64,000 nt of DNA from a virus. The DNA lies in IMG/VR virus record IMGVR_UViG_3300032323_003754, positions 1 through 64,000 of that record. One strand, 5' to 3'. Below the pieces are notes generated by a model that had not been told where the DNA came from, made no database searches, and saw only the letters and a program-made list of their open reading frames with translations. Shown piece by piece: positions 1 to 64,000 of this stretch. The position numbers and the translations under genes were made by a program. The stretch's first letter is position 1, and each line of letters starts with the position of its first letter.

Positions 1-2
1 AA

Positions 3-290
3 TTTATAGGAGATGACGGCAGCAAGGATAAAATAACCACTTTGGCGAAAAGTGGAATTCCTTTTAAGTTTTCTAATGCATTTTCTCAATTTCAATACGA
101 CCCAGCAAAAGCGTGTAAGGACTACAAAGGGTGGAGTGCAGGCACAGTATCCATTCTAAACAAAGCATTTAAGATTACATATAATAAAAGCCTAGATAAG
201 CACCTAGCCAATAAGCTTTCATCTTGGTACGGATCAGTAAATGATGATATAGACGCTTTCAGAAAGAAATTTGCTTCGGTTCTTTCGTAG
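3..290 (+). CDS. Unknown protein, 5' end outside window
   Basis: The reading frame is open from the first bases of the window to a TAG stop, so this is the C-terminal part of a longer gene. A TTG at 42 could serve as a start, but about 13 in-frame sense codons precede it (FIGDDGSKDKITT), which argues for truncation by the window edge. The visible part is a mixed-charge soluble sequence with no signal peptide, membrane segment or motif that I recognise. It lies on the same strand as the kinase-like gene at 339 and is separated from it by 48 bases that contain a short palindrome and a TATA-like element. No function can be assigned. Confidence 0.6.
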   Translation, partial: FIGDDGSKDKITTLAKSGIPFKFSNAFSQFQYDPAKACKDYKGWSAGTVSILNKAFKITYNKSLDKHLANKLSSWYGSVNDDIDAFRKKFASVLS

Positions 291-292
291 AA

Positions 293-304
293 GTTTCGCG
301 AAAC
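293..304. repeat. 12-bp perfect palindrome GTTTCGCGAAAC
   Basis: The palindrome lies directly after the stop codon of the first gene. The stem is short and there is no T-run, so a terminator is unlikely. It might be a protein-binding site or chance. Confidence 0.4.
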
Positions 305-319
305 ATAAGTACATTTAGG

Positions 320-336
320 GATATAAAATATAAATT
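320..336 (+). promoter_or_regulatory. TATA-rich late-promoter-like element
   Basis: A run of GATATAAAATATAAATT lies immediately before the ATG at 339. It combines the GATATA and TATAAAT forms seen upstream of many genes in this window and resembles the T4 late promoter TATAAATA. Any transcript starting here would have a leader of only a few bases. Confidence 0.35.
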
Positions 337-338
337 TT

Positions 339-878
339 ATGTCCCTTTTTGTTATAGAGGGAGCTAGAAAATCAGGTAAAACCCATTTCGTTAGTTCCCA
401 AAATTGGATTCCAGTATTTAAATTTGATTTTAACGGTGTTTATACATCATTAAATTTACCTCTTACTGGGGATAAAACACACCACATAGGATTGGGTAAA
501 GAACTAATGGTTCAACAATTAAATAGAGATGGATTTTTACCTGATCTAATGATGGATAGAGGTATTATAACAAATTCAGTTTGGGGTATATTAAATAACA
601 GGGTAACTAAAAAATCAGTTTATAAAGAACTTGATTATATGTTAGATAATGGCCTTTTTAAAAATACATTTTTTTTCCTTATAACAGGTACACATCCAGA
701 GAAAAGGGAAAAAGATGTGTGGGATAAAATGGACGAAAGAATACCAGAAGAAAGAGCACTTTTTCTTGAATTTGCAAATCACCTAATAGAAAAGGGGGTT
801 AATATACAAATCATTGAAAATAGATTTGATGCAGAATCCCTATCTAATTTTCAAACTATAATTAAGAATTTAAAATAA
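339..878 (+). CDS. P-loop nucleoside/nucleotide kinase-like protein
   Basis: Residues 8-15 read GARKSGKT, a clear Walker A motif right at the N-terminus. A DRG triplet at residues 73-75 recalls the DR motif of thymidylate/deoxynucleoside kinases. The length (179 residues) suits this kinase group, which phosphorylates nucleosides or nucleotides for phage DNA synthesis. I cannot identify the substrate, and another small P-loop phosphotransferase is possible. The stop codon overlaps the start of the asparagine synthetase gene by one base (TAATG), so the two are probably cotranslated. There is no Shine-Dalgarno sequence; the leader is A/T-rich. Confidence 0.6.
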   Translation: MSLFVIEGARKSGKTHFVSSQNWIPVFKFDFNGVYTSLNLPLTGDKTHHIGLGKELMVQQLNRDGFLPDLMMDRGIITNSVWGILNNRVTKKSVYKELDYMLDNGLFKNTFFFLITGTHPEKREKDVWDKMDERIPEERALFLEFANHLIEKGVNIQIIENRFDAESLSNFQTIIKNLK

Positions 879-2302
879 TGTGCGGAATATTAATTGCTAA
901 TAACCCATCAGATGAAAGAATAAAATCTATTACACATCGAGGTATAGAATATTCTACCCATTCTGACGAATCGGGTTTAACCCTTGTACATCACAGATTA
1001 CCTATTCAGACTGCAATTGGGGATAAATGGATCCAACCAATAGAGATATCAAAAGACCGCTATCTTTTATTTAATGGGGAGATTTTTAATTATCCCCTTG
1101 GATTTAGCTCAGATACTGAGTATTTAGTAAGTCTTTTTTCGTCCTTTGACTTTTCATCACTTGAAATGTTTAGCGCCATCTACGAGCCTTATATTAAGTC
1201 CTGGGATGGGTTTTGGGCTATATGTCTGGTTGACATGGCCAAAAAGGATGTGTTTTGCTTTACCGATCCCCTAGGAAAGAAATGTCTATACTATAACGAG
1301 ATGGGCGAGATATGCTCGGAGATGAAGGGATTGATTACTCGGGATTCTTTTATGGATAATGGTTTTATGGGAGGTGTGAGAAAATGGGGATATATTCCCA
1401 ATGAGTCTACCCCATTTTTAGACATTAAAAAGATAAAGCCTAATACATTTTATAAGTGGAATTTTTCTTCACCGTCATTCAAGCAAGAATATGGTCCCTA
1501 TTTCGCATTTAAACCATCCAAATTTGCATTTGAATCCGAAGATATGTTATTGGATTGGGTGTGGGAAAAAACTGAAGCAGCGACAAGAAATAGGCTCCTA
1601 AGCTTAGATTATCCTATATCCATATTACTATCAGGAGGATTAGACTCTTCTATTATAGGTGGTCTACTACTAAAGCTTGGCGCTGATGTTAGCTGGTACA
1701 CTATAAATAATGGACCAGATAACGATTATGTTAAGGAGTGTGAGTCTTATTGGGGAATAAAGGTAAATCGACTGGATTACTCAATGCAGGAAGATTCTCT
1801 AAATCTCCCAGATCTCTATTTTAAATGGAACGAAAGCCCAGTAGATCTAGGAAGTGTTATTCCACAGTATCTTTTGTTCGATGCAATTAAAAAAGGCACA
1901 GATACACGCATAGTATTATCGGGTGACGGAGCAGACGAAATGTTTGGTGGATACAGAAGAATTAACGAATATGATTCGCAGGCATCTGATGTTTTTCACG
2001 AGTTAACCTACTATCACCTTCCACGATTAGATAAAATGAGTATGGCTCATACACTAGAACTTAGAAATCCTTTTCTAAACCTGGAGCTTATGCAATTAGC
2101 ACTGTCTCTTCCTTTGGAAATGAGAAGAAATAAAACTATTCTTAAAAAGGCTTTTAAGGGTTTGGTTCCGGATTCTGTAATAGAAAGAAAAAAGCATCCC
2201 CTTAAGAACGAAAAGATAGTAAAAGATCCTATGGAATATAGGATAGAGTCTTTAAAATACTTCGGAGAAGGATTTAATCAATATAAAGAGGGTCTAAAAT
2301 AA
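878..2302 (+). CDS. asnB: Asparagine synthetase (glutamine-hydrolysing), class II amidotransferase
   Basis: This enzyme family makes asparagine from aspartate, ATP and glutamine. The N-terminal glutaminase domain begins MCGIL with the catalytic Cys2. It has HRG at 20-22, HHRLPI near 38-43, FNGEIFN near 65 and an SDTE motif. The synthetase domain carries the PP-loop SGGLDSS near 252, SGDGADEMFGGYRR near 347 and DKMSMAHTLELRNPFLN near 385. All the main catalytic motifs therefore look intact. At 474 residues it is shorter than E. coli AsnB (about 554), and the linker regions look trimmed. It could act on free aspartate or on another carboxylate such as a sugar acid or peptide. It overlaps the kinase-like gene upstream by one base and converges on the RimK-like gene, with a 9-base overlap at the 3' ends. 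Confidence 0.88.
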   Translation: MCGILIANNPSDERIKSITHRGIEYSTHSDESGLTLVHHRLPIQTAIGDKWIQPIEISKDRYLLFNGEIFNYPLGFSSDTEYLVSLFSSFDFSSLEMFSAIYEPYIKSWDGFWAICLVDMAKKDVFCFTDPLGKKCLYYNEMGEICSEMKGLITRDSFMDNGFMGGVRKWGYIPNESTPFLDIKKIKPNTFYKWNFSSPSFKQEYGPYFAFKPSKFAFESEDMLLDWVWEKTEAATRNRLLSLDYPISILLSGGLDSSIIGGLLLKLGADVSWYTINNGPDNDYVKECESYWGIKVNRLDYSMQEDSLNLPDLYFKWNESPVDLGSVIPQYLLFDAIKKGTDTRIVLSGDGADEMFGGYRRINEYDSQASDVFHELTYYHLPRLDKMSMAHTLELRNPFLNLELMQLALSLPLEMRRNKTILKKAFKGLVPDSVIERKKHPLKNEKIVKDPMEYRIESLKYFGEGFNQYKEGLK

Positions 2303-3778
2303 ATAAATTCCACCTAAGGCGTTACCCTTTGATTTAAGTGGTGAATAATCGGATGGTTCTTTAGTTAAAATAAAGGTCTTGCTTGAATCTACTACGAGAC
2401 CAGCCATTTCCATTAAAGCTCTATTAATTAGGATTGGGGTACTCTTGTTTATTCTATCAACGAGGGAGAATTTAACTTTTTTATACACCATTTCTCCAAA
2501 TTCTATATCTAGAAGAATAACCGGTCTTTTGTCAGTTTGATCTCCAACCTCTGCATAGGAGTATTCTATAATTCTGTTGCTATAGCTTTTACCCCCTATT
2601 GTCCAGTTTAGAAATCCATCAACTTCTTCTGAGAAATCAGCATGTAAAGAGCAAGCCAATGCCCCGTTTCCTGTGTCAAGTTTACCTACAAAATTTCCAA
2701 CTCCTTTAACCTCAAACATTTCTCTGAATCCTACCATTTTTCTAGGGTAGTTCCAGTTTTTCTTGTTTAAAATAAAATCTAGGATAATTCCAGTTACATC
2801 TAATCCAGTTGCTGATTCTATGCCATCTGTACCGGGGGAGGCATTCACTTCTAATACGTATGGTTGGCCTGTGTTTTTTTCTAATATGACATCAACACCG
2901 CACCATGAACATTCAGTAGCTTTTGCAGCTTCTATCGCTATATTTTCAATCTCCTCAGGTATTTCAACCGATTCTGCCTGACCACCAAGAGAAACGTTTG
3001 TTCTAAAATCGTTCTCTATCCTATTTCTTCTCATAGAGGCTATGATCGTATAATTATCTCCGTTGTATGAATTTTTGGTACCAACAACATGAATTCTTAG
3101 ATCGTAATCTGCTTCTATTTTTTCCTGCAGTATTAATTCAGTTTGTGGGGAAAGCTTCCATATTGTTTGTAAGGTAGAAAGCATTGATGCTATAGAATCT
3201 ACTTGGAAAACCCCTATTCCTTTTGTACCGCTTAGTAATTTCACTACGATAGGGAATGTTCCCCCCACTTTCTTTACTGCGTTTTCTATATCCTCTTCGG
3301 ATGATACCAAAGCTGTTTTAGGTGTTGATATTCCCTTTTCCTGCAATTTTTGTACAGTATCAAGCTTATCCTCACAAAGAAGAACAGATTTTAAAGAATT
3401 AACAGAGACAAATCCTAGAGATTCTAGCTTTTCAAAGAATTTAACTGCACCTGTAGAGTTAATAGAGGATCTTCTAGCCAATACAACAGTATTTCTAACA
3501 TCGATCTCATACTTATTCTGGCTTCCCTTATTTCTGATAAAAAAGCTTCCGGTCTCGGTTCTTTCTATTTCACCCTGTGATGTATTAATTATGATACACT
3601 TAAAACCTAATGATGAAGATTTTTGCATCATCTTTTTAACCGTAGGGGCTAAAGAATTTTTCTTTGATTCTAACTCAGTTGTTAGAATCACAAGAGATAT
3701 TGGCTTCTTGTTTGGAGCAGGAACTTTGTTAGCTCCGTGGAAAATAAAATCGTCCTCGTTTTCTGTTAGGTGATACAT
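2294..3778 (-). CDS. RimK-type glutamate ligase fused to RimB-like aspartyl protease domain
   Basis: Residues about 120-335 form an ATP-grasp domain of the RimK type, which adds glutamate to protein C-termini. The nucleotide and metal motifs are visible: PIVVKLLSGTKGIGV at 176-190, DLRIHVVG at 226-233, DFRTN at 257-261 and LEVNASPG at 309-316. Residues about 345-475 match the RimB/DUF785 'ATP-dependent zinc protease' family, a retropepsin-like fold, with KLDTGNGALACSLHA at 366-380 holding the Asp-Thr-Gly motif, then KRPVILLDIEFG and VDRINKSTPILINRAL. In bacteria RimB removes glutamates that RimK adds, so ligase and trimming protease appear to be joined in one chain. The usual RimB is a separate protein. 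The gene sits downstream of an acidic protein gene on the same strand, with a terminator between them. The substrate is unknown; ribosomal protein S6 of the host or a phage protein are candidates. Confidence 0.85.
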   Translation of the reverse strand: MYHLTENEDDFIFHGANKVPAPNKKPISLVILTTELESKKNSLAPTVKKMMQKSSSLGFKCIIINTSQGEIERTETGSFFIRNKGSQNKYEIDVRNTVVLARRSSINSTGAVKFFEKLESLGFVSVNSLKSVLLCEDKLDTVQKLQEKGISTPKTALVSSEEDIENAVKKVGGTFPIVVKLLSGTKGIGVFQVDSIASMLSTLQTIWKLSPQTELILQEKIEADYDLRIHVVGTKNSYNGDNYTIIASMRRNRIENDFRTNVSLGGQAESVEIPEEIENIAIEAAKATECSWCGVDVILEKNTGQPYVLEVNASPGTDGIESATGLDVTGIILDFILNKKNWNYPRKMVGFREMFEVKGVGNFVGKLDTGNGALACSLHADFSEEVDGFLNWTIGGKSYSNRIIEYSYAEVGDQTDKRPVILLDIEFGEMVYKKVKFSLVDRINKSTPILINRALMEMAGLVVDSSKTFILTKEPSDYSPLKSKGNALGGIYLF

Positions 3779-3795
3779 CTAAATCTTAATTGTTC

Positions 3796-3804
3796 TATAT
3801 ATCC
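3796..3804 (-). promoter_or_regulatory. Late-promoter-like GATATATAG element
   Basis: On the minus strand GGATATATAG lies about 18 bases upstream of the RimK-like gene start. The same word precedes several other genes in the window at similar spacing. It also lies just beyond the terminator of the acidic protein gene, so the ligase gene probably has its own promoter. Confidence 0.35.
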
Positions 3805-3812
3805 TCGGGAAA

Positions 3813-3838
3813 CAAAAAAGGGATCCTAAGATCCCTTT
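3813..3838 (-). terminator. Rho-independent terminator after the acidic protein gene
   Basis: Read on the minus strand, an 8-bp stem AAGGGATC / GATCCCTT with a TTAG loop is followed directly by a run of T. It lies about 20 bases past the stop codon of the minus-strand gene at 3858-4415. This is the clearest intrinsic terminator in the window. Confidence 0.8.
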
Positions 3839-3857
3839 ATATTGTATTATTTATTTT

Positions 3858-4415
3858 TTAGTTAAAAAATTGATTGAAAGAAGGATTTGCAATAGACTCT
3901 TGTTCTTCCTCTTCGTAATCTTCGGTTTCGTAAGTTTCCTCTTCTTCTTCCTCAGTTAATTCATCGTCTTCTTCGGTCAATTCATCGTCTTCTTCAGTTA
4001 ACTCTTCCTCTTCTTCGGTTAATTCTTCATCCTCGTCTTCTTCCATGTTATACTCATCGATTGTTGATTGGAATTCTTCATCATCCATTTCATAGATATC
4101 AGATCCTTCCTCTTGCTCTTCCTCTTCATTATCGGATTCTTCGTCAGATTCCATATCATCAAATTCCATATCTTCATCATCAGATTCTGAATCGTCATCC
4201 GAATCTAGATCGAACGCTTCCTCTGATCCTTCAGTTTCTTCGTTTTCGTCTTCAATTTCATCATCAGAATCCATTTCTATAGAATCTGCACCACCGTCAG
4301 TGTCCATATCCATGTCCATGTCATCAGATTCTATTTCAGTATTATTGTCTTGGCCAAGTGTTCCTTCAGTGTATTGTTTAGAAAACTCCTCAAAACTTAA
4401 GATCTTTTTTTCCAT
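3858..4415 (-). CDS. Highly acidic protein, possible prohead core/scaffold component
   Basis: The 185-residue protein consists almost wholly of Asp, Glu and Ser after a short ordinary N-terminus (MEKKILSFEEFSKQYTE). The N-terminus resembles the capsid-targeting propeptide of T4 internal proteins (MKTYQEFIAE). Four near-identical seven-residue ELTEEDD-type repeats occupy the C-terminal third, and the chain ends in the non-acidic NPSFNQFFN. T4 has an acidic prohead core protein (gp67), which is the best analogy, but I see no alignable similarity. It could instead be a DNA-mimic or a substrate of the neighbouring glutamate ligase. An exact TATAAATA lies 8 bases upstream of the ATG and an intrinsic terminator follows, so it may form its own transcript. 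Confidence 0.75.
   Translation of the reverse strand: MEKKILSFEEFSKQYTEGTLGQDNNTEIESDDMDMDMDTDGGADSIEMDSDDEIEDENEETEGSEEAFDLDSDDDSESDDEDMEFDDMESDEESDNEEEEQEEGSDIYEMDDEEFQSTIDEYNMEEDEDEELTEEEEELTEEDDELTEEDDELTEEEEEETYETEDYEEEEQESIANPSFNQFFN
3953..4036 (-). repeat. Four 21-bp tandem repeats encoding ELTEEDD-type heptads
   Basis: Four units of 21 bases each (starting at 3953, 3974, 3995 and 4016) encode seven-residue blocks of the type ELTEEDD or ELTEEEE. The units differ mainly at third positions and by D/E exchange. Expansion or contraction in steps of 21 bases would preserve the frame. Confidence 0.75.
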
Positions 4416-4423
4416 TTTTGAAT

Positions 4424-4431
4424 TATTTATA
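4424..4431 (-). promoter_or_regulatory. Exact TATAAATA late-promoter match
   Basis: The minus strand reads TATAAATA here, identical to the T4 late promoter core. It is 8 bases upstream of the ATG of the acidic protein gene. A second TATATAG-type element lies just before it. Confidence 0.5.
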
Positions 4432-4461
4432 TCTATATATCTTTTTCTGCGAATATATTTA

Positions 4462-4716
4462 CTATTCTCCAGGTTCTCCCATTGTAGCAGCTGTCCCGGA
4501 TTCAGTAGCTCCGCGTCCCGGATAATCTATTTTAGATTGGTGTTTGAATATTGCATCGCCGTATCCAACATACTCGTATGGCTTCTCTAATTTTATCTCA
4601 TGGAAAGGGGATCTATCCTCCTTACTCATGTTTTTAGGATTCCATGGATCGTTTATAACTTTTAGAAATTCTTTGAATTCTAAAATTTCTCTCTTTTTAA
4701 CGTCTTTCTGATGCAT
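4462..4716 (-). CDS. Small unknown protein
   Basis: An 84-residue protein lies between the acidic protein and the 230-residue protein on the same strand, with only small gaps on each side. Its N-terminus contains EILEFKEFLKVIND, which loosely resembles the propeptide-like N-termini of its neighbours. The C-terminus is Gly/Thr-rich (GRGATESGTAATMGEPGE). There is no membrane segment. I do not recognise a family. Its position suggests that it belongs to the same virion or prohead group. Confidence 0.6.
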   Translation of the reverse strand: MHQKDVKKREILEFKEFLKVINDPWNPKNMSKEDRSPFHEIKLEKPYEYVGYGDAIFKHQSKIDYPGRGATESGTAATMGEPGE

Positions 4717-4730
4717 ATCGTTTTTTAATT

Positions 4731-5423
4731 TTAGTTTAGTCCTAATAGACCCATTATTCCTCCTCCTATTCCAGTATCACCAGTTTGGGTCTCTGATTTA
4801 GAAGCTTTAGCTATATCTTTTTCGGAAAATCTACCACCTCCAAATATATCTTTAAATGATGTACCTTCCCCACATACTACTCCTTCTATCTTGCGATTTA
4901 TCATTTGTGAAAATTCGGTTGAATTCAAATAGTTAGTAGCGGTTTCCCTAACAGTCGCTGCTGCAGTTCCAAGAATTCCGCTGTTCATGTTAATATCCAG
5001 TCCTAATCCCCTAGCCAATATGTCTATTGCTTTTTCTTCAAGGGTCTCTTTAAGACCATCCGCTATTGCTTGAACCCAATATTTACACGATCCTTGGCCG
5101 AAGTAATCTCCGATTTTTGTAAATTGGATTTGTTCAACTACGTTCTTTGCAAATTCAGTAAAAAATTCGTTATTATCAGGAAGACCCATTTTTTGTAATA
5201 ACCATCCGGCAGCATAGTTTTTCATTCTATCAGTAAAACCGTCCGAAAGGGTTGAACCTAGGCTTTTTATAAGGTCCCAGATTCCTTCATTGATCTCTTC
5301 TACAGTGTTCCCCTTAGATACCATATCATTGTAATGGGCTTCTAATCCCTCAACAAGTCTCAGGTATTGATCGTTGTTAATTGACTCATCTAATTTGAAC
5401 TGAGAATATTTGATAACTTTCAT
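4731..5423 (-). CDS. Unknown protein with capsid-targeting-like N-terminus
   Basis: The 230-residue protein starts MKVIKYSQFKLDES. This resembles the T4 capsid-targeting propeptide, and LDE fits the L/I-x-E cleavage preference of the T4 prohead protease gp21. The remainder is mixed helical sequence with a Gly-rich end (GGGIMGLLGLN). There is no transmembrane signal apart from short Ala-rich stretches. If the analogy holds, it is packed inside the capsid and processed there. No enzymatic motif is visible. A GATATATAA element lies about 20 bases upstream of the ATG. Confidence 0.7.
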   Translation of the reverse strand: MKVIKYSQFKLDESINNDQYLRLVEGLEAHYNDMVSKGNTVEEINEGIWDLIKSLGSTLSDGFTDRMKNYAAGWLLQKMGLPDNNEFFTEFAKNVVEQIQFTKIGDYFGQGSCKYWVQAIADGLKETLEEKAIDILARGLGLDINMNSGILGTAAATVRETATNYLNSTEFSQMINRKIEGVVCGEGTSFKDIFGGGRFSEKDIAKASKSETQTGDTGIGGGIMGLLGLN

Positions 5424-5440
5424 TCCTACATTCTTTTTAT

Positions 5441-5450
5441 TATATATCTC
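5441..5450 (-). promoter_or_regulatory. Late-promoter-like GAGATATATA element
   Basis: On the minus strand GAGATATATA lies 17 bases upstream of the ATG at 5423. It matches the recurring GATATATA element of this window. A divergent copy on the plus strand serves the gene at 5501. Confidence 0.35.
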
Positions 5451-5471
5451 TCCTTAATAATAAAACCCCTA

Positions 5472-5480
5472 GATATATAG
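5472..5480 (+). promoter_or_regulatory. Late-promoter-like GATATATAG element
   Basis: GATATATAG lies about 21 bases upstream of the TTG start at 5501. With the minus-strand copy at 5441-5450 it forms a compact divergent promoter region of under 80 bases. Confidence 0.35.
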
Positions 5481-5500
5481 ACGTAATCAAAATCCACACA

Positions 5501-6106
5501 TTGAAACATATATTCTCTTATAAGGATCTATTTGAAAGCACCTCGGCAGGATCCCAGGATAGGGGTACTGCAGATATATCCCCATTTAAATTTGCTATTA
5601 ATTATGATCCTAGGCTGGGTTATACCAAAAAAGATTTTTCGATGGATCTTATTGAAATTTACAAGGGTATGTCTAAAAGAGAGAGATCTGAGTTAATGAA
5701 TGTCGTTTTTAAATCGGGAGGAATATTTAGAATTTCTGAAATACCAGATCTTTCCCAGGAAACGGTTGATAGAATCATAAAAGAGGTTGAAGCACACCTC
5801 GATAGTAAATCTGTTTATAAAATGCAGGTACTTCCTGATGGATATATTCTTTGCTATGAGGGATTAAAGCATAAGGGTAGATTCTGTGATGTTTATTATT
5901 CACCGACGGAATCCAAGGTTAAAATATCATATACGGATACCTACCCAGAGATGGAAAATGTTATAATTTCTTTGGAATCCTTTAATCCTTCATCGGTAAA
6001 TATAGAATCGGACGATTTCGAATCAACAAAGAATAAGTGTGATAACTTTGTAGGAACTAACCAAATTATAGCATCGAAAGATAGTCCCGATAATTATTCA
6101 CTATAA
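5501..6106 (+). CDS. Unknown protein with capsid-targeting-like N-terminus, TTG start
   Basis: The protein starts at a TTG codon. No in-frame ATG lies nearby upstream, and starting here gives MKHIFSYKDLFES, which matches the N-terminal style of neighbouring genes and contains LFE, an L-x-E site like those cut by T4 gp21. The 201-residue protein is a mixed alpha/beta soluble sequence with no motif that I recognise. It is transcribed away from the minus-strand gene at 4731-5423, and its 3' end overlaps the convergent gene at 6066 by 41 bases. It is likely a virion internal protein, by analogy only. Confidence 0.65.
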   Translation: MKHIFSYKDLFESTSAGSQDRGTADISPFKFAINYDPRLGYTKKDFSMDLIEIYKGMSKRERSELMNVVFKSGGIFRISEIPDLSQETVDRIIKEVEAHLDSKSVYKMQVLPDGYILCYEGLKHKGRFCDVYYSPTESKVKISYTDTYPEMENVIISLESFNPSSVNIESDDFESTKNKCDNFVGTNQIIASKDSPDNYSL

Positions 6107-6794
6107 ATTCTATAGATTTATCCTTAATTATATCAAAGGATATTTCATCCTCTCCTTTGTTCTTTTCTAGATCAACAACGATAAAACAGTGTGACTTTTT
6201 AGAAAAGATGTCAATCTCTTTATTGAAAAAATCATAAATTTTCCTATCAGATTTGGTGTAGCTAGGAATTGGATCCAATAGCTCGCTGAGAAGTAATCCA
6301 ACCTGATCTATATCATCGACCTTTATTATTGAAAAAGCCCAGGAGTATATTTTCATCTTCTTGTCTTTGTTATTTCTCATGATAACAAATCCCTTATCTT
6401 TTGCGAAGATGCCGTCGTTGTGTATTTTAAACTTTATGGATCTTTCTATTTCCTCTAGGTATGGACTTATTTTGTTGAAAAATCCATCCAGTACCTCCAG
6501 GCTACCCTCAAGAATATAATCAATTTCCTCGTCATGCTGGGTTAAAATGGTAAGCTCGTTAATCCTGTCTATTTCATTCTGGGTCATGGACCTCAGAGTT
6601 TTGTCGCTTAGCCTATTGGTCTTTTGGAAGTTTTTGATGTCATTGTAAACCCTGGTTATTTTTTGTATCTGTTCTGAATATTTCTTTTGCCCCAAATCAT
6701 TTTCAACGGATTGCAGGAAATCCATTAAAACATAGTACTTATGCTCAGCATCTACCGGGGTTTGTAAAAACCAATATGGTTGTAAACTCTTCAT
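6066..6794 (-). CDS. Unknown 242-residue protein
   Basis: A soluble, charged protein starting MKSLQPYWFLQTPVDAEHKYY, with helical stretches in the middle third and a mixed C-terminal half. I do not recognise a catalytic motif or family. Its 3' end overlaps the convergent gene at 5501-6106. Its start faces the glycan cluster across a 146-base divergent spacer that contains an AT-rich inverted repeat (ATCAAAAA/TTTTTGAT near 6840-6860). A TATATTATAG sequence lies upstream on the minus strand. Confidence 0.7.
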   Translation of the reverse strand: MKSLQPYWFLQTPVDAEHKYYVLMDFLQSVENDLGQKKYSEQIQKITRVYNDIKNFQKTNRLSDKTLRSMTQNEIDRINELTILTQHDEEIDYILEGSLEVLDGFFNKISPYLEEIERSIKFKIHNDGIFAKDKGFVIMRNNKDKKMKIYSWAFSIIKVDDIDQVGLLLSELLDPIPSYTKSDRKIYDFFNKEIDIFSKKSHCFIVVDLEKNKGEDEISFDIIKDKSIEFIVNNYRDYLSML

Positions 6795-6839
6795 CGTTAA
6801 TAACTATAATATATAACCCAAATTCCCCAGGATTCCTCT

Positions 6840-6860
6840 ATCAAAAAAAATATTTTTGAT
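6840..6860. repeat. AT-rich inverted repeat in the divergent spacer
   Basis: ATCAAAAA and TTTTTGAT flank a five-base centre in the 146-base spacer between the minus-strand gene at 6066-6794 and the glycan cluster. Both flanking genes start away from it, so it is not a terminator. A regulator site or intrinsic bend is possible. Confidence 0.35.
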
Positions 6861-6940
6861 TTTTGGAAACTTTCCCTAAAAAGACTGCTAAGATTGTTAT
6901 CCTATAACATCCTGGGTTATGAATATATCTATAGTATCTT

Positions 6941-7519
6941 ATGAGCCCCTTTCTTATAATAGCTTACTACACTACAGGAAACCATTACGAAGATCTCTCG
7001 GAAAATCTTAAAAAATCTTGTAACGATTTTAATCTCCCCCTGGTTTTAAAGCCAATCCAAAACCTAGGATCCTGGGAAAAGAATACACACTATAAGGCAG
7101 ACTTCATTTATGAGTGTCTCAATACGTATAATCAAAACCTAGTTTATGTGGATGTTGATGCAGTCTTTAGAAAATACCCAACCCTCTTTGGAGAATTAGA
7201 TTGTGATATTGCATTCCGGACAGAGAACTTTAAATGGAGAAAGAACGAGGCTTTAAGCGGTACTATATTTCTAAATAATAACGATAAGGTAAGAACCCTA
7301 GTTAAAAATTGGATTTCTATAAACGAATCTACCCCTGCTGTTAGAAATTCCCCCATGACCTGGGAACAAGCTAATATGCAAAAGGCAGTTCAATTTGACC
7401 GGGGTATTAATTATTATAATCTCCCACCGGAATACACGTACATCTTTGATCACACTAAAAGAATGTACCCAAATATAGAACCAATCATTGAGCACTTTCA
7501 GGCATCTAGAAAGATCTGA
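6941..7519 (+). CDS. GT-A fold glycosyltransferase-like protein
   Basis: The 192-residue protein resembles the nucleotide-diphospho-sugar transferase group. The stretch NLVYVDVDAVF carries a DxD motif at 71-73, which in GT-A enzymes binds the metal and nucleotide sugar. ALSGTIFLNNN, which follows, resembles the acceptor-side strand of such enzymes. It is short for a complete transferase but has no obvious break. It is the first gene of the plus-strand glycan cluster and is followed after 24 bases by another transferase-like gene. The donor sugar is unknown. Confidence 0.65.
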   Translation: MSPFLIIAYYTTGNHYEDLSENLKKSCNDFNLPLVLKPIQNLGSWEKNTHYKADFIYECLNTYNQNLVYVDVDAVFRKYPTLFGELDCDIAFRTENFKWRKNEALSGTIFLNNNDKVRTLVKNWISINESTPAVRNSPMTWEQANMQKAVQFDRGINYYNLPPEYTYIFDHTKRMYPNIEPIIEHFQASRKI

Positions 7520-7527
7520 TATATAAA
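7519..7527 (+). promoter_or_regulatory. Late-promoter-like TATATAAA element
   Basis: TGATATATAAA overlaps the stop codon of the preceding gene and lies about 17 bases upstream of the ATG at 7544. The rest of the leader is almost pure A. Confidence 0.3.
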
Positions 7528-7543
7528 AAATAATAAAAAAAAA

Positions 7544-8665
7544 ATGTCCTTCGAAAAAATAAGAAGACTCAGGGTTTCTTTCGGTAACTTTTTAAAAGAA
7601 CCGGAAAAAGAAAAAGAAAATATCAAAAGCGTTGAGATTAAAAATAGACCCCTGAGCAGTATGACCCCTACCATTATTAGTTACTATTCAGATTTCAATG
7701 ATACCAAGTATTATGAGAATTTTGCTAATATCCTAACAGAAAGATGTAAATCCTTTAATGTACATCATGATATAAGTGAGCTACCGTCTAGAGGTAATTA
7801 TGGAGTTAACTGCCTAATGAAGCCCGAATTTATATTGAGTAAAATAAAAGAATACAAAAAACCTTTAATCTGGATGGACTGCGATACTGATTTTAGAGAA
7901 CCTTTCCCACAGTTTAACGAAGTTAAGGAAGATATAGGTATGGCAACGCATAGCGGGGATCTTGACGGAATCAAAGCATCCCCTTTATATTTCAATTATA
8001 CCAAAGGTGCTTTTAGAATAATAAGAGAATGGGTAGTCCATTGTAGAGCTTGTTATGACCAAGGAATAGTCGAACTTGATCATGATGCGTTAAAGCATTA
8101 TGTTCTAGATTTTTTAAATGGATCATATACATCTTATTTATTAACACACAACTGGAATGATTTTGTGCATGGACGTTATATCTGGAATGGGAATTCAAGG
8201 GTTGATGGAAAGATGCAAATACACAAAAAAGTTGGTGTAAGCGACGATGTGAGAAGATCTTATTCTAACGGAGTTAAATACATTAAATTGTTTTTTGAAT
8301 CTGAAAATGAAAAAGTATTTGAAAGTGCCTTGAATTTTTTAAACAAGTTTTCTAACAGATCTAGATTATCCTTTAACTTTTCTCCTAAGCTTCTATCTGT
8401 ATCTAAAAACAACGGGTACTTTAATTCACTTGAAATAGAATCAGGTGGATCCGTATATTTCGATGATATCGATTTTGATAATAATACTATTGGTAAAACC
8501 AATGTTTTAATTTCGGTCAATAACGTTAAAGACATAGAAAATGAATGGGATCTTAAAATACTATCAATGGTAGAAGGAGATGTTAATCCTCTTTATGAAC
8601 TAAATTTTAATGATGATGGTAAAGGCGGTATTAAAATAAAAACATCTAGAAAAATATGGATATGA
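7544..8665 (+). CDS. GT-A fold glycosyltransferase-like protein with C-terminal extension
   Basis: Residues about 40-240 look like a GT-A transferase: ISYYSDFNDTKYYENFA near the N-terminus and WMDCDTDF at 110-117 with the DxD metal site, followed by a segment rich in His and aromatic residues. Residues about 245-373 form a separate acidic beta-rich tail without a recognised motif, which could bind a partner or glycan. The N-terminal 38 residues are basic and may also be an extension. It overlaps the fucosyltransferase-like gene by 10 bases, consistent with one operon. The leader is almost entirely A and lacks a Shine-Dalgarno sequence. Confidence 0.65.
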   Translation: MSFEKIRRLRVSFGNFLKEPEKEKENIKSVEIKNRPLSSMTPTIISYYSDFNDTKYYENFANILTERCKSFNVHHDISELPSRGNYGVNCLMKPEFILSKIKEYKKPLIWMDCDTDFREPFPQFNEVKEDIGMATHSGDLDGIKASPLYFNYTKGAFRIIREWVVHCRACYDQGIVELDHDALKHYVLDFLNGSYTSYLLTHNWNDFVHGRYIWNGNSRVDGKMQIHKKVGVSDDVRRSYSNGVKYIKLFFESENEKVFESALNFLNKFSNRSRLSFNFSPKLLSVSKNNGYFNSLEIESGGSVYFDDIDFDNNTIGKTNVLISVNNVKDIENEWDLKILSMVEGDVNPLYELNFNDDGKGGIKIKTSRKIWI

Positions 8666-9513
8666 TAAAAGGAATAGGTATGCCTTTCCCTGCTGAATAC
8701 TCCTCCTGCTCAAATATTAAACCTAATTTATTTTCTTGGACTAGTGGGGAATCTGACTTACATGTTTATATAGATGATAAGATAATAGATGGATTATCTA
8801 CACCTAGACATGATTTAAAATTCGGATGGCTTTGTGAATCCCCTGCAATAGCACAGGATATTCATAGTGTAATTAGGGAAAATCCACAAAGATTTAAAAA
8901 CAAATATGCTGGTATATTTACCTGTGATGAAAGCTTACTGGTAGATCCATTTTTTATCTATGCTCCTCCTGGATCTAATCTTCCATGGGTTAAACCTGAT
9001 GAAATGAATCTCTATGAAAAATCTAAGGTTTGTTCTATGATATCCTCCCCGAAAGCAAGAACACAGGGACATCAGTATAGATTAGAGATAGCTGGATTAC
9101 TTAAAAATAAATTGGATCTCTTCGGAGGTGCACACGGGTCTCCTAGAATTGGCGAGGGGTCCGGACCTAATCAAGACTGGTGGAGGTCTAAGTTACCTGC
9201 AATAAAAGACTATATGTTTTCTGTTGTTTTTGAGAACACCACACACGACAAATACTACACCGAAAAAATAACAGACTGCTTTGCAACGGGTACTATTCCT
9301 ATTTACTGGGGCACAAGAAAGATAGTAGAAGATTTTAATCCTGATGGAATTATATTCTATAACTCTTCTTTTTCTATTGACGATCTAAATTCTAATTTGT
9401 ATTACAATAAAATGAACGCAATAAAAGAGAATTTAGAAATAGTAAAATCTATGAAATCATCAGATGATATTATTTACGAAAAAATAAAAAAAATAAGGAA
9501 TGCAAAAAGATAA
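8656..9513 (+). CDS. GT10-type alpha-fucosyltransferase-like protein
   Basis: Residues about 185-235 carry the C-terminal signature of glycosyltransferase family 10: FEN at 192-194, YTEK at 201-204, then CFATGTIPIYWG at 208-219, equivalent to the donor-binding motif of bacterial and animal alpha-1,3/1,4-fucosyltransferases. GDP-fucose is the donor in this family. The same cluster encodes the two enzymes that make GDP-L-fucose, which strengthens the call. The N-terminal half is divergent, as expected for the acceptor-binding part. The acceptor is unknown. It overlaps both neighbours by 10-14 bases. Confidence 0.8.
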   Translation: MDMIKGIGMPFPAEYSSCSNIKPNLFSWTSGESDLHVYIDDKIIDGLSTPRHDLKFGWLCESPAIAQDIHSVIRENPQRFKNKYAGIFTCDESLLVDPFFIYAPPGSNLPWVKPDEMNLYEKSKVCSMISSPKARTQGHQYRLEIAGLLKNKLDLFGGAHGSPRIGEGSGPNQDWWRSKLPAIKDYMFSVVFENTTHDKYYTEKITDCFATGTIPIYWGTRKIVEDFNPDGIIFYNSSFSIDDLNSNLYYNKMNAIKENLEIVKSMKSSDDIIYEKIKKIRNAKR

Positions 9514-10138
9514 AACAATATTGGTAACATCTTTTTATATTCCCGAAAGAGAAGACAGGTTAAGGGAATTAGAATATTGTATTGATAGAAATAATAAAAA
9601 CACACTAATAGATTTAATAGTTCTTGTCGTAGAAGAGGGAACCCCTGAAAATCTAATTCCTGCTATAAAAAAGGCAAAAATAGAATGGGTCTCTAAAAGG
9701 CCAACATATCAGGATCTTTTTAATATTGCTCTGAACAATATAGAGGAATCAAAAGGATTCATGATAATAGCCAACAGCGATATCTTTTATATGAAAGAGG
9801 ATATTGCTAAGATGAAAGAAAGAATAGAGGATAAAGATGTCTTTGCTCTTTCCCGTTGGGAATTTAATTTTAGAAAACCTCATACACATCATGACACTTG
9901 GGATAGTCAAGACAGCTGGATTTTTAAAAATACGATTCTATCTGGTAACTATGATATAAAACTTGGAATTCCTGGATGCGACAATAAAATAGCATATGAA
10001 TTACAAGAAGCTGGACACACGATTAAAAACCCTTCTAAGTCTATAAGATCCTATCATTTTCATAAATCGGAATATAGGACATACGTTGAAGATGATAGAA
10101 TAGAAGAACCTTATTTATTTATTAATACCGAAGAATGA
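9500..10138 (+). CDS. Glycosyltransferase-like protein (GT-A type, family unclear)
   Basis: The 212-residue protein begins with a strand ILVTSFYIP. It has MIIANSDIF at 88-96, where the Asp could correspond to a DxD-type site, and ends in a conserved-looking RSYHFHKSEYRTY segment. These features and the position among glycosyltransferases support a transferase, but the family is not clear to me. It overlaps the preceding gene by 14 bases and the next by 4 (ATGA), so it is translationally coupled. Confidence 0.55.
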   Translation: MQKDKTILVTSFYIPEREDRLRELEYCIDRNNKNTLIDLIVLVVEEGTPENLIPAIKKAKIEWVSKRPTYQDLFNIALNNIEESKGFMIIANSDIFYMKEDIAKMKERIEDKDVFALSRWEFNFRKPHTHHDTWDSQDSWIFKNTILSGNYDIKLGIPGCDNKIAYELQEAGHTIKNPSKSIRSYHFHKSEYRTYVEDDRIEEPYLFINTEE

Positions 10139-10791
10139 GCAAAATAGATTTAAAAAGGATAACTGCAGTTTGCATAGATGGAAGACCTTACGATGAAGCA
10201 AGGTACGGGAGATATAATATTATTCTTAATTTCTTTCTTGCAAATATAGAATTTGGTTCGGTAAAAATGATAACAACACGCAATCCTGGTATAGAAGGAG
10301 TTTCGCATATTAAAATAGATGAGTTTGATATATCGGGTTATTCCAAATTCTGTCTGCATGAATTAACAAGACATGTTGATACAGAATTCTGTCTTATCTT
10401 CCAGGACGATGGATTTATTGTTAATCCAAACGCATGGAATGATTTATTTTATGATTATGATTATATAGGATCTCCCTGGCCACTTTACATGGGCTGGCCA
10501 AAAGAAGGACAACAAGTAGGTAACGGAGGATTTTCACTCAGAAGTAAAAAACTCCTCGAATTTACTAAGACATTCGCTGAACATTCCACACAGAACGAAG
10601 ATACCTATATAGTTTCAGATAGAAGGGAATCAGTAATTAATGCTGGATTAAAAATAGCTCCTGTTGAAATTGCTAGATTATTTTCAGTAGAAAACCCAAT
10701 TGATAATGAGCATAATATCAATACATGTTTCGGATTTCATAGCAAAAACAAGACAGAAGACGCGATCGAAAAAATAAACACACATGAGTAG
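10135..10791 (+). CDS. DUF5672-like glycosyltransferase
   Basis: The protein has the pattern I associate with DUF5672 transferases: FQDDG at 89-93, YIGSPWP at 110-116, VGNGGFSLRS at 128-137, NEDTYI at 154-159 and a late FGFH. The DD pair is the probable metal-binding site, and GNGGFSLRS is the segment shared with many GT-A enzymes. Sugar and acceptor are unknown. It overlaps the genes on both sides by 4-8 bases within the glycan operon. Confidence 0.7.
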   Translation: MSKIDLKRITAVCIDGRPYDEARYGRYNIILNFFLANIEFGSVKMITTRNPGIEGVSHIKIDEFDISGYSKFCLHELTRHVDTEFCLIFQDDGFIVNPNAWNDLFYDYDYIGSPWPLYMGWPKEGQQVGNGGFSLRSKKLLEFTKTFAEHSTQNEDTYIVSDRRESVINAGLKIAPVEIARLFSVENPIDNEHNINTCFGFHSKNKTEDAIEKINTHE

Positions 10792-11551
10792 AAAAATAAT
10801 AGAATGCATGCCATTTTTTAATGAACTAGATTTATTAGAAATGAGACTTGAAATAACCTCAGATTATGTAGATTATTGGGTAATTAGTGAATCTAATAGA
10901 ACTTTTTCTGAAATAGAAAAACCACTATACTTAAAAGAAAATTTAGATAAAAGATTTTCTAAATTTAAAGACCGTATAATAAGAGTTGAATATGAATGTA
11001 AATCTGGTCCTTGGTGGAATGAATTCGGTTCAAGAAACTGTTTAGGAAAATATGTATTAGAAAACTTTAATCAGGATGATTTAATAGTTCTAGCCGACTG
11101 TGATGAAATCCCAGATTATCGTAAAATAGATTTCAATTCTCAGTTTCCAGCAATAGTTGAGACTAAGGGTTATTATTACTATTTGAATTGCAAACAAAAT
11201 GAGAATTTTAGAATAGTATCAATATTCCCGGTATCCTATTTAAATGAGATAGAAACGTACAGGATGAGAGCATGTGCTGGTATGGATGTTCCCGTAATAG
11301 AAAATGCTGGATGGCATTGGAGTTTTTTAGGTGGTGCAGAAAAAATATCAGAAAAAATAAAAGCCTATGCACATCAAGACATGAATATCCCAGAATATTC
11401 CGATGTTGACAAAATAGAAAAGAGACTATCAGATCTTAGTGATGTATTTGATAGATCTTTAGGGTATAAGATAGTTGATATAGACGACACATTCCCTGAT
11501 TATGTTGTAAACAACCAAGAAAAATTATCGAATTTTATATTTAAAAAATGA
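10784..11551 (+). CDS. GT17-like glycosyltransferase
   Basis: The sequence matches glycosyltransferase family 17 in its landmarks: CMPFFNELDLLEMRL at 8-22, ADCDEIP at 104-110 as the DxD metal site, and GWHWSFLGG at 176-184 followed by EKISEKIKAYAH. Characterised GT17 members transfer beta-1,4-linked N-acetylglucosamine in eukaryotes, while bacterial and viral members are mostly untested, so the sugar is not certain here. The length of 255 residues covers the catalytic domain without a membrane anchor. It is coupled to both neighbours by short overlaps. Confidence 0.78.
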   Translation: MSRKIIECMPFFNELDLLEMRLEITSDYVDYWVISESNRTFSEIEKPLYLKENLDKRFSKFKDRIIRVEYECKSGPWWNEFGSRNCLGKYVLENFNQDDLIVLADCDEIPDYRKIDFNSQFPAIVETKGYYYYLNCKQNENFRIVSIFPVSYLNEIETYRMRACAGMDVPVIENAGWHWSFLGGAEKISEKIKAYAHQDMNIPEYSDVDKIEKRLSDLSDVFDRSLGYKIVDIDDTFPDYVVNNQEKLSNFIFKK

Positions 11552-12204
11552 ATTTAGAATGTGTAAAAATTCTTGAATCTATAAACGATTTAGATACCAA
11601 GGATAAATTAATAGAATGGGTTAGATCAACAGCCGGATCAAGTAACGTTGATTATTTTATGTGCGAAAAATCTGGGGGATTAAGATTACAACAGGTCCCT
11701 GAAGAATATGCTGCTGTTCTTTTCGAGATTAAATCCTTAAATCCAAAGTCATATTTAGAAATAGGAATAGGAAACGGGGGATCCTGGATGACTTGCTCTT
11801 ATTTTTTAAGACACAGTCTTGAAAAATCCAGAGCAGTTGATAATTTAGCATATTATCAGGCAATAGATCAAAAAATAGAAGAGATAGAATTTGTCGAAAG
11901 CTTTTTAAGATCCACGATAAATGATGTTTCTTTTTTTAATTCCGATTCTAAAATTTTTCTAGAGGGTCACGATGAAAAATATGATGTTATTTTCATAGAC
12001 GGAGATCACAGTTACGAGGGGGTTAAAAAAGATTTTTTAAAATGCCTAAGAAATATAAACCCGGAAGGTGCTATGATTTTTCATGATATAGCTTCCGTGG
12101 GTGCTCCTGGGGTTGTACAATTCTGGGAGGAAGTCAAGACCCAATACAAAAACAGGGAATTTATTCATAGCAATACCTGTGGTATGGGAATAATTTATTT
12201 TTAA
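11548..12204 (+). CDS. Class I SAM-dependent methyltransferase
   Basis: Residues 70-78 read LEIGIGNGG, the glycine-rich SAM-binding motif I. FIDGDHSYEGVKKDF at 149-163 and GAMIFHDI further on match the Methyltransf_24 group, which includes sugar and polysaccharide O-methyltransferases related to cephalosporin hydroxylase-like proteins. In a glycan cluster it most likely methylates a sugar, but protein or lipid substrates cannot be excluded. It overlaps the GT17-like gene by 4 bases. Confidence 0.78.
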   Translation: MNLECVKILESINDLDTKDKLIEWVRSTAGSSNVDYFMCEKSGGLRLQQVPEEYAAVLFEIKSLNPKSYLEIGIGNGGSWMTCSYFLRHSLEKSRAVDNLAYYQAIDQKIEEIEFVESFLRSTINDVSFFNSDSKIFLEGHDEKYDVIFIDGDHSYEGVKKDFLKCLRNINPEGAMIFHDIASVGAPGVVQFWEEVKTQYKNREFIHSNTCGMGIIYF

Positions 12205-12210
12205 AAACAA

Positions 12211-12822
12211 ATGGCAACATTAACAGTAGTAGTAGCATCTTATAAGTACGGACATCTAGCAGCTCATTGTTTAGAAAGTTTGCAGTCTCAGTCAGTCTAT
12301 CCAGACGAGGTGCTATTCGTCGATGATGGTGTTGGTGATTGTTTACATCTGCCTAAAATTTATAAAGATGTCAAATATACATTCAGAGAAAAAAACCTAG
12401 GCGTTATAGATAACTTTCAGGATATGCTTTCGAAGGTTAAAACCGATAAATGTATGTTTTTAGGTGCAGATAACTGGTTAAGATCTAATGCTATAGAAAT
12501 CTTACTAAAACCTAAGACCGACATAGTTTGTTATGACATAATATTAACAGGACCTAAAAAGGAAGATATAGCGCATAACTATGGATATCAAAAAAAGATC
12601 TATGGCGATTATTATTGGTCAAGATTTGGTCAACATCACGGATCAATGGTTTACAATACTGAGATGGCAAAATCTGTTGGTGGATACAGAGGACATAACG
12701 GAAGAAACTCAAACGAAGATGAAAATCTATGGTCAGATCTATTAAAAGCCGGTGCAACAGTGAAACACATAAAACAAGGATTACTTTACTACAGAAGACA
12801 CCATCAAAATTATAATCAGTAA
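12211..12822 (+). CDS. Family 2 glycosyltransferase
   Basis: This is a compact GT2 enzyme of 203 residues. It opens with TVVVASYKYGHLAAHCLESL, the typical first strand and helix. VDDG at 37-40 binds the nucleotide, GADN at 85-88 takes the DxD position, and NEDENLW at 168-174 lies where the catalytic base motif (ED) is expected. No membrane segment is present. The donor is unknown. It follows the methyltransferase gene by 6 bases and precedes the FkbM gene by 5. Confidence 0.85.
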   Translation: MATLTVVVASYKYGHLAAHCLESLQSQSVYPDEVLFVDDGVGDCLHLPKIYKDVKYTFREKNLGVIDNFQDMLSKVKTDKCMFLGADNWLRSNAIEILLKPKTDIVCYDIILTGPKKEDIAHNYGYQKKIYGDYYWSRFGQHHGSMVYNTEMAKSVGGYRGHNGRNSNEDENLWSDLLKAGATVKHIKQGLLYYRRHHQNYNQ

Positions 12823-12827
12823 ATTAT

Positions 12828-13457
12828 ATGTACAGTCAATTAGGAGAAGACGAGATAATATTAAAATATTTCTCGGATTTTAAAGAAAAATACGGCTCAT
12901 TTCTATCTAATAATATTTTAGATATAGGAGCTAATGATGGGATTACCATATCAAATACCAGAGCCCTTATATTAAAATATGGGGAGATAAAAGGATACTT
13001 TGTAGAACCTAATCCTATATGTTTTGAAAAGTTAAGAGAATTATACGGTGAATCTCATAATATTTACAATTTTGCAATATCCGATAGTGAAGGTAGAATG
13101 GAAATGTATTGCAACGGCAGTCATTTATCTAGTTCTGATAATGGATTATTATCAACCCTTGTTTTAGAAGAAACTAAAAGATGGGGAGATGAAAAATGGG
13201 ATCTAGTAGAGGTTGATGTTAAAAGATATCCATTCGGCGAAATAAACTTTGATTTTATATCAATTGATACCGAGGGTATGGACGAAACCATTCTTTTTCA
13301 AATTGATCTATTAAAAACGTGGATGCTTTGTATAGAATGGAATTCAAATCAGGAAAGAAAAAACACAATAGATAATTACTGTAAAAAATTCTCCATGAAT
13401 CTTCTGCATGAAAATGACATAAATCTTATTTATACCAAAACACCTAATGGGTTTTAA
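12828..13457 (+). CDS. FkbM-family methyltransferase
   Basis: The start MYSQLGEDEIILKYF and the motif LDIGANDGI at 31-39 are typical of FkbM-type SAM-dependent methyltransferases, followed by FVEPNP and FDFISIDTEGMDE. These enzymes often O-methylate sugars in capsule, lipopolysaccharide or glycoprotein clusters. Together with the other methyltransferase at 11548 it could methylate or cap the glycan built here. The gene ends just before the GDP-fucose synthesis pair. Confidence 0.85.
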   Translation: MYSQLGEDEIILKYFSDFKEKYGSFLSNNILDIGANDGITISNTRALILKYGEIKGYFVEPNPICFEKLRELYGESHNIYNFAISDSEGRMEMYCNGSHLSSSDNGLLSTLVLEETKRWGDEKWDLVEVDVKRYPFGEINFDFISIDTEGMDETILFQIDLLKTWMLCIEWNSNQERKNTIDNYCKKFSMNLLHENDINLIYTKTPNGF

Positions 13458-13479
13458 TTCTGTTAATAAAAAAACAAAG

Positions 13480-14415
13480 ATGAAAAAGAAAATTGCAATA
13501 TTTGGAGGGACTGGTTTAGTTGGATCTAGTTTGGTTAAAAAATTAGACACTAAAAAATACGAGGTTTATGCCCCGACCCGGGCGGATTTGGATCTATTTG
13601 ATGGTAAAAAAGTATCAGACTGGTTTACAGAAAACAAGGTAGAACATGTAATATTAGCAGCAGCAAGAGTTGGAGGCATAGTTGCTAATTCTACATACCC
13701 AACTGAATTTCTGTATGAGAATTTAAGTATACAAAATAACATCATAATGTCCGCTTTAAAAAGTGGAGTTGAAAATCTTATATTTTTAGGCTCATCTTGC
13801 ATATACCCAAGGGAATGTCCTCAGCCAATTAGAGAAGAATATCTTTTAACCGGACCTTTAGAAAAAACAAATAAGTCTTATGCTCTTGCAAAAATTGCAG
13901 GAATACAGCTTTGCGATTCTATAAGGGAGCAGTATAGAAAAAATTATTATTCTCTAATGCCGTGTAATCTTTATGGACCTGGTGATAACTTTGATTTAAA
14001 TGCATCTCATGTTATTCCGGGAATGATCCGAAAAATAGAGAATGCTAGAGATAATAATGAACCAACACTTAAATTACTAGGAACTGGAAGACCCCTCAGA
14101 GAATTTCTTTATATCGAAGATCTAGCAGATGGCGTGATATTTATGCTAGAAAATTATAAAGGAACTGAAGGATTAATTAACGTGGGAAGCGGGACTGAAG
14201 TATCCATAAAAGATCTAGCAAATATAGTTGCTCGTTCCATAGGATACAAAGGAGAAATTCTATTTGATACTGAGGGATTAGACGGAACCCCTAGAAAAAT
14301 AATGGACAATTCAAAGATAGAATCTTTAGGTTGGAAACCTAAAATGACCCTAGAAATGGGAATAGAAGAAACCATTAAATGGTATTGGGATAATAAAGAT
14401 AAAGTTAGAAAATGA
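13480..14415 (+). CDS. fcl: GDP-L-fucose synthase
   Basis: The enzyme converts GDP-4-keto-6-deoxymannose to GDP-L-fucose by epimerisation and NADPH reduction. It is an extended SDR protein with GGTGLVG at 9-15 binding the cofactor, GSSCIYP at 104-110 holding the catalytic Ser, and YALAK at 134-138 holding the catalytic Tyr-Lys pair. I chose the ATG at 13480 (311 residues) because it places the Rossmann motif at the usual distance from the N-terminus. An ATG at 13447 would add eleven residues and overlap the previous gene. The stop overlaps the start of the dehydratase gene by 4 bases, so the two steps are coupled. Confidence 0.9.
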
Positions 14416-15419
14416 AAACAGCGTTAATCACAGGGGTAAATGGACAGGATGGATCATATTTAGCAGAGTTACTTCTGAATAAAGGGTATATGGTTCATGG
14501 CACGATTAGAAGATCCTCGTCGTTCAATTCGGGAAGAATCGAGCATTTCAGAGAGCATCCTAATTTTAAAAGACACTATATGGATCTAACTGATTCGGGA
14601 AACGTCTCCCATATAATTTCACAACTAAAACCTGACGAGATCTATAATTTAGCTGCTCAGAGCCATGTTAAAATCTCCTTTGATATTCCAAATTATACTG
14701 GACAGGTTGATGCTATGGGAACACTAAATGTTCTGGAAGCAATCAGAACACATTCCCCAAATTCTAAATTATATCAGGCTTCTACGTCAGAATTATATGG
14801 TAAGGTTCAAGAAACCCCCCAGAAAGAAACAACCCCATTCTATCCTAGATCTCCGTATGGAGTTGCTAAATTATATGGATATTGGATTGTTAAAAATTAT
14901 AGAGAATCATATAATCTTTTTGCATGCAATGGAATTCTTTTTAATCACACATCACCACGTAGGGGTGAAAACTTCGTAGAAAAAAAAATTATAGATTCTC
15001 TTTGTCAAATCAAAAAAGGAAAAGTAGACATATTAACATTGGGTAACCTTTCTGCTCGTAGAGATATAGGACATGCAAAAGAATATGTTGAAGGAATGTG
15101 GAGAATGTTACAATTAGATTCTCCGGAAGATTTTGTTCTAGCAACTGGCGAGACATATTCCATTAAAGAAATGGTTAATATGGTGTGTAAAAAACTCGAT
15201 TTAGATATAGAATGGAAAGAAGGAGGGGAACAAGAAATTGCAATAAACAAATCCACTGGTAGGGTTATTATAGGAATAGATCCTAAATATTATAGACCAG
15301 CAGAGGTTGAGATTTTACAGGGAGATGCTTCTAAAGCTAAATCGCTATTAGGATGGGAACCAAAACTATCTCTGTCAGAAATATTTGATGAGATGATAGC
15401 AGAATCACTAAAGGATTAG
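14412..15419 (+). CDS. gmd: GDP-mannose 4,6-dehydratase
   Basis: This enzyme makes GDP-4-keto-6-deoxymannose from GDP-mannose, the substrate of the preceding gene product. The sequence is canonical: [19 protein letters not shown] with the cofactor loop at 7-14, [10 protein letters not shown] near 30-39, STSELYG at 124-130, and YGVAK at 149-153 with the catalytic Tyr-Lys. At 335 residues it is close to the usual 340-375. It ends the plus-strand glycan operon and overlaps the convergent small gene at 15416 by 4 bases. GDP-mannose itself must come from the host, as no mannose pathway genes are seen here. Confidence 0.93.
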
Positions 15420-15649
15420 TGATTAGTGTTTGATACAATTTCATTTGCCTTTATTAAATCATCTAGTGTTTTAACTTCGTATTTAGTTTGCCCGGGTACA
15501 CCCCAATCTTTTTGTTCACCCCAATTAATAAATCCCTGATGTGTAATATGGTTTCCTGAATTATAGGAAAAATCATGATTTCCCTCTTTAGCTGAAGATT
15601 TTTCAAACTCGTTTCTTGAGCTAATGTTTTTATATCCGTATTTTTCCAT
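15416..15649 (-). CDS. Small unknown protein
   Basis: A 77-residue hydrophilic protein, Asn/Lys/Gly-rich, without recognised motif or membrane segment. It starts at the last base of the upstream minus-strand gene stop (TAATG), so the two are translationally coupled. Its 3' end overlaps the gmd gene by 4 bases. It could be a virion component or a host-takeover protein; nothing in the sequence decides. Confidence 0.55.
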
Positions 15650-16227
15650 TATTTCTTTTTCTTTCTTAGGTTAGCCTTTGCTTGTTTATAAAGTGCTTTA
15701 TCACCCATTTTGGTGGTCTTACCCCCGGTAACAAAAGAATTAACCCTTGCCATTGCCCATTGCTGGGGATTAGTTCCTGGAATATGTCCTATTTTCCATG
15801 CTGCGTACCCTCTTTTCCATACCTTCTTTAAAATCCCTAAAGGAAATCTAGTTTTTTCTGATTTCTTTTTAAGTGCTTTATTTACTGGACTAGAAACAGA
15901 ATCTACACCTTCATTAAGGTTATCTAGATTATATTCTTCATTTAGCTCGTTAAAAACCTCCCAAGCTGCAATTTCCGCTGCTTCTACAAAAGAATCAAAT
16001 CCTAATAGTTCGTTGTTTTCACTTTCTCCAAACATTTTCTTGTATTTATTCGTGTATTGGCTGGTTTTAGTAGCAACCTTCTTACCCTTACCTGCCTTGC
16101 CTGACTTATAATCTGCGTCCCATTCAGTATACGCCGAGGGATCATTATCTGCTTTATCTTTATTTTTTTTAATTTCCCTTTTCATTATTCTGGGATTTTT
16201 GGATAAATATTTCTTAGGAACTTTCAT
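15649..16227 (-). CDS. Basic phage protein, DUF5824-like
   Basis: The 192-residue protein has Lys-rich ends and a distinctive core: FPLGILKKVWKRGYAAWKIG, then GTNPQQWAMARVNSFVTGG. I associate this with the phage domain DUF5824, often in small basic proteins or at the ends of larger ones; the family name is from memory. The central part includes an acidic stretch (NELNEEYNLDNLNEG). Its biochemical role is not known. The start is close to an AATATATAGA promoter-like element on the minus strand. Confidence 0.65.
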   Translation of the reverse strand: MKVPKKYLSKNPRIMKREIKKNKDKADNDPSAYTEWDADYKSGKAGKGKKVATKTSQYTNKYKKMFGESENNELLGFDSFVEAAEIAAWEVFNELNEEYNLDNLNEGVDSVSSPVNKALKKKSEKTRFPLGILKKVWKRGYAAWKIGHIPGTNPQQWAMARVNSFVTGGKTTKMGDKALYKQAKANLRKKKK

Positions 16228-16231
16228 AATT

Positions 16232-16241
16232 CTATATATTC
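16232..16241 (-). promoter_or_regulatory. Late-promoter-like AATATATAGA element in divergent spacer
   Basis: On the minus strand AATATATAGA ends about 5 bases before the ATG at 16227. The 86-base spacer to the plus-strand gene at 16314 also holds an inverted repeat TTCAGG/CCTGAA (16239-16255) and a TATAATAAA sequence on the plus strand near 16275. Confidence 0.3.
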
Positions 16242-16313
16242 AGGTTTATCCTGAAATAATTCCTAATTATTTTCTATAATAAAATAACAGCAAGTAAATC
16301 GCCTTAGCGGACC

Positions 16314-16958
16314 ATGTTTAAAAAGCTAAAGAAAATAATCAGTATTATGACAGAAAAAGATCTTTCCGAGCTGAAGGAAGAATACGGAAAGTATTCCTAT
16401 CAGTGGATAAAGGGTGATAATCTATCTATGACTCAACATTATTCAGATATAGTGGAAGAGGGAGATAAAAGATACATCATCTTTACCGATAAAAGTAGAA
16501 TATCCCTGGATCTTCTAGATGAATATATGATTAAGGTAGAAAGGGGGTTTGAAGAGGGAATTAAGCTTAATTTAAACTCAATCGAAACCATTAAGGAAAC
16601 AGTCCAGGTGGAGGAGGATTTTACTAGAAATAAAGGAGTTAAGACCAGAGATATCTCTTACGAATCTGTCGGGGTTAAAAGTTCAGATAGTCCTATTTTC
16701 TCCCTTCTTTCTAAACAGAAGGAAAACTGGGTGGATGTCGATCTTAAATTGACAATTAATTTACCCCCTAAGAGTCTCTGGGATGTTCTAATGGGATCTT
16801 TTGATGATGCGGAAAAAGATATCCTTGAATATGTCACAAAAGATCTTGATATAGAAGTAGTAAGGCAATCCTTGAGGGAATCTATAAAAGAGATATATAA
16901 AAAAAATAAAAGCATTCCACTAAAAAATGTCAGATCCCAAGATTCTATTTCAGAATAA
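16314..16958 (+). CDS. Unknown 214-residue protein
   Basis: A charged, probably soluble protein. The first twelve residues (MFKKLKKIISIM) are basic and hydrophobic, and a second in-frame ATG at 16347 gives MTEKDLSELKEEYG, which could be the true start. Helical segments rich in Asp/Glu/Lys dominate. I see no catalytic motif. The 3' end overlaps the Nudix-like gene by 32 bases, so the two are cotranscribed. Confidence 0.65.
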   Translation: MFKKLKKIISIMTEKDLSELKEEYGKYSYQWIKGDNLSMTQHYSDIVEEGDKRYIIFTDKSRISLDLLDEYMIKVERGFEEGIKLNLNSIETIKETVQVEEDFTRNKGVKTRDISYESVGVKSSDSPIFSLLSKQKENWVDVDLKLTINLPPKSLWDVLMGSFDDAEKDILEYVTKDLDIEVVRQSLRESIKEIYKKNKSIPLKNVRSQDSISE

Positions 16959-17445
16959 CTATATAGAGGTTATAGAAAATAAAGGCATTGTTGGAATTAA
17001 ACAAAAAACTCCATCAGTAATTATACTTCCATACACCACGGACGAAGCAGGTAACCCTAGATCATTAGGACTAATAGCAGAGCCCTCTTCTATTAAGGAA
17101 GAAAAAATAACACACACCATTATAACTGGTAGCCCAGAAGATTCCGATGTTGATATTTTAGCCACTGCTAAAAGAGAACTAAAGGAAGAATCCGGATACG
17201 AAGTCGAAGACACGGAAAAATGGGATTTTTTAGGAAATATACAGACCTCTAAGTTAATTGTTAATGGAAATCCAGCTTTTGGTGTAGATGTTACTGATCT
17301 ACAAAATAAGGAAAAATCAGGGGATGGATCGGATAAAGAAGAAAATACTAAATTTTCTTTAATTCCTGTAAATGACGCGATAAATCTTGATGATGCTTTA
17401 ATTTCCTGCTTATTTCTAAAAATATTTCAAAATAAATTAATTTAA
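16927..17445 (+). CDS. Nudix-like hydrolase
   Basis: Residues 83-91 read RELKEESGY, the core REUxEExGU part of the Nudix box that binds the metal and the diphosphate substrate. The upstream half of the box (GSPEDSDVDILATAK) is degenerate: the spacing from Gly is one residue long and the expected Glu is missing. A beta-strand pattern before and after fits the fold. Nudix enzymes cleave nucleoside diphosphates linked to another moiety, such as ADP-ribose, dinucleotides or capped RNA. The substrate cannot be deduced. It overlaps the gene upstream and is followed after 5 bases by the next small gene. Confidence 0.68.
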   Translation: MSDPKILFQNNYIEVIENKGIVGIKQKTPSVIILPYTTDEAGNPRSLGLIAEPSSIKEEKITHTIITGSPEDSDVDILATAKRELKEESGYEVEDTEKWDFLGNIQTSKLIVNGNPAFGVDVTDLQNKEKSGDGSDKEENTKFSLIPVNDAINLDDALISCLFLKIFQNKLI

Positions 17446-17450
17446 ACTAT

Positions 17451-17744
17451 ATGTTCAACCAAATTCCTTCGAGAAAAGAAAGAAGAGCCCTTGCTAAAAA
17501 ACTAGGATTAACCGGTAAAAAAGAATCTTTAAAACAATATGTTGAAAGAATCGGGAGAGCTCAAGAATTCGGAAAACAAATACATTTACAACATTTACAA
17601 AATCAAGAGAATTTAAGAATCAATTCAGAAGCAAATTTAGAAGAAAATAAGGAGCAATTACCATCGGAACCCACTAACTCTCCAAATTGGGGATTAGAAG
17701 ATTTTAAACAACAAGTCATAAGTGGAGAAAATCCAGAAGCCTAA
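17451..17744 (+). CDS. Small unknown protein
   Basis: A 97-residue hydrophilic protein with a basic N-terminus (SRKERRALAKKLGLTGKKES), a Gln/Asn-rich middle and an acidic C-terminus. It is predicted to be largely helical. There is no recognised family. It is in the same direction and tightly packed with the Nudix-like gene and the following 113-residue gene, which overlaps its 3' end by 23 bases. Confidence 0.6.
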   Translation: MFNQIPSRKERRALAKKLGLTGKKESLKQYVERIGRAQEFGKQIHLQHLQNQENLRINSEANLEENKEQLPSEPTNSPNWGLEDFKQQVISGENPEA

Positions 17745-18063
17745 AAGAACTACCCTTAAAATACATCTAACGGCGCTTTCTTATCGGGAAATCAAGAAAA
17801 CCTTGATCGATAATGAGAAAGTCTCTTATATTGATGTTACTAAGATTATTACCGACAGTTTTGGTGATAAGGATCTTAGTGATATCCAATACTGGATTTT
17901 AAACCAAATGATAGTAAAAAAGATAGAATCGTTTAAATCCACCAACACCAACCGCATTTTTATTACTATAAAAGACCCTAATAAGGGTTCGGTTAAGACA
18001 TTCAAAGAGCTTCTCTCCGAAGCTAAGCTATCCCCCGCACAAGTAGAAATTTACAGCATTTAA
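17722..18063 (+). CDS. Small unknown protein, GTG start
   Basis: The 113-residue protein starts at a GTG inside the end of the preceding gene. No earlier or nearby in-frame ATG retains the N-terminal part, so the exact start is uncertain. It is a mixed alpha/beta sequence without a recognised motif. It closes the accessory group ahead of the baseplate operon, which begins 54 bases later after a T-rich stretch and a GAATATATAA element. Confidence 0.55.
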   Translation: MEKIQKPKRTTLKIHLTALSYREIKKTLIDNEKVSYIDVTKIITDSFGDKDLSDIQYWILNQMIVKKIESFKSTNTNRIFITIKDPNKGSVKTFKELLSEAKLSPAQVEIYSI

Positions 18064-18090
18064 TTTTTTTAGACACTTCCTGTAATACGG

Positions 18091-18100
18091 GAATATATAA
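18091..18100 (+). promoter_or_regulatory. Late-promoter-like GAATATATAA element before the baseplate operon
   Basis: GAATATATAA lies about 18 bases upstream of the ATG at 18118, in the only sizeable gap before the long plus-strand tail operon. The leader after it is A-rich and lacks a Shine-Dalgarno sequence. Confidence 0.4.
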
Positions 18101-18117
18101 TTAAAATAAAGTTGTAA

Positions 18118-19971
18118 ATGTCAACAGAAGGAGTACAAAATGTCAGGGGAACAGCATCAGAAAGTGCTACTAACGTTCAAGTAAGATCTGATAACACATC
18201 AAAGACATTTGATAAATCGATTGACAAGAGTTCCGAACTCGAAGGGTTAATCTATAAGTTTAACAGCGACAATGAATATGGTGTTTTTGAGAATGTTAGT
18301 GATGCAGTTACAACTCTTCCTTCTTCTTTGTTTTTTGAGGCTCAATCCTCGGAAGATGGTAGATTAGGACTTTTTAACTATTATGTCATTGGTGATATTA
18401 GAAGTTCAACCGACGGTAAAGGAAAGATAACATACGTACAATCCGAAAGATTTGAGCAAAACCAAGTAGTAACTCCGGAGATAAGTAGAAACCCAACCGC
18501 CAATGCTATTATACAAGCAACAACAGTTAATGGGGCATATTTAGATCCCAGAAGTAAGTATGTGTCTCAACCATATAATGTCAAAGACTTTATATTTTGT
18601 AAGCACTATGGAGTTATTCCTAATAACAGGATGATAACATTAAGGAGATTTCCTAATGCTGTTATGGATAATCTAAGAGTTCCTACGCCAGGGCAAAGGG
18701 TTGAAGCGGTTGATAAAGGGGGAAAGTTACAAGGACAATACACTGAGGGTTCATCAATCTCTACGAGTGAGATGATTAAAGATGGTGCATGTTTACCAAT
18801 AGCTCAAGCAGTTACATTCTTTGGTGCAGATACAAGTAACAGCCTAGATTCTATATTAGGAATAAGCACCGGATTAAGCTTTAAATCTGCGGATCAGGAG
18901 AGACTTAAAAAAGCTTACGGGAACGACAAAGGGTTTATGCAAAGTACACTTGGTAAATACATTGAGGCCCTAGCTGGTAGCGAACTAACTGGTAATCTTA
19001 AGGGAATTAGTAATGCCATAGGAGTTATAACCGATCCGGATAACGTTGAATTAAGACAAAGAAGGGAGTTATTCGATAAGTTAACACAAGGCGATGGTCC
19101 ATTAAGTAAAAGAATTTTTGTCGATGTTAATACCGTCAACCAAATGATGATAAGAGATGTAGGTTTTACTGGGGGAGATCAATCATTTAATCTCACTTTT
19201 AACTACAGTCTTACCAGTGTTGGAGAGATTAATAGTAGAATGATGTTTATAGATTTAATGGCAAATCTATTAGCAATTGGCAGTGACTATGGTAAATTTT
19301 TAGTACCTCAATTATTAGTAGGATCAAATAAACAAGGTATTGGATTTCCTGGAGGTTCTAAGGGATTTGTTAAACATCTAACACACCCGGTAGAATTTCT
19401 AAATGATATGCTTAAACTTAACTTCGAGGCTGAGGTAAAATCTAAGATAGAAAACATAAACGGCACTTTAGAAAAATCTAAAGCAGAGATTCAAGGTCTA
19501 AGTAAAGGACAACCCCTTCCTAAAGACGGGCAGGTTTACAAAACGTTAACTGCAATGCTAACCAATGATTTAGTAAACCAGTTAATCTATGAGCCTATAA
19601 TGCTTTCCGGATATCCAACCGGTGAGTGGCACGTTGTCGTAGGAAATCCGCTGAATCCTATTGCTATGATTGGAAATCTAATATGCACTAACGTTACCAT
19701 TAAACTTAATAACGTTTTAGGACCTGATGATTTTCCAACGGAGTTAACTGCGGTCTTTAGTATGAAAGCAGCAAGACAGAAACACAGGGGTGATTTTGAA
19801 AGCATGTTTAATAGAGGCAATGGAAGATTATATCTCGGTAAACTGCCAATCTCTGATGCTACACTTAACGCCCAAGTTGGTGCACTTAGCGGTAATGATA
19901 TACAAGGACAATTATCAGGTAACACCAGAACCGATGCGGGTATGTTTGCATCAAACCCTGATGGCCAATAA
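18118..19971 (+). CDS. Virion structural protein, probably tail-tube/baseplate associated
   Basis: The 617-residue protein is the first gene of the tail operon. Its C-terminal part has GEWHVVVGNPLNPIAMIGNL, then LGPDDFPTELTAVFSMKAAR and ESMFNRGNGRLYLG. I associate this pattern with conserved baseplate or tube-junction proteins of large myophages, but I cannot name an exact T4 counterpart. The N-terminus is Ser/Thr/Asn-rich and low in hydrophobic residues. The next gene encodes a gp53-like protein and the one after it a gp27-like hub, so a baseplate hub role is likely. Confidence 0.65.
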   Translation: MSTEGVQNVRGTASESATNVQVRSDNTSKTFDKSIDKSSELEGLIYKFNSDNEYGVFENVSDAVTTLPSSLFFEAQSSEDGRLGLFNYYVIGDIRSSTDGKGKITYVQSERFEQNQVVTPEISRNPTANAIIQATTVNGAYLDPRSKYVSQPYNVKDFIFCKHYGVIPNNRMITLRRFPNAVMDNLRVPTPGQRVEAVDKGGKLQGQYTEGSSISTSEMIKDGACLPIAQAVTFFGADTSNSLDSILGISTGLSFKSADQERLKKAYGNDKGFMQSTLGKYIEALAGSELTGNLKGISNAIGVITDPDNVELRQRRELFDKLTQGDGPLSKRIFVDVNTVNQMMIRDVGFTGGDQSFNLTFNYSLTSVGEINSRMMFIDLMANLLAIGSDYGKFLVPQLLVGSNKQGIGFPGGSKGFVKHLTHPVEFLNDMLKLNFEAEVKSKIENINGTLEKSKAEIQGLSKGQPLPKDGQVYKTLTAMLTNDLVNQLIYEPIMLSGYPTGEWHVVVGNPLNPIAMIGNLICTNVTIKLNNVLGPDDFPTELTAVFSMKAARQKHRGDFESMFNRGNGRLYLGKLPISDATLNAQVGALSGNDIQGQLSGNTRTDAGMFASNPDGQ

Positions 19972-19984
19972 TAATTAAAATCTG

Positions 19985-20578
19985 ATGATCAGTATAGATA
20001 TTTTAAATAACAAGCAAGAAAAAATCATTAACGGTGTTAATGTGGTTGATCTAACAACTCAGTCGATTAATCAGGACGTTACACCGGGATATTCTAGGTT
20101 TATAGTTACCACTGAAGAAATGACAATGAGAGCAGATCTTGTTTCTCATATGTATTGTGGGAGTCATGATAAAATGGGGACACTTTTAAAAATAAACTCA
20201 ATAGGTAATCCATTTTCGCTTGATAGTAATGAGGTTCTATTTATACCGGATTCCCCAACATTAAGTAATCTTCCAAGAAAACCAGCAGGAGAAGAACAAG
20301 GGGAGGTTAGAAAATCTTTTAGAAAACAACTACAGGAAAGAGTATCAAAAGTGTCCGAGAACAGAAAAGAATACCTTAATTCGGTAAGTATTAGTGAGGC
20401 AACACAAGTACCATTACCTCCTAACGTTGCACAGGAGGGATCAGAGCAATTTAAAGTTGAAAATGGAAAACTTATTTTTGGATCTGATATAGGAGTTTGT
20501 AGAACAAAAATACAACAGAACAGATCTGTTGCAACCATAAAATCAAGATTTGCTCAAAGACAAATTTTTGAATCATGA
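19985..20578 (+). CDS. LysM-like baseplate protein, gp53-like
   Basis: Residues about 50-89 (DLVSHMYCGSHDKMGTLLKI, then NPFSLDSNEVLFIPD) form a LysM-like module of the sort found in T4 gp53 and other small baseplate proteins, in which a short helix pair and an 'LxIP' strand follow. Residues 95-197 are a charged tail without a recognised motif. Its position directly before the hub gene supports a baseplate role. In this setting the LysM-like fold is more likely to bind baseplate partners than peptidoglycan. The ATG overlaps the next gene by 4 bases at the 3' end. Confidence 0.65.
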   Translation: MISIDILNNKQEKIINGVNVVDLTTQSINQDVTPGYSRFIVTTEEMTMRADLVSHMYCGSHDKMGTLLKINSIGNPFSLDSNEVLFIPDSPTLSNLPRKPAGEEQGEVRKSFRKQLQERVSKVSENRKEYLNSVSISEATQVPLPPNVAQEGSEQFKVENGKLIFGSDIGVCRTKIQQNRSVATIKSRFAQRQIFES

Positions 20579-22086
20579 TAGACAGCAAAAAGACAATAGT
20601 ACAATTAGATAAAGAAACTATAGTTCTTGATGAACTTTCTATTATAGATGAAATAGGATCATCCGATAAAAAAAAGGTTGAAACAACAGGAGCTAGAGAA
20701 GAAACATCGATAGGCTTTGGTGCTCCGTTGATTATCATAAACTCCTATATGGTTAGGAATATTGGATTTTTTAGACTAGATTTAAGCGAAAGAATACCCC
20801 AATTAATATTTAGATTTACCCCAGAAGACGAAAGTTTTCTTTATACCTCATATCCTAAAGATGGAGATGTTGTTGGTCTTTATATAAGAGCAACATCTGA
20901 GCTTTATAAACCAATAAGAATGGACATGCTAGTGACTGAGGTTCTTAGTCATTTTTCAATGTCTCCTATACCAGAAGACAGAGCAAACTCGTCTGGTGCA
21001 TCTTTCACAATTAAAGCTCAAATGAGAATTCCTTCTCTATTTCAGCACATCTCTAAATCTTTTATAAATAAAACATCGTTTGAAACATTAAGAGAAATAG
21101 CAAAAGATCTTGGACTAGGGTTTGCGTCTAACGAGAGAAATACTAACGACAGGATGAACTGGATATGTCCGAGTAAAACCTATTATAAATTCATGGAGGA
21201 TGTAGGTAATTCTTCTTGGCTAGGCGAGGAAGATTTTTTTGATTGGTGGATAGATCAATATTATGTTTTAAATTTTGTAAATCTCAGAAAGCAATTATTA
21301 GAAAAAAGTAAAGATGAGACTAAGATATTAGCAGCAATAGGAACCGAAAATGGAATTAGCGGAGGATTAAATGGAAATATTAAACCCAGTGAAATATCTA
21401 TGCCTTTACTTATAACAAACGATTCTTATTACAAAGAGTATCCTTTTTATATAACAGCTTATTCTGTTAAAAATTCATCCGGATATATTACAAACAATTT
21501 TGGATATTCTAGAGACTTAGAGTTTTATGATACTAGATTAGTTAGCGATAGACCTGTTAATAAATTTGTAAGTTATAATATTGAATATGTGACCCAAAAG
21601 AGTCTAGATCCTAGCAGTATACTTTTTAAAGGAAGAGTAAATGAGGATGTTTACAAGAACGAGAGAAAAAAAACATGGGCAGGAACTCAATACGGAGAGA
21701 ATCAACACAAGAATATACAACAAGCTTTAGTTCAAAATAGACTTAACAGATATGAGAACTTTAAGGTGTATCTAGAAACAAAAATGCACGCATACGTTCC
21801 GTGGGTTTATAGAGGACAAACTATACCAACCAGAATAGTTCATATGGATTCTATAACTGCAAGATCTAACTCAGTTGAAAGCAAACAGAATGATCCTATA
21901 GATGCTCAACAGCACGAGGCTGGTAAAAAAGTAGATAATAAGTTTTTAAGTGGTGTGTATATGATCATGGGTTCTTATATTGAGTATATAGACAGTAGAA
22001 TTACCCAGTCTTTTGTTTTAGGAAAAAGAGAATGGTTAATCAACGATGGAAGGGGATCAGATCCTGGACCTAAAGTATCTAAATAA
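20575..22086 (+). CDS. Baseplate hub protein, gp27-like
   Basis: The middle of this 503-residue protein carries the hub signature of the gp27/gpD/VgrG group: FETLREIAKDLGLGFASNE near 168-186, MNWICPSKTYYKFMEDVG, then FFDWWIDQYYVLNFVNL near 222-238. Hub proteins form the trimeric ring that connects tail tube and spike. An N-terminal segment (VRNIGFFRLDLSERIPQLIF) is consistent with the first barrel domain. The order gp53-like, hub, junction protein, spike is compatible with a T4-type hub assembly module. Confidence 0.75.
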   Translation: MIDSKKTIVQLDKETIVLDELSIIDEIGSSDKKKVETTGAREETSIGFGAPLIIINSYMVRNIGFFRLDLSERIPQLIFRFTPEDESFLYTSYPKDGDVVGLYIRATSELYKPIRMDMLVTEVLSHFSMSPIPEDRANSSGASFTIKAQMRIPSLFQHISKSFINKTSFETLREIAKDLGLGFASNERNTNDRMNWICPSKTYYKFMEDVGNSSWLGEEDFFDWWIDQYYVLNFVNLRKQLLEKSKDETKILAAIGTENGISGGLNGNIKPSEISMPLLITNDSYYKEYPFYITAYSVKNSSGYITNNFGYSRDLEFYDTRLVSDRPVNKFVSYNIEYVTQKSLDPSSILFKGRVNEDVYKNERKKTWAGTQYGENQHKNIQQALVQNRLNRYENFKVYLETKMHAYVPWVYRGQTIPTRIVHMDSITARSNSVESKQNDPIDAQQHEAGKKVDNKFLSGVYMIMGSYIEYIDSRITQSFVLGKREWLINDGRGSDPGPKVSK

Positions 22087-22089
22087 AAA

Positions 22090-24168
22090 ATGGCAAGTTT
22101 TTTAAACGAAATTAAGGATAATCTCAGCAGTGTAACTGATCCCAATCAGATACTAAACCGTGGTGTAGATAAGCAAAGAACCACTTTTCTTAAGGGATTA
22201 AAATCAACGTCTTCTGGACAAAAAGAGGATCCAACTTATACCGGATTTAGAATAATGTTTGATATGGGACATAATGGATTAGTAGATCCTGAGACATTTC
22301 TTCCAATAAGTCCTTTATTCTCTAACGGAAGAAGTGGAGAGGGAAATCCTAAAATGATGAAGATGGACGGATCCGTAGATTTTTTCCATCTATCCAGACA
22401 AAAAATGTATCCATTTCCTAACTATACCGAAAAGATGCACTATATGACTGCTGAAGGATATCTTAGACAAAGAAGAAGCAAAGCAGAGAATGGACTAGGC
22501 GGGAATTTAACAGATAACACTGGTAGAGTTATAGCCGGAGATAGAAGTCAAATAAATGACAGTTCTATATCACATAGAGCAGACTCTTTAGTTGGATTTA
22601 AAAATTTATTAACTAGTATTAACGAAAAAAGTCCTTGGTTTATTCAATCCATAGAGGGTCTTGATAAAGTATTAAGTGTTACACCTCCTAGACAAATTGG
22701 TGGGGGATCTTCGTACAGGGAACAAAGATCTGGAATTTTAACTTTTGATTGTATGGATTCCATTGATTTAAGAATTAATGCAATGGCAGAGCTTTATAGA
22801 AAAGCAACATACGATTATCAAAATCACAGAGAATTACTACCGGCTAACTTAAGAAAGTTTAGAATGTGGATTATAGTAACGGAGATTAGACAGATAGATT
22901 TACAGAAAAACCTAGGAGATGTTTTAAATCCATTTAATATGCCAGGTGTTTCAAGTGCTGTTGAATCAATCCGTAACATAGCAAGCTCTGCTGGTGTATT
23001 GAAAGATAAATCTACCGAATCAGAAAATCCTAAGAGAGATTTGGAATCCTTTGTAAAATCCTTTGAGAGGATGCAGCCTTATATTATGATTTACCAATTA
23101 GATCTTTGCGAATTTAATTTTGATGAATCTTATGCGTTTGGAACTCTTTCTAATTCTAACCTTTCTTCCGGATCGCCAGTTAAAAATAGATTTAAAGTTC
23201 ACGTTGGAGCTGCTAAAGAATATAAGTTACAATACAATATACTTTCAGATCTAATTAGAAACGAATCTATATTTGCTCCAATATTAATACAGGATAGTTG
23301 GAATTTACTTGGATCTAAAATTCTAATGAAGAATGCAACTACCGATAACAATACGAATCTTTTTAGAAACCTAGCAAGCAACTTCATTAACAATTCAGTT
23401 GCTTCTGTAGTACAACAACAGGTTTCTCCTATTGTTACGGGAGCTCTTCTAGGAAATGCCTACGGATTTAGATTATCAGATGCTGTCAGATCCCTTAATT
23501 CAGTTCAAGATGCAGTTAATGGTCTAAGTAACATAAGATCTCCATTTCAGAATTCAACCCCGCAGGCTAACGGTCTTGGCGGACCTAGTGAAAGACAATA
23601 TCAGGTAGTAAGGGAGGATGTTTATCCAAATAATGCTAATCCACCAGCAGGGGGGAGTCTTGGAAATATTTTACCTGGTGGGGGAGCTCCTGGAACAGTG
23701 GGAGCTAATGATGTTTATCCGAATAGCCCAGGTAGTGATCTTGGATTACCGTCTAGAATTTATCCAAAATCTAATGATGATGTATACAGAAACGTAGGTG
23801 GAGATCTTACTAATAGTGATCTTGGTGTACCGGATAGGGTCTATTCAAATCTGCCAAAAGAGGACGTTTATCCAAATAGCCCAGGAAGTGATTTAGGACT
23901 TCCAAAAAGAATCTATGTGACTACTAAGAACGAGGATCTTTATTCAGATTCACCAGGTAAGGATCTTGGTGTACCTGATAGGGTATACAGACAAAGCGAT
24001 GGTGGAAACATGGATCTCTATCCAGATTCTCCAGGAACTAGCTTAGGTCTACCTGATAGATCGTATCCAAATAACAGCGGTGATGATCAATATCCTGACT
24101 CTCCAGGAAGTGATCTTGGTGTACCGACCAGGAACTATAAAACAATCAACGAAAGAGTGTATAAATAG
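22090..24168 (+). CDS. Tail/baseplate structural protein with C-terminal YPxSPGxDLGxP repeats
   Basis: The first 500 residues contain MFDMGHNGLVDPETFLPISP, a run with DLRINAMAELYRKATYDYQ, and LLPANLRKFRMWIIVTEIRQ near 250-269. I associate this with tube or tube-junction proteins of large myophages, but the exact counterpart is unclear. Residues about 510-692 are quite different: Pro, Gly, Asp and Tyr rich, with six copies of a roughly 25-residue unit. Such a tail may wrap around the spike or bind a fibre. The gene lies between hub and spike genes. It ends in a TAG stop and is followed by a 42-base spacer with a GATAAATA element. Confidence 0.65.
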   Translation: MASFLNEIKDNLSSVTDPNQILNRGVDKQRTTFLKGLKSTSSGQKEDPTYTGFRIMFDMGHNGLVDPETFLPISPLFSNGRSGEGNPKMMKMDGSVDFFHLSRQKMYPFPNYTEKMHYMTAEGYLRQRRSKAENGLGGNLTDNTGRVIAGDRSQINDSSISHRADSLVGFKNLLTSINEKSPWFIQSIEGLDKVLSVTPPRQIGGGSSYREQRSGILTFDCMDSIDLRINAMAELYRKATYDYQNHRELLPANLRKFRMWIIVTEIRQIDLQKNLGDVLNPFNMPGVSSAVESIRNIASSAGVLKDKSTESENPKRDLESFVKSFERMQPYIMIYQLDLCEFNFDESYAFGTLSNSNLSSGSPVKNRFKVHVGAAKEYKLQYNILSDLIRNESIFAPILIQDSWNLLGSKILMKNATTDNNTNLFRNLASNFINNSVASVVQQQVSPIVTGALLGNAYGFRLSDAVRSLNSVQDAVNGLSNIRSPFQNSTPQANGLGGPSERQYQVVREDVYPNNANPPAGGSLGNILPGGGAPGTVGANDVYPNSPGSDLGLPSRIYPKSNDDVYRNVGGDLTNSDLGVPDRVYSNLPKEDVYPNSPGSDLGLPKRIYVTTKNEDLYSDSPGKDLGVPDRVYRQSDGGNMDLYPDSPGTSLGLPDRSYPNNSGDDQYPDSPGSDLGVPTRNYKTINERVYK
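23710..24159 (+). repeat. Six tandem repeats of about 75 bp encoding (D)xYPxSPGxDLGxPxRxY
   Basis: Six units start with DVYPNSPGSDLGLPSRIYP and continue to DQYPDSPGSDLGVPTRNY. The core is YPxSPGxDLGxPxRxY; unit 2 is degenerate (DVYRNVGGDLTNSDLGVP). A related but incomplete unit (EDVYPNNANPPAGG) lies just upstream from 23614. The DNA of the units has diverged more than the protein, which points to selection on the amino acid pattern. Confidence 0.8.
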
Positions 24169-24184
24169 GGGTTTTAGAAACAGG

Positions 24185-24192
24185 GATAAATA
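24185..24192 (+). promoter_or_regulatory. GATAAATA late-promoter-like element
   Basis: GATAAATA differs from the T4 late core TATAAATA at one base and lies 18 bases before the ATG of the spike gene, in a 42-base gap within an otherwise tightly packed operon. Confidence 0.35.
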
Positions 24193-24210
24193 AGGTAAAA
24201 TATTGTTTGT

Positions 24211-24990
24211 ATGCCTTTAGACAATCTCCAAGAATCCAATATAGAAAGAAGCCAGCATTTCCTTGGTGTAATCGTCGATAATAAAGATCCTGAATTCAGA
24301 GCAAGATGTAAAGTCAGGGTTTTTGGTGTTTTCGATGATATACAAGACCCGGATCTACCTTGGGCTTTTCAAAGATTTGATATTTCTTTCGGAGATAACG
24401 GAGGATCTGGTAGGGTAAGTATACCGAAATTAGGAGCAATTGTTCATGTTCAATTTAATAATGGTAATTATTATGCACCTGAATATAAAGCTGTACAAGA
24501 ACTTTCAGCAGATCTGATAGAAGAACTAAAAAGTTCTTATGAAGGAGCACATTCCTTAATATACGATGGTATAGAAAATCTTAGAATATTTTATACAGTT
24601 GCAAAAGGACTAACAATAGACTTAAAAGACTCAACCGTTGTTATATCTAATGATAATTCTATAACATTTACCCACGCTGGTCAAACGTGTACCCTTGAAT
24701 TTAGAGGTGGAAAAATAACAGAGTTTGCAAATTCTGAAATCGAAAGCACCGCAACTACTAGAATTAAACAAAGTAGTAATGAAGTTTGGGTTGATGGAAA
24801 GGTAACTAAACTTGGACACTCCCCAGTATACTCTGCGGTACTTGCGGAACCTCTCTGGATGTTTTTAAAACAGATGGCTTCTGCAATAGACGCAAAACTT
24901 CCTTCTACACCTGGTGCTATGTCTAGTTTAGCAGAGAGCTATGAACAGCTATCAACATCCGATGTAGTTAAGGTAACAAAGAGCAATTAG
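24211..24990 (+). CDS. Baseplate central spike protein, gp5-like OB-fold, no lysozyme domain
   Basis: Residues about 16-95 form the gp5-type OB-fold: FLGVIVDNKDPEFRARCKVR, DPDLPWAFQRFD, then GRVSIPKLGAIVHVQFNNGN. The rest is beta-rich with alternating polar residues (DLKDSTVVISNDNSITFTHA, FRGGKITEFANSEIES), as expected for an intertwined spike. The C-terminus (VWVDGKVTKLGHSP) may cap it. T4 gp5 has a lysozyme domain between these parts; here it is absent, and 259 residues leave no room for one. The protein probably sits below the gp27-like hub. Confidence 0.8.
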   Translation: MPLDNLQESNIERSQHFLGVIVDNKDPEFRARCKVRVFGVFDDIQDPDLPWAFQRFDISFGDNGGSGRVSIPKLGAIVHVQFNNGNYYAPEYKAVQELSADLIEELKSSYEGAHSLIYDGIENLRIFYTVAKGLTIDLKDSTVVISNDNSITFTHAGQTCTLEFRGGKITEFANSEIESTATTRIKQSSNEVWVDGKVTKLGHSPVYSAVLAEPLWMFLKQMASAIDAKLPSTPGAMSSLAESYEQLSTSDVVKVTKSN

Positions 24991-24995
24991 TCTAA

Positions 24996-27900
24996 ATGGA
25001 AATAAACCCGGATAAACTCCAAGATATAGTAGATCAAATCAAGAGCGGAAAAATAACTCCGCAGGATGCAGCAGGAATGTTGGGTGGGACATCAGACCCT
25101 ATACCTACTGACGAAGAGATTATAGCAAACGGTAAAGAATTGGAAAATTCTATAGTTCCTGTTCCTCTGATATTAAGCGATGATGATATTAACGATCTTA
25201 CGTGTACATATTCTGGTGAAGAATTAGCTAATAGAATGTTTTGGCTAATACTGGAAAGACAAGGATACCTTGACAGGATATCAGATGTTCCCGATTTTAG
25301 AACAAACAGGTCTTTCGATTCTTTTTTAACAAAAAAAGGATTGGAGATAGAATTAAACAGTGCCAAGGAAATGGTTTCTGATAATCTTGATCTGGATGGT
25401 ATAGGAATTAAATTTAGTGGGTCAAATAGAAAAGTAAGAAATTTCGGGATTGGACCTTTCCGGTTTCAAATTAATATTATAACAAATAAAGGAATACCCC
25501 TATTTTTTCATATTGCACCTCCTAAATTAAATCTAGGCCAAATAGTAGATAGAATAAAATCAAGAATTACCCCGTCAGAGGGAAAATGCAAACAATCTAC
25601 TATAGACGAGGATTCAATGCTTCAGTCGTTGCAAGAACTTTTAGACCAGGAAGAAGAAAATAGAAATCTTAACAATCTGGATAATATTGTGGACGAAGTA
25701 TTTTGTGAACCAAACATACCAATTAATCCAGAAACTGGGGAACCACTATTCACAGAGAAAGACCTTAAAACATTTATACAAGAAATATGTGAGCCCGAAC
25801 AGGAAACTCCAGAAGCACCTGTCATTCCAGAGATAGACATAGAGGATACTACTAAGTGTATAAATGAGACACTTTCACAGGCCAAGGGAATATTTAAAGA
25901 TGTTAGAAGTAATAATGAACTTAAATCTAGAAATGAAAAAGCAGAGAAGGAATTGGAGGAATTATTATATCACTATAGAATAATTCAAAATTTTTACAAT
26001 ACACTCAACTCTTCGTATAATCAAAAAATAAAAAACAAAAACAAGATAGATGCAGGGACGGTAACCCCATTAATAATAAAAAACAAAAGTTTAAGTTTTG
26101 TTAATGCGTTAAGATCTTTTTCTGTTAGATTCAGCGGAAGTGATTTTACTACTTCCGGGTATACCGGAATTAATTTTGCTCTTTCGTATCCAACAGGACT
26201 TGGTAAATCTATAGAATACGAAACGGTAAAATCAGATTCCTCTAGTGAGCTATTATCTGACACATACCAAACCATTGACATAACTAAATTACAGTTAGGA
26301 ATGGAGTTTTCAAAAAATGGTATACTAGGATCAGGAAATACCTCATTCTTAAAATCCTATAAAAATTTTATTACCTTAAAGGATCAAAATCCAAAGCTTA
26401 ATAGTGAATTTTTCTCTTTTGTTAGCGACGTACAAAATACCAATAAATCAAAAGATGAAATAATAAAATCCATAGAAAAGGATCATGGATTTTTGTATTC
26501 TAATTTGTTAGAATCATCTGCAAGTCCCTGGTTATTCTTTAATTCTACGGAAAGAGGAGATAATGATGCAAGAAAATCTGAGGATCTTAAACCGTCCAGC
26601 ACAGATAGTGACGGAAATCCAAACCCAGAGTTTATAAATTTTTGGGGGGATTATAAGATTTCTTGGGACAAAAAATACACAAGTAAACAGAAAGAGATAG
26701 ATCTCAAAATAGAGGAGATTAAAAAGATATCTGATGTCTTTGCAGAATCTCTTACTGATCACTATATAGTGTTTGGTAGCGGATTAGGCGACACACAAAA
26801 ATCTCTAAAAGAAACCTCAGATGCTATAGACGGAAGAGTTTTAGAGATAAAAAACCTATTGATGACTATCGGTGAATCTATACAAAAGCTTGACCAACAA
26901 AATTCTGGAGATACATTATCTTCTAGAGCATCTTCGATAAAGTGTGGAAAAAATGACGATCCTGGGGTTAAAGTAAAATGTCCATCAGACTGTTGTGGAC
27001 CTGCAGGATCTGGGTTAAATAAAGGATTAAATCCTAATACATCATACGGATCTGTAGATTGTCCAACTTTTTATACTAAATGTTATTGGAAGGAGTTTTC
27101 GAAAAAAGCTAATATAGTAGGATTACTCCCAGTATTAAACGGGGTTCCTCCTATTGAAAACCCAGCTCAATTCGCTCCTAATTTAGGAATGAAATATTGG
27201 CCAGTAGGATATCTACCGCCATCTTTTATTCCTCTACCTCCTCCGTTAGTTAATCCTCTAGACGGATTACCATTCATAAGAATACCAATGCCAATGATAT
27301 GGACAAAGGTAGATCCTATAGTTATACCTTTACCAGTAGGATTAATAGTAATATTCATTCCTTTTATAGGTGGGTTTATGCCTAGCCCTCTAGTATTTTT
27401 TTATGATTTCTTAACCGGTAATTCTATATTTCTTTTAGGTATGAGAGGTTTTAGATTTATCCCTAGAAAATCTGATCCTGTTATACCAGACCCGTTGGAA
27501 AATTACAAAAAGTTTTTATCTTTTGGTATACCTAATTATCTTTTCCCTTTTAGTAATCTAGGAGGTGATAACGTAGATTCTTCTGGAAGATTACTACAAG
27601 AAGTAATTTCTAATGTTGAAAAACAACTAACAAATGTACAGAAGAATGTTGATTTTTCTAAAATTCAAAAAGTACAGGATGACATTGCTAAAAAGAAAAA
27701 AGATTTAGAAGATGAAGCACTTGAACTGAAAAGAAAAAGCGCAATCGAAGGAAAGGAAGCATACAATGAGAAGAAGAAACAATTAGAAGAAATATCTAAA
27801 AGTTTTGATTCACTGAAAGAATCTTCGATAAAAGATACTCTTAAGGATCATTTAAAAAACTCTATAGATCTTCCTGATGTTACATTTCCTAAAAATTCAA

Positions 27901-29297
27901 AAAACCTAATAGCAGAAATACCTTCCCCTATAAAAAGAATACAGGACATAAACTCAAAAACAAAACTTGGAAGTTTACCCGAGGTCCCTTTTATAAATCT
28001 GCATTCCCGTATTTTAAGTAAGATCAATTCAGTAAAAATACCAGAGGATCCAAAGTTTAAAGAACAGAATAAAAATCTTTCTGCTGATTCAAAAATAGTA
28101 GCATCTTTTAATAATAAGCTTTCTGAGATCAATAAAAGTGAAGAAGATCTATCTAAAATGAATAGTTTAGTTTCTAAGACTGTTGGTGATTATTTGAATT
28201 CCAAAGATTCACCCTTAAGTTCTAAATCTTTATTATCTTTTAAACCTAAAATAAATTCAATACCTAAGATTGGTGGAGAAACGATAGCTGCTGCAGGATT
28301 GGTAGAGAATATACCTAACCCAGTAATAGACTCGTTAAAATCCCAATTAAGTAATGGGATTAAATTAAACACTAAAGACCTAACGGATCTTGTTAATAAT
28401 ACTGCTATAGGAGAGAATAAAGTATTAAGAGCTAGAGATTTAAAACTTATAGTAAAAAACACAGTGAATAAATCCCTTAGTGCGTTTCCTGTAGATCTTA
28501 AAAAATTCAGCATACCTGATCCTGCTAGTGCTGCTAACATAGCAAAAAGTATAAGTGGGTTTTCTTCATCCCTTGAAATTCCTCCATTTCCTCCTAAGAA
28601 AAGTGGAAATCCTGCTTCTCCCCTTGGAATAGGTGGTATTCCCCAAATACAAATACCGGGTAAGGTGATTAGTAATTTTTTGGTAGAGGGAATGTCGTCA
28701 TCGATAGATTCACTGGATATTAATTCAATTATTCCGGGTGGTCTTAATGCTTTTCAAGATTTAAGTGCAGATGATATTAAATCTATGGGAAAAAACATTG
28801 CAACAAATTTTACAAAAAAAGCTAAAATTCCTGCAATAGAAAATATACCTCAAATTCCTTTAACTGCTAGACCCCAGGATTTTACCGAGTTAACGATGAA
28901 CTTTTTACCTATTCATCCTTTTTCTGACATAGCTTTTACCCTTCTCTGGACAAAGTATAAAATGGTTCCTAGAATACCAGTACAATCCTCTTCTATAAAA
29001 CCGATCAGAGATATACAAAATGCATTGATTTATAATATACCTTGGCCGGTTGCTGCTTTAATGGGAAGAAATTTATTAAATATAATAAACCCTCTCTTTA
29101 CTATAGATGATATTCCTAGATGGGATAGAATGACTTTAAAGAATCCTTTTTTCGTTGTTTTCCTTGATGAGTTTTTAAGATCAGCAGCAGATATATCGGG
29201 AGGCTTTAAATTCTTTGTGGGTGCGGGAAAATTATTTTATCCCCTCCCAGATTCTGAAATTAATTTAGGGTTTGGTACTAAAATTAAAATAAACTAA
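24996..29297 (+). CDS. Large tail protein with Cys cluster and Pro-rich hydrophobic segments
   Basis: The 1433-residue protein lies 5 bases after the spike gene. The N-terminus (residues 9-31) resembles a short helical module of the type IVDQIKSGKITPQDAAGMLG. Residues about 650-690 hold a Cys-rich cluster (KCPSDCCGPAGSG and later CPTFYTKCYW). Residues about 734-825 are Pro-rich and very hydrophobic (for example FIPLPPPLVNPLDGLPFIRI, then VGLIVIFIPFIGGFMP). Residues 858-945 form a coiled coil. A second hydrophobic region is at about 1300-1425 (IPWPVAALMGRNLLNIINPL). I do not recognise a family. It could be a tape-measure-like or membrane-contacting hub protein; both are inference. Confidence 0.6.
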   Translation: MEINPDKLQDIVDQIKSGKITPQDAAGMLGGTSDPIPTDEEIIANGKELENSIVPVPLILSDDDINDLTCTYSGEELANRMFWLILERQGYLDRISDVPDFRTNRSFDSFLTKKGLEIELNSAKEMVSDNLDLDGIGIKFSGSNRKVRNFGIGPFRFQINIITNKGIPLFFHIAPPKLNLGQIVDRIKSRITPSEGKCKQSTIDEDSMLQSLQELLDQEEENRNLNNLDNIVDEVFCEPNIPINPETGEPLFTEKDLKTFIQEICEPEQETPEAPVIPEIDIEDTTKCINETLSQAKGIFKDVRSNNELKSRNEKAEKELEELLYHYRIIQNFYNTLNSSYNQKIKNKNKIDAGTVTPLIIKNKSLSFVNALRSFSVRFSGSDFTTSGYTGINFALSYPTGLGKSIEYETVKSDSSSELLSDTYQTIDITKLQLGMEFSKNGILGSGNTSFLKSYKNFITLKDQNPKLNSEFFSFVSDVQNTNKSKDEIIKSIEKDHGFLYSNLLESSASPWLFFNSTERGDNDARKSEDLKPSSTDSDGNPNPEFINFWGDYKISWDKKYTSKQKEIDLKIEEIKKISDVFAESLTDHYIVFGSGLGDTQKSLKETSDAIDGRVLEIKNLLMTIGESIQKLDQQNSGDTLSSRASSIKCGKNDDPGVKVKCPSDCCGPAGSGLNKGLNPNTSYGSVDCPTFYTKCYWKEFSKKANIVGLLPVLNGVPPIENPAQFAPNLGMKYWPVGYLPPSFIPLPPPLVNPLDGLPFIRIPMPMIWTKVDPIVIPLPVGLIVIFIPFIGGFMPSPLVFFYDFLTGNSIFLLGMRGFRFIPRKSDPVIPDPLENYKKFLSFGIPNYLFPFSNLGGDNVDSSGRLLQEVISNVEKQLTNVQKNVDFSKIQKVQDDIAKKKKDLEDEALELKRKSAIEGKEAYNEKKKQLEEISKSFDSLKESSIKDTLKDHLKNSIDLPDVTFPKNSKNLIAEIPSPIKRIQDINSKTKLGSLPEVPFINLHSRILSKINSVKIPEDPKFKEQNKNLSADSKIVASFNNKLSEINKSEEDLSKMNSLVSKTVGDYLNSKDSPLSSKSLLSFKPKINSIPKIGGETIAAAGLVENIPNPVIDSLKSQLSNGIKLNTKDLTDLVNNTAIGENKVLRARDLKLIVKNTVNKSLSAFPVDLKKFSIPDPASAANIAKSISGFSSSLEIPPFPPKKSGNPASPLGIGGIPQIQIPGKVISNFLVEGMSSSIDSLDINSIIPGGLNAFQDLSADDIKSMGKNIATNFTKKAKIPAIENIPQIPLTARPQDFTELTMNFLPIHPFSDIAFTLLWTKYKMVPRIPVQSSSIKPIRDIQNALIYNIPWPVAALMGRNLLNIINPLFTIDDIPRWDRMTLKNPFFVVFLDEFLRSAADISGGFKFFVGAGKLFYPLPDSEINLGFGTKIKIN

Positions 29298-29318
29298 AAA
29301 TATCTAAAAACAAAAAAA

Positions 29319-30443
29319 ATGGCTAAGCAAAGACTTTACACAAGGGATGAGTATTCTCCGGAGGAAAGAGCTGTTATGGATGCCCTTTATGAAGGGCACT
29401 TTAAAAGTAATTTTACTGATAATAATATCAAATCTTATTCTAAGGAGCTAGAAGAAAATCAAGTATTAAGTGTTAAAATCACACAGGTAAGAGGAAACAG
29501 TGCAATAGGGGAAACCTTAGTTGGACAATCCGTTTCGATTGATCTATCTAAAGAAGAAAAGGCAATCCGTAGATTAGGATTTCCTCCAATGGATGTTCAG
29601 GAGGGTACTCAACTAGATGTTGTTATTTTCAAGGATAGATCCGGAGCATATAATGGTTCTCTTGCAGCAGGATATGAAAATTCTTTGAAAAATGAATTAT
29701 CAGCATCTATTAAAGATGAAAACACTGCATACAGAGTTAGAATAGATTCAACATGTCCAGGTGGATTCATGGTAAACCTTTCTGGAATTAAATGCTTCCT
29801 TCCAGGATCTTTGGCAGCAGCAAATAGAATTATAGATTTCCAGTCATTTGTTGGTAAAACAATAAATGTTATGATTGAAACGTATGATGAAAAGAGAGAT
29901 ATCTTTGTTGTATCGTTCAAAAAGTATCTAAAGCATATTATAGATGCCAAAGTAGAGGAACTATCTCTAACACAAAAATACACAGGAACAGTTACAGGAA
30001 CATCTAATGCTGGTGTATTTGTTGAGTGGGACGAATACTATACTGGTTTAATTCCTGCCGAGGAATTTGAGAATAGTGGCACTAAAATGGAATTAAATGC
30101 AGGAGGAAGCGTATCATTCTATGTTTCTGACTTCAGAAATCCTAATAGAATAGTATTAAGATTAAACCCACCTGAGGAAAAAGACAGGGAATTACAAGAG
30201 CTTAGAGACGTTTCTTTATTGGAAGATAAAGAAAATAAAATATATAGAGGAACAGTAACCAAAGTTAAAGGTTTTGGGGTTTTTGTAAAACTTGAAAACG
30301 GAATAGTTGGACTAGTTGAAAAGGACTATTTAGCAAAAAATCCTAAAGACTATGAGGTTGGGTCAGAAATGGCATTCACAGTCTTGGATGTAGAGCTACA
30401 GAGTTCGAAACTCTATTTAAAAGAAAAAATTGAAAATACTTGA
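29319..30443 (+). CDS. S1-domain RNA-binding protein (ribosomal protein S1-like)
   Basis: Four S1-type OB-fold repeats can be traced: about 48-118, 136-202, 218-283 and 306-372. The last two are clearest (YTGTVTGTSNAGVFVEWDEY, and YRGTVTKVKGFGVFVKLENG). Ribosomal S1 binds A/U-rich leader RNA and helps recruit mRNA lacking a strong Shine-Dalgarno sequence. This phage has A-rich leaders, so a role in favouring phage mRNA is plausible. The protein has four repeats, fewer than the six of E. coli S1, and sits inside the baseplate operon. Its stop overlaps the amidoligase-like gene by 14 bases. A virion role is also possible. Confidence 0.8.
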   Translation: MAKQRLYTRDEYSPEERAVMDALYEGHFKSNFTDNNIKSYSKELEENQVLSVKITQVRGNSAIGETLVGQSVSIDLSKEEKAIRRLGFPPMDVQEGTQLDVVIFKDRSGAYNGSLAAGYENSLKNELSASIKDENTAYRVRIDSTCPGGFMVNLSGIKCFLPGSLAAANRIIDFQSFVGKTINVMIETYDEKRDIFVVSFKKYLKHIIDAKVEELSLTQKYTGTVTGTSNAGVFVEWDEYYTGLIPAEEFENSGTKMELNAGGSVSFYVSDFRNPNRIVLRLNPPEEKDRELQELRDVSLLEDKENKIYRGTVTKVKGFGVFVKLENGIVGLVEKDYLAKNPKDYEVGSEMAFTVLDVELQSSKLYLKEKIENT

Positions 30444-31893
30444 TCAAAATTTTTATTATGCAGCTCAAATAGGATTCGAGTTTGAATTCATGTCGTCTTT
30501 TACTAGAGACGAAATAGCAGACAAAATTGGGGAAGATTTAGGGAAAAAAGTTAAGGTATTTAGAAAATACCACTCTAAATTTTCCCCAACTCGTGATATT
30601 TTTAAGTTAGAGCCTGATTTTTCCGGGGGTTTAAAAATGGTAGAGCTAATTACCGGACCGATGGATTATTTTGAGGCTATTCCAGTTTTAATTAGAATTC
30701 TTAAATGGATAGACGAAAACGGATACACCACTGAAAAATCTGCATTACAATTTGGGCTAAGCTTTGATAGATTAAAATATCCATCGCTGGTTGATTTTAA
30801 GGAGTTAAATCCCTTGAAATTTGTTTTGGGTTTTGATGAGGAATTTATTTGGAAGAGATTTCCGGAAAGAAGAGGATCTTTATATGCTAAATCCATTAAG
30901 AGAATCTCCCCCTCTAATAAGTTCATTAGAGGATATAAAGACGTTTTAGGCGATCGAAATGCTTATAAAGTTTACACCGAGAAAAATATGGGTGTAAATC
31001 TAACCAAACTCGAAAAGGGCTATATGGAGGTTAGATACATGGGGGGTACAGATTATCAGAAAAAATACTCAGAGATAAAGGAAGTCATAGATTATACTAT
31101 TAGTCATACCTTTAAATCGCTTTTAAGCAACGACACACTAAGCCAAAAAGAAACTGCTACCCTTAGTGAGTTAATTTCTAACGTTTATAAAGATACCGAG
31201 AGTTTTATTGATGCAGAATCTTTCATGAGAAATTATCCAAATTTTCATGTTAGCGTGGATTTAAGAGAAGATTTACAAATAATTAAAACATATTTTAATG
31301 AGGTTAGAAATATCCTTTATAGCTTAATTGTTGAAAATTCAGTAACGGAAGGATTTTTAAACTACGACACCCAAATATCTAAATATCAATTAAAAGACGC
31401 GGTCACTAATAATGCCAACATGATAAAGGATCTTGATTTGATCGAATGTGAGATAGAGGGAAATATTGGGAGATGTAGATTATTTGGTTGTGTATTAAAT
31501 AATTGCCAGGTAGAGGATTCACAATTAGTTATGAACAACGATGTGAAAGAATCTAAAATAATAGATTGTGATCTAAGTTTTAGTAACAAGGTAATAAATT
31601 CCTATATAGATTCAAAGGATAGAGAAATCAGCTGTGAAATCGAAGGGGGAGTAATTAGATCTGGGTATATTACAAATCTGGCGGAGGTATCAAAAGAAAC
31701 AGAAGTTATCAGTGATAGCGCAGATGCTAAAGGAAAGGATAAAGGAAAAGGCAAAGGCGGTAAAATGTTAGTGACCTCTGTATTTCCTGACAGAAATGAT
31801 GACGGACAAATAAGGCCACAGGGACCTTTCAGCGATCTAAATAGCGGAAAACCTAGTTTTTCGATAAATAGATTGTTTAAAAATAACGAATAA
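30430..31893 (+). CDS. Amidoligase-like protein fused to beta-helix-like repeats, TTG start
   Basis: Residues about 10-290 resemble the amidoligase/glutamate-cysteine ligase-like group (glutamine synthetase fold), which joins a carboxylate to an amine using ATP. Landmarks are GFEFEF at 15-20, KLEPDFSGG at 59-67, VELITGPM at 71-78 and ALQFGLSFD at 105-113. The usual Gly-His-x-His/Asn motif appears altered to FGLSF, so activity is uncertain. Residues about 318-405 show short repeating strands (DLDLIECEIEGNIGRCRLFG, CQVEDSQLVMNN, KESKIIDCDLSF) as in beta-helical proteins. A Lys/Gly linker (KGKDKGKGKGGK) and a polar tail follow. The TTG start is required to retain GFEFEF; the next ATG would remove it. 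The gene overlaps the S1 gene and precedes baseplate genes. Confidence 0.6.
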   Translation: MKILDQNFYYAAQIGFEFEFMSSFTRDEIADKIGEDLGKKVKVFRKYHSKFSPTRDIFKLEPDFSGGLKMVELITGPMDYFEAIPVLIRILKWIDENGYTTEKSALQFGLSFDRLKYPSLVDFKELNPLKFVLGFDEEFIWKRFPERRGSLYAKSIKRISPSNKFIRGYKDVLGDRNAYKVYTEKNMGVNLTKLEKGYMEVRYMGGTDYQKKYSEIKEVIDYTISHTFKSLLSNDTLSQKETATLSELISNVYKDTESFIDAESFMRNYPNFHVSVDLREDLQIIKTYFNEVRNILYSLIVENSVTEGFLNYDTQISKYQLKDAVTNNANMIKDLDLIECEIEGNIGRCRLFGCVLNNCQVEDSQLVMNNDVKESKIIDCDLSFSNKVINSYIDSKDREISCEIEGGVIRSGYITNLAEVSKETEVISDSADAKGKDKGKGKGGKMLVTSVFPDRNDDGQIRPQGPFSDLNSGKPSFSINRLFKNNE

Positions 31894-31896
31894 GCG

Positions 31897-32667
31897 ATGA
31901 ATACCACGGAAGATCAGTTGATACAGGAGGTTAAGGATGATATTTCTCACTCGTGTGCTTTACCATATGCCTTAAATGATGGAGAAATAAAAAGAATTAT
32001 AAAAAGGGCCAAAGCTTATTTTTATGACAACTACCAATATGCTGTCGAGGATAAGATCTTGGTATTGCCCGCTGTAATATTTGCAGGACCCCAATTTAGA
32101 GCAACAAGACAGGTTCAACTTCCTGAGTGTGTAGTAAGTGTATGGGACGTGAGAGAGGTTGGGGGATCTGGAATAGTTGGTACTCCTGACAGAGATTTTG
32201 GAGATAGTAAATTACTAGGTTCTGAGTTAATGCTAAGTCCTTTCGTTGGAGATAATTTAGTTTACAGAACAGTATTATATTCATTTTTCGATTTAGCAAA
32301 AGCATATCTATTAGAGACATTTGCTTTTAATTATAATAAAAATACCAAAAGACTGACAATAAATGGTAGAGACCCCAATAGAACAACATCCACTGGATTA
32401 ACTATGGGCGGTAGAGACGTCGGGGTTAGAGCATTTATTGCAATTCCTGAGGAAAATCTTTATTCTGATGAACTTTTTGTTAGATATGTTTTAGCAGAGG
32501 CTAAAATCAATATAGGTAGACTTTTAGGAACATTCTCATATAAATTACCAGGAGACGTCACAATTAACGCTACCGCTATTCAATCTATAGGACAGGCAGA
32601 GAAAACTGAGGTTATGGAAATGATTAAAAGCGAAAACACCCCTAGCTACTTTTTACAGTGGAACTAG
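31897..32667 (+). CDS. Unknown tail/baseplate-operon protein
   Basis: The 256-residue protein is helical at the N-terminus (NDGEIKRIIKRAKAYFYDNY). It has a Gly/Pro-rich middle and a segment FVRYVLAEAKINIGRLLGTF near the C-terminus. No family that I can name fits, although the position between the amidoligase-like gene and gp25 suggests a virion or assembly role. Its stop is followed by the leader hairpin of gp25. Confidence 0.6.
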   Translation: MNTTEDQLIQEVKDDISHSCALPYALNDGEIKRIIKRAKAYFYDNYQYAVEDKILVLPAVIFAGPQFRATRQVQLPECVVSVWDVREVGGSGIVGTPDRDFGDSKLLGSELMLSPFVGDNLVYRTVLYSFFDLAKAYLLETFAFNYNKNTKRLTINGRDPNRTTSTGLTMGGRDVGVRAFIAIPEENLYSDELFVRYVLAEAKINIGRLLGTFSYKLPGDVTINATAIQSIGQAEKTEVMEMIKSENTPSYFLQWN

Positions 32668-32675
32668 TCCCTTTA

Positions 32676-32717
32676 ATTATCTTCTCCTAATATTTATAAA
32701 TATATAAGGAAGATAAT
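32676..32717 (+). promoter_or_regulatory. Inverted repeat that would sequester the gp25 start
   Basis: ATTATCTTC (32676-32684) is perfectly complementary to GAAGATAAT (32709-32717), which includes the first two bases of the gp25 ATG at 32716. The loop holds an exact TATAAATA (32695-32702). A transcript from upstream could fold and hide the start. One initiated from the TATA element would lack the left arm. Confidence 0.5.
32695..32702 (+). promoter_or_regulatory. Exact TATAAATA late-promoter match before gp25
   Basis: TATAAATA is identical to the T4 late promoter core and lies 13 bases before the ATG at 32716. The flanking sequence TATTTATAAATATATAAGG also contains the shorter GATATATA-like word and an AAGGA that could act as a weak ribosome binding site. 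Confidence 0.55.
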
Positions 32718-33087
32718 GATCAAAATTTCGGACATATACCCAAGAAATCCTGATGATCCACTTTATGTGCCAAATAAGCTGGAGACTGACGATGTCGTAG
32801 AATCCACTATAGGTATGATAAAGCAGATTATGCTAACCAAACCTGGTTCGGTTCTTGGTGACCCGTTTTTTGGTATAGATCTTGAATCACTTATATTTGA
32901 TTTTGAGGTTTCCCAATCAGAGTTGGAAGAGGCAATAAGCTTACAGCTTTATACCTACTGTACATTTGCTAGGGGAATATTAAAAATAGATTTTAAGGTT
33001 GGATTCTACCAGGGAGACACCAGAGATAGTTGTGTTATTGAATTTGGAATCAAAGGAAACCCGGTATTAGGAATAAAGGTAATTTAA
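32716..33087 (+). CDS. 25: Baseplate wedge protein gp25
   Basis: The 123-residue protein has the size and layout of the GPW/gp25 family: TIGMIKQIMLTKPGSVLGDP with the core LGDPFFGIDLESLIFDF at 47-63, followed by a helix and a beta-rich C-terminus (GILKIDFKVGF, CVIEFGIKG). In T4, gp25 sits at the core of each wedge and begins sheath assembly. It is followed after 3 bases by the gp6-like gene, the natural wedge partner. Confidence 0.88.
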   Translation: MIKISDIYPRNPDDPLYVPNKLETDDVVESTIGMIKQIMLTKPGSVLGDPFFGIDLESLIFDFEVSQSELEEAISLQLYTYCTFARGILKIDFKVGFYQGDTRDSCVIEFGIKGNPVLGIKVI

Positions 33088-33090
33088 AAA

Positions 33091-34815
33091 ATGGATTTAT
33101 TTAAAAAAAATCGGGCCAGAATACAGGATCTATTACAAGATACACTGGACCTTATACAAAGAAGATACAATCAAGCAAACCAGCTATTTACGGTGGCTTC
33201 TGCTTGGGGACAAATTTTGTTTGTTTTACAGAACCTTTCCCAGCTTATTCTATTTTTTATAGAGGATTCGATCACTGAACTTGACATTAAAAAAGCAAGT
33301 AGAGAAAGCTCGGTTTATGGATTAGCTGCTTTAACCGGACATAATGCAACAAGGAGTAGTTCAGCAAGGGGTCAAGTAGAAATAATATGGAATGGCATAG
33401 ATTCAACAACCGTTGGAGGTGGTGCAATACTAATTCCTAGATATGCCTCTATAAAATTTCAAAACGGAGGTACTGGATATCTTTTAAATCTACCACAGGA
33501 TTTTGCTAGAATTAACCTTAATTCATCAACTAAAGTAACCTGCGAAATTATAGAGGGTAGTATAAGATCTACAGTTTTTACCGGTAATGGTACTATACTA
33601 CAAAGCTATAACGTTTCAGATAGGGTAACATCTGCTATAGACAATTTTGAGGTTAAGGTTTTTGTCAATAGCGAGGAATGGAAGGTTTACGATTCTTTAT
33701 ATGACATACCATATAACTACAAAGGATGTTTAGTAAAAACCGGAATAAGTAGTGGTATAGATGTTATATTTGGAAATTTAAACTTCGGAAGAATCCCTGC
33801 ATTAGGCTCTACTATTACTGTGCAGTATGTTGAGACGGTAGGAACTGGGGGTAATATTAATTCTATAGAACCTAATAAAATAGCATTTGAATTCGACGAT
33901 GACGGAACGGACGTTTACGGAAACAACGTTTCTTTAAAGGAGTATCTAAAAGTTAGTTGTATAACTGCACCACAACTGGGAATCAATAAAGAGTCTATTC
34001 AATTGACCAGAATATTAGCTCCTAAAACTTCAAGATCGTATGTTCTTGCAAATCCGGATAACTATATTACATATTTTGAAAAATTCGGTACATTCTCTAT
34101 TATAGAGGCATTTTCAACCTTTGATGATCAGTATTTAGATGACGACAATATTATTTACGTTCTATTGGTTCCCGATATCACACAGAAGCTAAAAACAAAC
34201 GAGACGTACTTTGACATCAAGGAATCTGAATTTACACTAACTTCATTTCAAAAAAATAGATTATTAAATTCTATTGAAGAGAGCGGACAAAAAATAGTTA
34301 CCACCGAGGTTAAAATATTAGAACCTAAAATCTCAAGATACGTCATTAACGTATTAATTACGATGTTTGAAGGATATGATCCAGCAACGGTTAAAGGACA
34401 AATTATAGATTCAATTAGTACCTACTTCATCGGGATCAGAAGAAGGGATAAAATACCAAGATCAGATCTTATTGCTATCGTTGAATCTATCCCTGGAGTA
34501 GATTCGGTAACTCTTTTCTTTGTTTCTCAGAAAAATGAAAACTACGCTATAAGCGTTTCCTCTTTATCTGATACTGATCCTAAGAAAAAAATAGTTTTAG
34601 GTTTGGATGAATTTGGTGATATCTCTTTTGATAAAGATGAGATTGCAATAATTACCGGTGGATGGTCAGACAGGGCTGGTCTTTTCTATGATAGGGGAGC
34701 GGATTTAAACAAACTTTCTTCTATAAATATAGATGTTAGAAGCATAGTCCCTATCACGCATAATACTGAAATAAACCAGAGGAACAAGACCTTTATAAAA
34801 AATAGCACTCAATAA
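33091..34815 (+). CDS. 6: Baseplate wedge protein gp6 (baseplate J-like)
   Basis: The 574-residue protein follows gp25 and has the baseplate J/gp6 organisation: an N-terminal helical region (DLLQDTLDLIQRRYNQANQL), a long beta-rich middle and a C-terminal alpha/beta domain (ISRYVINVLITMFEGYDPAT, IPRSDLIAIVESIPGVDSV). Gp6 dimers form the ring that links the wedges around the hub. It shares one base with the next gene (AATAATG), indicating coupled translation. Confidence 0.8.
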   Translation: MDLFKKNRARIQDLLQDTLDLIQRRYNQANQLFTVASAWGQILFVLQNLSQLILFFIEDSITELDIKKASRESSVYGLAALTGHNATRSSSARGQVEIIWNGIDSTTVGGGAILIPRYASIKFQNGGTGYLLNLPQDFARINLNSSTKVTCEIIEGSIRSTVFTGNGTILQSYNVSDRVTSAIDNFEVKVFVNSEEWKVYDSLYDIPYNYKGCLVKTGISSGIDVIFGNLNFGRIPALGSTITVQYVETVGTGGNINSIEPNKIAFEFDDDGTDVYGNNVSLKEYLKVSCITAPQLGINKESIQLTRILAPKTSRSYVLANPDNYITYFEKFGTFSIIEAFSTFDDQYLDDDNIIYVLLVPDITQKLKTNETYFDIKESEFTLTSFQKNRLLNSIEESGQKIVTTEVKILEPKISRYVINVLITMFEGYDPATVKGQIIDSISTYFIGIRRRDKIPRSDLIAIVESIPGVDSVTLFFVSQKNENYAISVSSLSDTDPKKKIVLGLDEFGDISFDKDEIAIITGGWSDRAGLFYDRGADLNKLSSINIDVRSIVPITHNTEINQRNKTFIKNSTQ

Positions 34816-35069
34816 TGTTTACTACAGAAAGAAAAAGTTATTACGAATATATTGGATCAACAGAGGATAGAAGATCTAACGCGGGATTTGATTACGAGGG
34901 AAAAATTCTCGAAAAAACTATGTCTTCTATAACACTTAGCGGCGATTCCAGTAGAAAAAATATACTAGAGTCAATTGAAAAGGTTGTTTTTAGATTAATA
35001 GAGACCACAAAGAATATTAGAAACTTTGTAAATTATAGAGTTCCTAAAAATAATAAGTACGTTAGATAA
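34815..35069 (+). CDS. Small baseplate-operon protein, unknown
   Basis: The 84-residue protein lies between gp6 and the giant wedge protein, with one-base overlaps on both sides. It has a Tyr/Arg-rich start and a helical C-terminal half (KNILESIEKVVFRLIETTKN) ending in basic residues. No family is recognised. Coupling to both wedge genes suggests a small wedge accessory or assembly factor. Confidence 0.65.
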   Translation: MFTTERKSYYEYIGSTEDRRSNAGFDYEGKILEKTMSSITLSGDSSRKNILESIEKVVFRLIETTKNIRNFVNYRVPKNNKYVR

Positions 35070-38000
35070 TGAGTTATAAAAATTTACTCTTTTTCAATAA
35101 ATCGGGAAGCCAGACAAACTTAATTTGGAATGGTGATTTTTGGGAAGCTAGACTAATGCTGCCTGCGGTTTCTGTTGATCTTTTTGAAATCGAGCATTTT
35201 TTTATTGTTGAGAAATTTAAAAATTCTCAGGGTGAGATAGTCTATGGATACCCACACATAACCCCGGATCTGTCAGGTACAACCTCTGCTTCAAAAATCT
35301 TTGGATCCTTTATTGCTGGATCAAGGAAGGTTGTAACGGACGTTGAACCTAAATTATCCTATGTAGGAGCTAAGCTTTTTTCTGTCCAATTTCCTAACGG
35401 CAATGAGGTAGTAGCAGTAGATGTTTCTGCAAAGACATTAACCCTTAATGATCCAGCAACCTATAACGAAACCTTAGTACCACTGGTTTTTAATATGTGG
35501 AAAGCTTCGTTTGAAACAACTAGAAACGTTTTAGATTTTGATACTTTCCCATCTTTTAAAGGCGAAGTAGTTAAAGGCAAAGATTACATTACTACCAATA
35601 TAGATCTAAACTCTATTAAGGAAAGCTCCGAGCATTTAATGGTTCTGGGAAATGGAATTCCTAAGGATGCTAGAATAACCAGCATATCCGGAAAAAATAT
35701 TTACCTAAATAAGATATGTGAGGTTTCTCTTAAAAACACCACAGTTTTTGTTTATCCAGTAGAGGAAAGAAATGACGTTTCTGATTATATCTTCCAATAT
35801 GAATTATTAGAAGATCAGACACTAGATGCACCCGTATTAAATTCGATGCAAGACTCCTATATTAAAATAGGATACGATCCATCGGAATCCATAATTGATA
35901 ACACAAGAAATACTAATTTAATAGATTCTTCTAGTGTTTCTATTAATATAGCTCTAAAATCTAGTGAAGAAGGTATTTTTGGTAGAACACTAGTTATAGA
36001 AGATCTTTCTTTAGGCTATCCAAAAATTATAGCACGCATAGAAATACATGGCGAGACTATAGGAGAAGATGAGAGATACAAAACAATGTTATCTAACTTT
36101 GGTAGAAGACTAAATTCTGAAGATGCGTTTATCCTAAGAGATACCGATCCTAAAGAGCCTTATACCGATTATGAAATAGTAAACGCTAAAAGAAAAGAAT
36201 TACTTCTAGAGGGTCATGAGATTTTTCCATATTTAGGATCTTATAAGGGTTTAATTAATGCAATTAGATTTTTTGGATATCAGGATTTAAGAATTAAAGA
36301 ATACTGGCTCAATATTAAAAAATCAGATACCGCAGAATCTGCTTTAAAACAAAATTCAGACTTTGTTGAGAAATTAAAATCTGAACCAAAGAGTCAATCG
36401 ACTTTAATCGGAAGTTTGCTTGATGATGAAAACTCAGACAAATACAAGCAGATAGAAATATACGGAAAAAAGAAAGACGGAACCTACGGATTAAAATCCC
36501 CTATTGAAAATTTATTTCCTTCTTCAAGTTTTAAGAAAACATCTCTGTTTGGATTATTTTATGATATCAATAAAATAGTAGAAGACGAATTTGATCAATT
36601 TGGTTATCCAGTAGTTGAAAATGCTTTTTTGTTTTCACCAGATGAAGTTTTAATGAAGCTGTTTGGTCTTAAAGAAAAACTAAAAAAAGATTACCTCCCA
36701 CTTAATGCAAGAATAATTGATATCACGGGGGAAGGTGTGTATTTCGGTGTATACAAAACCAGAGGATGGGTAGATAATTTAAAAATAGACGAACTAAATC
36801 AGGGTTTAGATGTTGAGATAAAGGCTTATCCTGAGTATGGTTATATCGAGGATTTAAGACCGTTTGGAATAAGGACAAACAGAACAACACCATACGTTCC
36901 TTTTGTTGGGTCTAATCAGTCCGTTTATAAGTTAAGCAATTATGGAAACACCGTACAACCTTTACCAACAAATCCAGTTTTAAGAGGTTCGGAATCTAAA
37001 AGACTTGCAGATGCTATCATTAATTTTTATGATGAAAGAAATTTCTTAGGAATAGAAAAATTTAGATTAGGCGATGGAGATAGTAAAAATGGGGGTTACC
37101 TTAAACTTTCCGATGGGTTAAAATATGAAGTGCCCGCAGGATTTCCTACAGTTTTAGAAGTTACGTCCTTTATATTAACTTGGGACGAGATAACAAATAA
37201 ATGGGAGGGATTGGACAGAAACGTTTCTACCTACTCAACCCAGATTGCATCTTTTAGTGATATCTTAAATTATACAGGAGATACCCATATTGATTCATCC
37301 TTTAATTTTACATTTAATCTTAATACTCTTTTTGGTACGATATTCAATGTTACCCTACCTACTGGTATATCCTTTTTGAATCCAACGGTAGGAAAGGTTC
37401 AGATTAAATTCACATCTACTGATGATTCCGCTTGTCACTTTGTTGCCGAGGTTCAATCCTATAATACTTTAACCGGTGCTTGTGTTTTAAAACTTTTGAA
37501 TGTTAAAAACGAAGGGGCGTTTAGTTCATGGGATATTGAATTAACAAACATATCCTCTAGTAGATTGGATGTAGAATATTATGACTATTCTTTTAATCCT
37601 GATGGATTCTATTCGTGGGAAAACCTAAGATTTGCTGGATTTTACGAGATAGAATGGACAGTAGAGAAGAAAGATGATAACCCCTTCTATTACGAATTTA
37701 GAGGCCGTTTAAGCGACTATTATAAAATCCCAGTGGTATTACCGTACGATGGAATATACTCCGTTAAATGCAGAGTATGGGACGGATTCAATGATATATG
37801 CTCAGTATATTATGAAAACTATATCGAGGTTAAGAAAAGAGATATAGAACTTGCAAATGTTGCTAGATTTAGAGAGACTGAGGTCTATACCTGGGAAAAT
37901 ACCAAAAAAGACTGGAACAGTTATGGTTCAATGTGGTTATACCCGATAGAAGGAACTGAAAGAATTAAAATATCTAATCAGATACTTAATTTTAGCGAAT

Positions 38001-41000
38001 ATGGAAATCAATATAACGAAGGACAAAACTGTAAGGTACTTAAGCAATTTGGTGACACTATAGCAACAGCCCCTGCTAGTTTTGGTCTTCAAAAAATACC
38101 TCTTTCTGCATTTACTAGTAATTATCCAGGTGGTGGGATAGGTCCTGCAATTTTAACCTTAAATTCCTCATATCTTCCACACGAATTTGTAGAGGGAGAA
38201 AGGGTTACACTAATAGATAACTTCAATCCTATTTCATCGAGTATTTCGGGTGTGTACAGAATCAGTAGGGTTACCTCTACTGGATTTTCAATTCCTGTTA
38301 TATTGTCGGGTTCTGTAACTGCTTCACAATTCTCAGTTATTAAAAACGGTTCTATAACAATTAACTATAAGGGAAAAAGACAGGCTCGAGTAGAATTTAA
38401 CGGAAGATTAGATACGACCCTTGGTAATTTAATGAGTGCATTAAATAATTCCAAAAAGGATCCATCTTTCGGTATAGACACTATATTAAGCTCTTCCATT
38501 TCGGATTCATTAGTTCAGGAATGGATGGATGTTACATTTAAAGCTCCAATTGGATCTGGTAATTTATATAATGGTGAGAATCTTGAAATTGTAACAACAG
38601 GAGGATTATATTCTTATGATGGAACATCCCGTGTTAAATCTACCTCAGCATTGATAGATGGCGGATCAAATTCTTATTCAGATTATGTTGACTATAATTT
38701 CGATGGCGATATTCCAGTAGAAAATATAAGATATTACGGGACTAAAAAACTAGATTGGGATGCTTTTGATGCTTTAGAGTGGGATAATTTATATTCTCAA
38801 ACATGGCAACTCTATGATTATCATCATGATTGGTTAGGTGGATTTTCCCTTTACAATTTACAAAGCGGTGATAAAATCAGGATTGGAGCTGATACTAAAG
38901 GAACAGTACTGGGTGACGCTTCGTCTCCAGACTATAGCCCAGGATATCTAGATTTAAGGGAAGCAGCAAATCAACTTAGTATTTCTACTGAGGCTGGTAT
39001 TTCTAAATTCTATTATGAAGTTAGAGGGTTTTCTAAATTACAGGGTAGCTTCAGACCTAACGGATTAATAAGACCGGAAAAGGAATTTATTGCAACCGCT
39101 TCGCAGACTAATTTTATTTATGAATATACACCAGATCATATAGAGGTTTATGTTAACGGGACTAAATTAACCTCCCTACAATATACTGCAAATGACGGTA
39201 ATGTAATTAATATATCTTCTTCTATTTCTGCTGGTGATATAGTTAAAATAGTAGATCTTCCAATCTCGTGTCTCGCAATACCATATAACGGATCTACTGA
39301 ATCATATGATGTTCAGCCTGGATTCTCACCAGGGGTAGGTGCTCCTACTTCGATAGTTCAAAGCAAAGATGGAGATATTGTAATGGGCGGAGATAACTTA
39401 ACTGTATTTAGATCTCCAACAGAAATTGATACTTATTACATCTCTTCTGAATATCCAGGATCAGTTCCTAGAAAAGTACAGACTGATGAATATAATAACT
39501 GGTGGTGCTATGGTGAAAGATGCGATGTTCCCCTTGTTATTTATAATAAACAAAATCCAGAAAAAACCAGGATTATTTCAACCACCCCTGTTGCTGGGTT
39601 TTCTAGACCAGATCTTAATTTAATTCTTAATATACCGGATTCTAGATTTCAAGTAGTTGCCCTTGCGGTAGACAACTTAACCGATAACTTTGTAATGTAT
39701 ATTAAATACTATCAGTCTTATACATCGTCTGCACAAGATACTGTATTTAGATTGATTGAATATAATGCATCTACTAAAGAATTTGTTAATATATCCACAT
39801 TAGGTCCACAGTGGTTAGGATCTAAAACGTATGATGTGGGAAGTATAGTTAGTCGGAACGGTAAATCCTATACATCATTATTAGGATCAAATTTCAATAA
39901 AAATCCAGAAACCAATCCAAATTATTGGAAGCTAATTTATCAAGAAAATATTGGTATTGTAGATGTTACCTCTATTTCAGTTAGACAAATGAAATTCGAA
40001 TATGTTGGGGATAAATCTAAACTTTGGATGGCTACCAATGATGGAATTAAAATCTACGACGGAATTAAGATAAAGACTTTAAAGACGGGTAACTCTGGAT
40101 TAGATTCCAATAATACCTATGCTATTACGTTTGACGAGGTTGGTGGTAAATGGATTGGAACAACCGATGGTATATTCTATTTTGACGGCGGAAGATGGGG
40201 TGGATGGACAACTACTTCAACCCCTTCACTACCCGCGGGAAAAACAAGAAATATAGTTAATCTTAAAAATGGCAGAATCTTCTACATGATTGAAACTGGT
40301 ACAGGAACATACAAACTGGTTTATTTCAATGGAATAGAGTTTAAGATTTATGACAATGACCCAGGAACAACTAATCAATTTAGTCCTGCAGTTAACTTAG
40401 ATTATGATTACGAGGAAATATATTTCTTTGCAAATAATGTTAAAACAATTTCGGGGGATTATACCAGATACGTAGGAGATCTTTTCTATCTAGGAGATGA
40501 TGTAGGTCAGGATGTTTATCTTAGAAAAATAAATTATACAATACCTTATATTCATGCATCCGCTAAAACTCCAGGTACGGCTGGATGGGATTTCATATAT
40601 CATCTATCATATAGACCAATTCCTGATCCTATTTATTTGAAAAACAAGGGTCTAGGATCAGTTGAGGTTAATTTTAATTTAATTGTTGGTCCTTTATATA
40701 CATCTTCGGTTAACATAGGTAAAGATCCACAGTTACCTTATGTTGACACAAAAAGCTGGAAAATCCCTTCATGGATAAAATACGATTTTGAGAATGTTAT
40801 AAACTCCCATCCATCGATAAATGCTGATGATTTATTTTTAGATGCTCCACTTAGAGATATTATCTCAGGAAAAACTTCCCAGGAGAGTTATTGGAGAAAT
40901 TCAAACGTTATAAGAAGTGCTCAGAGAGATAAAGGAAATATAGTAGATAGTTTTGAGTGGGTTATTAAGATAGGAGATTCTAATGATGATAGAGGAATTA

Positions 41001-42715
41001 AAACGTATATCGACGAAGAAGGATTTGTGTATGTAACTGGATATTTTAAGGGCTCTGTTACATTTGGCTCTTCTAATAATATAGCATCAGGAACTGCTAA
41101 TACGACGGAGATCTCTAATAATTGTCAATCTATATTTGTTGCTAAATACAACCAATTCGGTGTAATACAATGGGTTAGAAAATATGGCGATACCGGAATT
41201 CCTAATGATTATGACTTTACCCCAACCGGGATTAAAGTTGATTATTTAGGAAATATTATAGTTGTAGGACATAAGAATAAAAACAGAAGCGTAGTAAGTG
41301 CAACCCCAGATTTACCTAGTAACATTTACGTTAAATGGGATTGGAACGCAGATTTAGTTACAGCTACCACATTATTTACTCCTTCCAGCGGTACTATCGA
41401 TGATATTATAAGCGATCTTGCAATAGATCAAGTGGGTAACGTTTATGTTACTGGTGTTTTTGATGGCACATTAAGTTCTGGCTTAAATACTATAACATCC
41501 ACAAGTAGCGATCCTGAGGTTTTTGTTTCTCGAGTAGAAGGTGACGGAAACGTTAAATGGATTTATAAAATAGGAAGCGGGGGAAGTGAGACTAGCCCTC
41601 GTATACAAATAGGATATGCATACGAAGATCTTTATGTTACGCTTAATGCTAACTATGGGTCAACCCAGGAGATCTTGCTTAGAAGATATTCTAGCTATGA
41701 TTTCCATTTAGATTGGAGCAAATCAATACCAAACCAAAATTATTCTGGTATACCTACCAAGCCACATATTAAATTATCGACCAATGGTGAAATTGCTTTA
41801 GGAGCAACATTTGCTGGAAATTTATCTGTTGAGAATATTAACATTGAATCTGAAGGACTAAGCGACATAGCAATATTTAAATTTAATGGATTCAAGGCAC
41901 TCTGGGGTAAGAACGTGGGATCAACCGTTTCAGATTTTTGTCATGATGTTGAAATAGATTCAGAGGGAAGTATATTTGTTCTAGGATCATACGGTGCATC
42001 ATTAATCGCTTCACCTGAATTTTCTTCACCTAATTATTACCCAGCACCTGAAGGTAATCTCGATCTTATCATGTTTAAATATTCTGGGGTGGGAACATTA
42101 CTTGATATAGTTGATGCAGGAGGTATAGCTAAAGACGAAGGAATTTCATTGTCTATAGACAAGGAGGATAATATTTATCTAACTGGTTATATCTCAGGGG
42201 AAGCTCAATTCTCTAACTGGATAGCTTCACCAAGCGGTGGGGAAGATGCCTTTATAGCTAAAATATCAAACCTGAGATACAGAAAAGGAAATAAAATAGG
42301 TAATCCTTTCTCCTGGTTTGGATCTTCTGCCTGGGCTAATGGAGATGTTAAGCTTTTTTCTAAGGAATTTGAAATACCATTGGGTACAACGGTAGTATTC
42401 AATCCTATAGATTCTTTCATTCCCGGGAAGAAAAACCACGTATGGAAATTAATAAAAGGCGAATCTGACGAGGAGCTAATAAATATTAAAGATGCACAAT
42501 CCTTTATATGGACATTTAATCAGCCAGGATTTTATGATCTTTATGCTTCGATAGAAGATAGCAACGGTAATAAATCAATATTAGACAAAAAGGGATACAT
42601 TAGAGTCATAGATCACAAAAATCCAGCTCCGGGCGAAATAGTTAACACTGTAACTAGTGACACCTTCCGCAGAAGAGCAATTTATGAACCAATAACTAAA
42701 GGAGTACTTCTTTAA
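35069..42715 (+). CDS. Giant baseplate wedge-like protein (gp7-like) with beta-propeller repeats
   Basis: The 2548-residue chain starts with a wedge-like region. Residues about 380-420 (EGHEIFPYLGSYKGLINAIR, then FFGYQDLRIKEYW) resemble the gpI/gp7 wedge module. Residues about 790-960 look like PKD/Ig-type beta sandwiches. Residues about 1640-1720 contain LWMATNDGIKIYDG, then WIGTTDGIFYFDGG, typical of the blades of two-component-regulator-type propellers. Residues about 1960-2407 hold SBBP-like repeats (VYVTGYFKGSVTFGS, YVTGVFDGTL, and VLGSYGAS/LTGYISGEAQF types). A PKD-like domain ends the chain (about 2432-2520). The outer domains may contact the host or fibres. It converges on PhoH with no spacer. 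Confidence 0.7.
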   Translation: MSYKNLLFFNKSGSQTNLIWNGDFWEARLMLPAVSVDLFEIEHFFIVEKFKNSQGEIVYGYPHITPDLSGTTSASKIFGSFIAGSRKVVTDVEPKLSYVGAKLFSVQFPNGNEVVAVDVSAKTLTLNDPATYNETLVPLVFNMWKASFETTRNVLDFDTFPSFKGEVVKGKDYITTNIDLNSIKESSEHLMVLGNGIPKDARITSISGKNIYLNKICEVSLKNTTVFVYPVEERNDVSDYIFQYELLEDQTLDAPVLNSMQDSYIKIGYDPSESIIDNTRNTNLIDSSSVSINIALKSSEEGIFGRTLVIEDLSLGYPKIIARIEIHGETIGEDERYKTMLSNFGRRLNSEDAFILRDTDPKEPYTDYEIVNAKRKELLLEGHEIFPYLGSYKGLINAIRFFGYQDLRIKEYWLNIKKSDTAESALKQNSDFVEKLKSEPKSQSTLIGSLLDDENSDKYKQIEIYGKKKDGTYGLKSPIENLFPSSSFKKTSLFGLFYDINKIVEDEFDQFGYPVVENAFLFSPDEVLMKLFGLKEKLKKDYLPLNARIIDITGEGVYFGVYKTRGWVDNLKIDELNQGLDVEIKAYPEYGYIEDLRPFGIRTNRTTPYVPFVGSNQSVYKLSNYGNTVQPLPTNPVLRGSESKRLADAIINFYDERNFLGIEKFRLGDGDSKNGGYLKLSDGLKYEVPAGFPTVLEVTSFILTWDEITNKWEGLDRNVSTYSTQIASFSDILNYTGDTHIDSSFNFTFNLNTLFGTIFNVTLPTGISFLNPTVGKVQIKFTSTDDSACHFVAEVQSYNTLTGACVLKLLNVKNEGAFSSWDIELTNISSSRLDVEYYDYSFNPDGFYSWENLRFAGFYEIEWTVEKKDDNPFYYEFRGRLSDYYKIPVVLPYDGIYSVKCRVWDGFNDICSVYYENYIEVKKRDIELANVARFRETEVYTWENTKKDWNSYGSMWLYPIEGTERIKISNQILNFSEYGNQYNEGQNCKVLKQFGDTIATAPASFGLQKIPLSAFTSNYPGGGIGPAILTLNSSYLPHEFVEGERVTLIDNFNPISSSISGVYRISRVTSTGFSIPVILSGSVTASQFSVIKNGSITINYKGKRQARVEFNGRLDTTLGNLMSALNNSKKDPSFGIDTILSSSISDSLVQEWMDVTFKAPIGSGNLYNGENLEIVTTGGLYSYDGTSRVKSTSALIDGGSNSYSDYVDYNFDGDIPVENIRYYGTKKLDWDAFDALEWDNLYSQTWQLYDYHHDWLGGFSLYNLQSGDKIRIGADTKGTVLGDASSPDYSPGYLDLREAANQLSISTEAGISKFYYEVRGFSKLQGSFRPNGLIRPEKEFIATASQTNFIYEYTPDHIEVYVNGTKLTSLQYTANDGNVINISSSISAGDIVKIVDLPISCLAIPYNGSTESYDVQPGFSPGVGAPTSIVQSKDGDIVMGGDNLTVFRSPTEIDTYYISSEYPGSVPRKVQTDEYNNWWCYGERCDVPLVIYNKQNPEKTRIISTTPVAGFSRPDLNLILNIPDSRFQVVALAVDNLTDNFVMYIKYYQSYTSSAQDTVFRLIEYNASTKEFVNISTLGPQWLGSKTYDVGSIVSRNGKSYTSLLGSNFNKNPETNPNYWKLIYQENIGIVDVTSISVRQMKFEYVGDKSKLWMATNDGIKIYDGIKIKTLKTGNSGLDSNNTYAITFDEVGGKWIGTTDGIFYFDGGRWGGWTTTSTPSLPAGKTRNIVNLKNGRIFYMIETGTGTYKLVYFNGIEFKIYDNDPGTTNQFSPAVNLDYDYEEIYFFANNVKTISGDYTRYVGDLFYLGDDVGQDVYLRKINYTIPYIHASAKTPGTAGWDFIYHLSYRPIPDPIYLKNKGLGSVEVNFNLIVGPLYTSSVNIGKDPQLPYVDTKSWKIPSWIKYDFENVINSHPSINADDLFLDAPLRDIISGKTSQESYWRNSNVIRSAQRDKGNIVDSFEWVIKIGDSNDDRGIKTYIDEEGFVYVTGYFKGSVTFGSSNNIASGTANTTEISNNCQSIFVAKYNQFGVIQWVRKYGDTGIPNDYDFTPTGIKVDYLGNIIVVGHKNKNRSVVSATPDLPSNIYVKWDWNADLVTATTLFTPSSGTIDDIISDLAIDQVGNVYVTGVFDGTLSSGLNTITSTSSDPEVFVSRVEGDGNVKWIYKIGSGGSETSPRIQIGYAYEDLYVTLNANYGSTQEILLRRYSSYDFHLDWSKSIPNQNYSGIPTKPHIKLSTNGEIALGATFAGNLSVENINIESEGLSDIAIFKFNGFKALWGKNVGSTVSDFCHDVEIDSEGSIFVLGSYGASLIASPEFSSPNYYPAPEGNLDLIMFKYSGVGTLLDIVDAGGIAKDEGISLSIDKEDNIYLTGYISGEAQFSNWIASPSGGEDAFIAKISNLRYRKGNKIGNPFSWFGSSAWANGDVKLFSKEFEIPLGTTVVFNPIDSFIPGKKNHVWKLIKGESDEELINIKDAQSFIWTFNQPGFYDLYASIEDSNGNKSILDKKGYIRVIDHKNPAPGEIVNTVTSDTFRRRAIYEPITKGVLL

Positions 42716-43396
42716 TTATCTGTCGTTATACTCTGTGTAAATTCCCAATATTTCAGGTACAATAGGGTGTCTGTGATTTTTCTTAAGGTTGATAATCTTT
42801 ACACCATCTACTCTAGATGCTACTGTATTTAAGAAATCGAGGCCTGAATCCTTTTTAACCTTTAAATCTATTTGTGAAACGTCACCGCAGATCATAATTT
42901 TTGAAGCTACTCCAAGTCTTCCTAAAACCATTTCCATTTGATTGTTGGTAACGTTTTGTGCTTCGTCTACAATTACACAAGAATTCAAAAATGTTCTACC
43001 CCTCATAAAAGGAAATGGAAGTATTTCTATTACCTGCTCTTCAACCATTTTATCGATCTTTTCCTTTTCGTATAACATATAAAGATTAGAATAGATCGGT
43101 GCTAGCCAAGGATCCATTTTCTCTTTTAGATCCCCGGGTAAAAATCCAATATCTTCTTTTGCTACTGTTGGTCTGGTAATAATGATTTTTTCAGCCTCTC
43201 TATTAAAAAGAAGATCTAATGCAATCTGACAAGCTAATAATGTTTTTCCTGATCCAGCCATTCCCCTGATAACAGTTACTGGATTTTCTAGAATTAGTGA
43301 TTTTGCTTCTTTTTGTTCATCATTTAGCGTAAGCTTAAACTTGATTGGACCTTTAACTTTCCCCTTTACCTGCGGTTCTTTTGATGTTCTCTCCAT
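42716..43396 (-). CDS. phoH: PhoH-like ATPase
   Basis: The protein has a Walker A GMAGSGKT at 45-52, RPTVAKEDIGFLPGDLKEKM at 75-94 and Walker B VDEAQN at 143-148, followed by GDVSQIDL, the standard pattern of PhoH family ATPases (the P-loop half of RecD/UvrD-like helicases). PhoH genes are common in phages, and their role remains uncertain. I chose the ATG at 43396 because a longer version from 43477 adds 27 residues without family character and would run into the promoter region of the opposite gene. Its 3' end abuts the giant wedge gene. Confidence 0.87.
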   Translation of the reverse strand: MERTSKEPQVKGKVKGPIKFKLTLNDEQKEAKSLILENPVTVIRGMAGSGKTLLACQIALDLLFNREAEKIIITRPTVAKEDIGFLPGDLKEKMDPWLAPIYSNLYMLYEKEKIDKMVEEQVIEILPFPFMRGRTFLNSCVIVDEAQNVTNNQMEMVLGRLGVASKIMICGDVSQIDLKVKKDSGLDFLNTVASRVDGVKIINLKKNHRHPIVPEILGIYTEYNDR

Positions 43397-43485
43397 AAAA
43401 TTGTTGGTTTTTTTAATAGAAACTAATGTATATTTTACTGTATGATCTCTACATGAAGGATTTATTTCTTCATTCAAGCTTATTT

Positions 43486-43497
43486 GATATATATATT
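43486..43497 (+). promoter_or_regulatory. GATATATATATT late-promoter-like element
   Basis: GATATATATATT lies about 19 bases upstream of the ATG at 43516, in the divergent spacer between PhoH and the fibre-type gene. The leader is A-rich. Confidence 0.4.
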
Positions 43498-43515
43498 CAG
43501 AATAAAAAACAGCAA

Positions 43516-44466
43516 ATGATTACTATACAGGAGATCCTAGGAACAGACTCGATCGCAGCTTCGAGACTAACGATTAACTCAAATTTTCTTCTAGTTGAAA
43601 ATGAAATTAATGACCTAGAAAACACATTTAATATTAATGTTGTAACGGGAGCAATGGATATTTCCCAGGCAACTAGCGGTCAGCTTAAAGCCAAATCCCT
43701 TTATGCTAACCAAGCAGCTTTTCCTGCATCTGGAACGCCAACGGTAAATATTTATGGAACAGGAGCAAGCGCTGGTAATGCATCTTTTTCTGGGATCGTT
43801 TCAGCAGCTCAGCTTTCAATTTCCGCAACCGGCTCATTTAACCAAGTTAATGCCTCAGGAGCAGCTATTTTTGGCTCTACTGTTAGAATTGATGGTGATA
43901 CAACTTCTAACGCATCTTTTATAAACGGACCAACCGGATCTTTTATTGAAAAAAATGCGATAGCTGCTGGTGGACCAACTAATGCTTTTTCTATTCCGTC
44001 TAACGGGGGTGGAGGTATTACAGGAACATATAGTAATCCTTATGCATTAACCTTTGATGAAAGCGTGATTTATGCTAACTGTGCAAATGTCAGTTCAGTA
44101 GGGGCAGACTCTGCAAACCAAACCGGGTTCTTCTTTAAGGTAAATGCTTCGGGCACTGCACCTTCAGGAACACCTCCGAGCGTTCCCCAGGGATTTAGAT
44201 TAACAATTATTAATACAAACTCTGCTGAGGGACGTATAGCAACTGGGGTAACCGGACCAGGTGATCAATACTATACTGGGTTTAACCAGAGTGCAGGTGG
44301 TTGGTCAGGTAATTATTTAAGAGTTCCAGATTCTGCACCATACAGAACTTCAGTGACCCTACAATGGGAAAATAGAATAGGAAAGGGAGCAGGATCACAA
44401 AATGGATCTTGGGTGGTTGTATCATCTTCCGGATTTGATGGAGTATCAGATTTTGCAACACAATAA
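43516..44466 (+). CDS. Fibre or decoration-type virion protein
   Basis: The ATG at 43516 gives MITIQEILGTDSIAASRLTI, which I prefer to an upstream ATG at 43426 that would lie across the promoter and the PhoH leader. The 316-residue protein is Ala/Gly/Ser/Asn-rich and beta-strand-like, with repeated short blocks (YGTGASAGNASFSGIVSAAQ, INGPTGSFIEKNA), as in fibre shafts or decoration proteins. The C-terminus is a compact Gly/Trp-rich domain. It opens the second structural operon. The exact position in the virion is unknown. Confidence 0.6.
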   Translation: MITIQEILGTDSIAASRLTINSNFLLVENEINDLENTFNINVVTGAMDISQATSGQLKAKSLYANQAAFPASGTPTVNIYGTGASAGNASFSGIVSAAQLSISATGSFNQVNASGAAIFGSTVRIDGDTTSNASFINGPTGSFIEKNAIAAGGPTNAFSIPSNGGGGITGTYSNPYALTFDESVIYANCANVSSVGADSANQTGFFFKVNASGTAPSGTPPSVPQGFRLTIINTNSAEGRIATGVTGPGDQYYTGFNQSAGGWSGNYLRVPDSAPYRTSVTLQWENRIGKGAGSQNGSWVVVSSSGFDGVSDFATQ

Positions 44467-44482
44467 TAAAAAATAAGAATTA

Positions 44483-46669
44483 ATGGCGAAGACCCCATAT
44501 ATTAGGCCCTTACAGTTACAGGGCGGAACTTTTTACACATTCAGTTCTGCTGCGGAGGATCTTGCTTTAACTTTTAATAACACTGTTAATAAGTTTAGAT
44601 TTTCTAAATACGTTCTTTTAAACATCCCAGAATTCAGAAATCCGGTCTATGGAGAAAATACCATACAGTTTGATTCAATGGATTCTACGTTTTTGGATGT
44701 AGCAGAAGGATCTTTCGATTTAGTTAGTCCAAACAATCTAAGTCCTAACTTAGAGGTATCCTTTCAGAATTATTGTTTAAATCTGGAAGCAACCATACTT
44801 TCCGATAACAATTATAACCCATCTTTAAAAAGAAACGTTTCTGAAAGAGTTTTTTGGAAATGGCTTAAAGAACTAGGAGCTGTTAGATTCAGACCAGCTA
44901 ACTCTAACGAGGTTATACCAACGTTAGATCAAAACGCTACTGGACTAACTGGAGGATTCCCATACTCTGATAAGAGATGGACAGAAGAGGACGATTTTTT
45001 CACTGGTAATGGTAGTGTAACTCCTAGATATTCTAGAGTAGTTAAATATATCGGGGAGTGTGACATAGTTAACTCAGTTCAGCATAAGAACAATTCTTAT
45101 TCCGAGGTTTATATACACGTACCAACTAGCGACGGGCATACCCCTTTAGTTATGTTTAAAACTAAAGCAGATGAGAATTATTATCCTGGTCAAATATTAA
45201 CAAACAGGCCAAGCGATCCCCTGGATTCTGAATATCTTCAAGGTAGAAGCTCTTCTGCTGGTCCATTCGGTCCTAATGGATTACCAACCTTTGCTATTTT
45301 TGATCAAGATGTAGTAGGTCAACCAGGTATTACTGGTACTTCTGCAACGGGAGCTGCTTTTTTTAATCAATGGTACTATCCTAGAAATACAGCTAATTCA
45401 TATTACACCGAATCTAGTTTCTTTAATTCCGATACCGAAGATATCACAAAATATATTAAAAACGGTACAGGAACACAGGTTACTTATAAAAGAAATAAAC
45501 TTGATGGAATTCAATTAGATTTCGATGCGGATAATTATAAACCTATAGTAGATAATCCTTCGATTAGTACAATAGAGGAATATAACTCAACGGTAGATTC
45601 TAGCTCATTTGAGTTTAATGCGGTTTTACTCTATTACGATGTTTACGATCCTAATAATCCAGCCGATTCTGAAACCAATCTTTATGGTGTTTTATTTTTA
45701 GAAGATATCGAGCCAATATCGAATTCTGCTGGAAAAATACCAACCTTTAAGAAATACAAACCTGACGCAGTTACAAAGCTTAATGGTAATTCATATGGAT
45801 TAAAGGTAAATCTTAAATTCGATACTGATGTAGATAATACAGGGGTGGAACTTGCAGTAAATGATTACTCGTCTTTTTCACTTTCCATGTTTATGGATGC
45901 AGCTAACGTATTACAGGAAGCTTCTAGAACATTAAATGATCAAACTACAGAAATTATAAATCTATCAAATAGAGTTTCTAACGTAGAAGATCTTATAATC
46001 ACAATGGACGATAACACATCTCTTAGTGCTAGAATTAAAGCACTAGAAGATGCAATGGTAGCAAACCAGTCATTGTTTAAAAATACGCAGGATATATTAG
46101 GACTGATTGAAAGAAATTATTCCCTTACTAATAATCTTTTAAACGGTAGAACTGATATTAAGCTTTCTTATGATCTGGATCTTGTTAGAAGTGGAAAGGG
46201 AATTAATGTTGACAGATCTACACCGAACAAGTTAATACTAAATAATACAGTTCAGCATTATAACATAACAGAAGGTGTAAACTACAACTTTAACATTAAC
46301 CAAACCAGCGGAAATACCCTCGTACTTAACGAGTTTAATAATTATTATAAGCACACTAATTTCGGACTAACTATCAATCTGGTGAATGATTTGGTAATAA
46401 AAATAGACGACACAAACAGTAAGTGGCATAAGGGACAAACACTTAGATTGGTTTTTGATGATATGGTGGTTCTTAATGGTAATAATATTTTAATATACAC
46501 GGACATAAAAGGTGCATATCCTCTAAGTGCACCATCTGGAGTTCCATACAGCGTTCTAATTGGAGGATTTACACAAAGCATTTTCGCTTCTTCTAACAAC
46601 AAACCGATATTTGATATCGTTTGTGTTGACGAAAAGAATTTAGTTTTTGAAATAGATCAAATAAGATAA
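44483..46669 (+). CDS. Large virion structural protein, unknown
   Basis: The 728-residue protein begins MAKTPYIRPLQLQGGTFYTF. It has a long beta-rich body, then a coiled coil near residues 475-560 (ASRTLNDQTTEIINLSNRVS), and a beta-rich C-terminal domain. This layout fits a trimeric baseplate or fibre protein. I cannot align it with a named T4 protein. It follows the preceding gene by 16 bases and the next begins one base after its stop. Confidence 0.65.
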   Translation: MAKTPYIRPLQLQGGTFYTFSSAAEDLALTFNNTVNKFRFSKYVLLNIPEFRNPVYGENTIQFDSMDSTFLDVAEGSFDLVSPNNLSPNLEVSFQNYCLNLEATILSDNNYNPSLKRNVSERVFWKWLKELGAVRFRPANSNEVIPTLDQNATGLTGGFPYSDKRWTEEDDFFTGNGSVTPRYSRVVKYIGECDIVNSVQHKNNSYSEVYIHVPTSDGHTPLVMFKTKADENYYPGQILTNRPSDPLDSEYLQGRSSSAGPFGPNGLPTFAIFDQDVVGQPGITGTSATGAAFFNQWYYPRNTANSYYTESSFFNSDTEDITKYIKNGTGTQVTYKRNKLDGIQLDFDADNYKPIVDNPSISTIEEYNSTVDSSSFEFNAVLLYYDVYDPNNPADSETNLYGVLFLEDIEPISNSAGKIPTFKKYKPDAVTKLNGNSYGLKVNLKFDTDVDNTGVELAVNDYSSFSLSMFMDAANVLQEASRTLNDQTTEIINLSNRVSNVEDLIITMDDNTSLSARIKALEDAMVANQSLFKNTQDILGLIERNYSLTNNLLNGRTDIKLSYDLDLVRSGKGINVDRSTPNKLILNNTVQHYNITEGVNYNFNINQTSGNTLVLNEFNNYYKHTNFGLTINLVNDLVIKIDDTNSKWHKGQTLRLVFDDMVVLNGNNILIYTDIKGAYPLSAPSGVPYSVLIGGFTQSIFASSNNKPIFDIVCVDEKNLVFEIDQIR

Positions 46670-46670
46670 A

Positions 46671-49600
46671 ATGGCAGGTACTAAAAATTCAATAAGTTCA
46701 TTACTAGCACAGTTTCTTAGACTGCAGAAAAATTCTCTGGAGATAATAAACAAACTAAGTAATGCTACGACATCTAAGCAAGACACCGTTAATGTGGAAT
46801 TCTTGGATGATAACAACGTTACGAGTATTGTTTCAATACCTTCCTGGGGTTATATTATAAATGAGATAAAGAGATTAGATTCCAATATTAAGACTTTAAC
46901 CGGTTTGGATGATGGAAATGCTAATGTTAGAAATGCAGATGGTACTGTTTCTAGAATATATCAGTCAAAGCCTCTTATTGATCCTATTGCTCCATCAACT
47001 TTACAAGTTCCATCGAACTTTAAATTTAGGAGCAATCATTTTTTTGAAAGCTTTTTAAACCCTTTATTATTTGTTACCTTTGATCTTGATGGTCAGGTTG
47101 ATCCTGGAACTAAAAGAGTTTTTGTTAAAAGAATCATAGCAAATACGTCAACTGATGCACAAAGAAATTATTTTGATACCAACTTAAAGGGTAGAAATGA
47201 TATCTCTGATGCTGATTATATGAACTCACTTTTTGGTCAGGGAATAACATATACTATAGACGAAAGTCCTGAAGATTTACCTTTACAGGTTATAAGATAC
47301 AGAGGAACTTTTTCGGTTCTAAGAGTTTTTGATCAGACATTACCTGTTACAGTAGGTGGACAGACAATCAATCAAAACGTAAGAAAATATAAACTTGATG
47401 TTGTATCGTATAAAGATACCATATCAAACTCAACAAATCCTGATAGACAATTAAAGATCGGAGATCTTTTAATGACCTCTACCGGAAGTAAATTTGAAAT
47501 TACCAATGTGGATATTTCAGAATCCACTGTGGTGTTAAAAAGAATTAATGGATATGACCCAGTACCTATTGGTCTTAATGCCTTAACACTTGCGTCCGAG
47601 ATGCTTTCTCCATTACAGCTTAATGTTAATGTTGGACATGATGAAAGACAAGCTATTTTTATAAAAGCTATTAATGACGAAAAAAATGTAACAGGATCTT
47701 CATACAGTAATGGTGTAGTATTTCATTCAAATGAGATGCTAATCAATACCACAGACGGTACAATGAATCTTGATGACTTTTATAAAAGTCAGGTTGCAGA
47801 CTTCGGTGCTCAGTTTCTTGGAAATACCAAAGAAAAGGTAATACCTTCGGTTTATGGTTTAACCCCCAATTCTCCTTCTTTAAGCGCTTCTAGTTTTAAA
47901 GTTGTACAGATCAATAAACAAATAACACAGACAAATACCTCCGAAAAATTTGCTAATACTGTACAGACCAAAGTAAAGCTTCAAAACGAGATCGAATCTA
48001 TTAATAAATCTATAGATCAAGCAAGAAGTGAAATATCTCAATTGGTTACAACCTCTGTTACAACATCTAGTGGTTCTACCAGAGAAAGCTTACTTTCTAA
48101 AATAGATTCATTAACAAAAGAAAAATCAACAAAGACTTCTTTATTACAAACAGTAATACAGGATCTAAATAACTTAACAGCAACTGCTCCAGAAATAACG
48201 GAATCTCCTAAATATAGAATCAGGGGATTCTGGCCAATGCCATCTCCAGTAACCGATGGAAAAACTGGAAATCAAGATGTAGTTCAATTTAGAGTTAGAT
48301 ATAGATATTTAACAAAGCAAGGAAATTCTACCTCTACCGACGAGATTAAATTTATTGATAACGACGGTACGGAAAGAAGGGCAACATACAGTAATTGGAT
48401 AGAGTATAAAACCGATATAAGAAAGAAAGGATACGATACCAATACTAAAAAATATTTCTGGTTGGATGAAGACGTTCAAAACGCAGACGTTCCTAATATT
48501 AATCAGGTTGATATACCTATAACAGCTGGTGAAAAAGTTGAAATTAAAGTTGCATCTGTATCAGAAGCAGGCTGGCCGTTAAATCCTTTAGAATCCGATT
48601 TTTCTGCACCGATTACTGTGGATTTTCCGGAAGAGTTTGTAACAGCTAACGGAAACTCTCAATATGTTGATCAAAACAAAAATGATCAAGTTCTAGTTTC
48701 TCTACAACAGGATCTATCTTCTAGAGGTTTAGATTCACATCTTTCTACCGCATTTAACAGCGGTGACAAATACTATGCACACGTGGCTGATACGATTTCA
48801 TCAGGATTTTTCGATTCGACCGGGAAATCCTTAGATCTGTACCAGAAAATACTTTCAATGGATAAAGAAATAGCATCTCTAAAAGCACTTATATCCGTTG
48901 CTAAAGGAGTTCTTTCTGTCTTTGTTAAGGATAACACGGGAAATATGATTAGCGTCAAGAGAGGATCGGTTGTTGAGTTATTTACTGGATATTATAACGA
49001 AATTTTAGATCTTACCAATTCTTCTAATTATGGAAAAATAGTTTCTTCTCTTTATACCATAGAGCTAAGAAATGATACTGCTTCTCCATTAGAATTATCC
49101 TCTGTTATTCCTGGGGGACAAAATTTAATAGCATTACCAAATACTGATGCAACGGCATCATCAGACTATAGAGATTTTAGAAAATATGATTTAACTCCAA
49201 TTTCCCTTACCGGAATTAAATCCACTGATGTGGCAATAGGATTAACAGGATCTAATTTTTTCATACATCCTTCTCCTTTCCAATCATCAAATTCCAATTC
49301 ACAATTTGTGTACTGTAGATACAAGAGTGTTGGTTTTGATGAAGATCTTTATTTTACTCCTCAATCTACTAGCGCATGGGACGAAAACACAGGGGTTAGC
49401 GGGATTCCTTTAGATCTAGGAATATTGCTACCATTTAATCCTACCGGAACATCTACACCTGGTGTTAGTAACTCGTTTGTTTGGGGTGGAACATATGACA
49501 CAGTAAATAAAATCCCACTAGGAAACGGAAAGCTAAACGAATTTTGCGTTCATATAGATCACCCAATAGTTTCTAATGAATCGAAGCAATCTTCTCCTAA

Positions 49601-50228
49601 GACTTTCAAAGAATTAGTTAAACCTTCTCAGGGACCTGTAGGAACAAGAGGATTTGTATATCCTGCATTTAGACATTCATCAGGTTTCGAGGCTTCGAGC
49701 ACCGAGGTATTTAGTCCTACTGTTACAAATCAAACAAAGGGATACCAGCAACTTGCATACAACAAAGTAGCTAATAATAGCTATGGCGTTGCTGGAGATA
49801 ATCAATCATACCCAGAAAAACTTGGATTTAGCCCTGATGATGAATTTTTAATAGGCAAATATTCATGTGGCTCTTATCTTTACATGGCACCTTCTAGCCA
49901 TTATCCTATACAGGTAGAAGGATCAACATCATTAGCAGTAAAAACTCTTTCTCCAGGAACAGAAAATGCAATAGTTATACCGGTTTTATTCCAGATGAGA
50001 TGTCAGGATAAACTAGGATTTGTTGGAGGATTTAGAAACAGTGGTACGATTAGAAACGTAACATATACCAAAAAAATAGGAATAGATATAAAAGTAAGTA
50101 ACGAAGAGGTATTTTCTTTTGATCTATCTATATCAGGAAGTTATACTAAATCAGCTCTAGCATCTCCGACATATTCGAATTTTAAAGACACTCTTGGATA
50201 TAGAAGATTTGACCAAGCCCAACCATAA
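46671..50228 (+). CDS. Large virion structural protein with central coiled coil
   Basis: The 1185-residue protein has an N-terminal helical part (SSLLAQFLRLQKNSLEIINK), a beta-rich body, and a coiled coil near residues 420-500 (VKLQNEIESINKSIDQARSE, then SKIDSLTKEKSTK). A second beta-rich half has fibronectin-like segments (VQFRVRYRYLTKQ, GEKVEIKVASVSEAGWPLNP). It is probably a tail or baseplate periphery component. I recognise no receptor-binding or enzymatic motif. Confidence 0.65.
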   Translation: MAGTKNSISSLLAQFLRLQKNSLEIINKLSNATTSKQDTVNVEFLDDNNVTSIVSIPSWGYIINEIKRLDSNIKTLTGLDDGNANVRNADGTVSRIYQSKPLIDPIAPSTLQVPSNFKFRSNHFFESFLNPLLFVTFDLDGQVDPGTKRVFVKRIIANTSTDAQRNYFDTNLKGRNDISDADYMNSLFGQGITYTIDESPEDLPLQVIRYRGTFSVLRVFDQTLPVTVGGQTINQNVRKYKLDVVSYKDTISNSTNPDRQLKIGDLLMTSTGSKFEITNVDISESTVVLKRINGYDPVPIGLNALTLASEMLSPLQLNVNVGHDERQAIFIKAINDEKNVTGSSYSNGVVFHSNEMLINTTDGTMNLDDFYKSQVADFGAQFLGNTKEKVIPSVYGLTPNSPSLSASSFKVVQINKQITQTNTSEKFANTVQTKVKLQNEIESINKSIDQARSEISQLVTTSVTTSSGSTRESLLSKIDSLTKEKSTKTSLLQTVIQDLNNLTATAPEITESPKYRIRGFWPMPSPVTDGKTGNQDVVQFRVRYRYLTKQGNSTSTDEIKFIDNDGTERRATYSNWIEYKTDIRKKGYDTNTKKYFWLDEDVQNADVPNINQVDIPITAGEKVEIKVASVSEAGWPLNPLESDFSAPITVDFPEEFVTANGNSQYVDQNKNDQVLVSLQQDLSSRGLDSHLSTAFNSGDKYYAHVADTISSGFFDSTGKSLDLYQKILSMDKEIASLKALISVAKGVLSVFVKDNTGNMISVKRGSVVELFTGYYNEILDLTNSSNYGKIVSSLYTIELRNDTASPLELSSVIPGGQNLIALPNTDATASSDYRDFRKYDLTPISLTGIKSTDVAIGLTGSNFFIHPSPFQSSNSNSQFVYCRYKSVGFDEDLYFTPQSTSAWDENTGVSGIPLDLGILLPFNPTGTSTPGVSNSFVWGGTYDTVNKIPLGNGKLNEFCVHIDHPIVSNESKQSSPKTFKELVKPSQGPVGTRGFVYPAFRHSSGFEASSTEVFSPTVTNQTKGYQQLAYNKVANNSYGVAGDNQSYPEKLGFSPDDEFLIGKYSCGSYLYMAPSSHYPIQVEGSTSLAVKTLSPGTENAIVIPVLFQMRCQDKLGFVGGFRNSGTIRNVTYTKKIGIDIKVSNEEVFSFDLSISGSYTKSALASPTYSNFKDTLGYRRFDQAQP

Positions 50229-50238
50229 CTATTAAAGA

Positions 50239-53200
50239 ATGGCCGAAAAGAAAGACAAATACAAATCATCGTTTGGAGTAGTAAGAGCCAACCCTAGAAT
50301 TTCTGGTAATTTAAAACTTACCGTTGATTCAGGTTCTAATATATGGCTTAACTCTATAGATTCTAACGATGAAATGTCAAAGAACGAGTATAAAGGATAT
50401 AGGATATCTCCTGACGGAGATTTCTCTCAGGACGTTTATAACTTCTTTAATAAAGGAAAGACCCCAACTAATTTTATATTTGGTATAAAGAATGAGGAAA
50501 AACCACAAGAAACATATACAAGCTCGTTAGATCTTCAATATGATGGGTTTTATCACATGGGGGTTACCCCATTAATATCTGACGTTTATAGTGAAGACTT
50601 TTCATACCTTGCACCAATGTGGCTTGGTACGGACATTCCTAAATATTTTGTTATTTTTAGAGTAGATGATCCTATAGATTTTTCATATCTAGTAAAAGTT
50701 ACTTCATTAGAGATTGGAAAAAATTATAAGGTTATTGAAAATTACGGGGTGGATACAACATCTCCTCAGTATCAACAGTATCAAATTAAATCCGACGGAA
50801 TTACATATTCTTCAGGAACTATCTTTATTGCAACATCTTCAAACTTTACATCCTTATCCGGTAACGGTAGTGTTATTCTTTTGGATGGTAATTATAACAA
50901 GCAATTTGTAGGTGATATACAAGATCATTTCGTGGAGAATATACTTCCTAAATCGTCTGTTGTTGCAACCTTTTCCTTACAGGGGGATACTAAGGTAGGA
51001 AAATATATTAGAAAAATCCAGGCAAACTCAAATTATACGCAATCCCTGATTGATGTAAAGTTTGAACAAAATTCACTTAGCACATATAATGGCGTTTCTG
51101 TTAAAGATGGGGTATACACTAAAAAAGGAGAATACTTAAATTCTAACTTTGTTACCGATTCTACTGTCATAGAGTTAGACCAAATAGTTACTGATGGATT
51201 TAAAAGAAATGATATAATATCTTACAATCTATTAAATCTTGAGTTTTTATTTACTGACGAAAATGCAGATCTTTACACCATAAATAGATATTATGGATTT
51301 TATGTTGATGATATTACTACTGGAAAATTTAAACTTTCCGGAGAATCATTTTATCAAAACTCCCTAACTGAAGGAAATTTTCCGGAGCCTAAATCTGCTA
51401 CACAGATCTCCGATAAAATGACTTCATCTTTTTATCAAACTAACGAAAATGGGGTTAAACTATTTGTAGATCCTTCGTCTAAATGGGGATATGTTCCAAC
51501 ATCGGATGATGTACACATTAATGATAGATTAAAGATATTTTACGTAAAAGATAAAAATCATAATTTCCATTCATATAAGCAAGTTAAGGATTATCAAAAC
51601 TCTGCAACAGATAATGATAAATGGGGAACCGGTACACCGTCCGAAGATTTAATAATTCTCAAAAATAAAATAATAGATCTTTCTATTTTTTCCGGAGCGG
51701 ACAAAACTAAAACTAAAGAATATAAGGGCACTTTAACAAAATCTGGTGGAAGATCATACTCTACCATTAAAATAACAGACGAACTTACACCAAATGATGC
51801 AATAGTTCTTTATCACCCTTTTGGAGAAAACCTAATAAACAGTAGGAGATATGACTATTTTGTTGCATCAGATCTAACATACGTTAAACCCGGATGGGGT
51901 CCAGGAAGTTTTAGCGACGAAGGAGGTGCTTATTATTTTCATCCGTTTGGAACTAATGAAGAAATAGCATTGTCTATCACTAATGTTTTAAATAGCGTTA
52001 ATTATAAATCATATAGAGCTTTCAATTCTGGAAATGAGATTATTATCAGAACAGAAGGAAGCGATCGCAGAAACGATGGAATGTTTTCCCTTTTTATCTA
52101 TAAAGATTTTTACAACAAATCTCAGTTTACTGATACTGGAAAAATTTATTTTAACGACATTGATGGTAAGGATTTAACCGATGTGTTGAATTTTATAGGA
52201 GGTTCCGAGTACACCAATACTAGAATTAAGGTTACAAATATAGATGCTAGTAAAATCTCGGTAGATAAAAGTTACGTTAGAACTAATTTCGGTTTTTCTA
52301 AGGTTAAATTTATAGGAAAATGTATAGACTACGACCCGACTGAGATAGAGTTCAATCGTATAAAAAATTATGATACACATTCTGTAATAGAAATAGAAAA
52401 CAATACCCATACTATATTAGTAGGATCCAATAGTACAATCGTAGTAGAGGAATTAATTGATGTAGAGACCGGGGTATTTTCTATGTATGGTCTTAAAGAT
52501 CTGGACGTGGATTTCTGGTCCAGTAACTACGGAAAAACCCCAACTGAGGAGTATTATAGATATGTCGATGTCCAGCCTGATGGGATAACTCCTATTATAC
52601 AGGGTATAGACTATGCTGTAGCTTTAGGTTCTATTGTTGAATACATGGGTACTAACTATGGTCAAGGAGCTACTGCAGGATTCATTTTTAGAGGTGGAAC
52701 TGGTACTGCTTATAAACTAATTCAATCATCAAATACCTCCAGATCAAATGTGGTACCTGCACCCTTTGTTAATTCTATAACGAATGCAGCTTCTGGAATA
52801 AACGATCCTTTAGTCGATATTGATAAATTTCCTGGATTCCTGGGATTACAAGATATTAAATTTTTAAATGATACCTCTACTATACTAACAAAAGAGGATC
52901 AGATGTATTTTGGAAAGGTTGATAGTGAGTACGATGTATTAAAGGAAAATTATATCAGAAATCTTTCAAACGTATCTAGAGTTATTCCATATATCACTAA
53001 ATGGGTATATCAAGGGGGAATAGATGTTAGGGGAAATGATTATAGATTAAACTCTAGCCCTGCATTTACACCTCTTAACTTTTCACCTAGCTTTTTTAGT
53101 CCAGGAAGAGATCCTTTATATTTTACCAACGAGTGGTATTTATTAGAAAATCCTCCAATACTAGCAACACAAAAACTTATTGCGGATACAAATAATTATT

Positions 53201-55896
53201 GTACAGGGAGTATTTCTTTATCATCCTTACAAAATGCTGATCCTTCAGAGGAGGATTATTTTGTTAACTATTTTACTGTTGATGGAAACGACTACTACAA
53301 TTTAGATCCTGTTAAATTTAGTGAAATAAAAAGTAAGGCTGCAGATCAGAGATATACATATTTTACATACGATTCTGCATCCGGATTTTCTGAAACTCTA
53401 TTTAGAGGAGTTAAAGTTAGGATCAAAGAAAGAACCGATACTTCTTTAAAAACAAAAGAGAGAAACCTATTTAAGTCGGGGGATCAGAAATTTAAGGGTT
53501 ATAAGTTTTCTTGTATTCTTAAATCGATAGATGATCCAGATCCTTATTCTGTAACATCACCGGTCACGTTTAATGTTATACAGAATGATACATTCAAAAC
53601 TGTTACTCTGGTTATTACTATCATTAACAACGATCTAAGATTTACTGATTTTGAATCTCTGTCTGATGTATTGTATAATCCTAATTCGGATGCTAATCTT
53701 TTATTTAGCAGTGCTACTGGTTCTTGGTATTATAATCCGACTGGTATTTATGGAGGATCAGATTACTTTGGTTTATACTCCATTAGTAACAAATATAGAC
53801 ATTCGGTTACTGGTAGTTCTTCTTTATCTGAAAGAGCTAGATTATTAGGGGGAGGAACACTTTCATCTATGATAGGTGATGTTAAATTAAGCTCTGGGTT
53901 AAATGTAACCACTAGAGCAACCATAGGAATATCTTCTTATGTTGGATTTGATAGTTTTAATGGAAGCGGTATAATTCCTATAGTAGTTAATGAAGGATAC
54001 GACACAGATTTGAGAGAGGAAGTTAAATTCTTTTCTCCATCAACACCCGTTTCGGGTCCTTCTACTAGACCTTCTTCTTTTAGGGATCAATATACCCTAT
54101 TCTCTCCTAAACCTAATGACCCTGGTCAGTACTGGGAGAAAATACCTTGGCCTACCGGTGCTGGTAAAAACTATTTAAATTTTAATGAGGTATCTACGGT
54201 ATCTTCATATTTGTTTGATTTTACTAATCTTGGCTATAGCCCGCCATTATTTACCAAAGTCCCTGTTGCTATTTCTTACAGTATGATTCAAAATAAATCT
54301 GTATATCAATTTTCATCCGGTGAAAATTATTGGGAGTATGTTTTTAATAAAATATCATTTCCCGAGATTTATAAACTCTTTTCAGAAGATAATGGTTATA
54401 TTAATTACACCAGAACTTATTGGGATTCTTCTAGATCACTAACTGTCACTGAAAGCGATACGTATGTTTTAGAATTCACCAAACCATCATCGTTTATACA
54501 GAACTCAAGAAAAATCCCTCTGGAGGATAATTTTAAGCCTGAGAAATATTCAAATACACTAGTAGGATATCAGCTTATAAACGAAAACAGTGTTACTGAA
54601 TTTTTTAGATATGGCGGGGGATACTCTCCTAAATTCGTTGATGTCCTTCCTTTCTCTAATATAAAAGACGATTATTTAAGTTCGGATAGAAACAATCCTA
54701 ATTCTTTAGATGTTATAGTTTCACTTAGAGAAAAAACAAGAGAAGATTCTAAATTTTATGGAGTAGGATCAATCTATGAAATATTGATAGATGGATCGCC
54801 TAGGAAAAAATTAAGACTTGTTAAAGGAAACACCTATAATTTTATTTTTGATAATTTCCGTTCAACGCTTCATAGTGGAGCTTTCCCTATAAAGAAGGAT
54901 TTTGTAATATCCTTAGTTGAAAATTCGGGGGATCCCCAGAATTCGTACACTACAAAGTACACATTAGGAACGACAAGTTCAACTTTTACTGTTCCTGAAA
55001 ATATACCTAACGAAGTATATTATGAACTAGAGGGGGAAAACTTCTCTGGTGGATCCGCTACCATAGTTGAAAGTTTAGAATATAAAAATACAACATTCGG
55101 TATAGAAAAAGATTCTTTTGCAACTGTTAAGAATCTAAATTTCTATAAATATGCGAAATCAAATCCGTTCGGTATAGATCCTGAATCTGGATATAAATTA
55201 CAATATCCACTTATAGGAGAAACCCCAATAGACAGAAGAGATCTATTTATTTTTGAAAGTACCTGGGATGCTGGGAGATATCAAGAATATCTTGCCCCTA
55301 CGACATATCAATATCTACCAGGAACGAAGAATATGATAGAACAAAAATCTTTCTTAGGAAGTAAGGCAATGAAAACCCCGAATCTTATAAAAGAACAACT
55401 ACAGCTTAAATATCCTTCTTCGGTTAATGACGTTTTTAACTCAAATTCGGACCTTTATCCTAAGTATGAAATTATATGGGAAGAAACCGATACTGAGATA
55501 AAGGCCTTACTATTGATCAATAGAACAGCGATAAAGCATTTCCAGAAGGGTGGAATAGACAAGAGATTTTCAGAATTACTTGTTTCTGAGTTTGGTATCG
55601 GAAATGATACGACCTTAACTGACGATGTGGATGAATACATTAAAAATAACATTCTCCCACAATACGAAGCAAAAGAAATAAGCGTGTATATTAAAAAGAT
55701 ACAAATTACACCAGGTGTAGATTTACAACCAATAATTACAGATCTTTCTGACTATCAAAAGATCTCTAGTGGATTTTTAAAATCTACCAATAACGATATA
55801 ACAAAAAAATCACCTCTCGAGTATGAATTTAGACTTAGAAAAGATCCTTCTTTTGATTATTCAGTAGCTTTCTCTTTTCTGGTCGGAAAAATATAA
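50239..55896 (+). CDS. Giant virion structural protein, unknown
   Basis: The 1885-residue protein is rich in Ser, Tyr, Asn and Gly and appears beta-structured throughout, with no coiled coil of note. It opens MAEKKDKYKSSFGVVRANPR. Local repeats are weak. The N-terminal 200 residues include FIFGIKNEE and YHMGVTPLISDVYSEDFSYL. I know no family that would name it. Position between two other structural genes, size and composition all fit a peripheral baseplate or fibre component. Confidence 0.65.
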   Translation: MAEKKDKYKSSFGVVRANPRISGNLKLTVDSGSNIWLNSIDSNDEMSKNEYKGYRISPDGDFSQDVYNFFNKGKTPTNFIFGIKNEEKPQETYTSSLDLQYDGFYHMGVTPLISDVYSEDFSYLAPMWLGTDIPKYFVIFRVDDPIDFSYLVKVTSLEIGKNYKVIENYGVDTTSPQYQQYQIKSDGITYSSGTIFIATSSNFTSLSGNGSVILLDGNYNKQFVGDIQDHFVENILPKSSVVATFSLQGDTKVGKYIRKIQANSNYTQSLIDVKFEQNSLSTYNGVSVKDGVYTKKGEYLNSNFVTDSTVIELDQIVTDGFKRNDIISYNLLNLEFLFTDENADLYTINRYYGFYVDDITTGKFKLSGESFYQNSLTEGNFPEPKSATQISDKMTSSFYQTNENGVKLFVDPSSKWGYVPTSDDVHINDRLKIFYVKDKNHNFHSYKQVKDYQNSATDNDKWGTGTPSEDLIILKNKIIDLSIFSGADKTKTKEYKGTLTKSGGRSYSTIKITDELTPNDAIVLYHPFGENLINSRRYDYFVASDLTYVKPGWGPGSFSDEGGAYYFHPFGTNEEIALSITNVLNSVNYKSYRAFNSGNEIIIRTEGSDRRNDGMFSLFIYKDFYNKSQFTDTGKIYFNDIDGKDLTDVLNFIGGSEYTNTRIKVTNIDASKISVDKSYVRTNFGFSKVKFIGKCIDYDPTEIEFNRIKNYDTHSVIEIENNTHTILVGSNSTIVVEELIDVETGVFSMYGLKDLDVDFWSSNYGKTPTEEYYRYVDVQPDGITPIIQGIDYAVALGSIVEYMGTNYGQGATAGFIFRGGTGTAYKLIQSSNTSRSNVVPAPFVNSITNAASGINDPLVDIDKFPGFLGLQDIKFLNDTSTILTKEDQMYFGKVDSEYDVLKENYIRNLSNVSRVIPYITKWVYQGGIDVRGNDYRLNSSPAFTPLNFSPSFFSPGRDPLYFTNEWYLLENPPILATQKLIADTNNYCTGSISLSSLQNADPSEEDYFVNYFTVDGNDYYNLDPVKFSEIKSKAADQRYTYFTYDSASGFSETLFRGVKVRIKERTDTSLKTKERNLFKSGDQKFKGYKFSCILKSIDDPDPYSVTSPVTFNVIQNDTFKTVTLVITIINNDLRFTDFESLSDVLYNPNSDANLLFSSATGSWYYNPTGIYGGSDYFGLYSISNKYRHSVTGSSSLSERARLLGGGTLSSMIGDVKLSSGLNVTTRATIGISSYVGFDSFNGSGIIPIVVNEGYDTDLREEVKFFSPSTPVSGPSTRPSSFRDQYTLFSPKPNDPGQYWEKIPWPTGAGKNYLNFNEVSTVSSYLFDFTNLGYSPPLFTKVPVAISYSMIQNKSVYQFSSGENYWEYVFNKISFPEIYKLFSEDNGYINYTRTYWDSSRSLTVTESDTYVLEFTKPSSFIQNSRKIPLEDNFKPEKYSNTLVGYQLINENSVTEFFRYGGGYSPKFVDVLPFSNIKDDYLSSDRNNPNSLDVIVSLREKTREDSKFYGVGSIYEILIDGSPRKKLRLVKGNTYNFIFDNFRSTLHSGAFPIKKDFVISLVENSGDPQNSYTTKYTLGTTSSTFTVPENIPNEVYYELEGENFSGGSATIVESLEYKNTTFGIEKDSFATVKNLNFYKYAKSNPFGIDPESGYKLQYPLIGETPIDRRDLFIFESTWDAGRYQEYLAPTTYQYLPGTKNMIEQKSFLGSKAMKTPNLIKEQLQLKYPSSVNDVFNSNSDLYPKYEIIWEETDTEIKALLLINRTAIKHFQKGGIDKRFSELLVSEFGIGNDTTLTDDVDEYIKNNILPQYEAKEISVYIKKIQITPGVDLQPIITDLSDYQKISSGFLKSTNNDITKKSPLEYEFRLRKDPSFDYSVAFSFLVGKI

Positions 55897-55900
55897 GGGA

Positions 55901-55911
55901 GATATATATAA
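55901..55911 (+). promoter_or_regulatory. GATATATATAA late-promoter-like element before the tail fibre gene
   Basis: GGAGATATATATAAA lies 17-27 bases upstream of the fibre ATG at 55928 and matches the recurring element well. Confidence 0.45.
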
Positions 55912-55927
55912 AAACTAATAGAGCGAG

Positions 55928-58900
55928 ATGCCGCAAATAAACATACTAAATATTCTTCCTGGTGATCAACAATCAATACTAGTTGACAAGGTTAATTATA
56001 ACTTTGACCAGATATTAACAGCTGGTGGAGGACCACAAGGACCGCAAGGTATTAGGGGTGCTACAGGGGCTATAGGACCTCAAGGAATTCAGGGACCTAC
56101 CGGACCTCAGGGATTAAGAGGAGCTAGATGGTACGTACAGCCATCTGCACCAGCTACTGGAAATCTTTTAAATACCCCTTGGGGGGAACCTGAACTTGGA
56201 GATTATTGGCTTTCTGGAACAAGCGATGCTAATCCTCTTGGCGTATATGTTTATGATGAAACCGTCCCAGGAACACTTAATTGGGTATATTCTAATGTTT
56301 CTTTTAACAATACATCGGTATTTACTGCTATTGATAATCTGAATAACACAAATGACAGGGCTTTAATTCACGATACGGAGTTTAGTAATAAATATGGACT
56401 AGTTCTTAGTGATTACGGTGTTGTTGGCGGGGAAACTAATTTCAATTATGATTCTGCATTTGTTAGTAAATTTACAATAAACGCAGAAAGAGCTAAATTA
56501 AAAATAGCTACTGATCCTGTGCAGGGTGCATCATCTTTGATTTCATTTGGTCGTGCAAATCTGGATAACGCAAACGGAGAAACTGGAGCTTCTTTCAGTC
56601 AAGGACACAACCCAAGATTTCAATGGAAAGTACCAGCCGCAACGAATGCTAATTATGATATTCAATTTTTTAGCCCCGTTGGAAATTTCGAGATACTTGC
56701 ATCTGCTAGCACGTTTGGTGTAACTGGAGCAAATATTAGAATGTATGCTTCCTCTAATATAACATTAATAGGAAATACATTTACAATCACTAGAACAGGA
56801 GCGGGTAACACATATACCTCTACAGGGACTGGAACTTATGATGTGAGTGGATCTCAAATAAGATTTTCTCCAACATACACAGATACTATAGGTAATTTTA
56901 TAGTTGGAGACGCTGTTAATACTGGTGGATCTAAAGGTATAGTTATTTCAACATCTGCAAATACCCCAGGAAGATCCTTAGTATTTAAAAGTCATCAATC
57001 TTTAGCTACTGATTCTGCTTATGGTAAAATAGCAGCAGAAAAGCAAAACGGAACATCCCCGGTTTCTAGTATAGGGTTTGTAGCAGATGGTACAGGTACA
57101 AGAATAGATTTTTCTGTAAGTAACGGAAGTTCAAACGATTTAAATAGATTAAGACTTGATAAAGATGGTAACCTACAATTTAGAGCGGTTGATTCTTCGA
57201 TTTATATGCAGGACGTTGGTACTGGTGCTGCCGGATTAAATCTTTCTATATCTGCAGGATCAGGTGGAGGCGGTGGTAATCTGATACTAAACGGAGGATC
57301 CGTTCCTGGAGGATTTACAAGCGGTAAGGTTATTATAAATCCCGGAGCAGTTGCTTCGGGGTCTGGATCTAGTCTTGGTAGTGTTTATTTACATACTACC
57401 CAATCCAATAAAACAAACGTCAGTGGTGTTTCTATAGGAATAGATTCTAACACATCAGTTGATGCAGCATTAGTAGTTGCAGATACCAACTATAACATAC
57501 CTGCAGGAGATATATTCGAGCTTAAAACGTATGCACAAAGAGCAATTGCTAGAAACACGGATCTTTCAGTTGATACCTCTCATTTCTTTGGATTTGACGG
57601 AGATGGGTATGCAACTAAGGGCTTACCGTTCAACCCGACACTTGGATCTGGTGGATATGCATTATCCTCTGATAATTATAATTTGGACTATTATGCAGAA
57701 GGGGATTGGAACAGTAGTTTATCTCTAACTACTATAGGATCAGTTGCTGGCTGGGATTCAAGTAAATATAAAATAGTTAAATCTAGATTCACAAGAATAG
57801 GTGATACTGTTCAAGTGGATTTTGTTATAAAAATTGATTCTCTAACTTCCGGCATTGCTACACCTTCTCCTGCATCTAATGGATTTATGTATATTTCTGG
57901 ATTTCCTTATTCCCCAGATTTTAGTAGAGTTAGATTAGGAACTGCAACCAACTTATACACAGCACCTGCTATGCCACTTGTATCGATTAAAGGATCCGGA
58001 TTTGGTAATTCCATTAATACCGGAGGAGGAAATCCAGTAGGGACTATACAAATATATCCTGGTGCTAATATACCTGCAGGATGGCTAACCTGCGACGGGT
58101 CTGCTATATCAAGAACAACGTATGCTGATTTATTTGCGTCAATAGGAACAACCTACGGGAATGGTGACGGTGGAACAACATTTAACCTTCCAGATTTAAG
58201 AGGTAAATTTATTAGAGGTTTAGGTGGAAATTCGTTGGGATTAACAGAAACACAGGCTGATGAGATAAAATCTCACTCTCACGTTCTTAATTACAAAAAA
58301 GGAGCATCCGACGATAATGAATCAGGAATCTCTGGAGAATATATGAGAAAACTCGGTGCAGGAGGGGGATCCAATTATGGTAATGGAACAACTACCACGG
58401 AAACTTCAGGAAGCGGCATAGAAACCAGACCGGTCAATATGGCAATGAATTACATTATCTATGCCGGATCTACGTCAGGGGCTTCAACACAGACTGAACT
58501 TTCTGGTGCATTTGTTAACGAGAGTAATGGAAGATTTTATATCTATAATGGAAGCGGTAATTTGAACGTTTCTAATGTTCCTGCAGGAACTGGGGTTACC
58601 TCATATTTATATGGTAGTTTTAGTTATTTCACACTAAGTTCTACTACTTACAGTGGAATTGCTACTCCTAGTCCGATGGCACCACCACCTTCTCCAACTC
58701 CGACACCAACTCCGACACCAACACCGACGCCAACACCAACACCGACGCCAACACCGACGCCAACACCGACGCCAACACCGACTCCAACGCCAACACCGAC
58801 TCCAACGCCAACACCGACTCCAACGCCGACTCCAACGCCACAGCTATATTATTATCTTGTAGAAACTTGTGGTGGAGGTGAGCAATTTTATATTAGTACG

Positions 58901-59134
58901 AGTACCCAAACTGATATAGGTAATGCAGTTAAGGTAAATGGAGTATGCTGTTTGGTAATTTCAACCGATAGTACTGGTACGGCCCTAGTGGATGAAACTA
59001 AATATATAGATTGCTCTGCATGTAATTCAGGGACTCCACCACCATCACCAGCACCAAGCCCAGGTGGCGGAGAAACACCAACGCCATCACCAACACCAGG
59101 AGGGCCGGGAGGAGAAGAAATACCTAATCCTTAA
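55928..59134 (+). CDS. Tail fibre protein with collagen-like repeat, tail-collar domain and Pro-Thr tract
   Basis: Residues about 34-62 form collagen-like Gly-x-y triplets (GPQGPQGIRGATGAIGPQG). A long beta-rich shaft follows. Residues about 702-770 match a phage tail collar domain (IQIYPGANIPAGWLTCDGSA, later NLPDLRGKFIRGLGG). Residues about 920-972 are an uninterrupted Pro-Thr dipeptide tract like a mucin stalk. The last 95 residues hold a small Cys-rich module (VETCGGGEQFYIS, NGVCCLVI, YIDCSACN) and a second Pro/Gly/Ser-rich tail. Such proteins usually carry the receptor-binding or adhesion function. The Pro-Thr tract is an attractive O-glycosylation target, but this is inference. Confidence 0.85.
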   Translation: MPQINILNILPGDQQSILVDKVNYNFDQILTAGGGPQGPQGIRGATGAIGPQGIQGPTGPQGLRGARWYVQPSAPATGNLLNTPWGEPELGDYWLSGTSDANPLGVYVYDETVPGTLNWVYSNVSFNNTSVFTAIDNLNNTNDRALIHDTEFSNKYGLVLSDYGVVGGETNFNYDSAFVSKFTINAERAKLKIATDPVQGASSLISFGRANLDNANGETGASFSQGHNPRFQWKVPAATNANYDIQFFSPVGNFEILASASTFGVTGANIRMYASSNITLIGNTFTITRTGAGNTYTSTGTGTYDVSGSQIRFSPTYTDTIGNFIVGDAVNTGGSKGIVISTSANTPGRSLVFKSHQSLATDSAYGKIAAEKQNGTSPVSSIGFVADGTGTRIDFSVSNGSSNDLNRLRLDKDGNLQFRAVDSSIYMQDVGTGAAGLNLSISAGSGGGGGNLILNGGSVPGGFTSGKVIINPGAVASGSGSSLGSVYLHTTQSNKTNVSGVSIGIDSNTSVDAALVVADTNYNIPAGDIFELKTYAQRAIARNTDLSVDTSHFFGFDGDGYATKGLPFNPTLGSGGYALSSDNYNLDYYAEGDWNSSLSLTTIGSVAGWDSSKYKIVKSRFTRIGDTVQVDFVIKIDSLTSGIATPSPASNGFMYISGFPYSPDFSRVRLGTATNLYTAPAMPLVSIKGSGFGNSINTGGGNPVGTIQIYPGANIPAGWLTCDGSAISRTTYADLFASIGTTYGNGDGGTTFNLPDLRGKFIRGLGGNSLGLTETQADEIKSHSHVLNYKKGASDDNESGISGEYMRKLGAGGGSNYGNGTTTTETSGSGIETRPVNMAMNYIIYAGSTSGASTQTELSGAFVNESNGRFYIYNGSGNLNVSNVPAGTGVTSYLYGSFSYFTLSSTTYSGIATPSPMAPPPSPTPTPTPTPTPTPTPTPTPTPTPTPTPTPTPTPTPTPTPTPTPTPTPTPQLYYYLVETCGGGEQFYISTSTQTDIGNAVKVNGVCCLVISTDSTGTALVDETKYIDCSACNSGTPPPSPAPSPGGGETPTPSPTPGGPGGEEIPNP
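58694..58839 (+). repeat. CCNACN hexamer array encoding (Pro-Thr)n
   Basis: About 24 copies of a six-base unit CCNACN alternate mainly between CCAACA, CCGACG, CCGACT and CCAACG. Larger units such as 12 and 18 bases are visible from repeated variant order. This is a typical slippage-prone coding minisatellite, and any six-base change keeps the frame. Confidence 0.9.
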
Positions 59135-59164
59135 TAGAGGCTATTAATTCTAAATTTAATTAAT

Positions 59165-59452
59165 ATGAATAAGCAGGAAACTGAAAAAATAAAATCGATA
59201 ATAAATAATTATAAATCGATCCACCAAGAACTTAATTCCTATGAAAAAAGATTAGAAAATATGTCTTTAGGAATTGAGGAGAAACTCGAAGATGAGATCT
59301 TCTTAGTTGGGAGTAAAATTAAAAAGTGTATAAAAAAACTAGAAGACGAAAGAATTCTGGAAAGAAAATTCTATTCATCCCTTGAAAAAAAATATGGGCC
59401 GGGTGAATTGGACATAAATACTTTAGAATATAAAAGTAAAAAGACAATATAA
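59165..59452 (+). CDS. Small coiled-coil protein
   Basis: The 95-residue protein is highly charged and helical (IKSIINNYKSIHQELNSYEK, then KLEDEIFLVGSKIKKCIKKL) with a Pro/Gly break near residue 77. No membrane segment or enzyme motif is present. It lies 30 bases after the fibre gene, and a membrane-anchored coiled-coil gene follows 8 bases after its stop. It may be a fibre chaperone or a lysis-related partner, but neither is shown. Confidence 0.6.
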   Translation: MNKQETEKIKSIINNYKSIHQELNSYEKRLENMSLGIEEKLEDEIFLVGSKIKKCIKKLEDERILERKFYSSLEKKYGPGELDINTLEYKSKKTI

Positions 59453-59460
59453 AATTAATC

Positions 59461-60216
59461 ATGAAGGAAGTAAAACAAAAAGTTGAAAAACAGATAGAGG
59501 TTGTACAAAAATTTAAAAATAATAATATAAAGCTTCTTGTAGTAGCAGCTCTTTTTATATTAGCGTTTTTACTATATGGTACATTTAGCAATAACTATCA
59601 CAAAAAAGAAATCAAAGCTCTTGAGAATGAGATTAGTGTAGTCCAAAAGAAGTTTGATGCTGCAGTAGAAGAAAAAGAAAAATTAAGAGATTCTTCCGAG
59701 ACCTACGAGGATTTGGCCAAGGAGGAAGGGATAAGAGCTGACATTTTTAGAGCAAAAGCTGCAAAGGAGAAAAAAGATAAGGAAGCAGCTTTAGCAGCAT
59801 TACAAAATTTACCAAAAGATGTGATTGATACATTTTTTATTAAAAGATACGCAGAAGTTCCTAAATCTGACATTGGTTTAGAATTAGACAAAAACGTAGG
59901 TAATGCTATAGTTGTAGAATTAGTTGAAAAAGATCATTTAGTTGGACAATTAGCAACTTCTGAGAATTTGGCAGTAACCCTTACATCCCAGGTTAATACT
60001 TTACAGACCTCTTTAAATTTTTCTAAATTGGCTCTTGTGAGTGCAGATTCTGCAATCGTAGCTAGATCTAAACAATTTGAATTACAACAGCAGGTAAGTA
60101 ATCTATTAAAACAAGATTTAAAAGAAGCTAAGAAAAAAGCCTTTTGGAACAAAATAAAAGGAACTGCAGTAGGTGTAGCAGTTGGTTTAACTGTAGGTCT
60201 TATTGCAGTAAAATAA
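59461..60216 (+). CDS. Membrane-anchored coiled-coil protein
   Basis: Residues about 23-42 form one clear transmembrane helix (IKLLVVAALFILAFLLYGTF) preceded by a Lys-rich segment. A long coiled coil follows (KALENEISVVQKKFDAAVEE), and a second, glycine-rich hydrophobic stretch closes the protein (GTAVGVAVGLTVGLIAV). The N-in membrane anchor plus periplasmic coiled coil resembles inner-membrane spanins, but the C-terminal hydrophobic stretch is unusual for those. A tail or injection role is equally open. The gene directly follows the small coiled-coil gene. Confidence 0.6.
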   Translation: MKEVKQKVEKQIEVVQKFKNNNIKLLVVAALFILAFLLYGTFSNNYHKKEIKALENEISVVQKKFDAAVEEKEKLRDSSETYEDLAKEEGIRADIFRAKAAKEKKDKEAALAALQNLPKDVIDTFFIKRYAEVPKSDIGLELDKNVGNAIVVELVEKDHLVGQLATSENLAVTLTSQVNTLQTSLNFSKLALVSADSAIVARSKQFELQQQVSNLLKQDLKEAKKKAFWNKIKGTAVGVAVGLTVGLIAVK

Positions 60217-60226
60217 TTTTTAGCGA

Positions 60227-60310
60227 ATGTCCATAGATAGAAAGCAATCGGTTAAATCCGTGCGGAAATTCGGTATGATATTATTGGATGATAGAAAACT
60301 TGATATATAA
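60227..60310 (+). CDS. Possible 27-codon small ORF
   Basis: An ATG at 60227 opens a 27-codon frame (MSIDRKQSVKSVRKFGMILL, then DDRKLDI) that ends at 60310, six bases before the ATG of the next gene. It fills the only sizeable gap between the coiled-coil gene and the 778-residue gene. Its basic character is consistent with a small protein, but an open frame this short may be chance. The stop codon lies inside the GATATATAA element of the next gene. Confidence 0.3.
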   Translation: MSIDRKQSVKSVRKFGMILLDDRKLDI

Positions 60311-60311
60311 A
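60302..60311 (+). promoter_or_regulatory. GATATATAAA late-promoter-like element
   Basis: GATATATAAA lies 5 bases before the ATG at 60317. A transcript starting just downstream would be nearly leaderless, unlike the other sites, where spacing is 13-25 bases. Confidence 0.3.
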
Positions 60312-60316
60312 AGAAT

Positions 60317-62653
60317 ATGTCAAGTTTCACCTATACCAGTAAATTCTTTAGTCTAGCTCCTTATTTATTAATGGAGTACAGGTACGGTAGTCAGCCTAAT
60401 CCTGAATTTCATCCCGTAAGCTTCGGAGCATCTGCGGTTGGGTTTGAAAAGATAACCAATGGATATTTAAACGGAGCAGTTCAAATCCTTAATAGAGACG
60501 AGGATACACAAACTACAGGAAACGTAAGGGATAGGAGTTCAGTTCAAATCTCCCAAAACACCTTTGTTAGACTCGATATTGATAGATCTGTCCAGTATTT
60601 AGATTATGATGATAAATTAACTAATGTATCAAATCTACCGGTAGCATTTGAAAGCAATCTAAACGTTTATTATGATACCGTAAGATATCACTTTTTAAGC
60701 GGATTTGATTTTGGAGCCAGGGACGGAGCTATTCTACAAATTCAATTTTCCGAAAGAAATGGTAAGAAATCTACAGTTTCCCAAATAACATACGAAAAAG
60801 GGGATATTGATATTACTACACCAAATCCTACCCCTATTTATTTTAATGCTGGTATTTACGATCATTTTATAGAAGTAAAGATCCCATCATATTCACAGAT
60901 AACTTATGAGTATGACACCCAGGTAAATGCTGCTACTGCATCACAAACTACTGCTGCTAAAATAAGCTCTGACGGATCTGGATTTATTAGAAATCAGCCA
61001 TTTAATGTTACTCTATTTGAAATAGAATCTACTCAGGATTTAAATGGGTTCTATTATTACCAGACATCCATAAATAGTATAGCTACTATAACTCCTACGG
61101 ACGAGTATTCTGAATTAGCAGCTAACGTAACGGAAAACACAGATTTTGATTACTTCGAATATTATCCTAGCTGGAAAGGTAATTTTATCGAGGATTTCAT
61201 TTATACTGAAAGTTCACTTGGAAATATCTATTACATAATACATGACGTAGAGCTGCTTGAGCAGGTTGGATTGAGAAGAATTTCAACACAAAAAATTCAA
61301 GTACTTCAGGATAAGGATTTTAATGCACCATATATTTATAGACCAGTAGTAATGAGCCCAAAGGCAACTAGTTTTTCTATTAATTACTCTATGAGACTAG
61401 TTAATAAATTTGACAACGTTTCTATACTAAGGGTAGCAACGCTAACAAGCACCGAGGTTGATAAGTATGGACCAGGCATTAAAAAAATCAATCTTTTAAA
61501 CCAGCCTTATCCACAGAAAGTTTATAATAAGGTTGTTGAACCTGTTGTTACCAAAGCATACACACTAAATGTTAATCCAATAGAAAGAGTAATAACTAAA
61601 TACGTTCCTGCTTTCTTCGAAAGGGAAAACATAAATATTACGGAAGAGAATCTAACAATAGATAGCCTAGGCGGATTAACACAATCAACTACTTCTGATT
61701 CCACTGTCGCTTTTGGCCAGGGTAAATCCAAAATAGTAGTAAATCCGTATGATAACTATTATAAGTTTAGAATATTTACCAAGAATGATGGAAAAGAAAA
61801 TACGGTATTAGATCTTGGTACTAATTCAGACTTTTATCTAGTTTTTGAAGGAGGAGACAGCAAGACTGTTAGAATTTCAAGTTTATCCGATAGCACCTTC
61901 CAAAATCCAAATAAAGGAGAATTGGTTTTCAGAGTGGTTGAAGCGGATTCTAAAAAAATATCATCCTTTACCGAAAGAAATTTTCACATCGTTTCCAAAA
62001 CAAATAATGGGATAGAAACATCGATCTATCATGGATACTGGATACTTCCTTCGGAGAGAGATCAAAAACCGATTGCCGAACCTGTTGTTACACCAGCTCC
62101 AGCACCAACTCCTGTTGTAATAGCTTCTGTTCAAAACACAACAACACCAGTTGTCGATGTCATTCCACAGCAACCTAAAGATTACTTTGATATAAAAAAT
62201 GATGCTGTAGTATTGAATGTTGAACCTGCTGTAATTAAACAAACACCAGAGGTTCAGCCACCAGTGGTTAAGCCAAGACTTAAAGCAGATCTAGATACCC
62301 TTGCTAATCTAATTAGCACTGATGAGTCAGCAGGAAAAAGTTTTAGTCAGATTGCAGATTACTATACCGTACCAGGAAATCCTGGAAATCTATTATATGA
62401 GGGAATAAGTGTTACATTCTTCTTGAATGCAGTTAGGCTGGTACATCCAGATACAGATGGACAAAGAAGCACTCAATTTATCCAATACTCTAATTACCTA
62501 GGAGTAATCTATGAGCCATTTGAAAATCAGAGATATAGCGCAGGAGGCGGAGGTGGAATACCACAGTATTTCAACGATGGAGGATATGGTGTGGATAGAA
62601 GGGGATTCAACGAAAATAATGACTCAGGTCAGGGACAAACTTTTTATTTATAG
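60317..62653 (+). CDS. Large virion structural protein, unknown
   Basis: The 778-residue protein begins MSSFTYTSKFFSLAPYLLME. It is beta-rich for the first 570 residues, with FDNVSILRVATLTSTEVDKY in the middle. A Pro/Val-rich linker follows at about 590-655 (PVVTPAPAPTPVVIASVQN and related blocks), then a small globular C-terminal domain (DTLANLISTDESAGKSFSQI) and a Gly-rich tail. The linker and terminal domain resemble a tethered module. No named family is recognised. It is 6 bases from the next gene, which encodes a tail-tube-like protein. Confidence 0.65.
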   Translation: MSSFTYTSKFFSLAPYLLMEYRYGSQPNPEFHPVSFGASAVGFEKITNGYLNGAVQILNRDEDTQTTGNVRDRSSVQISQNTFVRLDIDRSVQYLDYDDKLTNVSNLPVAFESNLNVYYDTVRYHFLSGFDFGARDGAILQIQFSERNGKKSTVSQITYEKGDIDITTPNPTPIYFNAGIYDHFIEVKIPSYSQITYEYDTQVNAATASQTTAAKISSDGSGFIRNQPFNVTLFEIESTQDLNGFYYYQTSINSIATITPTDEYSELAANVTENTDFDYFEYYPSWKGNFIEDFIYTESSLGNIYYIIHDVELLEQVGLRRISTQKIQVLQDKDFNAPYIYRPVVMSPKATSFSINYSMRLVNKFDNVSILRVATLTSTEVDKYGPGIKKINLLNQPYPQKVYNKVVEPVVTKAYTLNVNPIERVITKYVPAFFERENINITEENLTIDSLGGLTQSTTSDSTVAFGQGKSKIVVNPYDNYYKFRIFTKNDGKENTVLDLGTNSDFYLVFEGGDSKTVRISSLSDSTFQNPNKGELVFRVVEADSKKISSFTERNFHIVSKTNNGIETSIYHGYWILPSERDQKPIAEPVVTPAPAPTPVVIASVQNTTTPVVDVIPQQPKDYFDIKNDAVVLNVEPAVIKQTPEVQPPVVKPRLKADLDTLANLISTDESAGKSFSQIADYYTVPGNPGNLLYEGISVTFFLNAVRLVHPDTDGQRSTQFIQYSNYLGVIYEPFENQRYSAGGGGGIPQYFNDGGYGVDRRGFNENNDSGQGQTFYL

Positions 62654-62659
62654 TAGGTT

Positions 62660-63211
62660 ATGTTATTAAACTCTAGGCAGAATGGTTTTATATTTAATTT
62701 TCCTAAAGGATTCTTCTCGGATGCTTTAGAGGAAAAATATCATGGCTATGTTAAGAGGATGCCCATTCCTTATGACACATTAAGGGATTTTATGAATTCC
62801 ACAATTCAACAGGTTTCATTTCCAACGTTTCAAAGTATAGATAACGTAGAGCAAATTAGGCCAGGAGGATACAAGCAGAATTATAAAAGCTCAACAAACA
62901 TACAGAATCTGATACAAAGAAATTTCAGTGTTAGTTTTAAACTCGGTGAGGGATTTATCAATTATTGGATTATGTACGAAAGCATTGTTAATTTCCTGGA
63001 TTTCAGTAACCCAGAACAGGTTCTTCCAGATTTAACCCTAAGACTTCTTGATCACGAGGGTATAATAATGTCCACTGTTTCTTTCCAGCAACCTATATAC
63101 ACATCTCTGTCAGAAGCTCAGTTGAACTACTCCAGCACTACTCCTCAATTCTCAACTTTCAGTGTTGGATTTAGATGTAACTATGTAGATATTAAATTGG
63201 AGATAGGATAA
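62660..63211 (+). CDS. Tail-tube-like protein (gp19-type fold)
   Basis: The 183-residue protein has the layout of myovirus tube subunits: an N-terminal strand-turn part (FPKGFFSDALEEKYHGYVKR), a long strand in FSVSFKLGEGFINYWIMYES, a segment DLTLRLLDHEGIIMSTVSFQ, and a final strand pair FSTFSVGFRCNYVDIKLEI. T4 gp19 (163 residues) has a similar order. It could also be a tube initiator or terminator with the same fold. The stop abuts the convergent gene at 63212. Confidence 0.55.
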   Translation: MLLNSRQNGFIFNFPKGFFSDALEEKYHGYVKRMPIPYDTLRDFMNSTIQQVSFPTFQSIDNVEQIRPGGYKQNYKSSTNIQNLIQRNFSVSFKLGEGFINYWIMYESIVNFLDFSNPEQVLPDLTLRLLDHEGIIMSTVSFQQPIYTSLSEAQLNYSSTTPQFSTFSVGFRCNYVDIKLEIG

Positions 63212-64000
63212 TTATCTAAAATACCATTCCCTTATTAGGTTATAGAAATCATTATTAGGAAAATCAGCTATATTATGATTTGGAAATGATGATTTTTTAA
63301 ATAGTGGATCACAGGAGTAATGTGCAAAATAGTGATTTTCCCTATTAAACCCATTTACGTTTGGAAAATATGTATTATCTTGACTTATACATTTTATTCT
63401 ATTATTGTGGCAAGCAATCTGGAATGCCCACATTTGCATCCACCAACCAAAAGGACTTTCTAGATAATTTCTAGCTATTAAGATGCTTAGATCTATAACT
63501 TCTTCGATTATTTTTTTTAATGTTTTAATCCTTATTATAACAGGAACAAATCCTCCATCCATGTATTCATACTCCTTGTGTTTTAGGTATGGTTCAACAA
63601 CATAGAAATTTTTCTTGGACGGATCTTTCATAAACATGTGCCAATCCTCGTACATATTACAGGTCACTACTTCTCCTTCACCTGGTAATATACCATCATA
63701 TTTTTTAAGGGAAATTACGTCGCAGTCTACTATACATAAAAATTCTTCCTCATTAAGATCTGATATTATTTGATTGATTGCAAAAAATAAATTTCCTGCG
63801 GAAAAATAAGAATGATTATCAGATTCAGAAAGAACCGAATGTATGCCCTTTACTATTTTGTAGGGTATATTTATATTCCAGTCTACCTCTTTAACTATGT
63901 TCCCGTGCGAATTTCTATCCACTATTAACAGGGTAGAATTTAATGCTGATTGTGTACCGTATACTTTTTTTTGCGCATATTGGAATAAACTGCTTTGCCA
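63212..64000 (-). CDS. Glycosyltransferase-like protein, 5' end outside window
   Basis: The frame is open to the right edge of the window, so the gene continues beyond it. A GTG at 63922 is not a convincing start because sense codons continue upstream (for example ALNSTLLIVDRNSHGN). The chain has EFLCIVDCDVISLKKYDG with a DxD motif, and MDGGFVPVIIRIKTL downstream, consistent with a GT-A transferase. A later WWMQMWAFQIACHNN segment is unusual. It may be a glycosyltransferase related to the cluster at 6941-12822, but the family is not certain. It is convergent with the tail-tube-like gene, without a spacer. Confidence 0.55.
   Translation of the reverse strand, partial: WQSSLFQYAQKKVYGTQSALNSTLLIVDRNSHGNIVKEVDWNINIPYKIVKGIHSVLSESDNHSYFSAGNLFFAINQIISDLNEEEFLCIVDCDVISLKKYDGILPGEGEVVTCNMYEDWHMFMKDPSKKNFYVVEPYLKHKEYEYMDGGFVPVIIRIKTLKKIIEEVIDLSILIARNYLESPFGWWMQMWAFQIACHNNRIKCISQDNTYFPNVNGFNRENHYFAHYSCDPLFKKSSFPNHNIADFPNNDFYNLIREWYFR

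What the first reader, a model, noticed from the sequence alone, without database searches (positions are those of the whole stretch)
2294..4415. Glutamate ligase and glutamate protease joined in one protein, next to a hyper-acidic protein
The sequence shows a RimK-type ATP-grasp domain followed by a RimB-like Asp-Thr-Gly domain in one chain. The gene just upstream on the same strand encodes a protein made almost wholly of Glu and Asp. In bacteria RimK adds C-terminal glutamates to ribosomal protein S6 and RimB removes them. A single polypeptide could therefore set tail length by itself. Inference: the target is host S6, the acidic protein, or a capsid protein.
Basis: partly seen in the sequence, partly recalled or inferred. 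Interest (0 to 1): 0.72.

Follow-up and report, generated by a model that had tools for sequence, protein, structure and literature searches.

The report
Phage head-cargo glutamate ligase–protease
A widespread but little-studied enzyme of large phages joins a glutamate-adding domain to a polyglutamate-cutting domain, sits among genes for proteins packed inside the virus head, and in most relatives carries a T4-type 'pack me into the head' signal, so it may be delivered into the bacterium with the DNA.

Summary
ORF 2294-3778(-) is one 494-aa chain: a RimK-type glutamate-ligase ATP-grasp domain, then a RimB/RloA-type retropepsin domain. A 51% Asp+Glu ORF (3858-4415) lies 79 bp upstream. Across 53 dereplicated relatives the main ligase catalytic residues and the protease Asp are invariant, as are three Lys/Arg that bind polyglutamate in RloA.

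The domain order RimK-RimB is the reverse of bacterial RimBK. It was seen in marine phage metagenomes in 2008, when the second domain was 'DUF785'. New here:
(1) In the sister clade, 27 of 37 fusions begin with a strict T4-style capsid-targeting sequence (aromatic-x-x-aromatic-[LIV]-x-E|A/S); it occurs in 0 of 15,502 internal windows.
(2) Many of these genes lie in or near gp21/gp23-type head modules, among other proteins with this signal.
(3) The YerA41 homologue is particle-associated by published mass spectrometry.
(4) Acidic genes are nearly confined to the fusion's flank, in two arrangements, and 23 of 24 end in an aromatic pair like the core of that signal.

The window's own fusion lacks the signal; its acidic partner carries the core at both ends. 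Best reading: a head-associated polyglutamate ligase/protease, probably injected. Its substrate is unknown. A new variant of a known kind.

The parts
2294..3778 (-). RimK-RimB fusion gene, 494 aa
3698..3778 (-). N-terminal tail, residues 1-27, low-confidence in the model (pLDDT <50 for 1-23); this is where the sister clade carries the capsid-targeting sequence; the window's own tail lacks it
2762..3697 (-). RimK-like glutamate-ligase region (pre-ATP-grasp plus ATP-grasp), residues 28-339; invariant K138, K180, R228, R259, N261, D296, E310, N312
2357..2740 (-). RimB/RloA-like retropepsin domain, residues 347-474
2669..2677 (-). Catalytic Asp-Thr-Gly, residues 368-370; K366, R418 and R442 align with the polyglutamate-contacting K46, R114 and R137 of RloA
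   Evidence: PMC12239564
3858..4415 (-). Acidic protein gene, 185 aa, 51% Asp+Glu, net charge about -92
4383..4409 (-). Acidic protein N-terminal core motif KKILSFEEF (aromatic-x-x-aromatic)
3861..3881 (-). Acidic protein C-terminal motif SFNQFFN
3817..3838 (-). Terminator-like hairpin between the acidic gene and the fusion
   Evidence: 4 found in the region, 2.3 expected by chance
3796..3803 (-). GATATATA box about 25 bp upstream of the fusion start
4434..4441 (-). GATATATA box about 26 bp upstream of the acidic gene
4462..4716 (-). 84-aa protein, with the same kind of motif near its N-terminus (REILEFKEFL)
4731..5423 (-). 230-aa protein starting MKVIKYSQFKLDES; relatives start MVIRSYSQFISES, a canonical targeting-like sequence
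5501..6106 (+). 201-aa protein starting KHIFSYKDLFES; relatives start MRRIFNFNQFVNES, a canonical targeting-like sequence

Best explanation
The fusion is a head-associated phage enzyme. Its first domain joins glutamates in an ATP-dependent way to an acceptor (a protein C-terminus or a growing poly-alpha-glutamate chain). Its second domain, working as a dimer, cuts polyglutamate. In most of the family examined an N-terminal signal like that of T4 internal proteins takes the enzyme into the prohead core, the gp21-type protease removes the signal, and the enzyme is then injected with the DNA to act on a host target, with ribosomal protein S6 the first candidate. In the window's clade the enzyme lacks this signal. 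There the neighbouring acidic protein carries the motif core at both ends and may bring the enzyme in, because polyglutamate-binding proteases have a positively charged channel. Shown by sequence and model: both folds, invariant active sites, the signal in relatives, and the head-gene context. Inferred: catalysis, packaging in this phage, injection, the acidic carrier role and the target.
For: Active sites invariant in 53 of 53 relatives (the Thr of DTG is Ser in one). Folds match RimK, including the RimK-RpsF complex, and RloA. Three polyglutamate-contact residues are conserved. A strict targeting sequence occurs in 27 of 37 sister-clade fusions, and most of the rest are near-matches by eye; it is absent from 15,502 internal windows and present in 4.5% of other genes in these loci. 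It matches the mapped T4 determinants: residues 4 and 7 (both aromatic in IPIII), then I/L-x-E cleavage (T4 IPII and IPIII). A gp21-type protease is present in 4 of 4 long relatives tested. The major capsid gene lies 4-8 kb away in 17 of 55 representatives. The YerA41 homologue is particle-associated by published mass spectrometry. Neighbouring genes on the acidic side carry the same signal in relatives. 23 of 24 acidic genes flank the fusion within 400 bp, in two arrangements.
Against: The window's own fusion and its 11 clade-mates have no targeting sequence. YerA41 particles also contained many replication enzymes, so carry-over is possible, and its homologue has no obvious signal. In clade 2 the fusion lies among replication-type genes, in one case about 100 kb from the protease gene. 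The D. psychrophila RimBK hybrid showed protease but no S6 ligase activity. The protein misses the S6-ligase equivalog model (121 against 331 bits). The counts are not phylogenetically independent, and the 80 loci fetched are the closest of 547.
Confidence: 0.45

Rival explanations
1. The enzyme works inside the prohead during assembly: it adds or trims glutamates on a phage head, core or internal protein (possibly the acidic neighbour), changing core charge or release from the scaffold. It is not an injected effector.
For: Head-module context and targeting sequence; acidic genes concentrated beside the fusion; T4 also has an acidic core protein, gp67 (44% Asp+Glu).
Against: No head-module protein inspected ends in a Glu run: the capsid protein ends GSLV or TGIA, the acidic protein FFN. 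Glu runs in the acidic proteins are mostly too short for RimB or RloA. Clade 3 has no acidic neighbour.
Confidence: 0.25
2. An ordinary cytosolic takeover enzyme, made during infection and not packaged, that changes host S6 glutamylation and so translation, as proposed by Monier 2008.
For: RimK family membership and fold, including the RimK-RpsF complex. No targeting sequence in the window's clade. Middle expression class in YerA41.
Against: Does not explain the targeting sequence in most relatives, the head-gene context, the flanking signal-bearing genes or particle association. No S6-ligase equivalog match.
Confidence: 0.2
3. The product is free poly-alpha-glutamate, a polyanion that acts inside the head or cell and is made by RimK stimulated by its fused RimB domain; no protein is modified.
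For: Published: RimB stimulates poly-alpha-glutamate synthesis by RimK in Pseudomonas (abstract). Co-occurrence with a polyanionic protein.
Against: No direct evidence here; it does not explain why a cutting domain is strictly conserved.
Confidence: 0.1

Closest known systems
Marine phage RimK with C-terminal DUF785 (Monier et al. 2008, PMC2530865)
   Same: Same domain order, same kind of source (T4-like phage contigs)
   Different: Only the domains and a translation idea were reported; no protease identity, targeting sequence, acidic partner or virion evidence
Bacterial RimBK hybrid (Desulfotalea psychrophila; PMC11957791)
   Same: Same two domains in one chain; its protease activity on polyglutamylated S6 was measured
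   Different: RimB is N-terminal there; here it is C-terminal, so a separate fusion event is likely
RimK/RimB pair of Pseudomonas
   Same: ATP-grasp glutamate ligase plus retropepsin that trims polyglutamate
   Different: Two genes, no head-targeting signal, S6 target shown
RloA periplasmic retropepsins (9G58, 9G59; PMC12239564)
   Same: Among the closest solved folds of the C-terminal domain; shared K46, R114 and R137 positions
   Different: Secreted, with a separate ATP-grasp gene
T4 internal head proteins (IPI-III, Alt)
   Same: N-terminal signal (in IPII and IPIII aromatic-x-x-aromatic-I-x-E|A/S) cut by the gp21 protease; Alt is a packaged, injected enzyme
   Different: No T4 internal protein is known as a glutamate ligase or polyglutamate protease
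T4 gp67 acidic prohead core protein
   Same: Small, very acidic head protein
   Different: Acidic mainly in its C-terminal half; no aromatic-pair end motif noted; no homology shown

Membership tests
RimK-family alpha-L-glutamate ligase (TIGR00768) | Score above curated cut-off | tested here: met
   156.1 against 143.4 bits
RimK-family alpha-L-glutamate ligase (TIGR00768) | ATP-grasp catalytic Lys, Asp, Glu, Asn | tested here: met
   invariant in 53 relatives
30S S6--L-glutamate ligase (NF007764) | Score above equivalog cut-off | tested here: not met
   121.2 against 331 bits
30S S6--L-glutamate ligase (NF007764) | Adds Glu to S6 | not testable with these tools
   needs biochemistry
RimB/RloA retropepsin (PF05618) | Curated score for the window's own sequence | tested here: not met
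   24.5 against 27 bits; family profile against RloA E 5.9e-9
RimB/RloA retropepsin (PF05618) | Retropepsin fold with DTG | tested here: met
RimB/RloA retropepsin (PF05618) | Polyglutamate-binding Lys/Arg | tested here: met
   K366, R418, R442 invariant
RimB/RloA retropepsin (PF05618) | Homodimer, polyglutamate cleavage | not testable with these tools
   monomer model only
Bacterial RimBK hybrid | RimB N-terminal, RimK C-terminal | tested here: not met
   order reversed
T4-type capsid-targeted internal protein | N-terminal aromatic-x-x-aromatic-[LIV]-x-E|A/S on the window's own fusion | tested here: not met
   0 of 12 in the window's clade
T4-type capsid-targeted internal protein | Same signal on sister-clade fusions | tested here: met
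   27 of 37 strict
T4-type capsid-targeted internal protein | gp21-type protease in the genome | tested here: met
   4 of 4 long relatives; the window's own record is an 83-kb fragment and was not searched for it
T4-type capsid-targeted internal protein | Found in virions | tested here: inconclusive
   published for the YerA41 homologue; not for this phage

The most novel reading that the evidence does not exclude
Large phages pack a self-contained polyglutamate writer-eraser enzyme into the capsid and inject it, so that host protein glutamylation (S6 or another target) is reset before any phage gene is expressed; in one clade a hyper-acidic protein with head-docking ends serves as its carrier or regulator.
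Probability: 0.3. Interest if true: 0.8.

Novelty: new variant of a known kind. Interest (0 to 1): 0.6.

Why it matters
Only two bacterial proteins are described as known to be polyglutamylated (RpsF and Legionella SdeA, PMC12239564). A phage family with a combined ligase and protease, with relatives in 547 viral contigs and probably delivered with the DNA, would give a new example of an injected modifying enzyme beside T4 Alt. The two-domain chain is a compact system for asking what polyglutamylation does in bacteria, and the targeting sequence makes the packaging claim directly testable.

Tried and rejected
A glutathione-synthetase or D-Ala ligase reading (names given to some homologues) was rejected: RimK models and structures score far higher. 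'Acidic protein as polyglutamate substrate of the protease domain' was lowered: long Glu runs are not conserved. Phage-encoded S6 as target: none found in 15 records. 'Operon of two genes' is doubtful: terminator-like hairpin and separate boxes. Host origin: the bacterial scan gave 4 hits, three of them fusions on short MAG contigs and one single-domain ATP-grasp; the scan patterns were narrow, so absence from bacteria is not shown, and Monier 2008 mentions a C-terminal DUF785 in Halobacteria. The Gp23 Pfam search on the window's own record found nothing and rang in no control either; the record begins at window position 1, short of where relatives carry the capsid gene. The structure search with the whole chain listed ATP-grasp proteins, so the C-terminal domain was modelled alone. 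A paper search pairing S6 modification with jumbo phages found nothing.
Full report
What is there. The window is 64 kb of an 83-kb virus record. ORF 2294-3778 on the minus strand encodes 494 residues; ORF 3858-4415, 79 bp upstream on the same strand, encodes 185 residues with 35 Asp and 60 Glu.

Domains. Residues 46-336 match the RimK family above its curated cut-off (TIGR00768, 156.1 against 143.4 bits) but fall far short of the S6-ligase equivalog model. An AlphaFold2 model from 48 sequences (pLDDT 87, pTM 0.78) matches RimK crystal structures best (7qys E 9e-23; the RimK-RpsF complex 5zk6 E 2e-22). The C-terminal part modelled alone (pLDDT 92) matches 2pma and the RloA proteases 9g59 and 9g58, then HIV proteases. 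The family profile matches RloA at E 5.9e-9, whereas the single sequence stays just under the PF05618 cut-off.

Catalytic residues. Over 53 dereplicated fusions K138, K180, R228, R259, N261, D296, E310, N312, D368, G370 and N371 do not vary; T369 is Ser once; E219 differs in two. RloA contacts polyglutamate through K46, R92, R114 and R137, and only R92 is not shared with RimB (PMC12239564). Counting along the HMMER alignment, by hand, places K366, R418 and R442 on K46, R114 and R137; all three are invariant. This argues that both activities are kept under selection. It does not prove them.

How widespread. A profile scan of IMG/VR found 547 contigs with a relative; the best 80 were fetched and nearly all are full-length fusions. 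Contigs reach 430 kb. Named phages with the full chain are Yersinia YerA41 and GN1 and Pelagibacter Mosig. The capsid proteins of two relatives are closest to those of jumbo phages such as the Prevotella Lak phages. Bacterial genomes gave only 4 hits.

Prior knowledge. Monier et al. 2008 (PMC2530865) found phage RimK homologues with a C-terminal DUF785 in ocean metagenomes and suggested an effect on translation; they also mention that order in Halobacteria. Little et al. 2025 (PMC11957791) showed that RimB is a retropepsin that cuts runs of about six or more Glu, stimulates poly-alpha-glutamate synthesis, and exists as a RimB-RimK hybrid in bacteria, the opposite domain order. The fusion as such is therefore known; its identity as a writer-eraser pair and its head context are not described in the papers found here.

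The targeting signal. T4 internal proteins IPII and IPIII begin MKTYQEFIAEA. Published work puts targeting on residues 4 and 7 and processing on residues 8 and 10, with cleavage after L/I-x-E (PMC9026906). In the sister clade to the window's, 27 of 37 fusions start with the strict pattern aromatic-x-x-aromatic-(x)-[LIV]-x-E-[ASGT], for example MKIIKSYEDFLNEA, MMAGKVLDFWSFLNEA and MKNRLAYFNEFVINEA; most of the other ten are near-matches by eye. The pattern occurs in none of 15,502 internal windows of the same proteins and in 4.5% of the other genes of these loci, many of which look like genuine head cargo. A tree puts the window's 12-member clade, all without the signal, beside this clade with strong support. 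Four of four long relatives encode a gp21-type protease.

Head context. In clade 3 the major capsid gene (phrog_138) lies about 4-5.5 kb upstream, and the fusion is flanked by other proteins with the same signal. In relatives of the window the capsid gene lies 7-8 kb away, and the genes next to the acidic gene start with the signal or its core (window 4462-4716, 4731-5423, 5501-6106). YerA41's homologue is marked as particle-associated (PMC7354516 Table 3 and the record's annotation), though that preparation contained many replication enzymes too. I matched g112 of that table to the record's YerA41_066 by gene order after the ribonucleotide reductase genes.

The acidic partner. In 53 representative loci, 23 of 134 genes within 400 bp of the fusion are strongly acidic against 1 of 752 farther away (relatedness makes the p-value too small). 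The window's clade has it upstream on the same strand (in one member about 1 kb away, reversed); clade 2 has it about 200 bp downstream on the other strand, ending in RVLSFKDFFN-like motifs. 23 of 24 acidic proteins have an aromatic pair near the C-terminus. In the window's clade, whose enzyme lacks the signal, the acidic protein also has the core at its N-terminus (KKILSFEEF). This complementarity suggests, but does not show, that the acidic protein links the enzyme to the head core. As a protease substrate it is doubtful, because long Glu runs are not conserved.

Expression. GATATATA occurs nine times in the window, most of them within 45 bp upstream of gene starts (binomial p about 3e-14 if eight of nine), including the fusion, the acidic gene and two neighbours. 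Similar boxes precede the fusion in many members of clades 1 and 2. It looks like a phage promoter element; calling it 'late' would be inference. A hairpin with a T-run separates the two genes.

Verdict. A real, apparently intact, widespread phage polyglutamate ligase-protease in head-gene company. Packaging is well supported by sequence for the sister clade and inferred for this phage. The substrate is open: host S6, a head protein, or free polyglutamate.

Noticed in passing
window 3796-3803, 4434-4441, 5441-5448, 5472-5479, 7518, 16892, 43486, 55901, 60302: GATATATA boxes, most of them just upstream of gene starts: a probable phage promoter element, also upstream of the fusion in relatives.
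   Followed up: partly
window 878-2302: Glutamine-dependent asparagine-synthase-like gene (MCGIL start, PF00733) convergent with the fusion and kept beside it in relatives; its glutaminase half would release glutamate next to a glutamate ligase.
   Followed up: no
L103:6872-8953; L104:7208-9121: A single ORF of about 640-690 aa holds the gp21-type protease domain, apparently fused to a scaffold-like region.
   Followed up: no
L104:12061-17766; L038:11198-14890: Clusters of five to eight genes whose products start with the T4-like targeting signal: an array of putative internal head proteins of unknown function.
   Followed up: no
L022:10448-11494: A non-acidic 348-aa protein near the head module also ends in the motif (LLSFEDFLSNRK).
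   Followed up: no
L011 (Pelagibacter phage Mosig) 4551-4760 and 9956-11341: The phage encodes a ribosomal protein S21 about 5 kb from its RimK-RimB fusion; the fusion starts PFKNYLEEA after a short leader, a targeting-like signal.
   Followed up: no
L012:82-1131: Methylophilales phage Melnitz has a single-domain RimK starting with KFSQFITEE, also targeting-like.
   Followed up: no
window 6941-13457: Block of genes that looks like glycosyltransferases and surface-sugar enzymes, by eye from the sequence.
   Followed up: no
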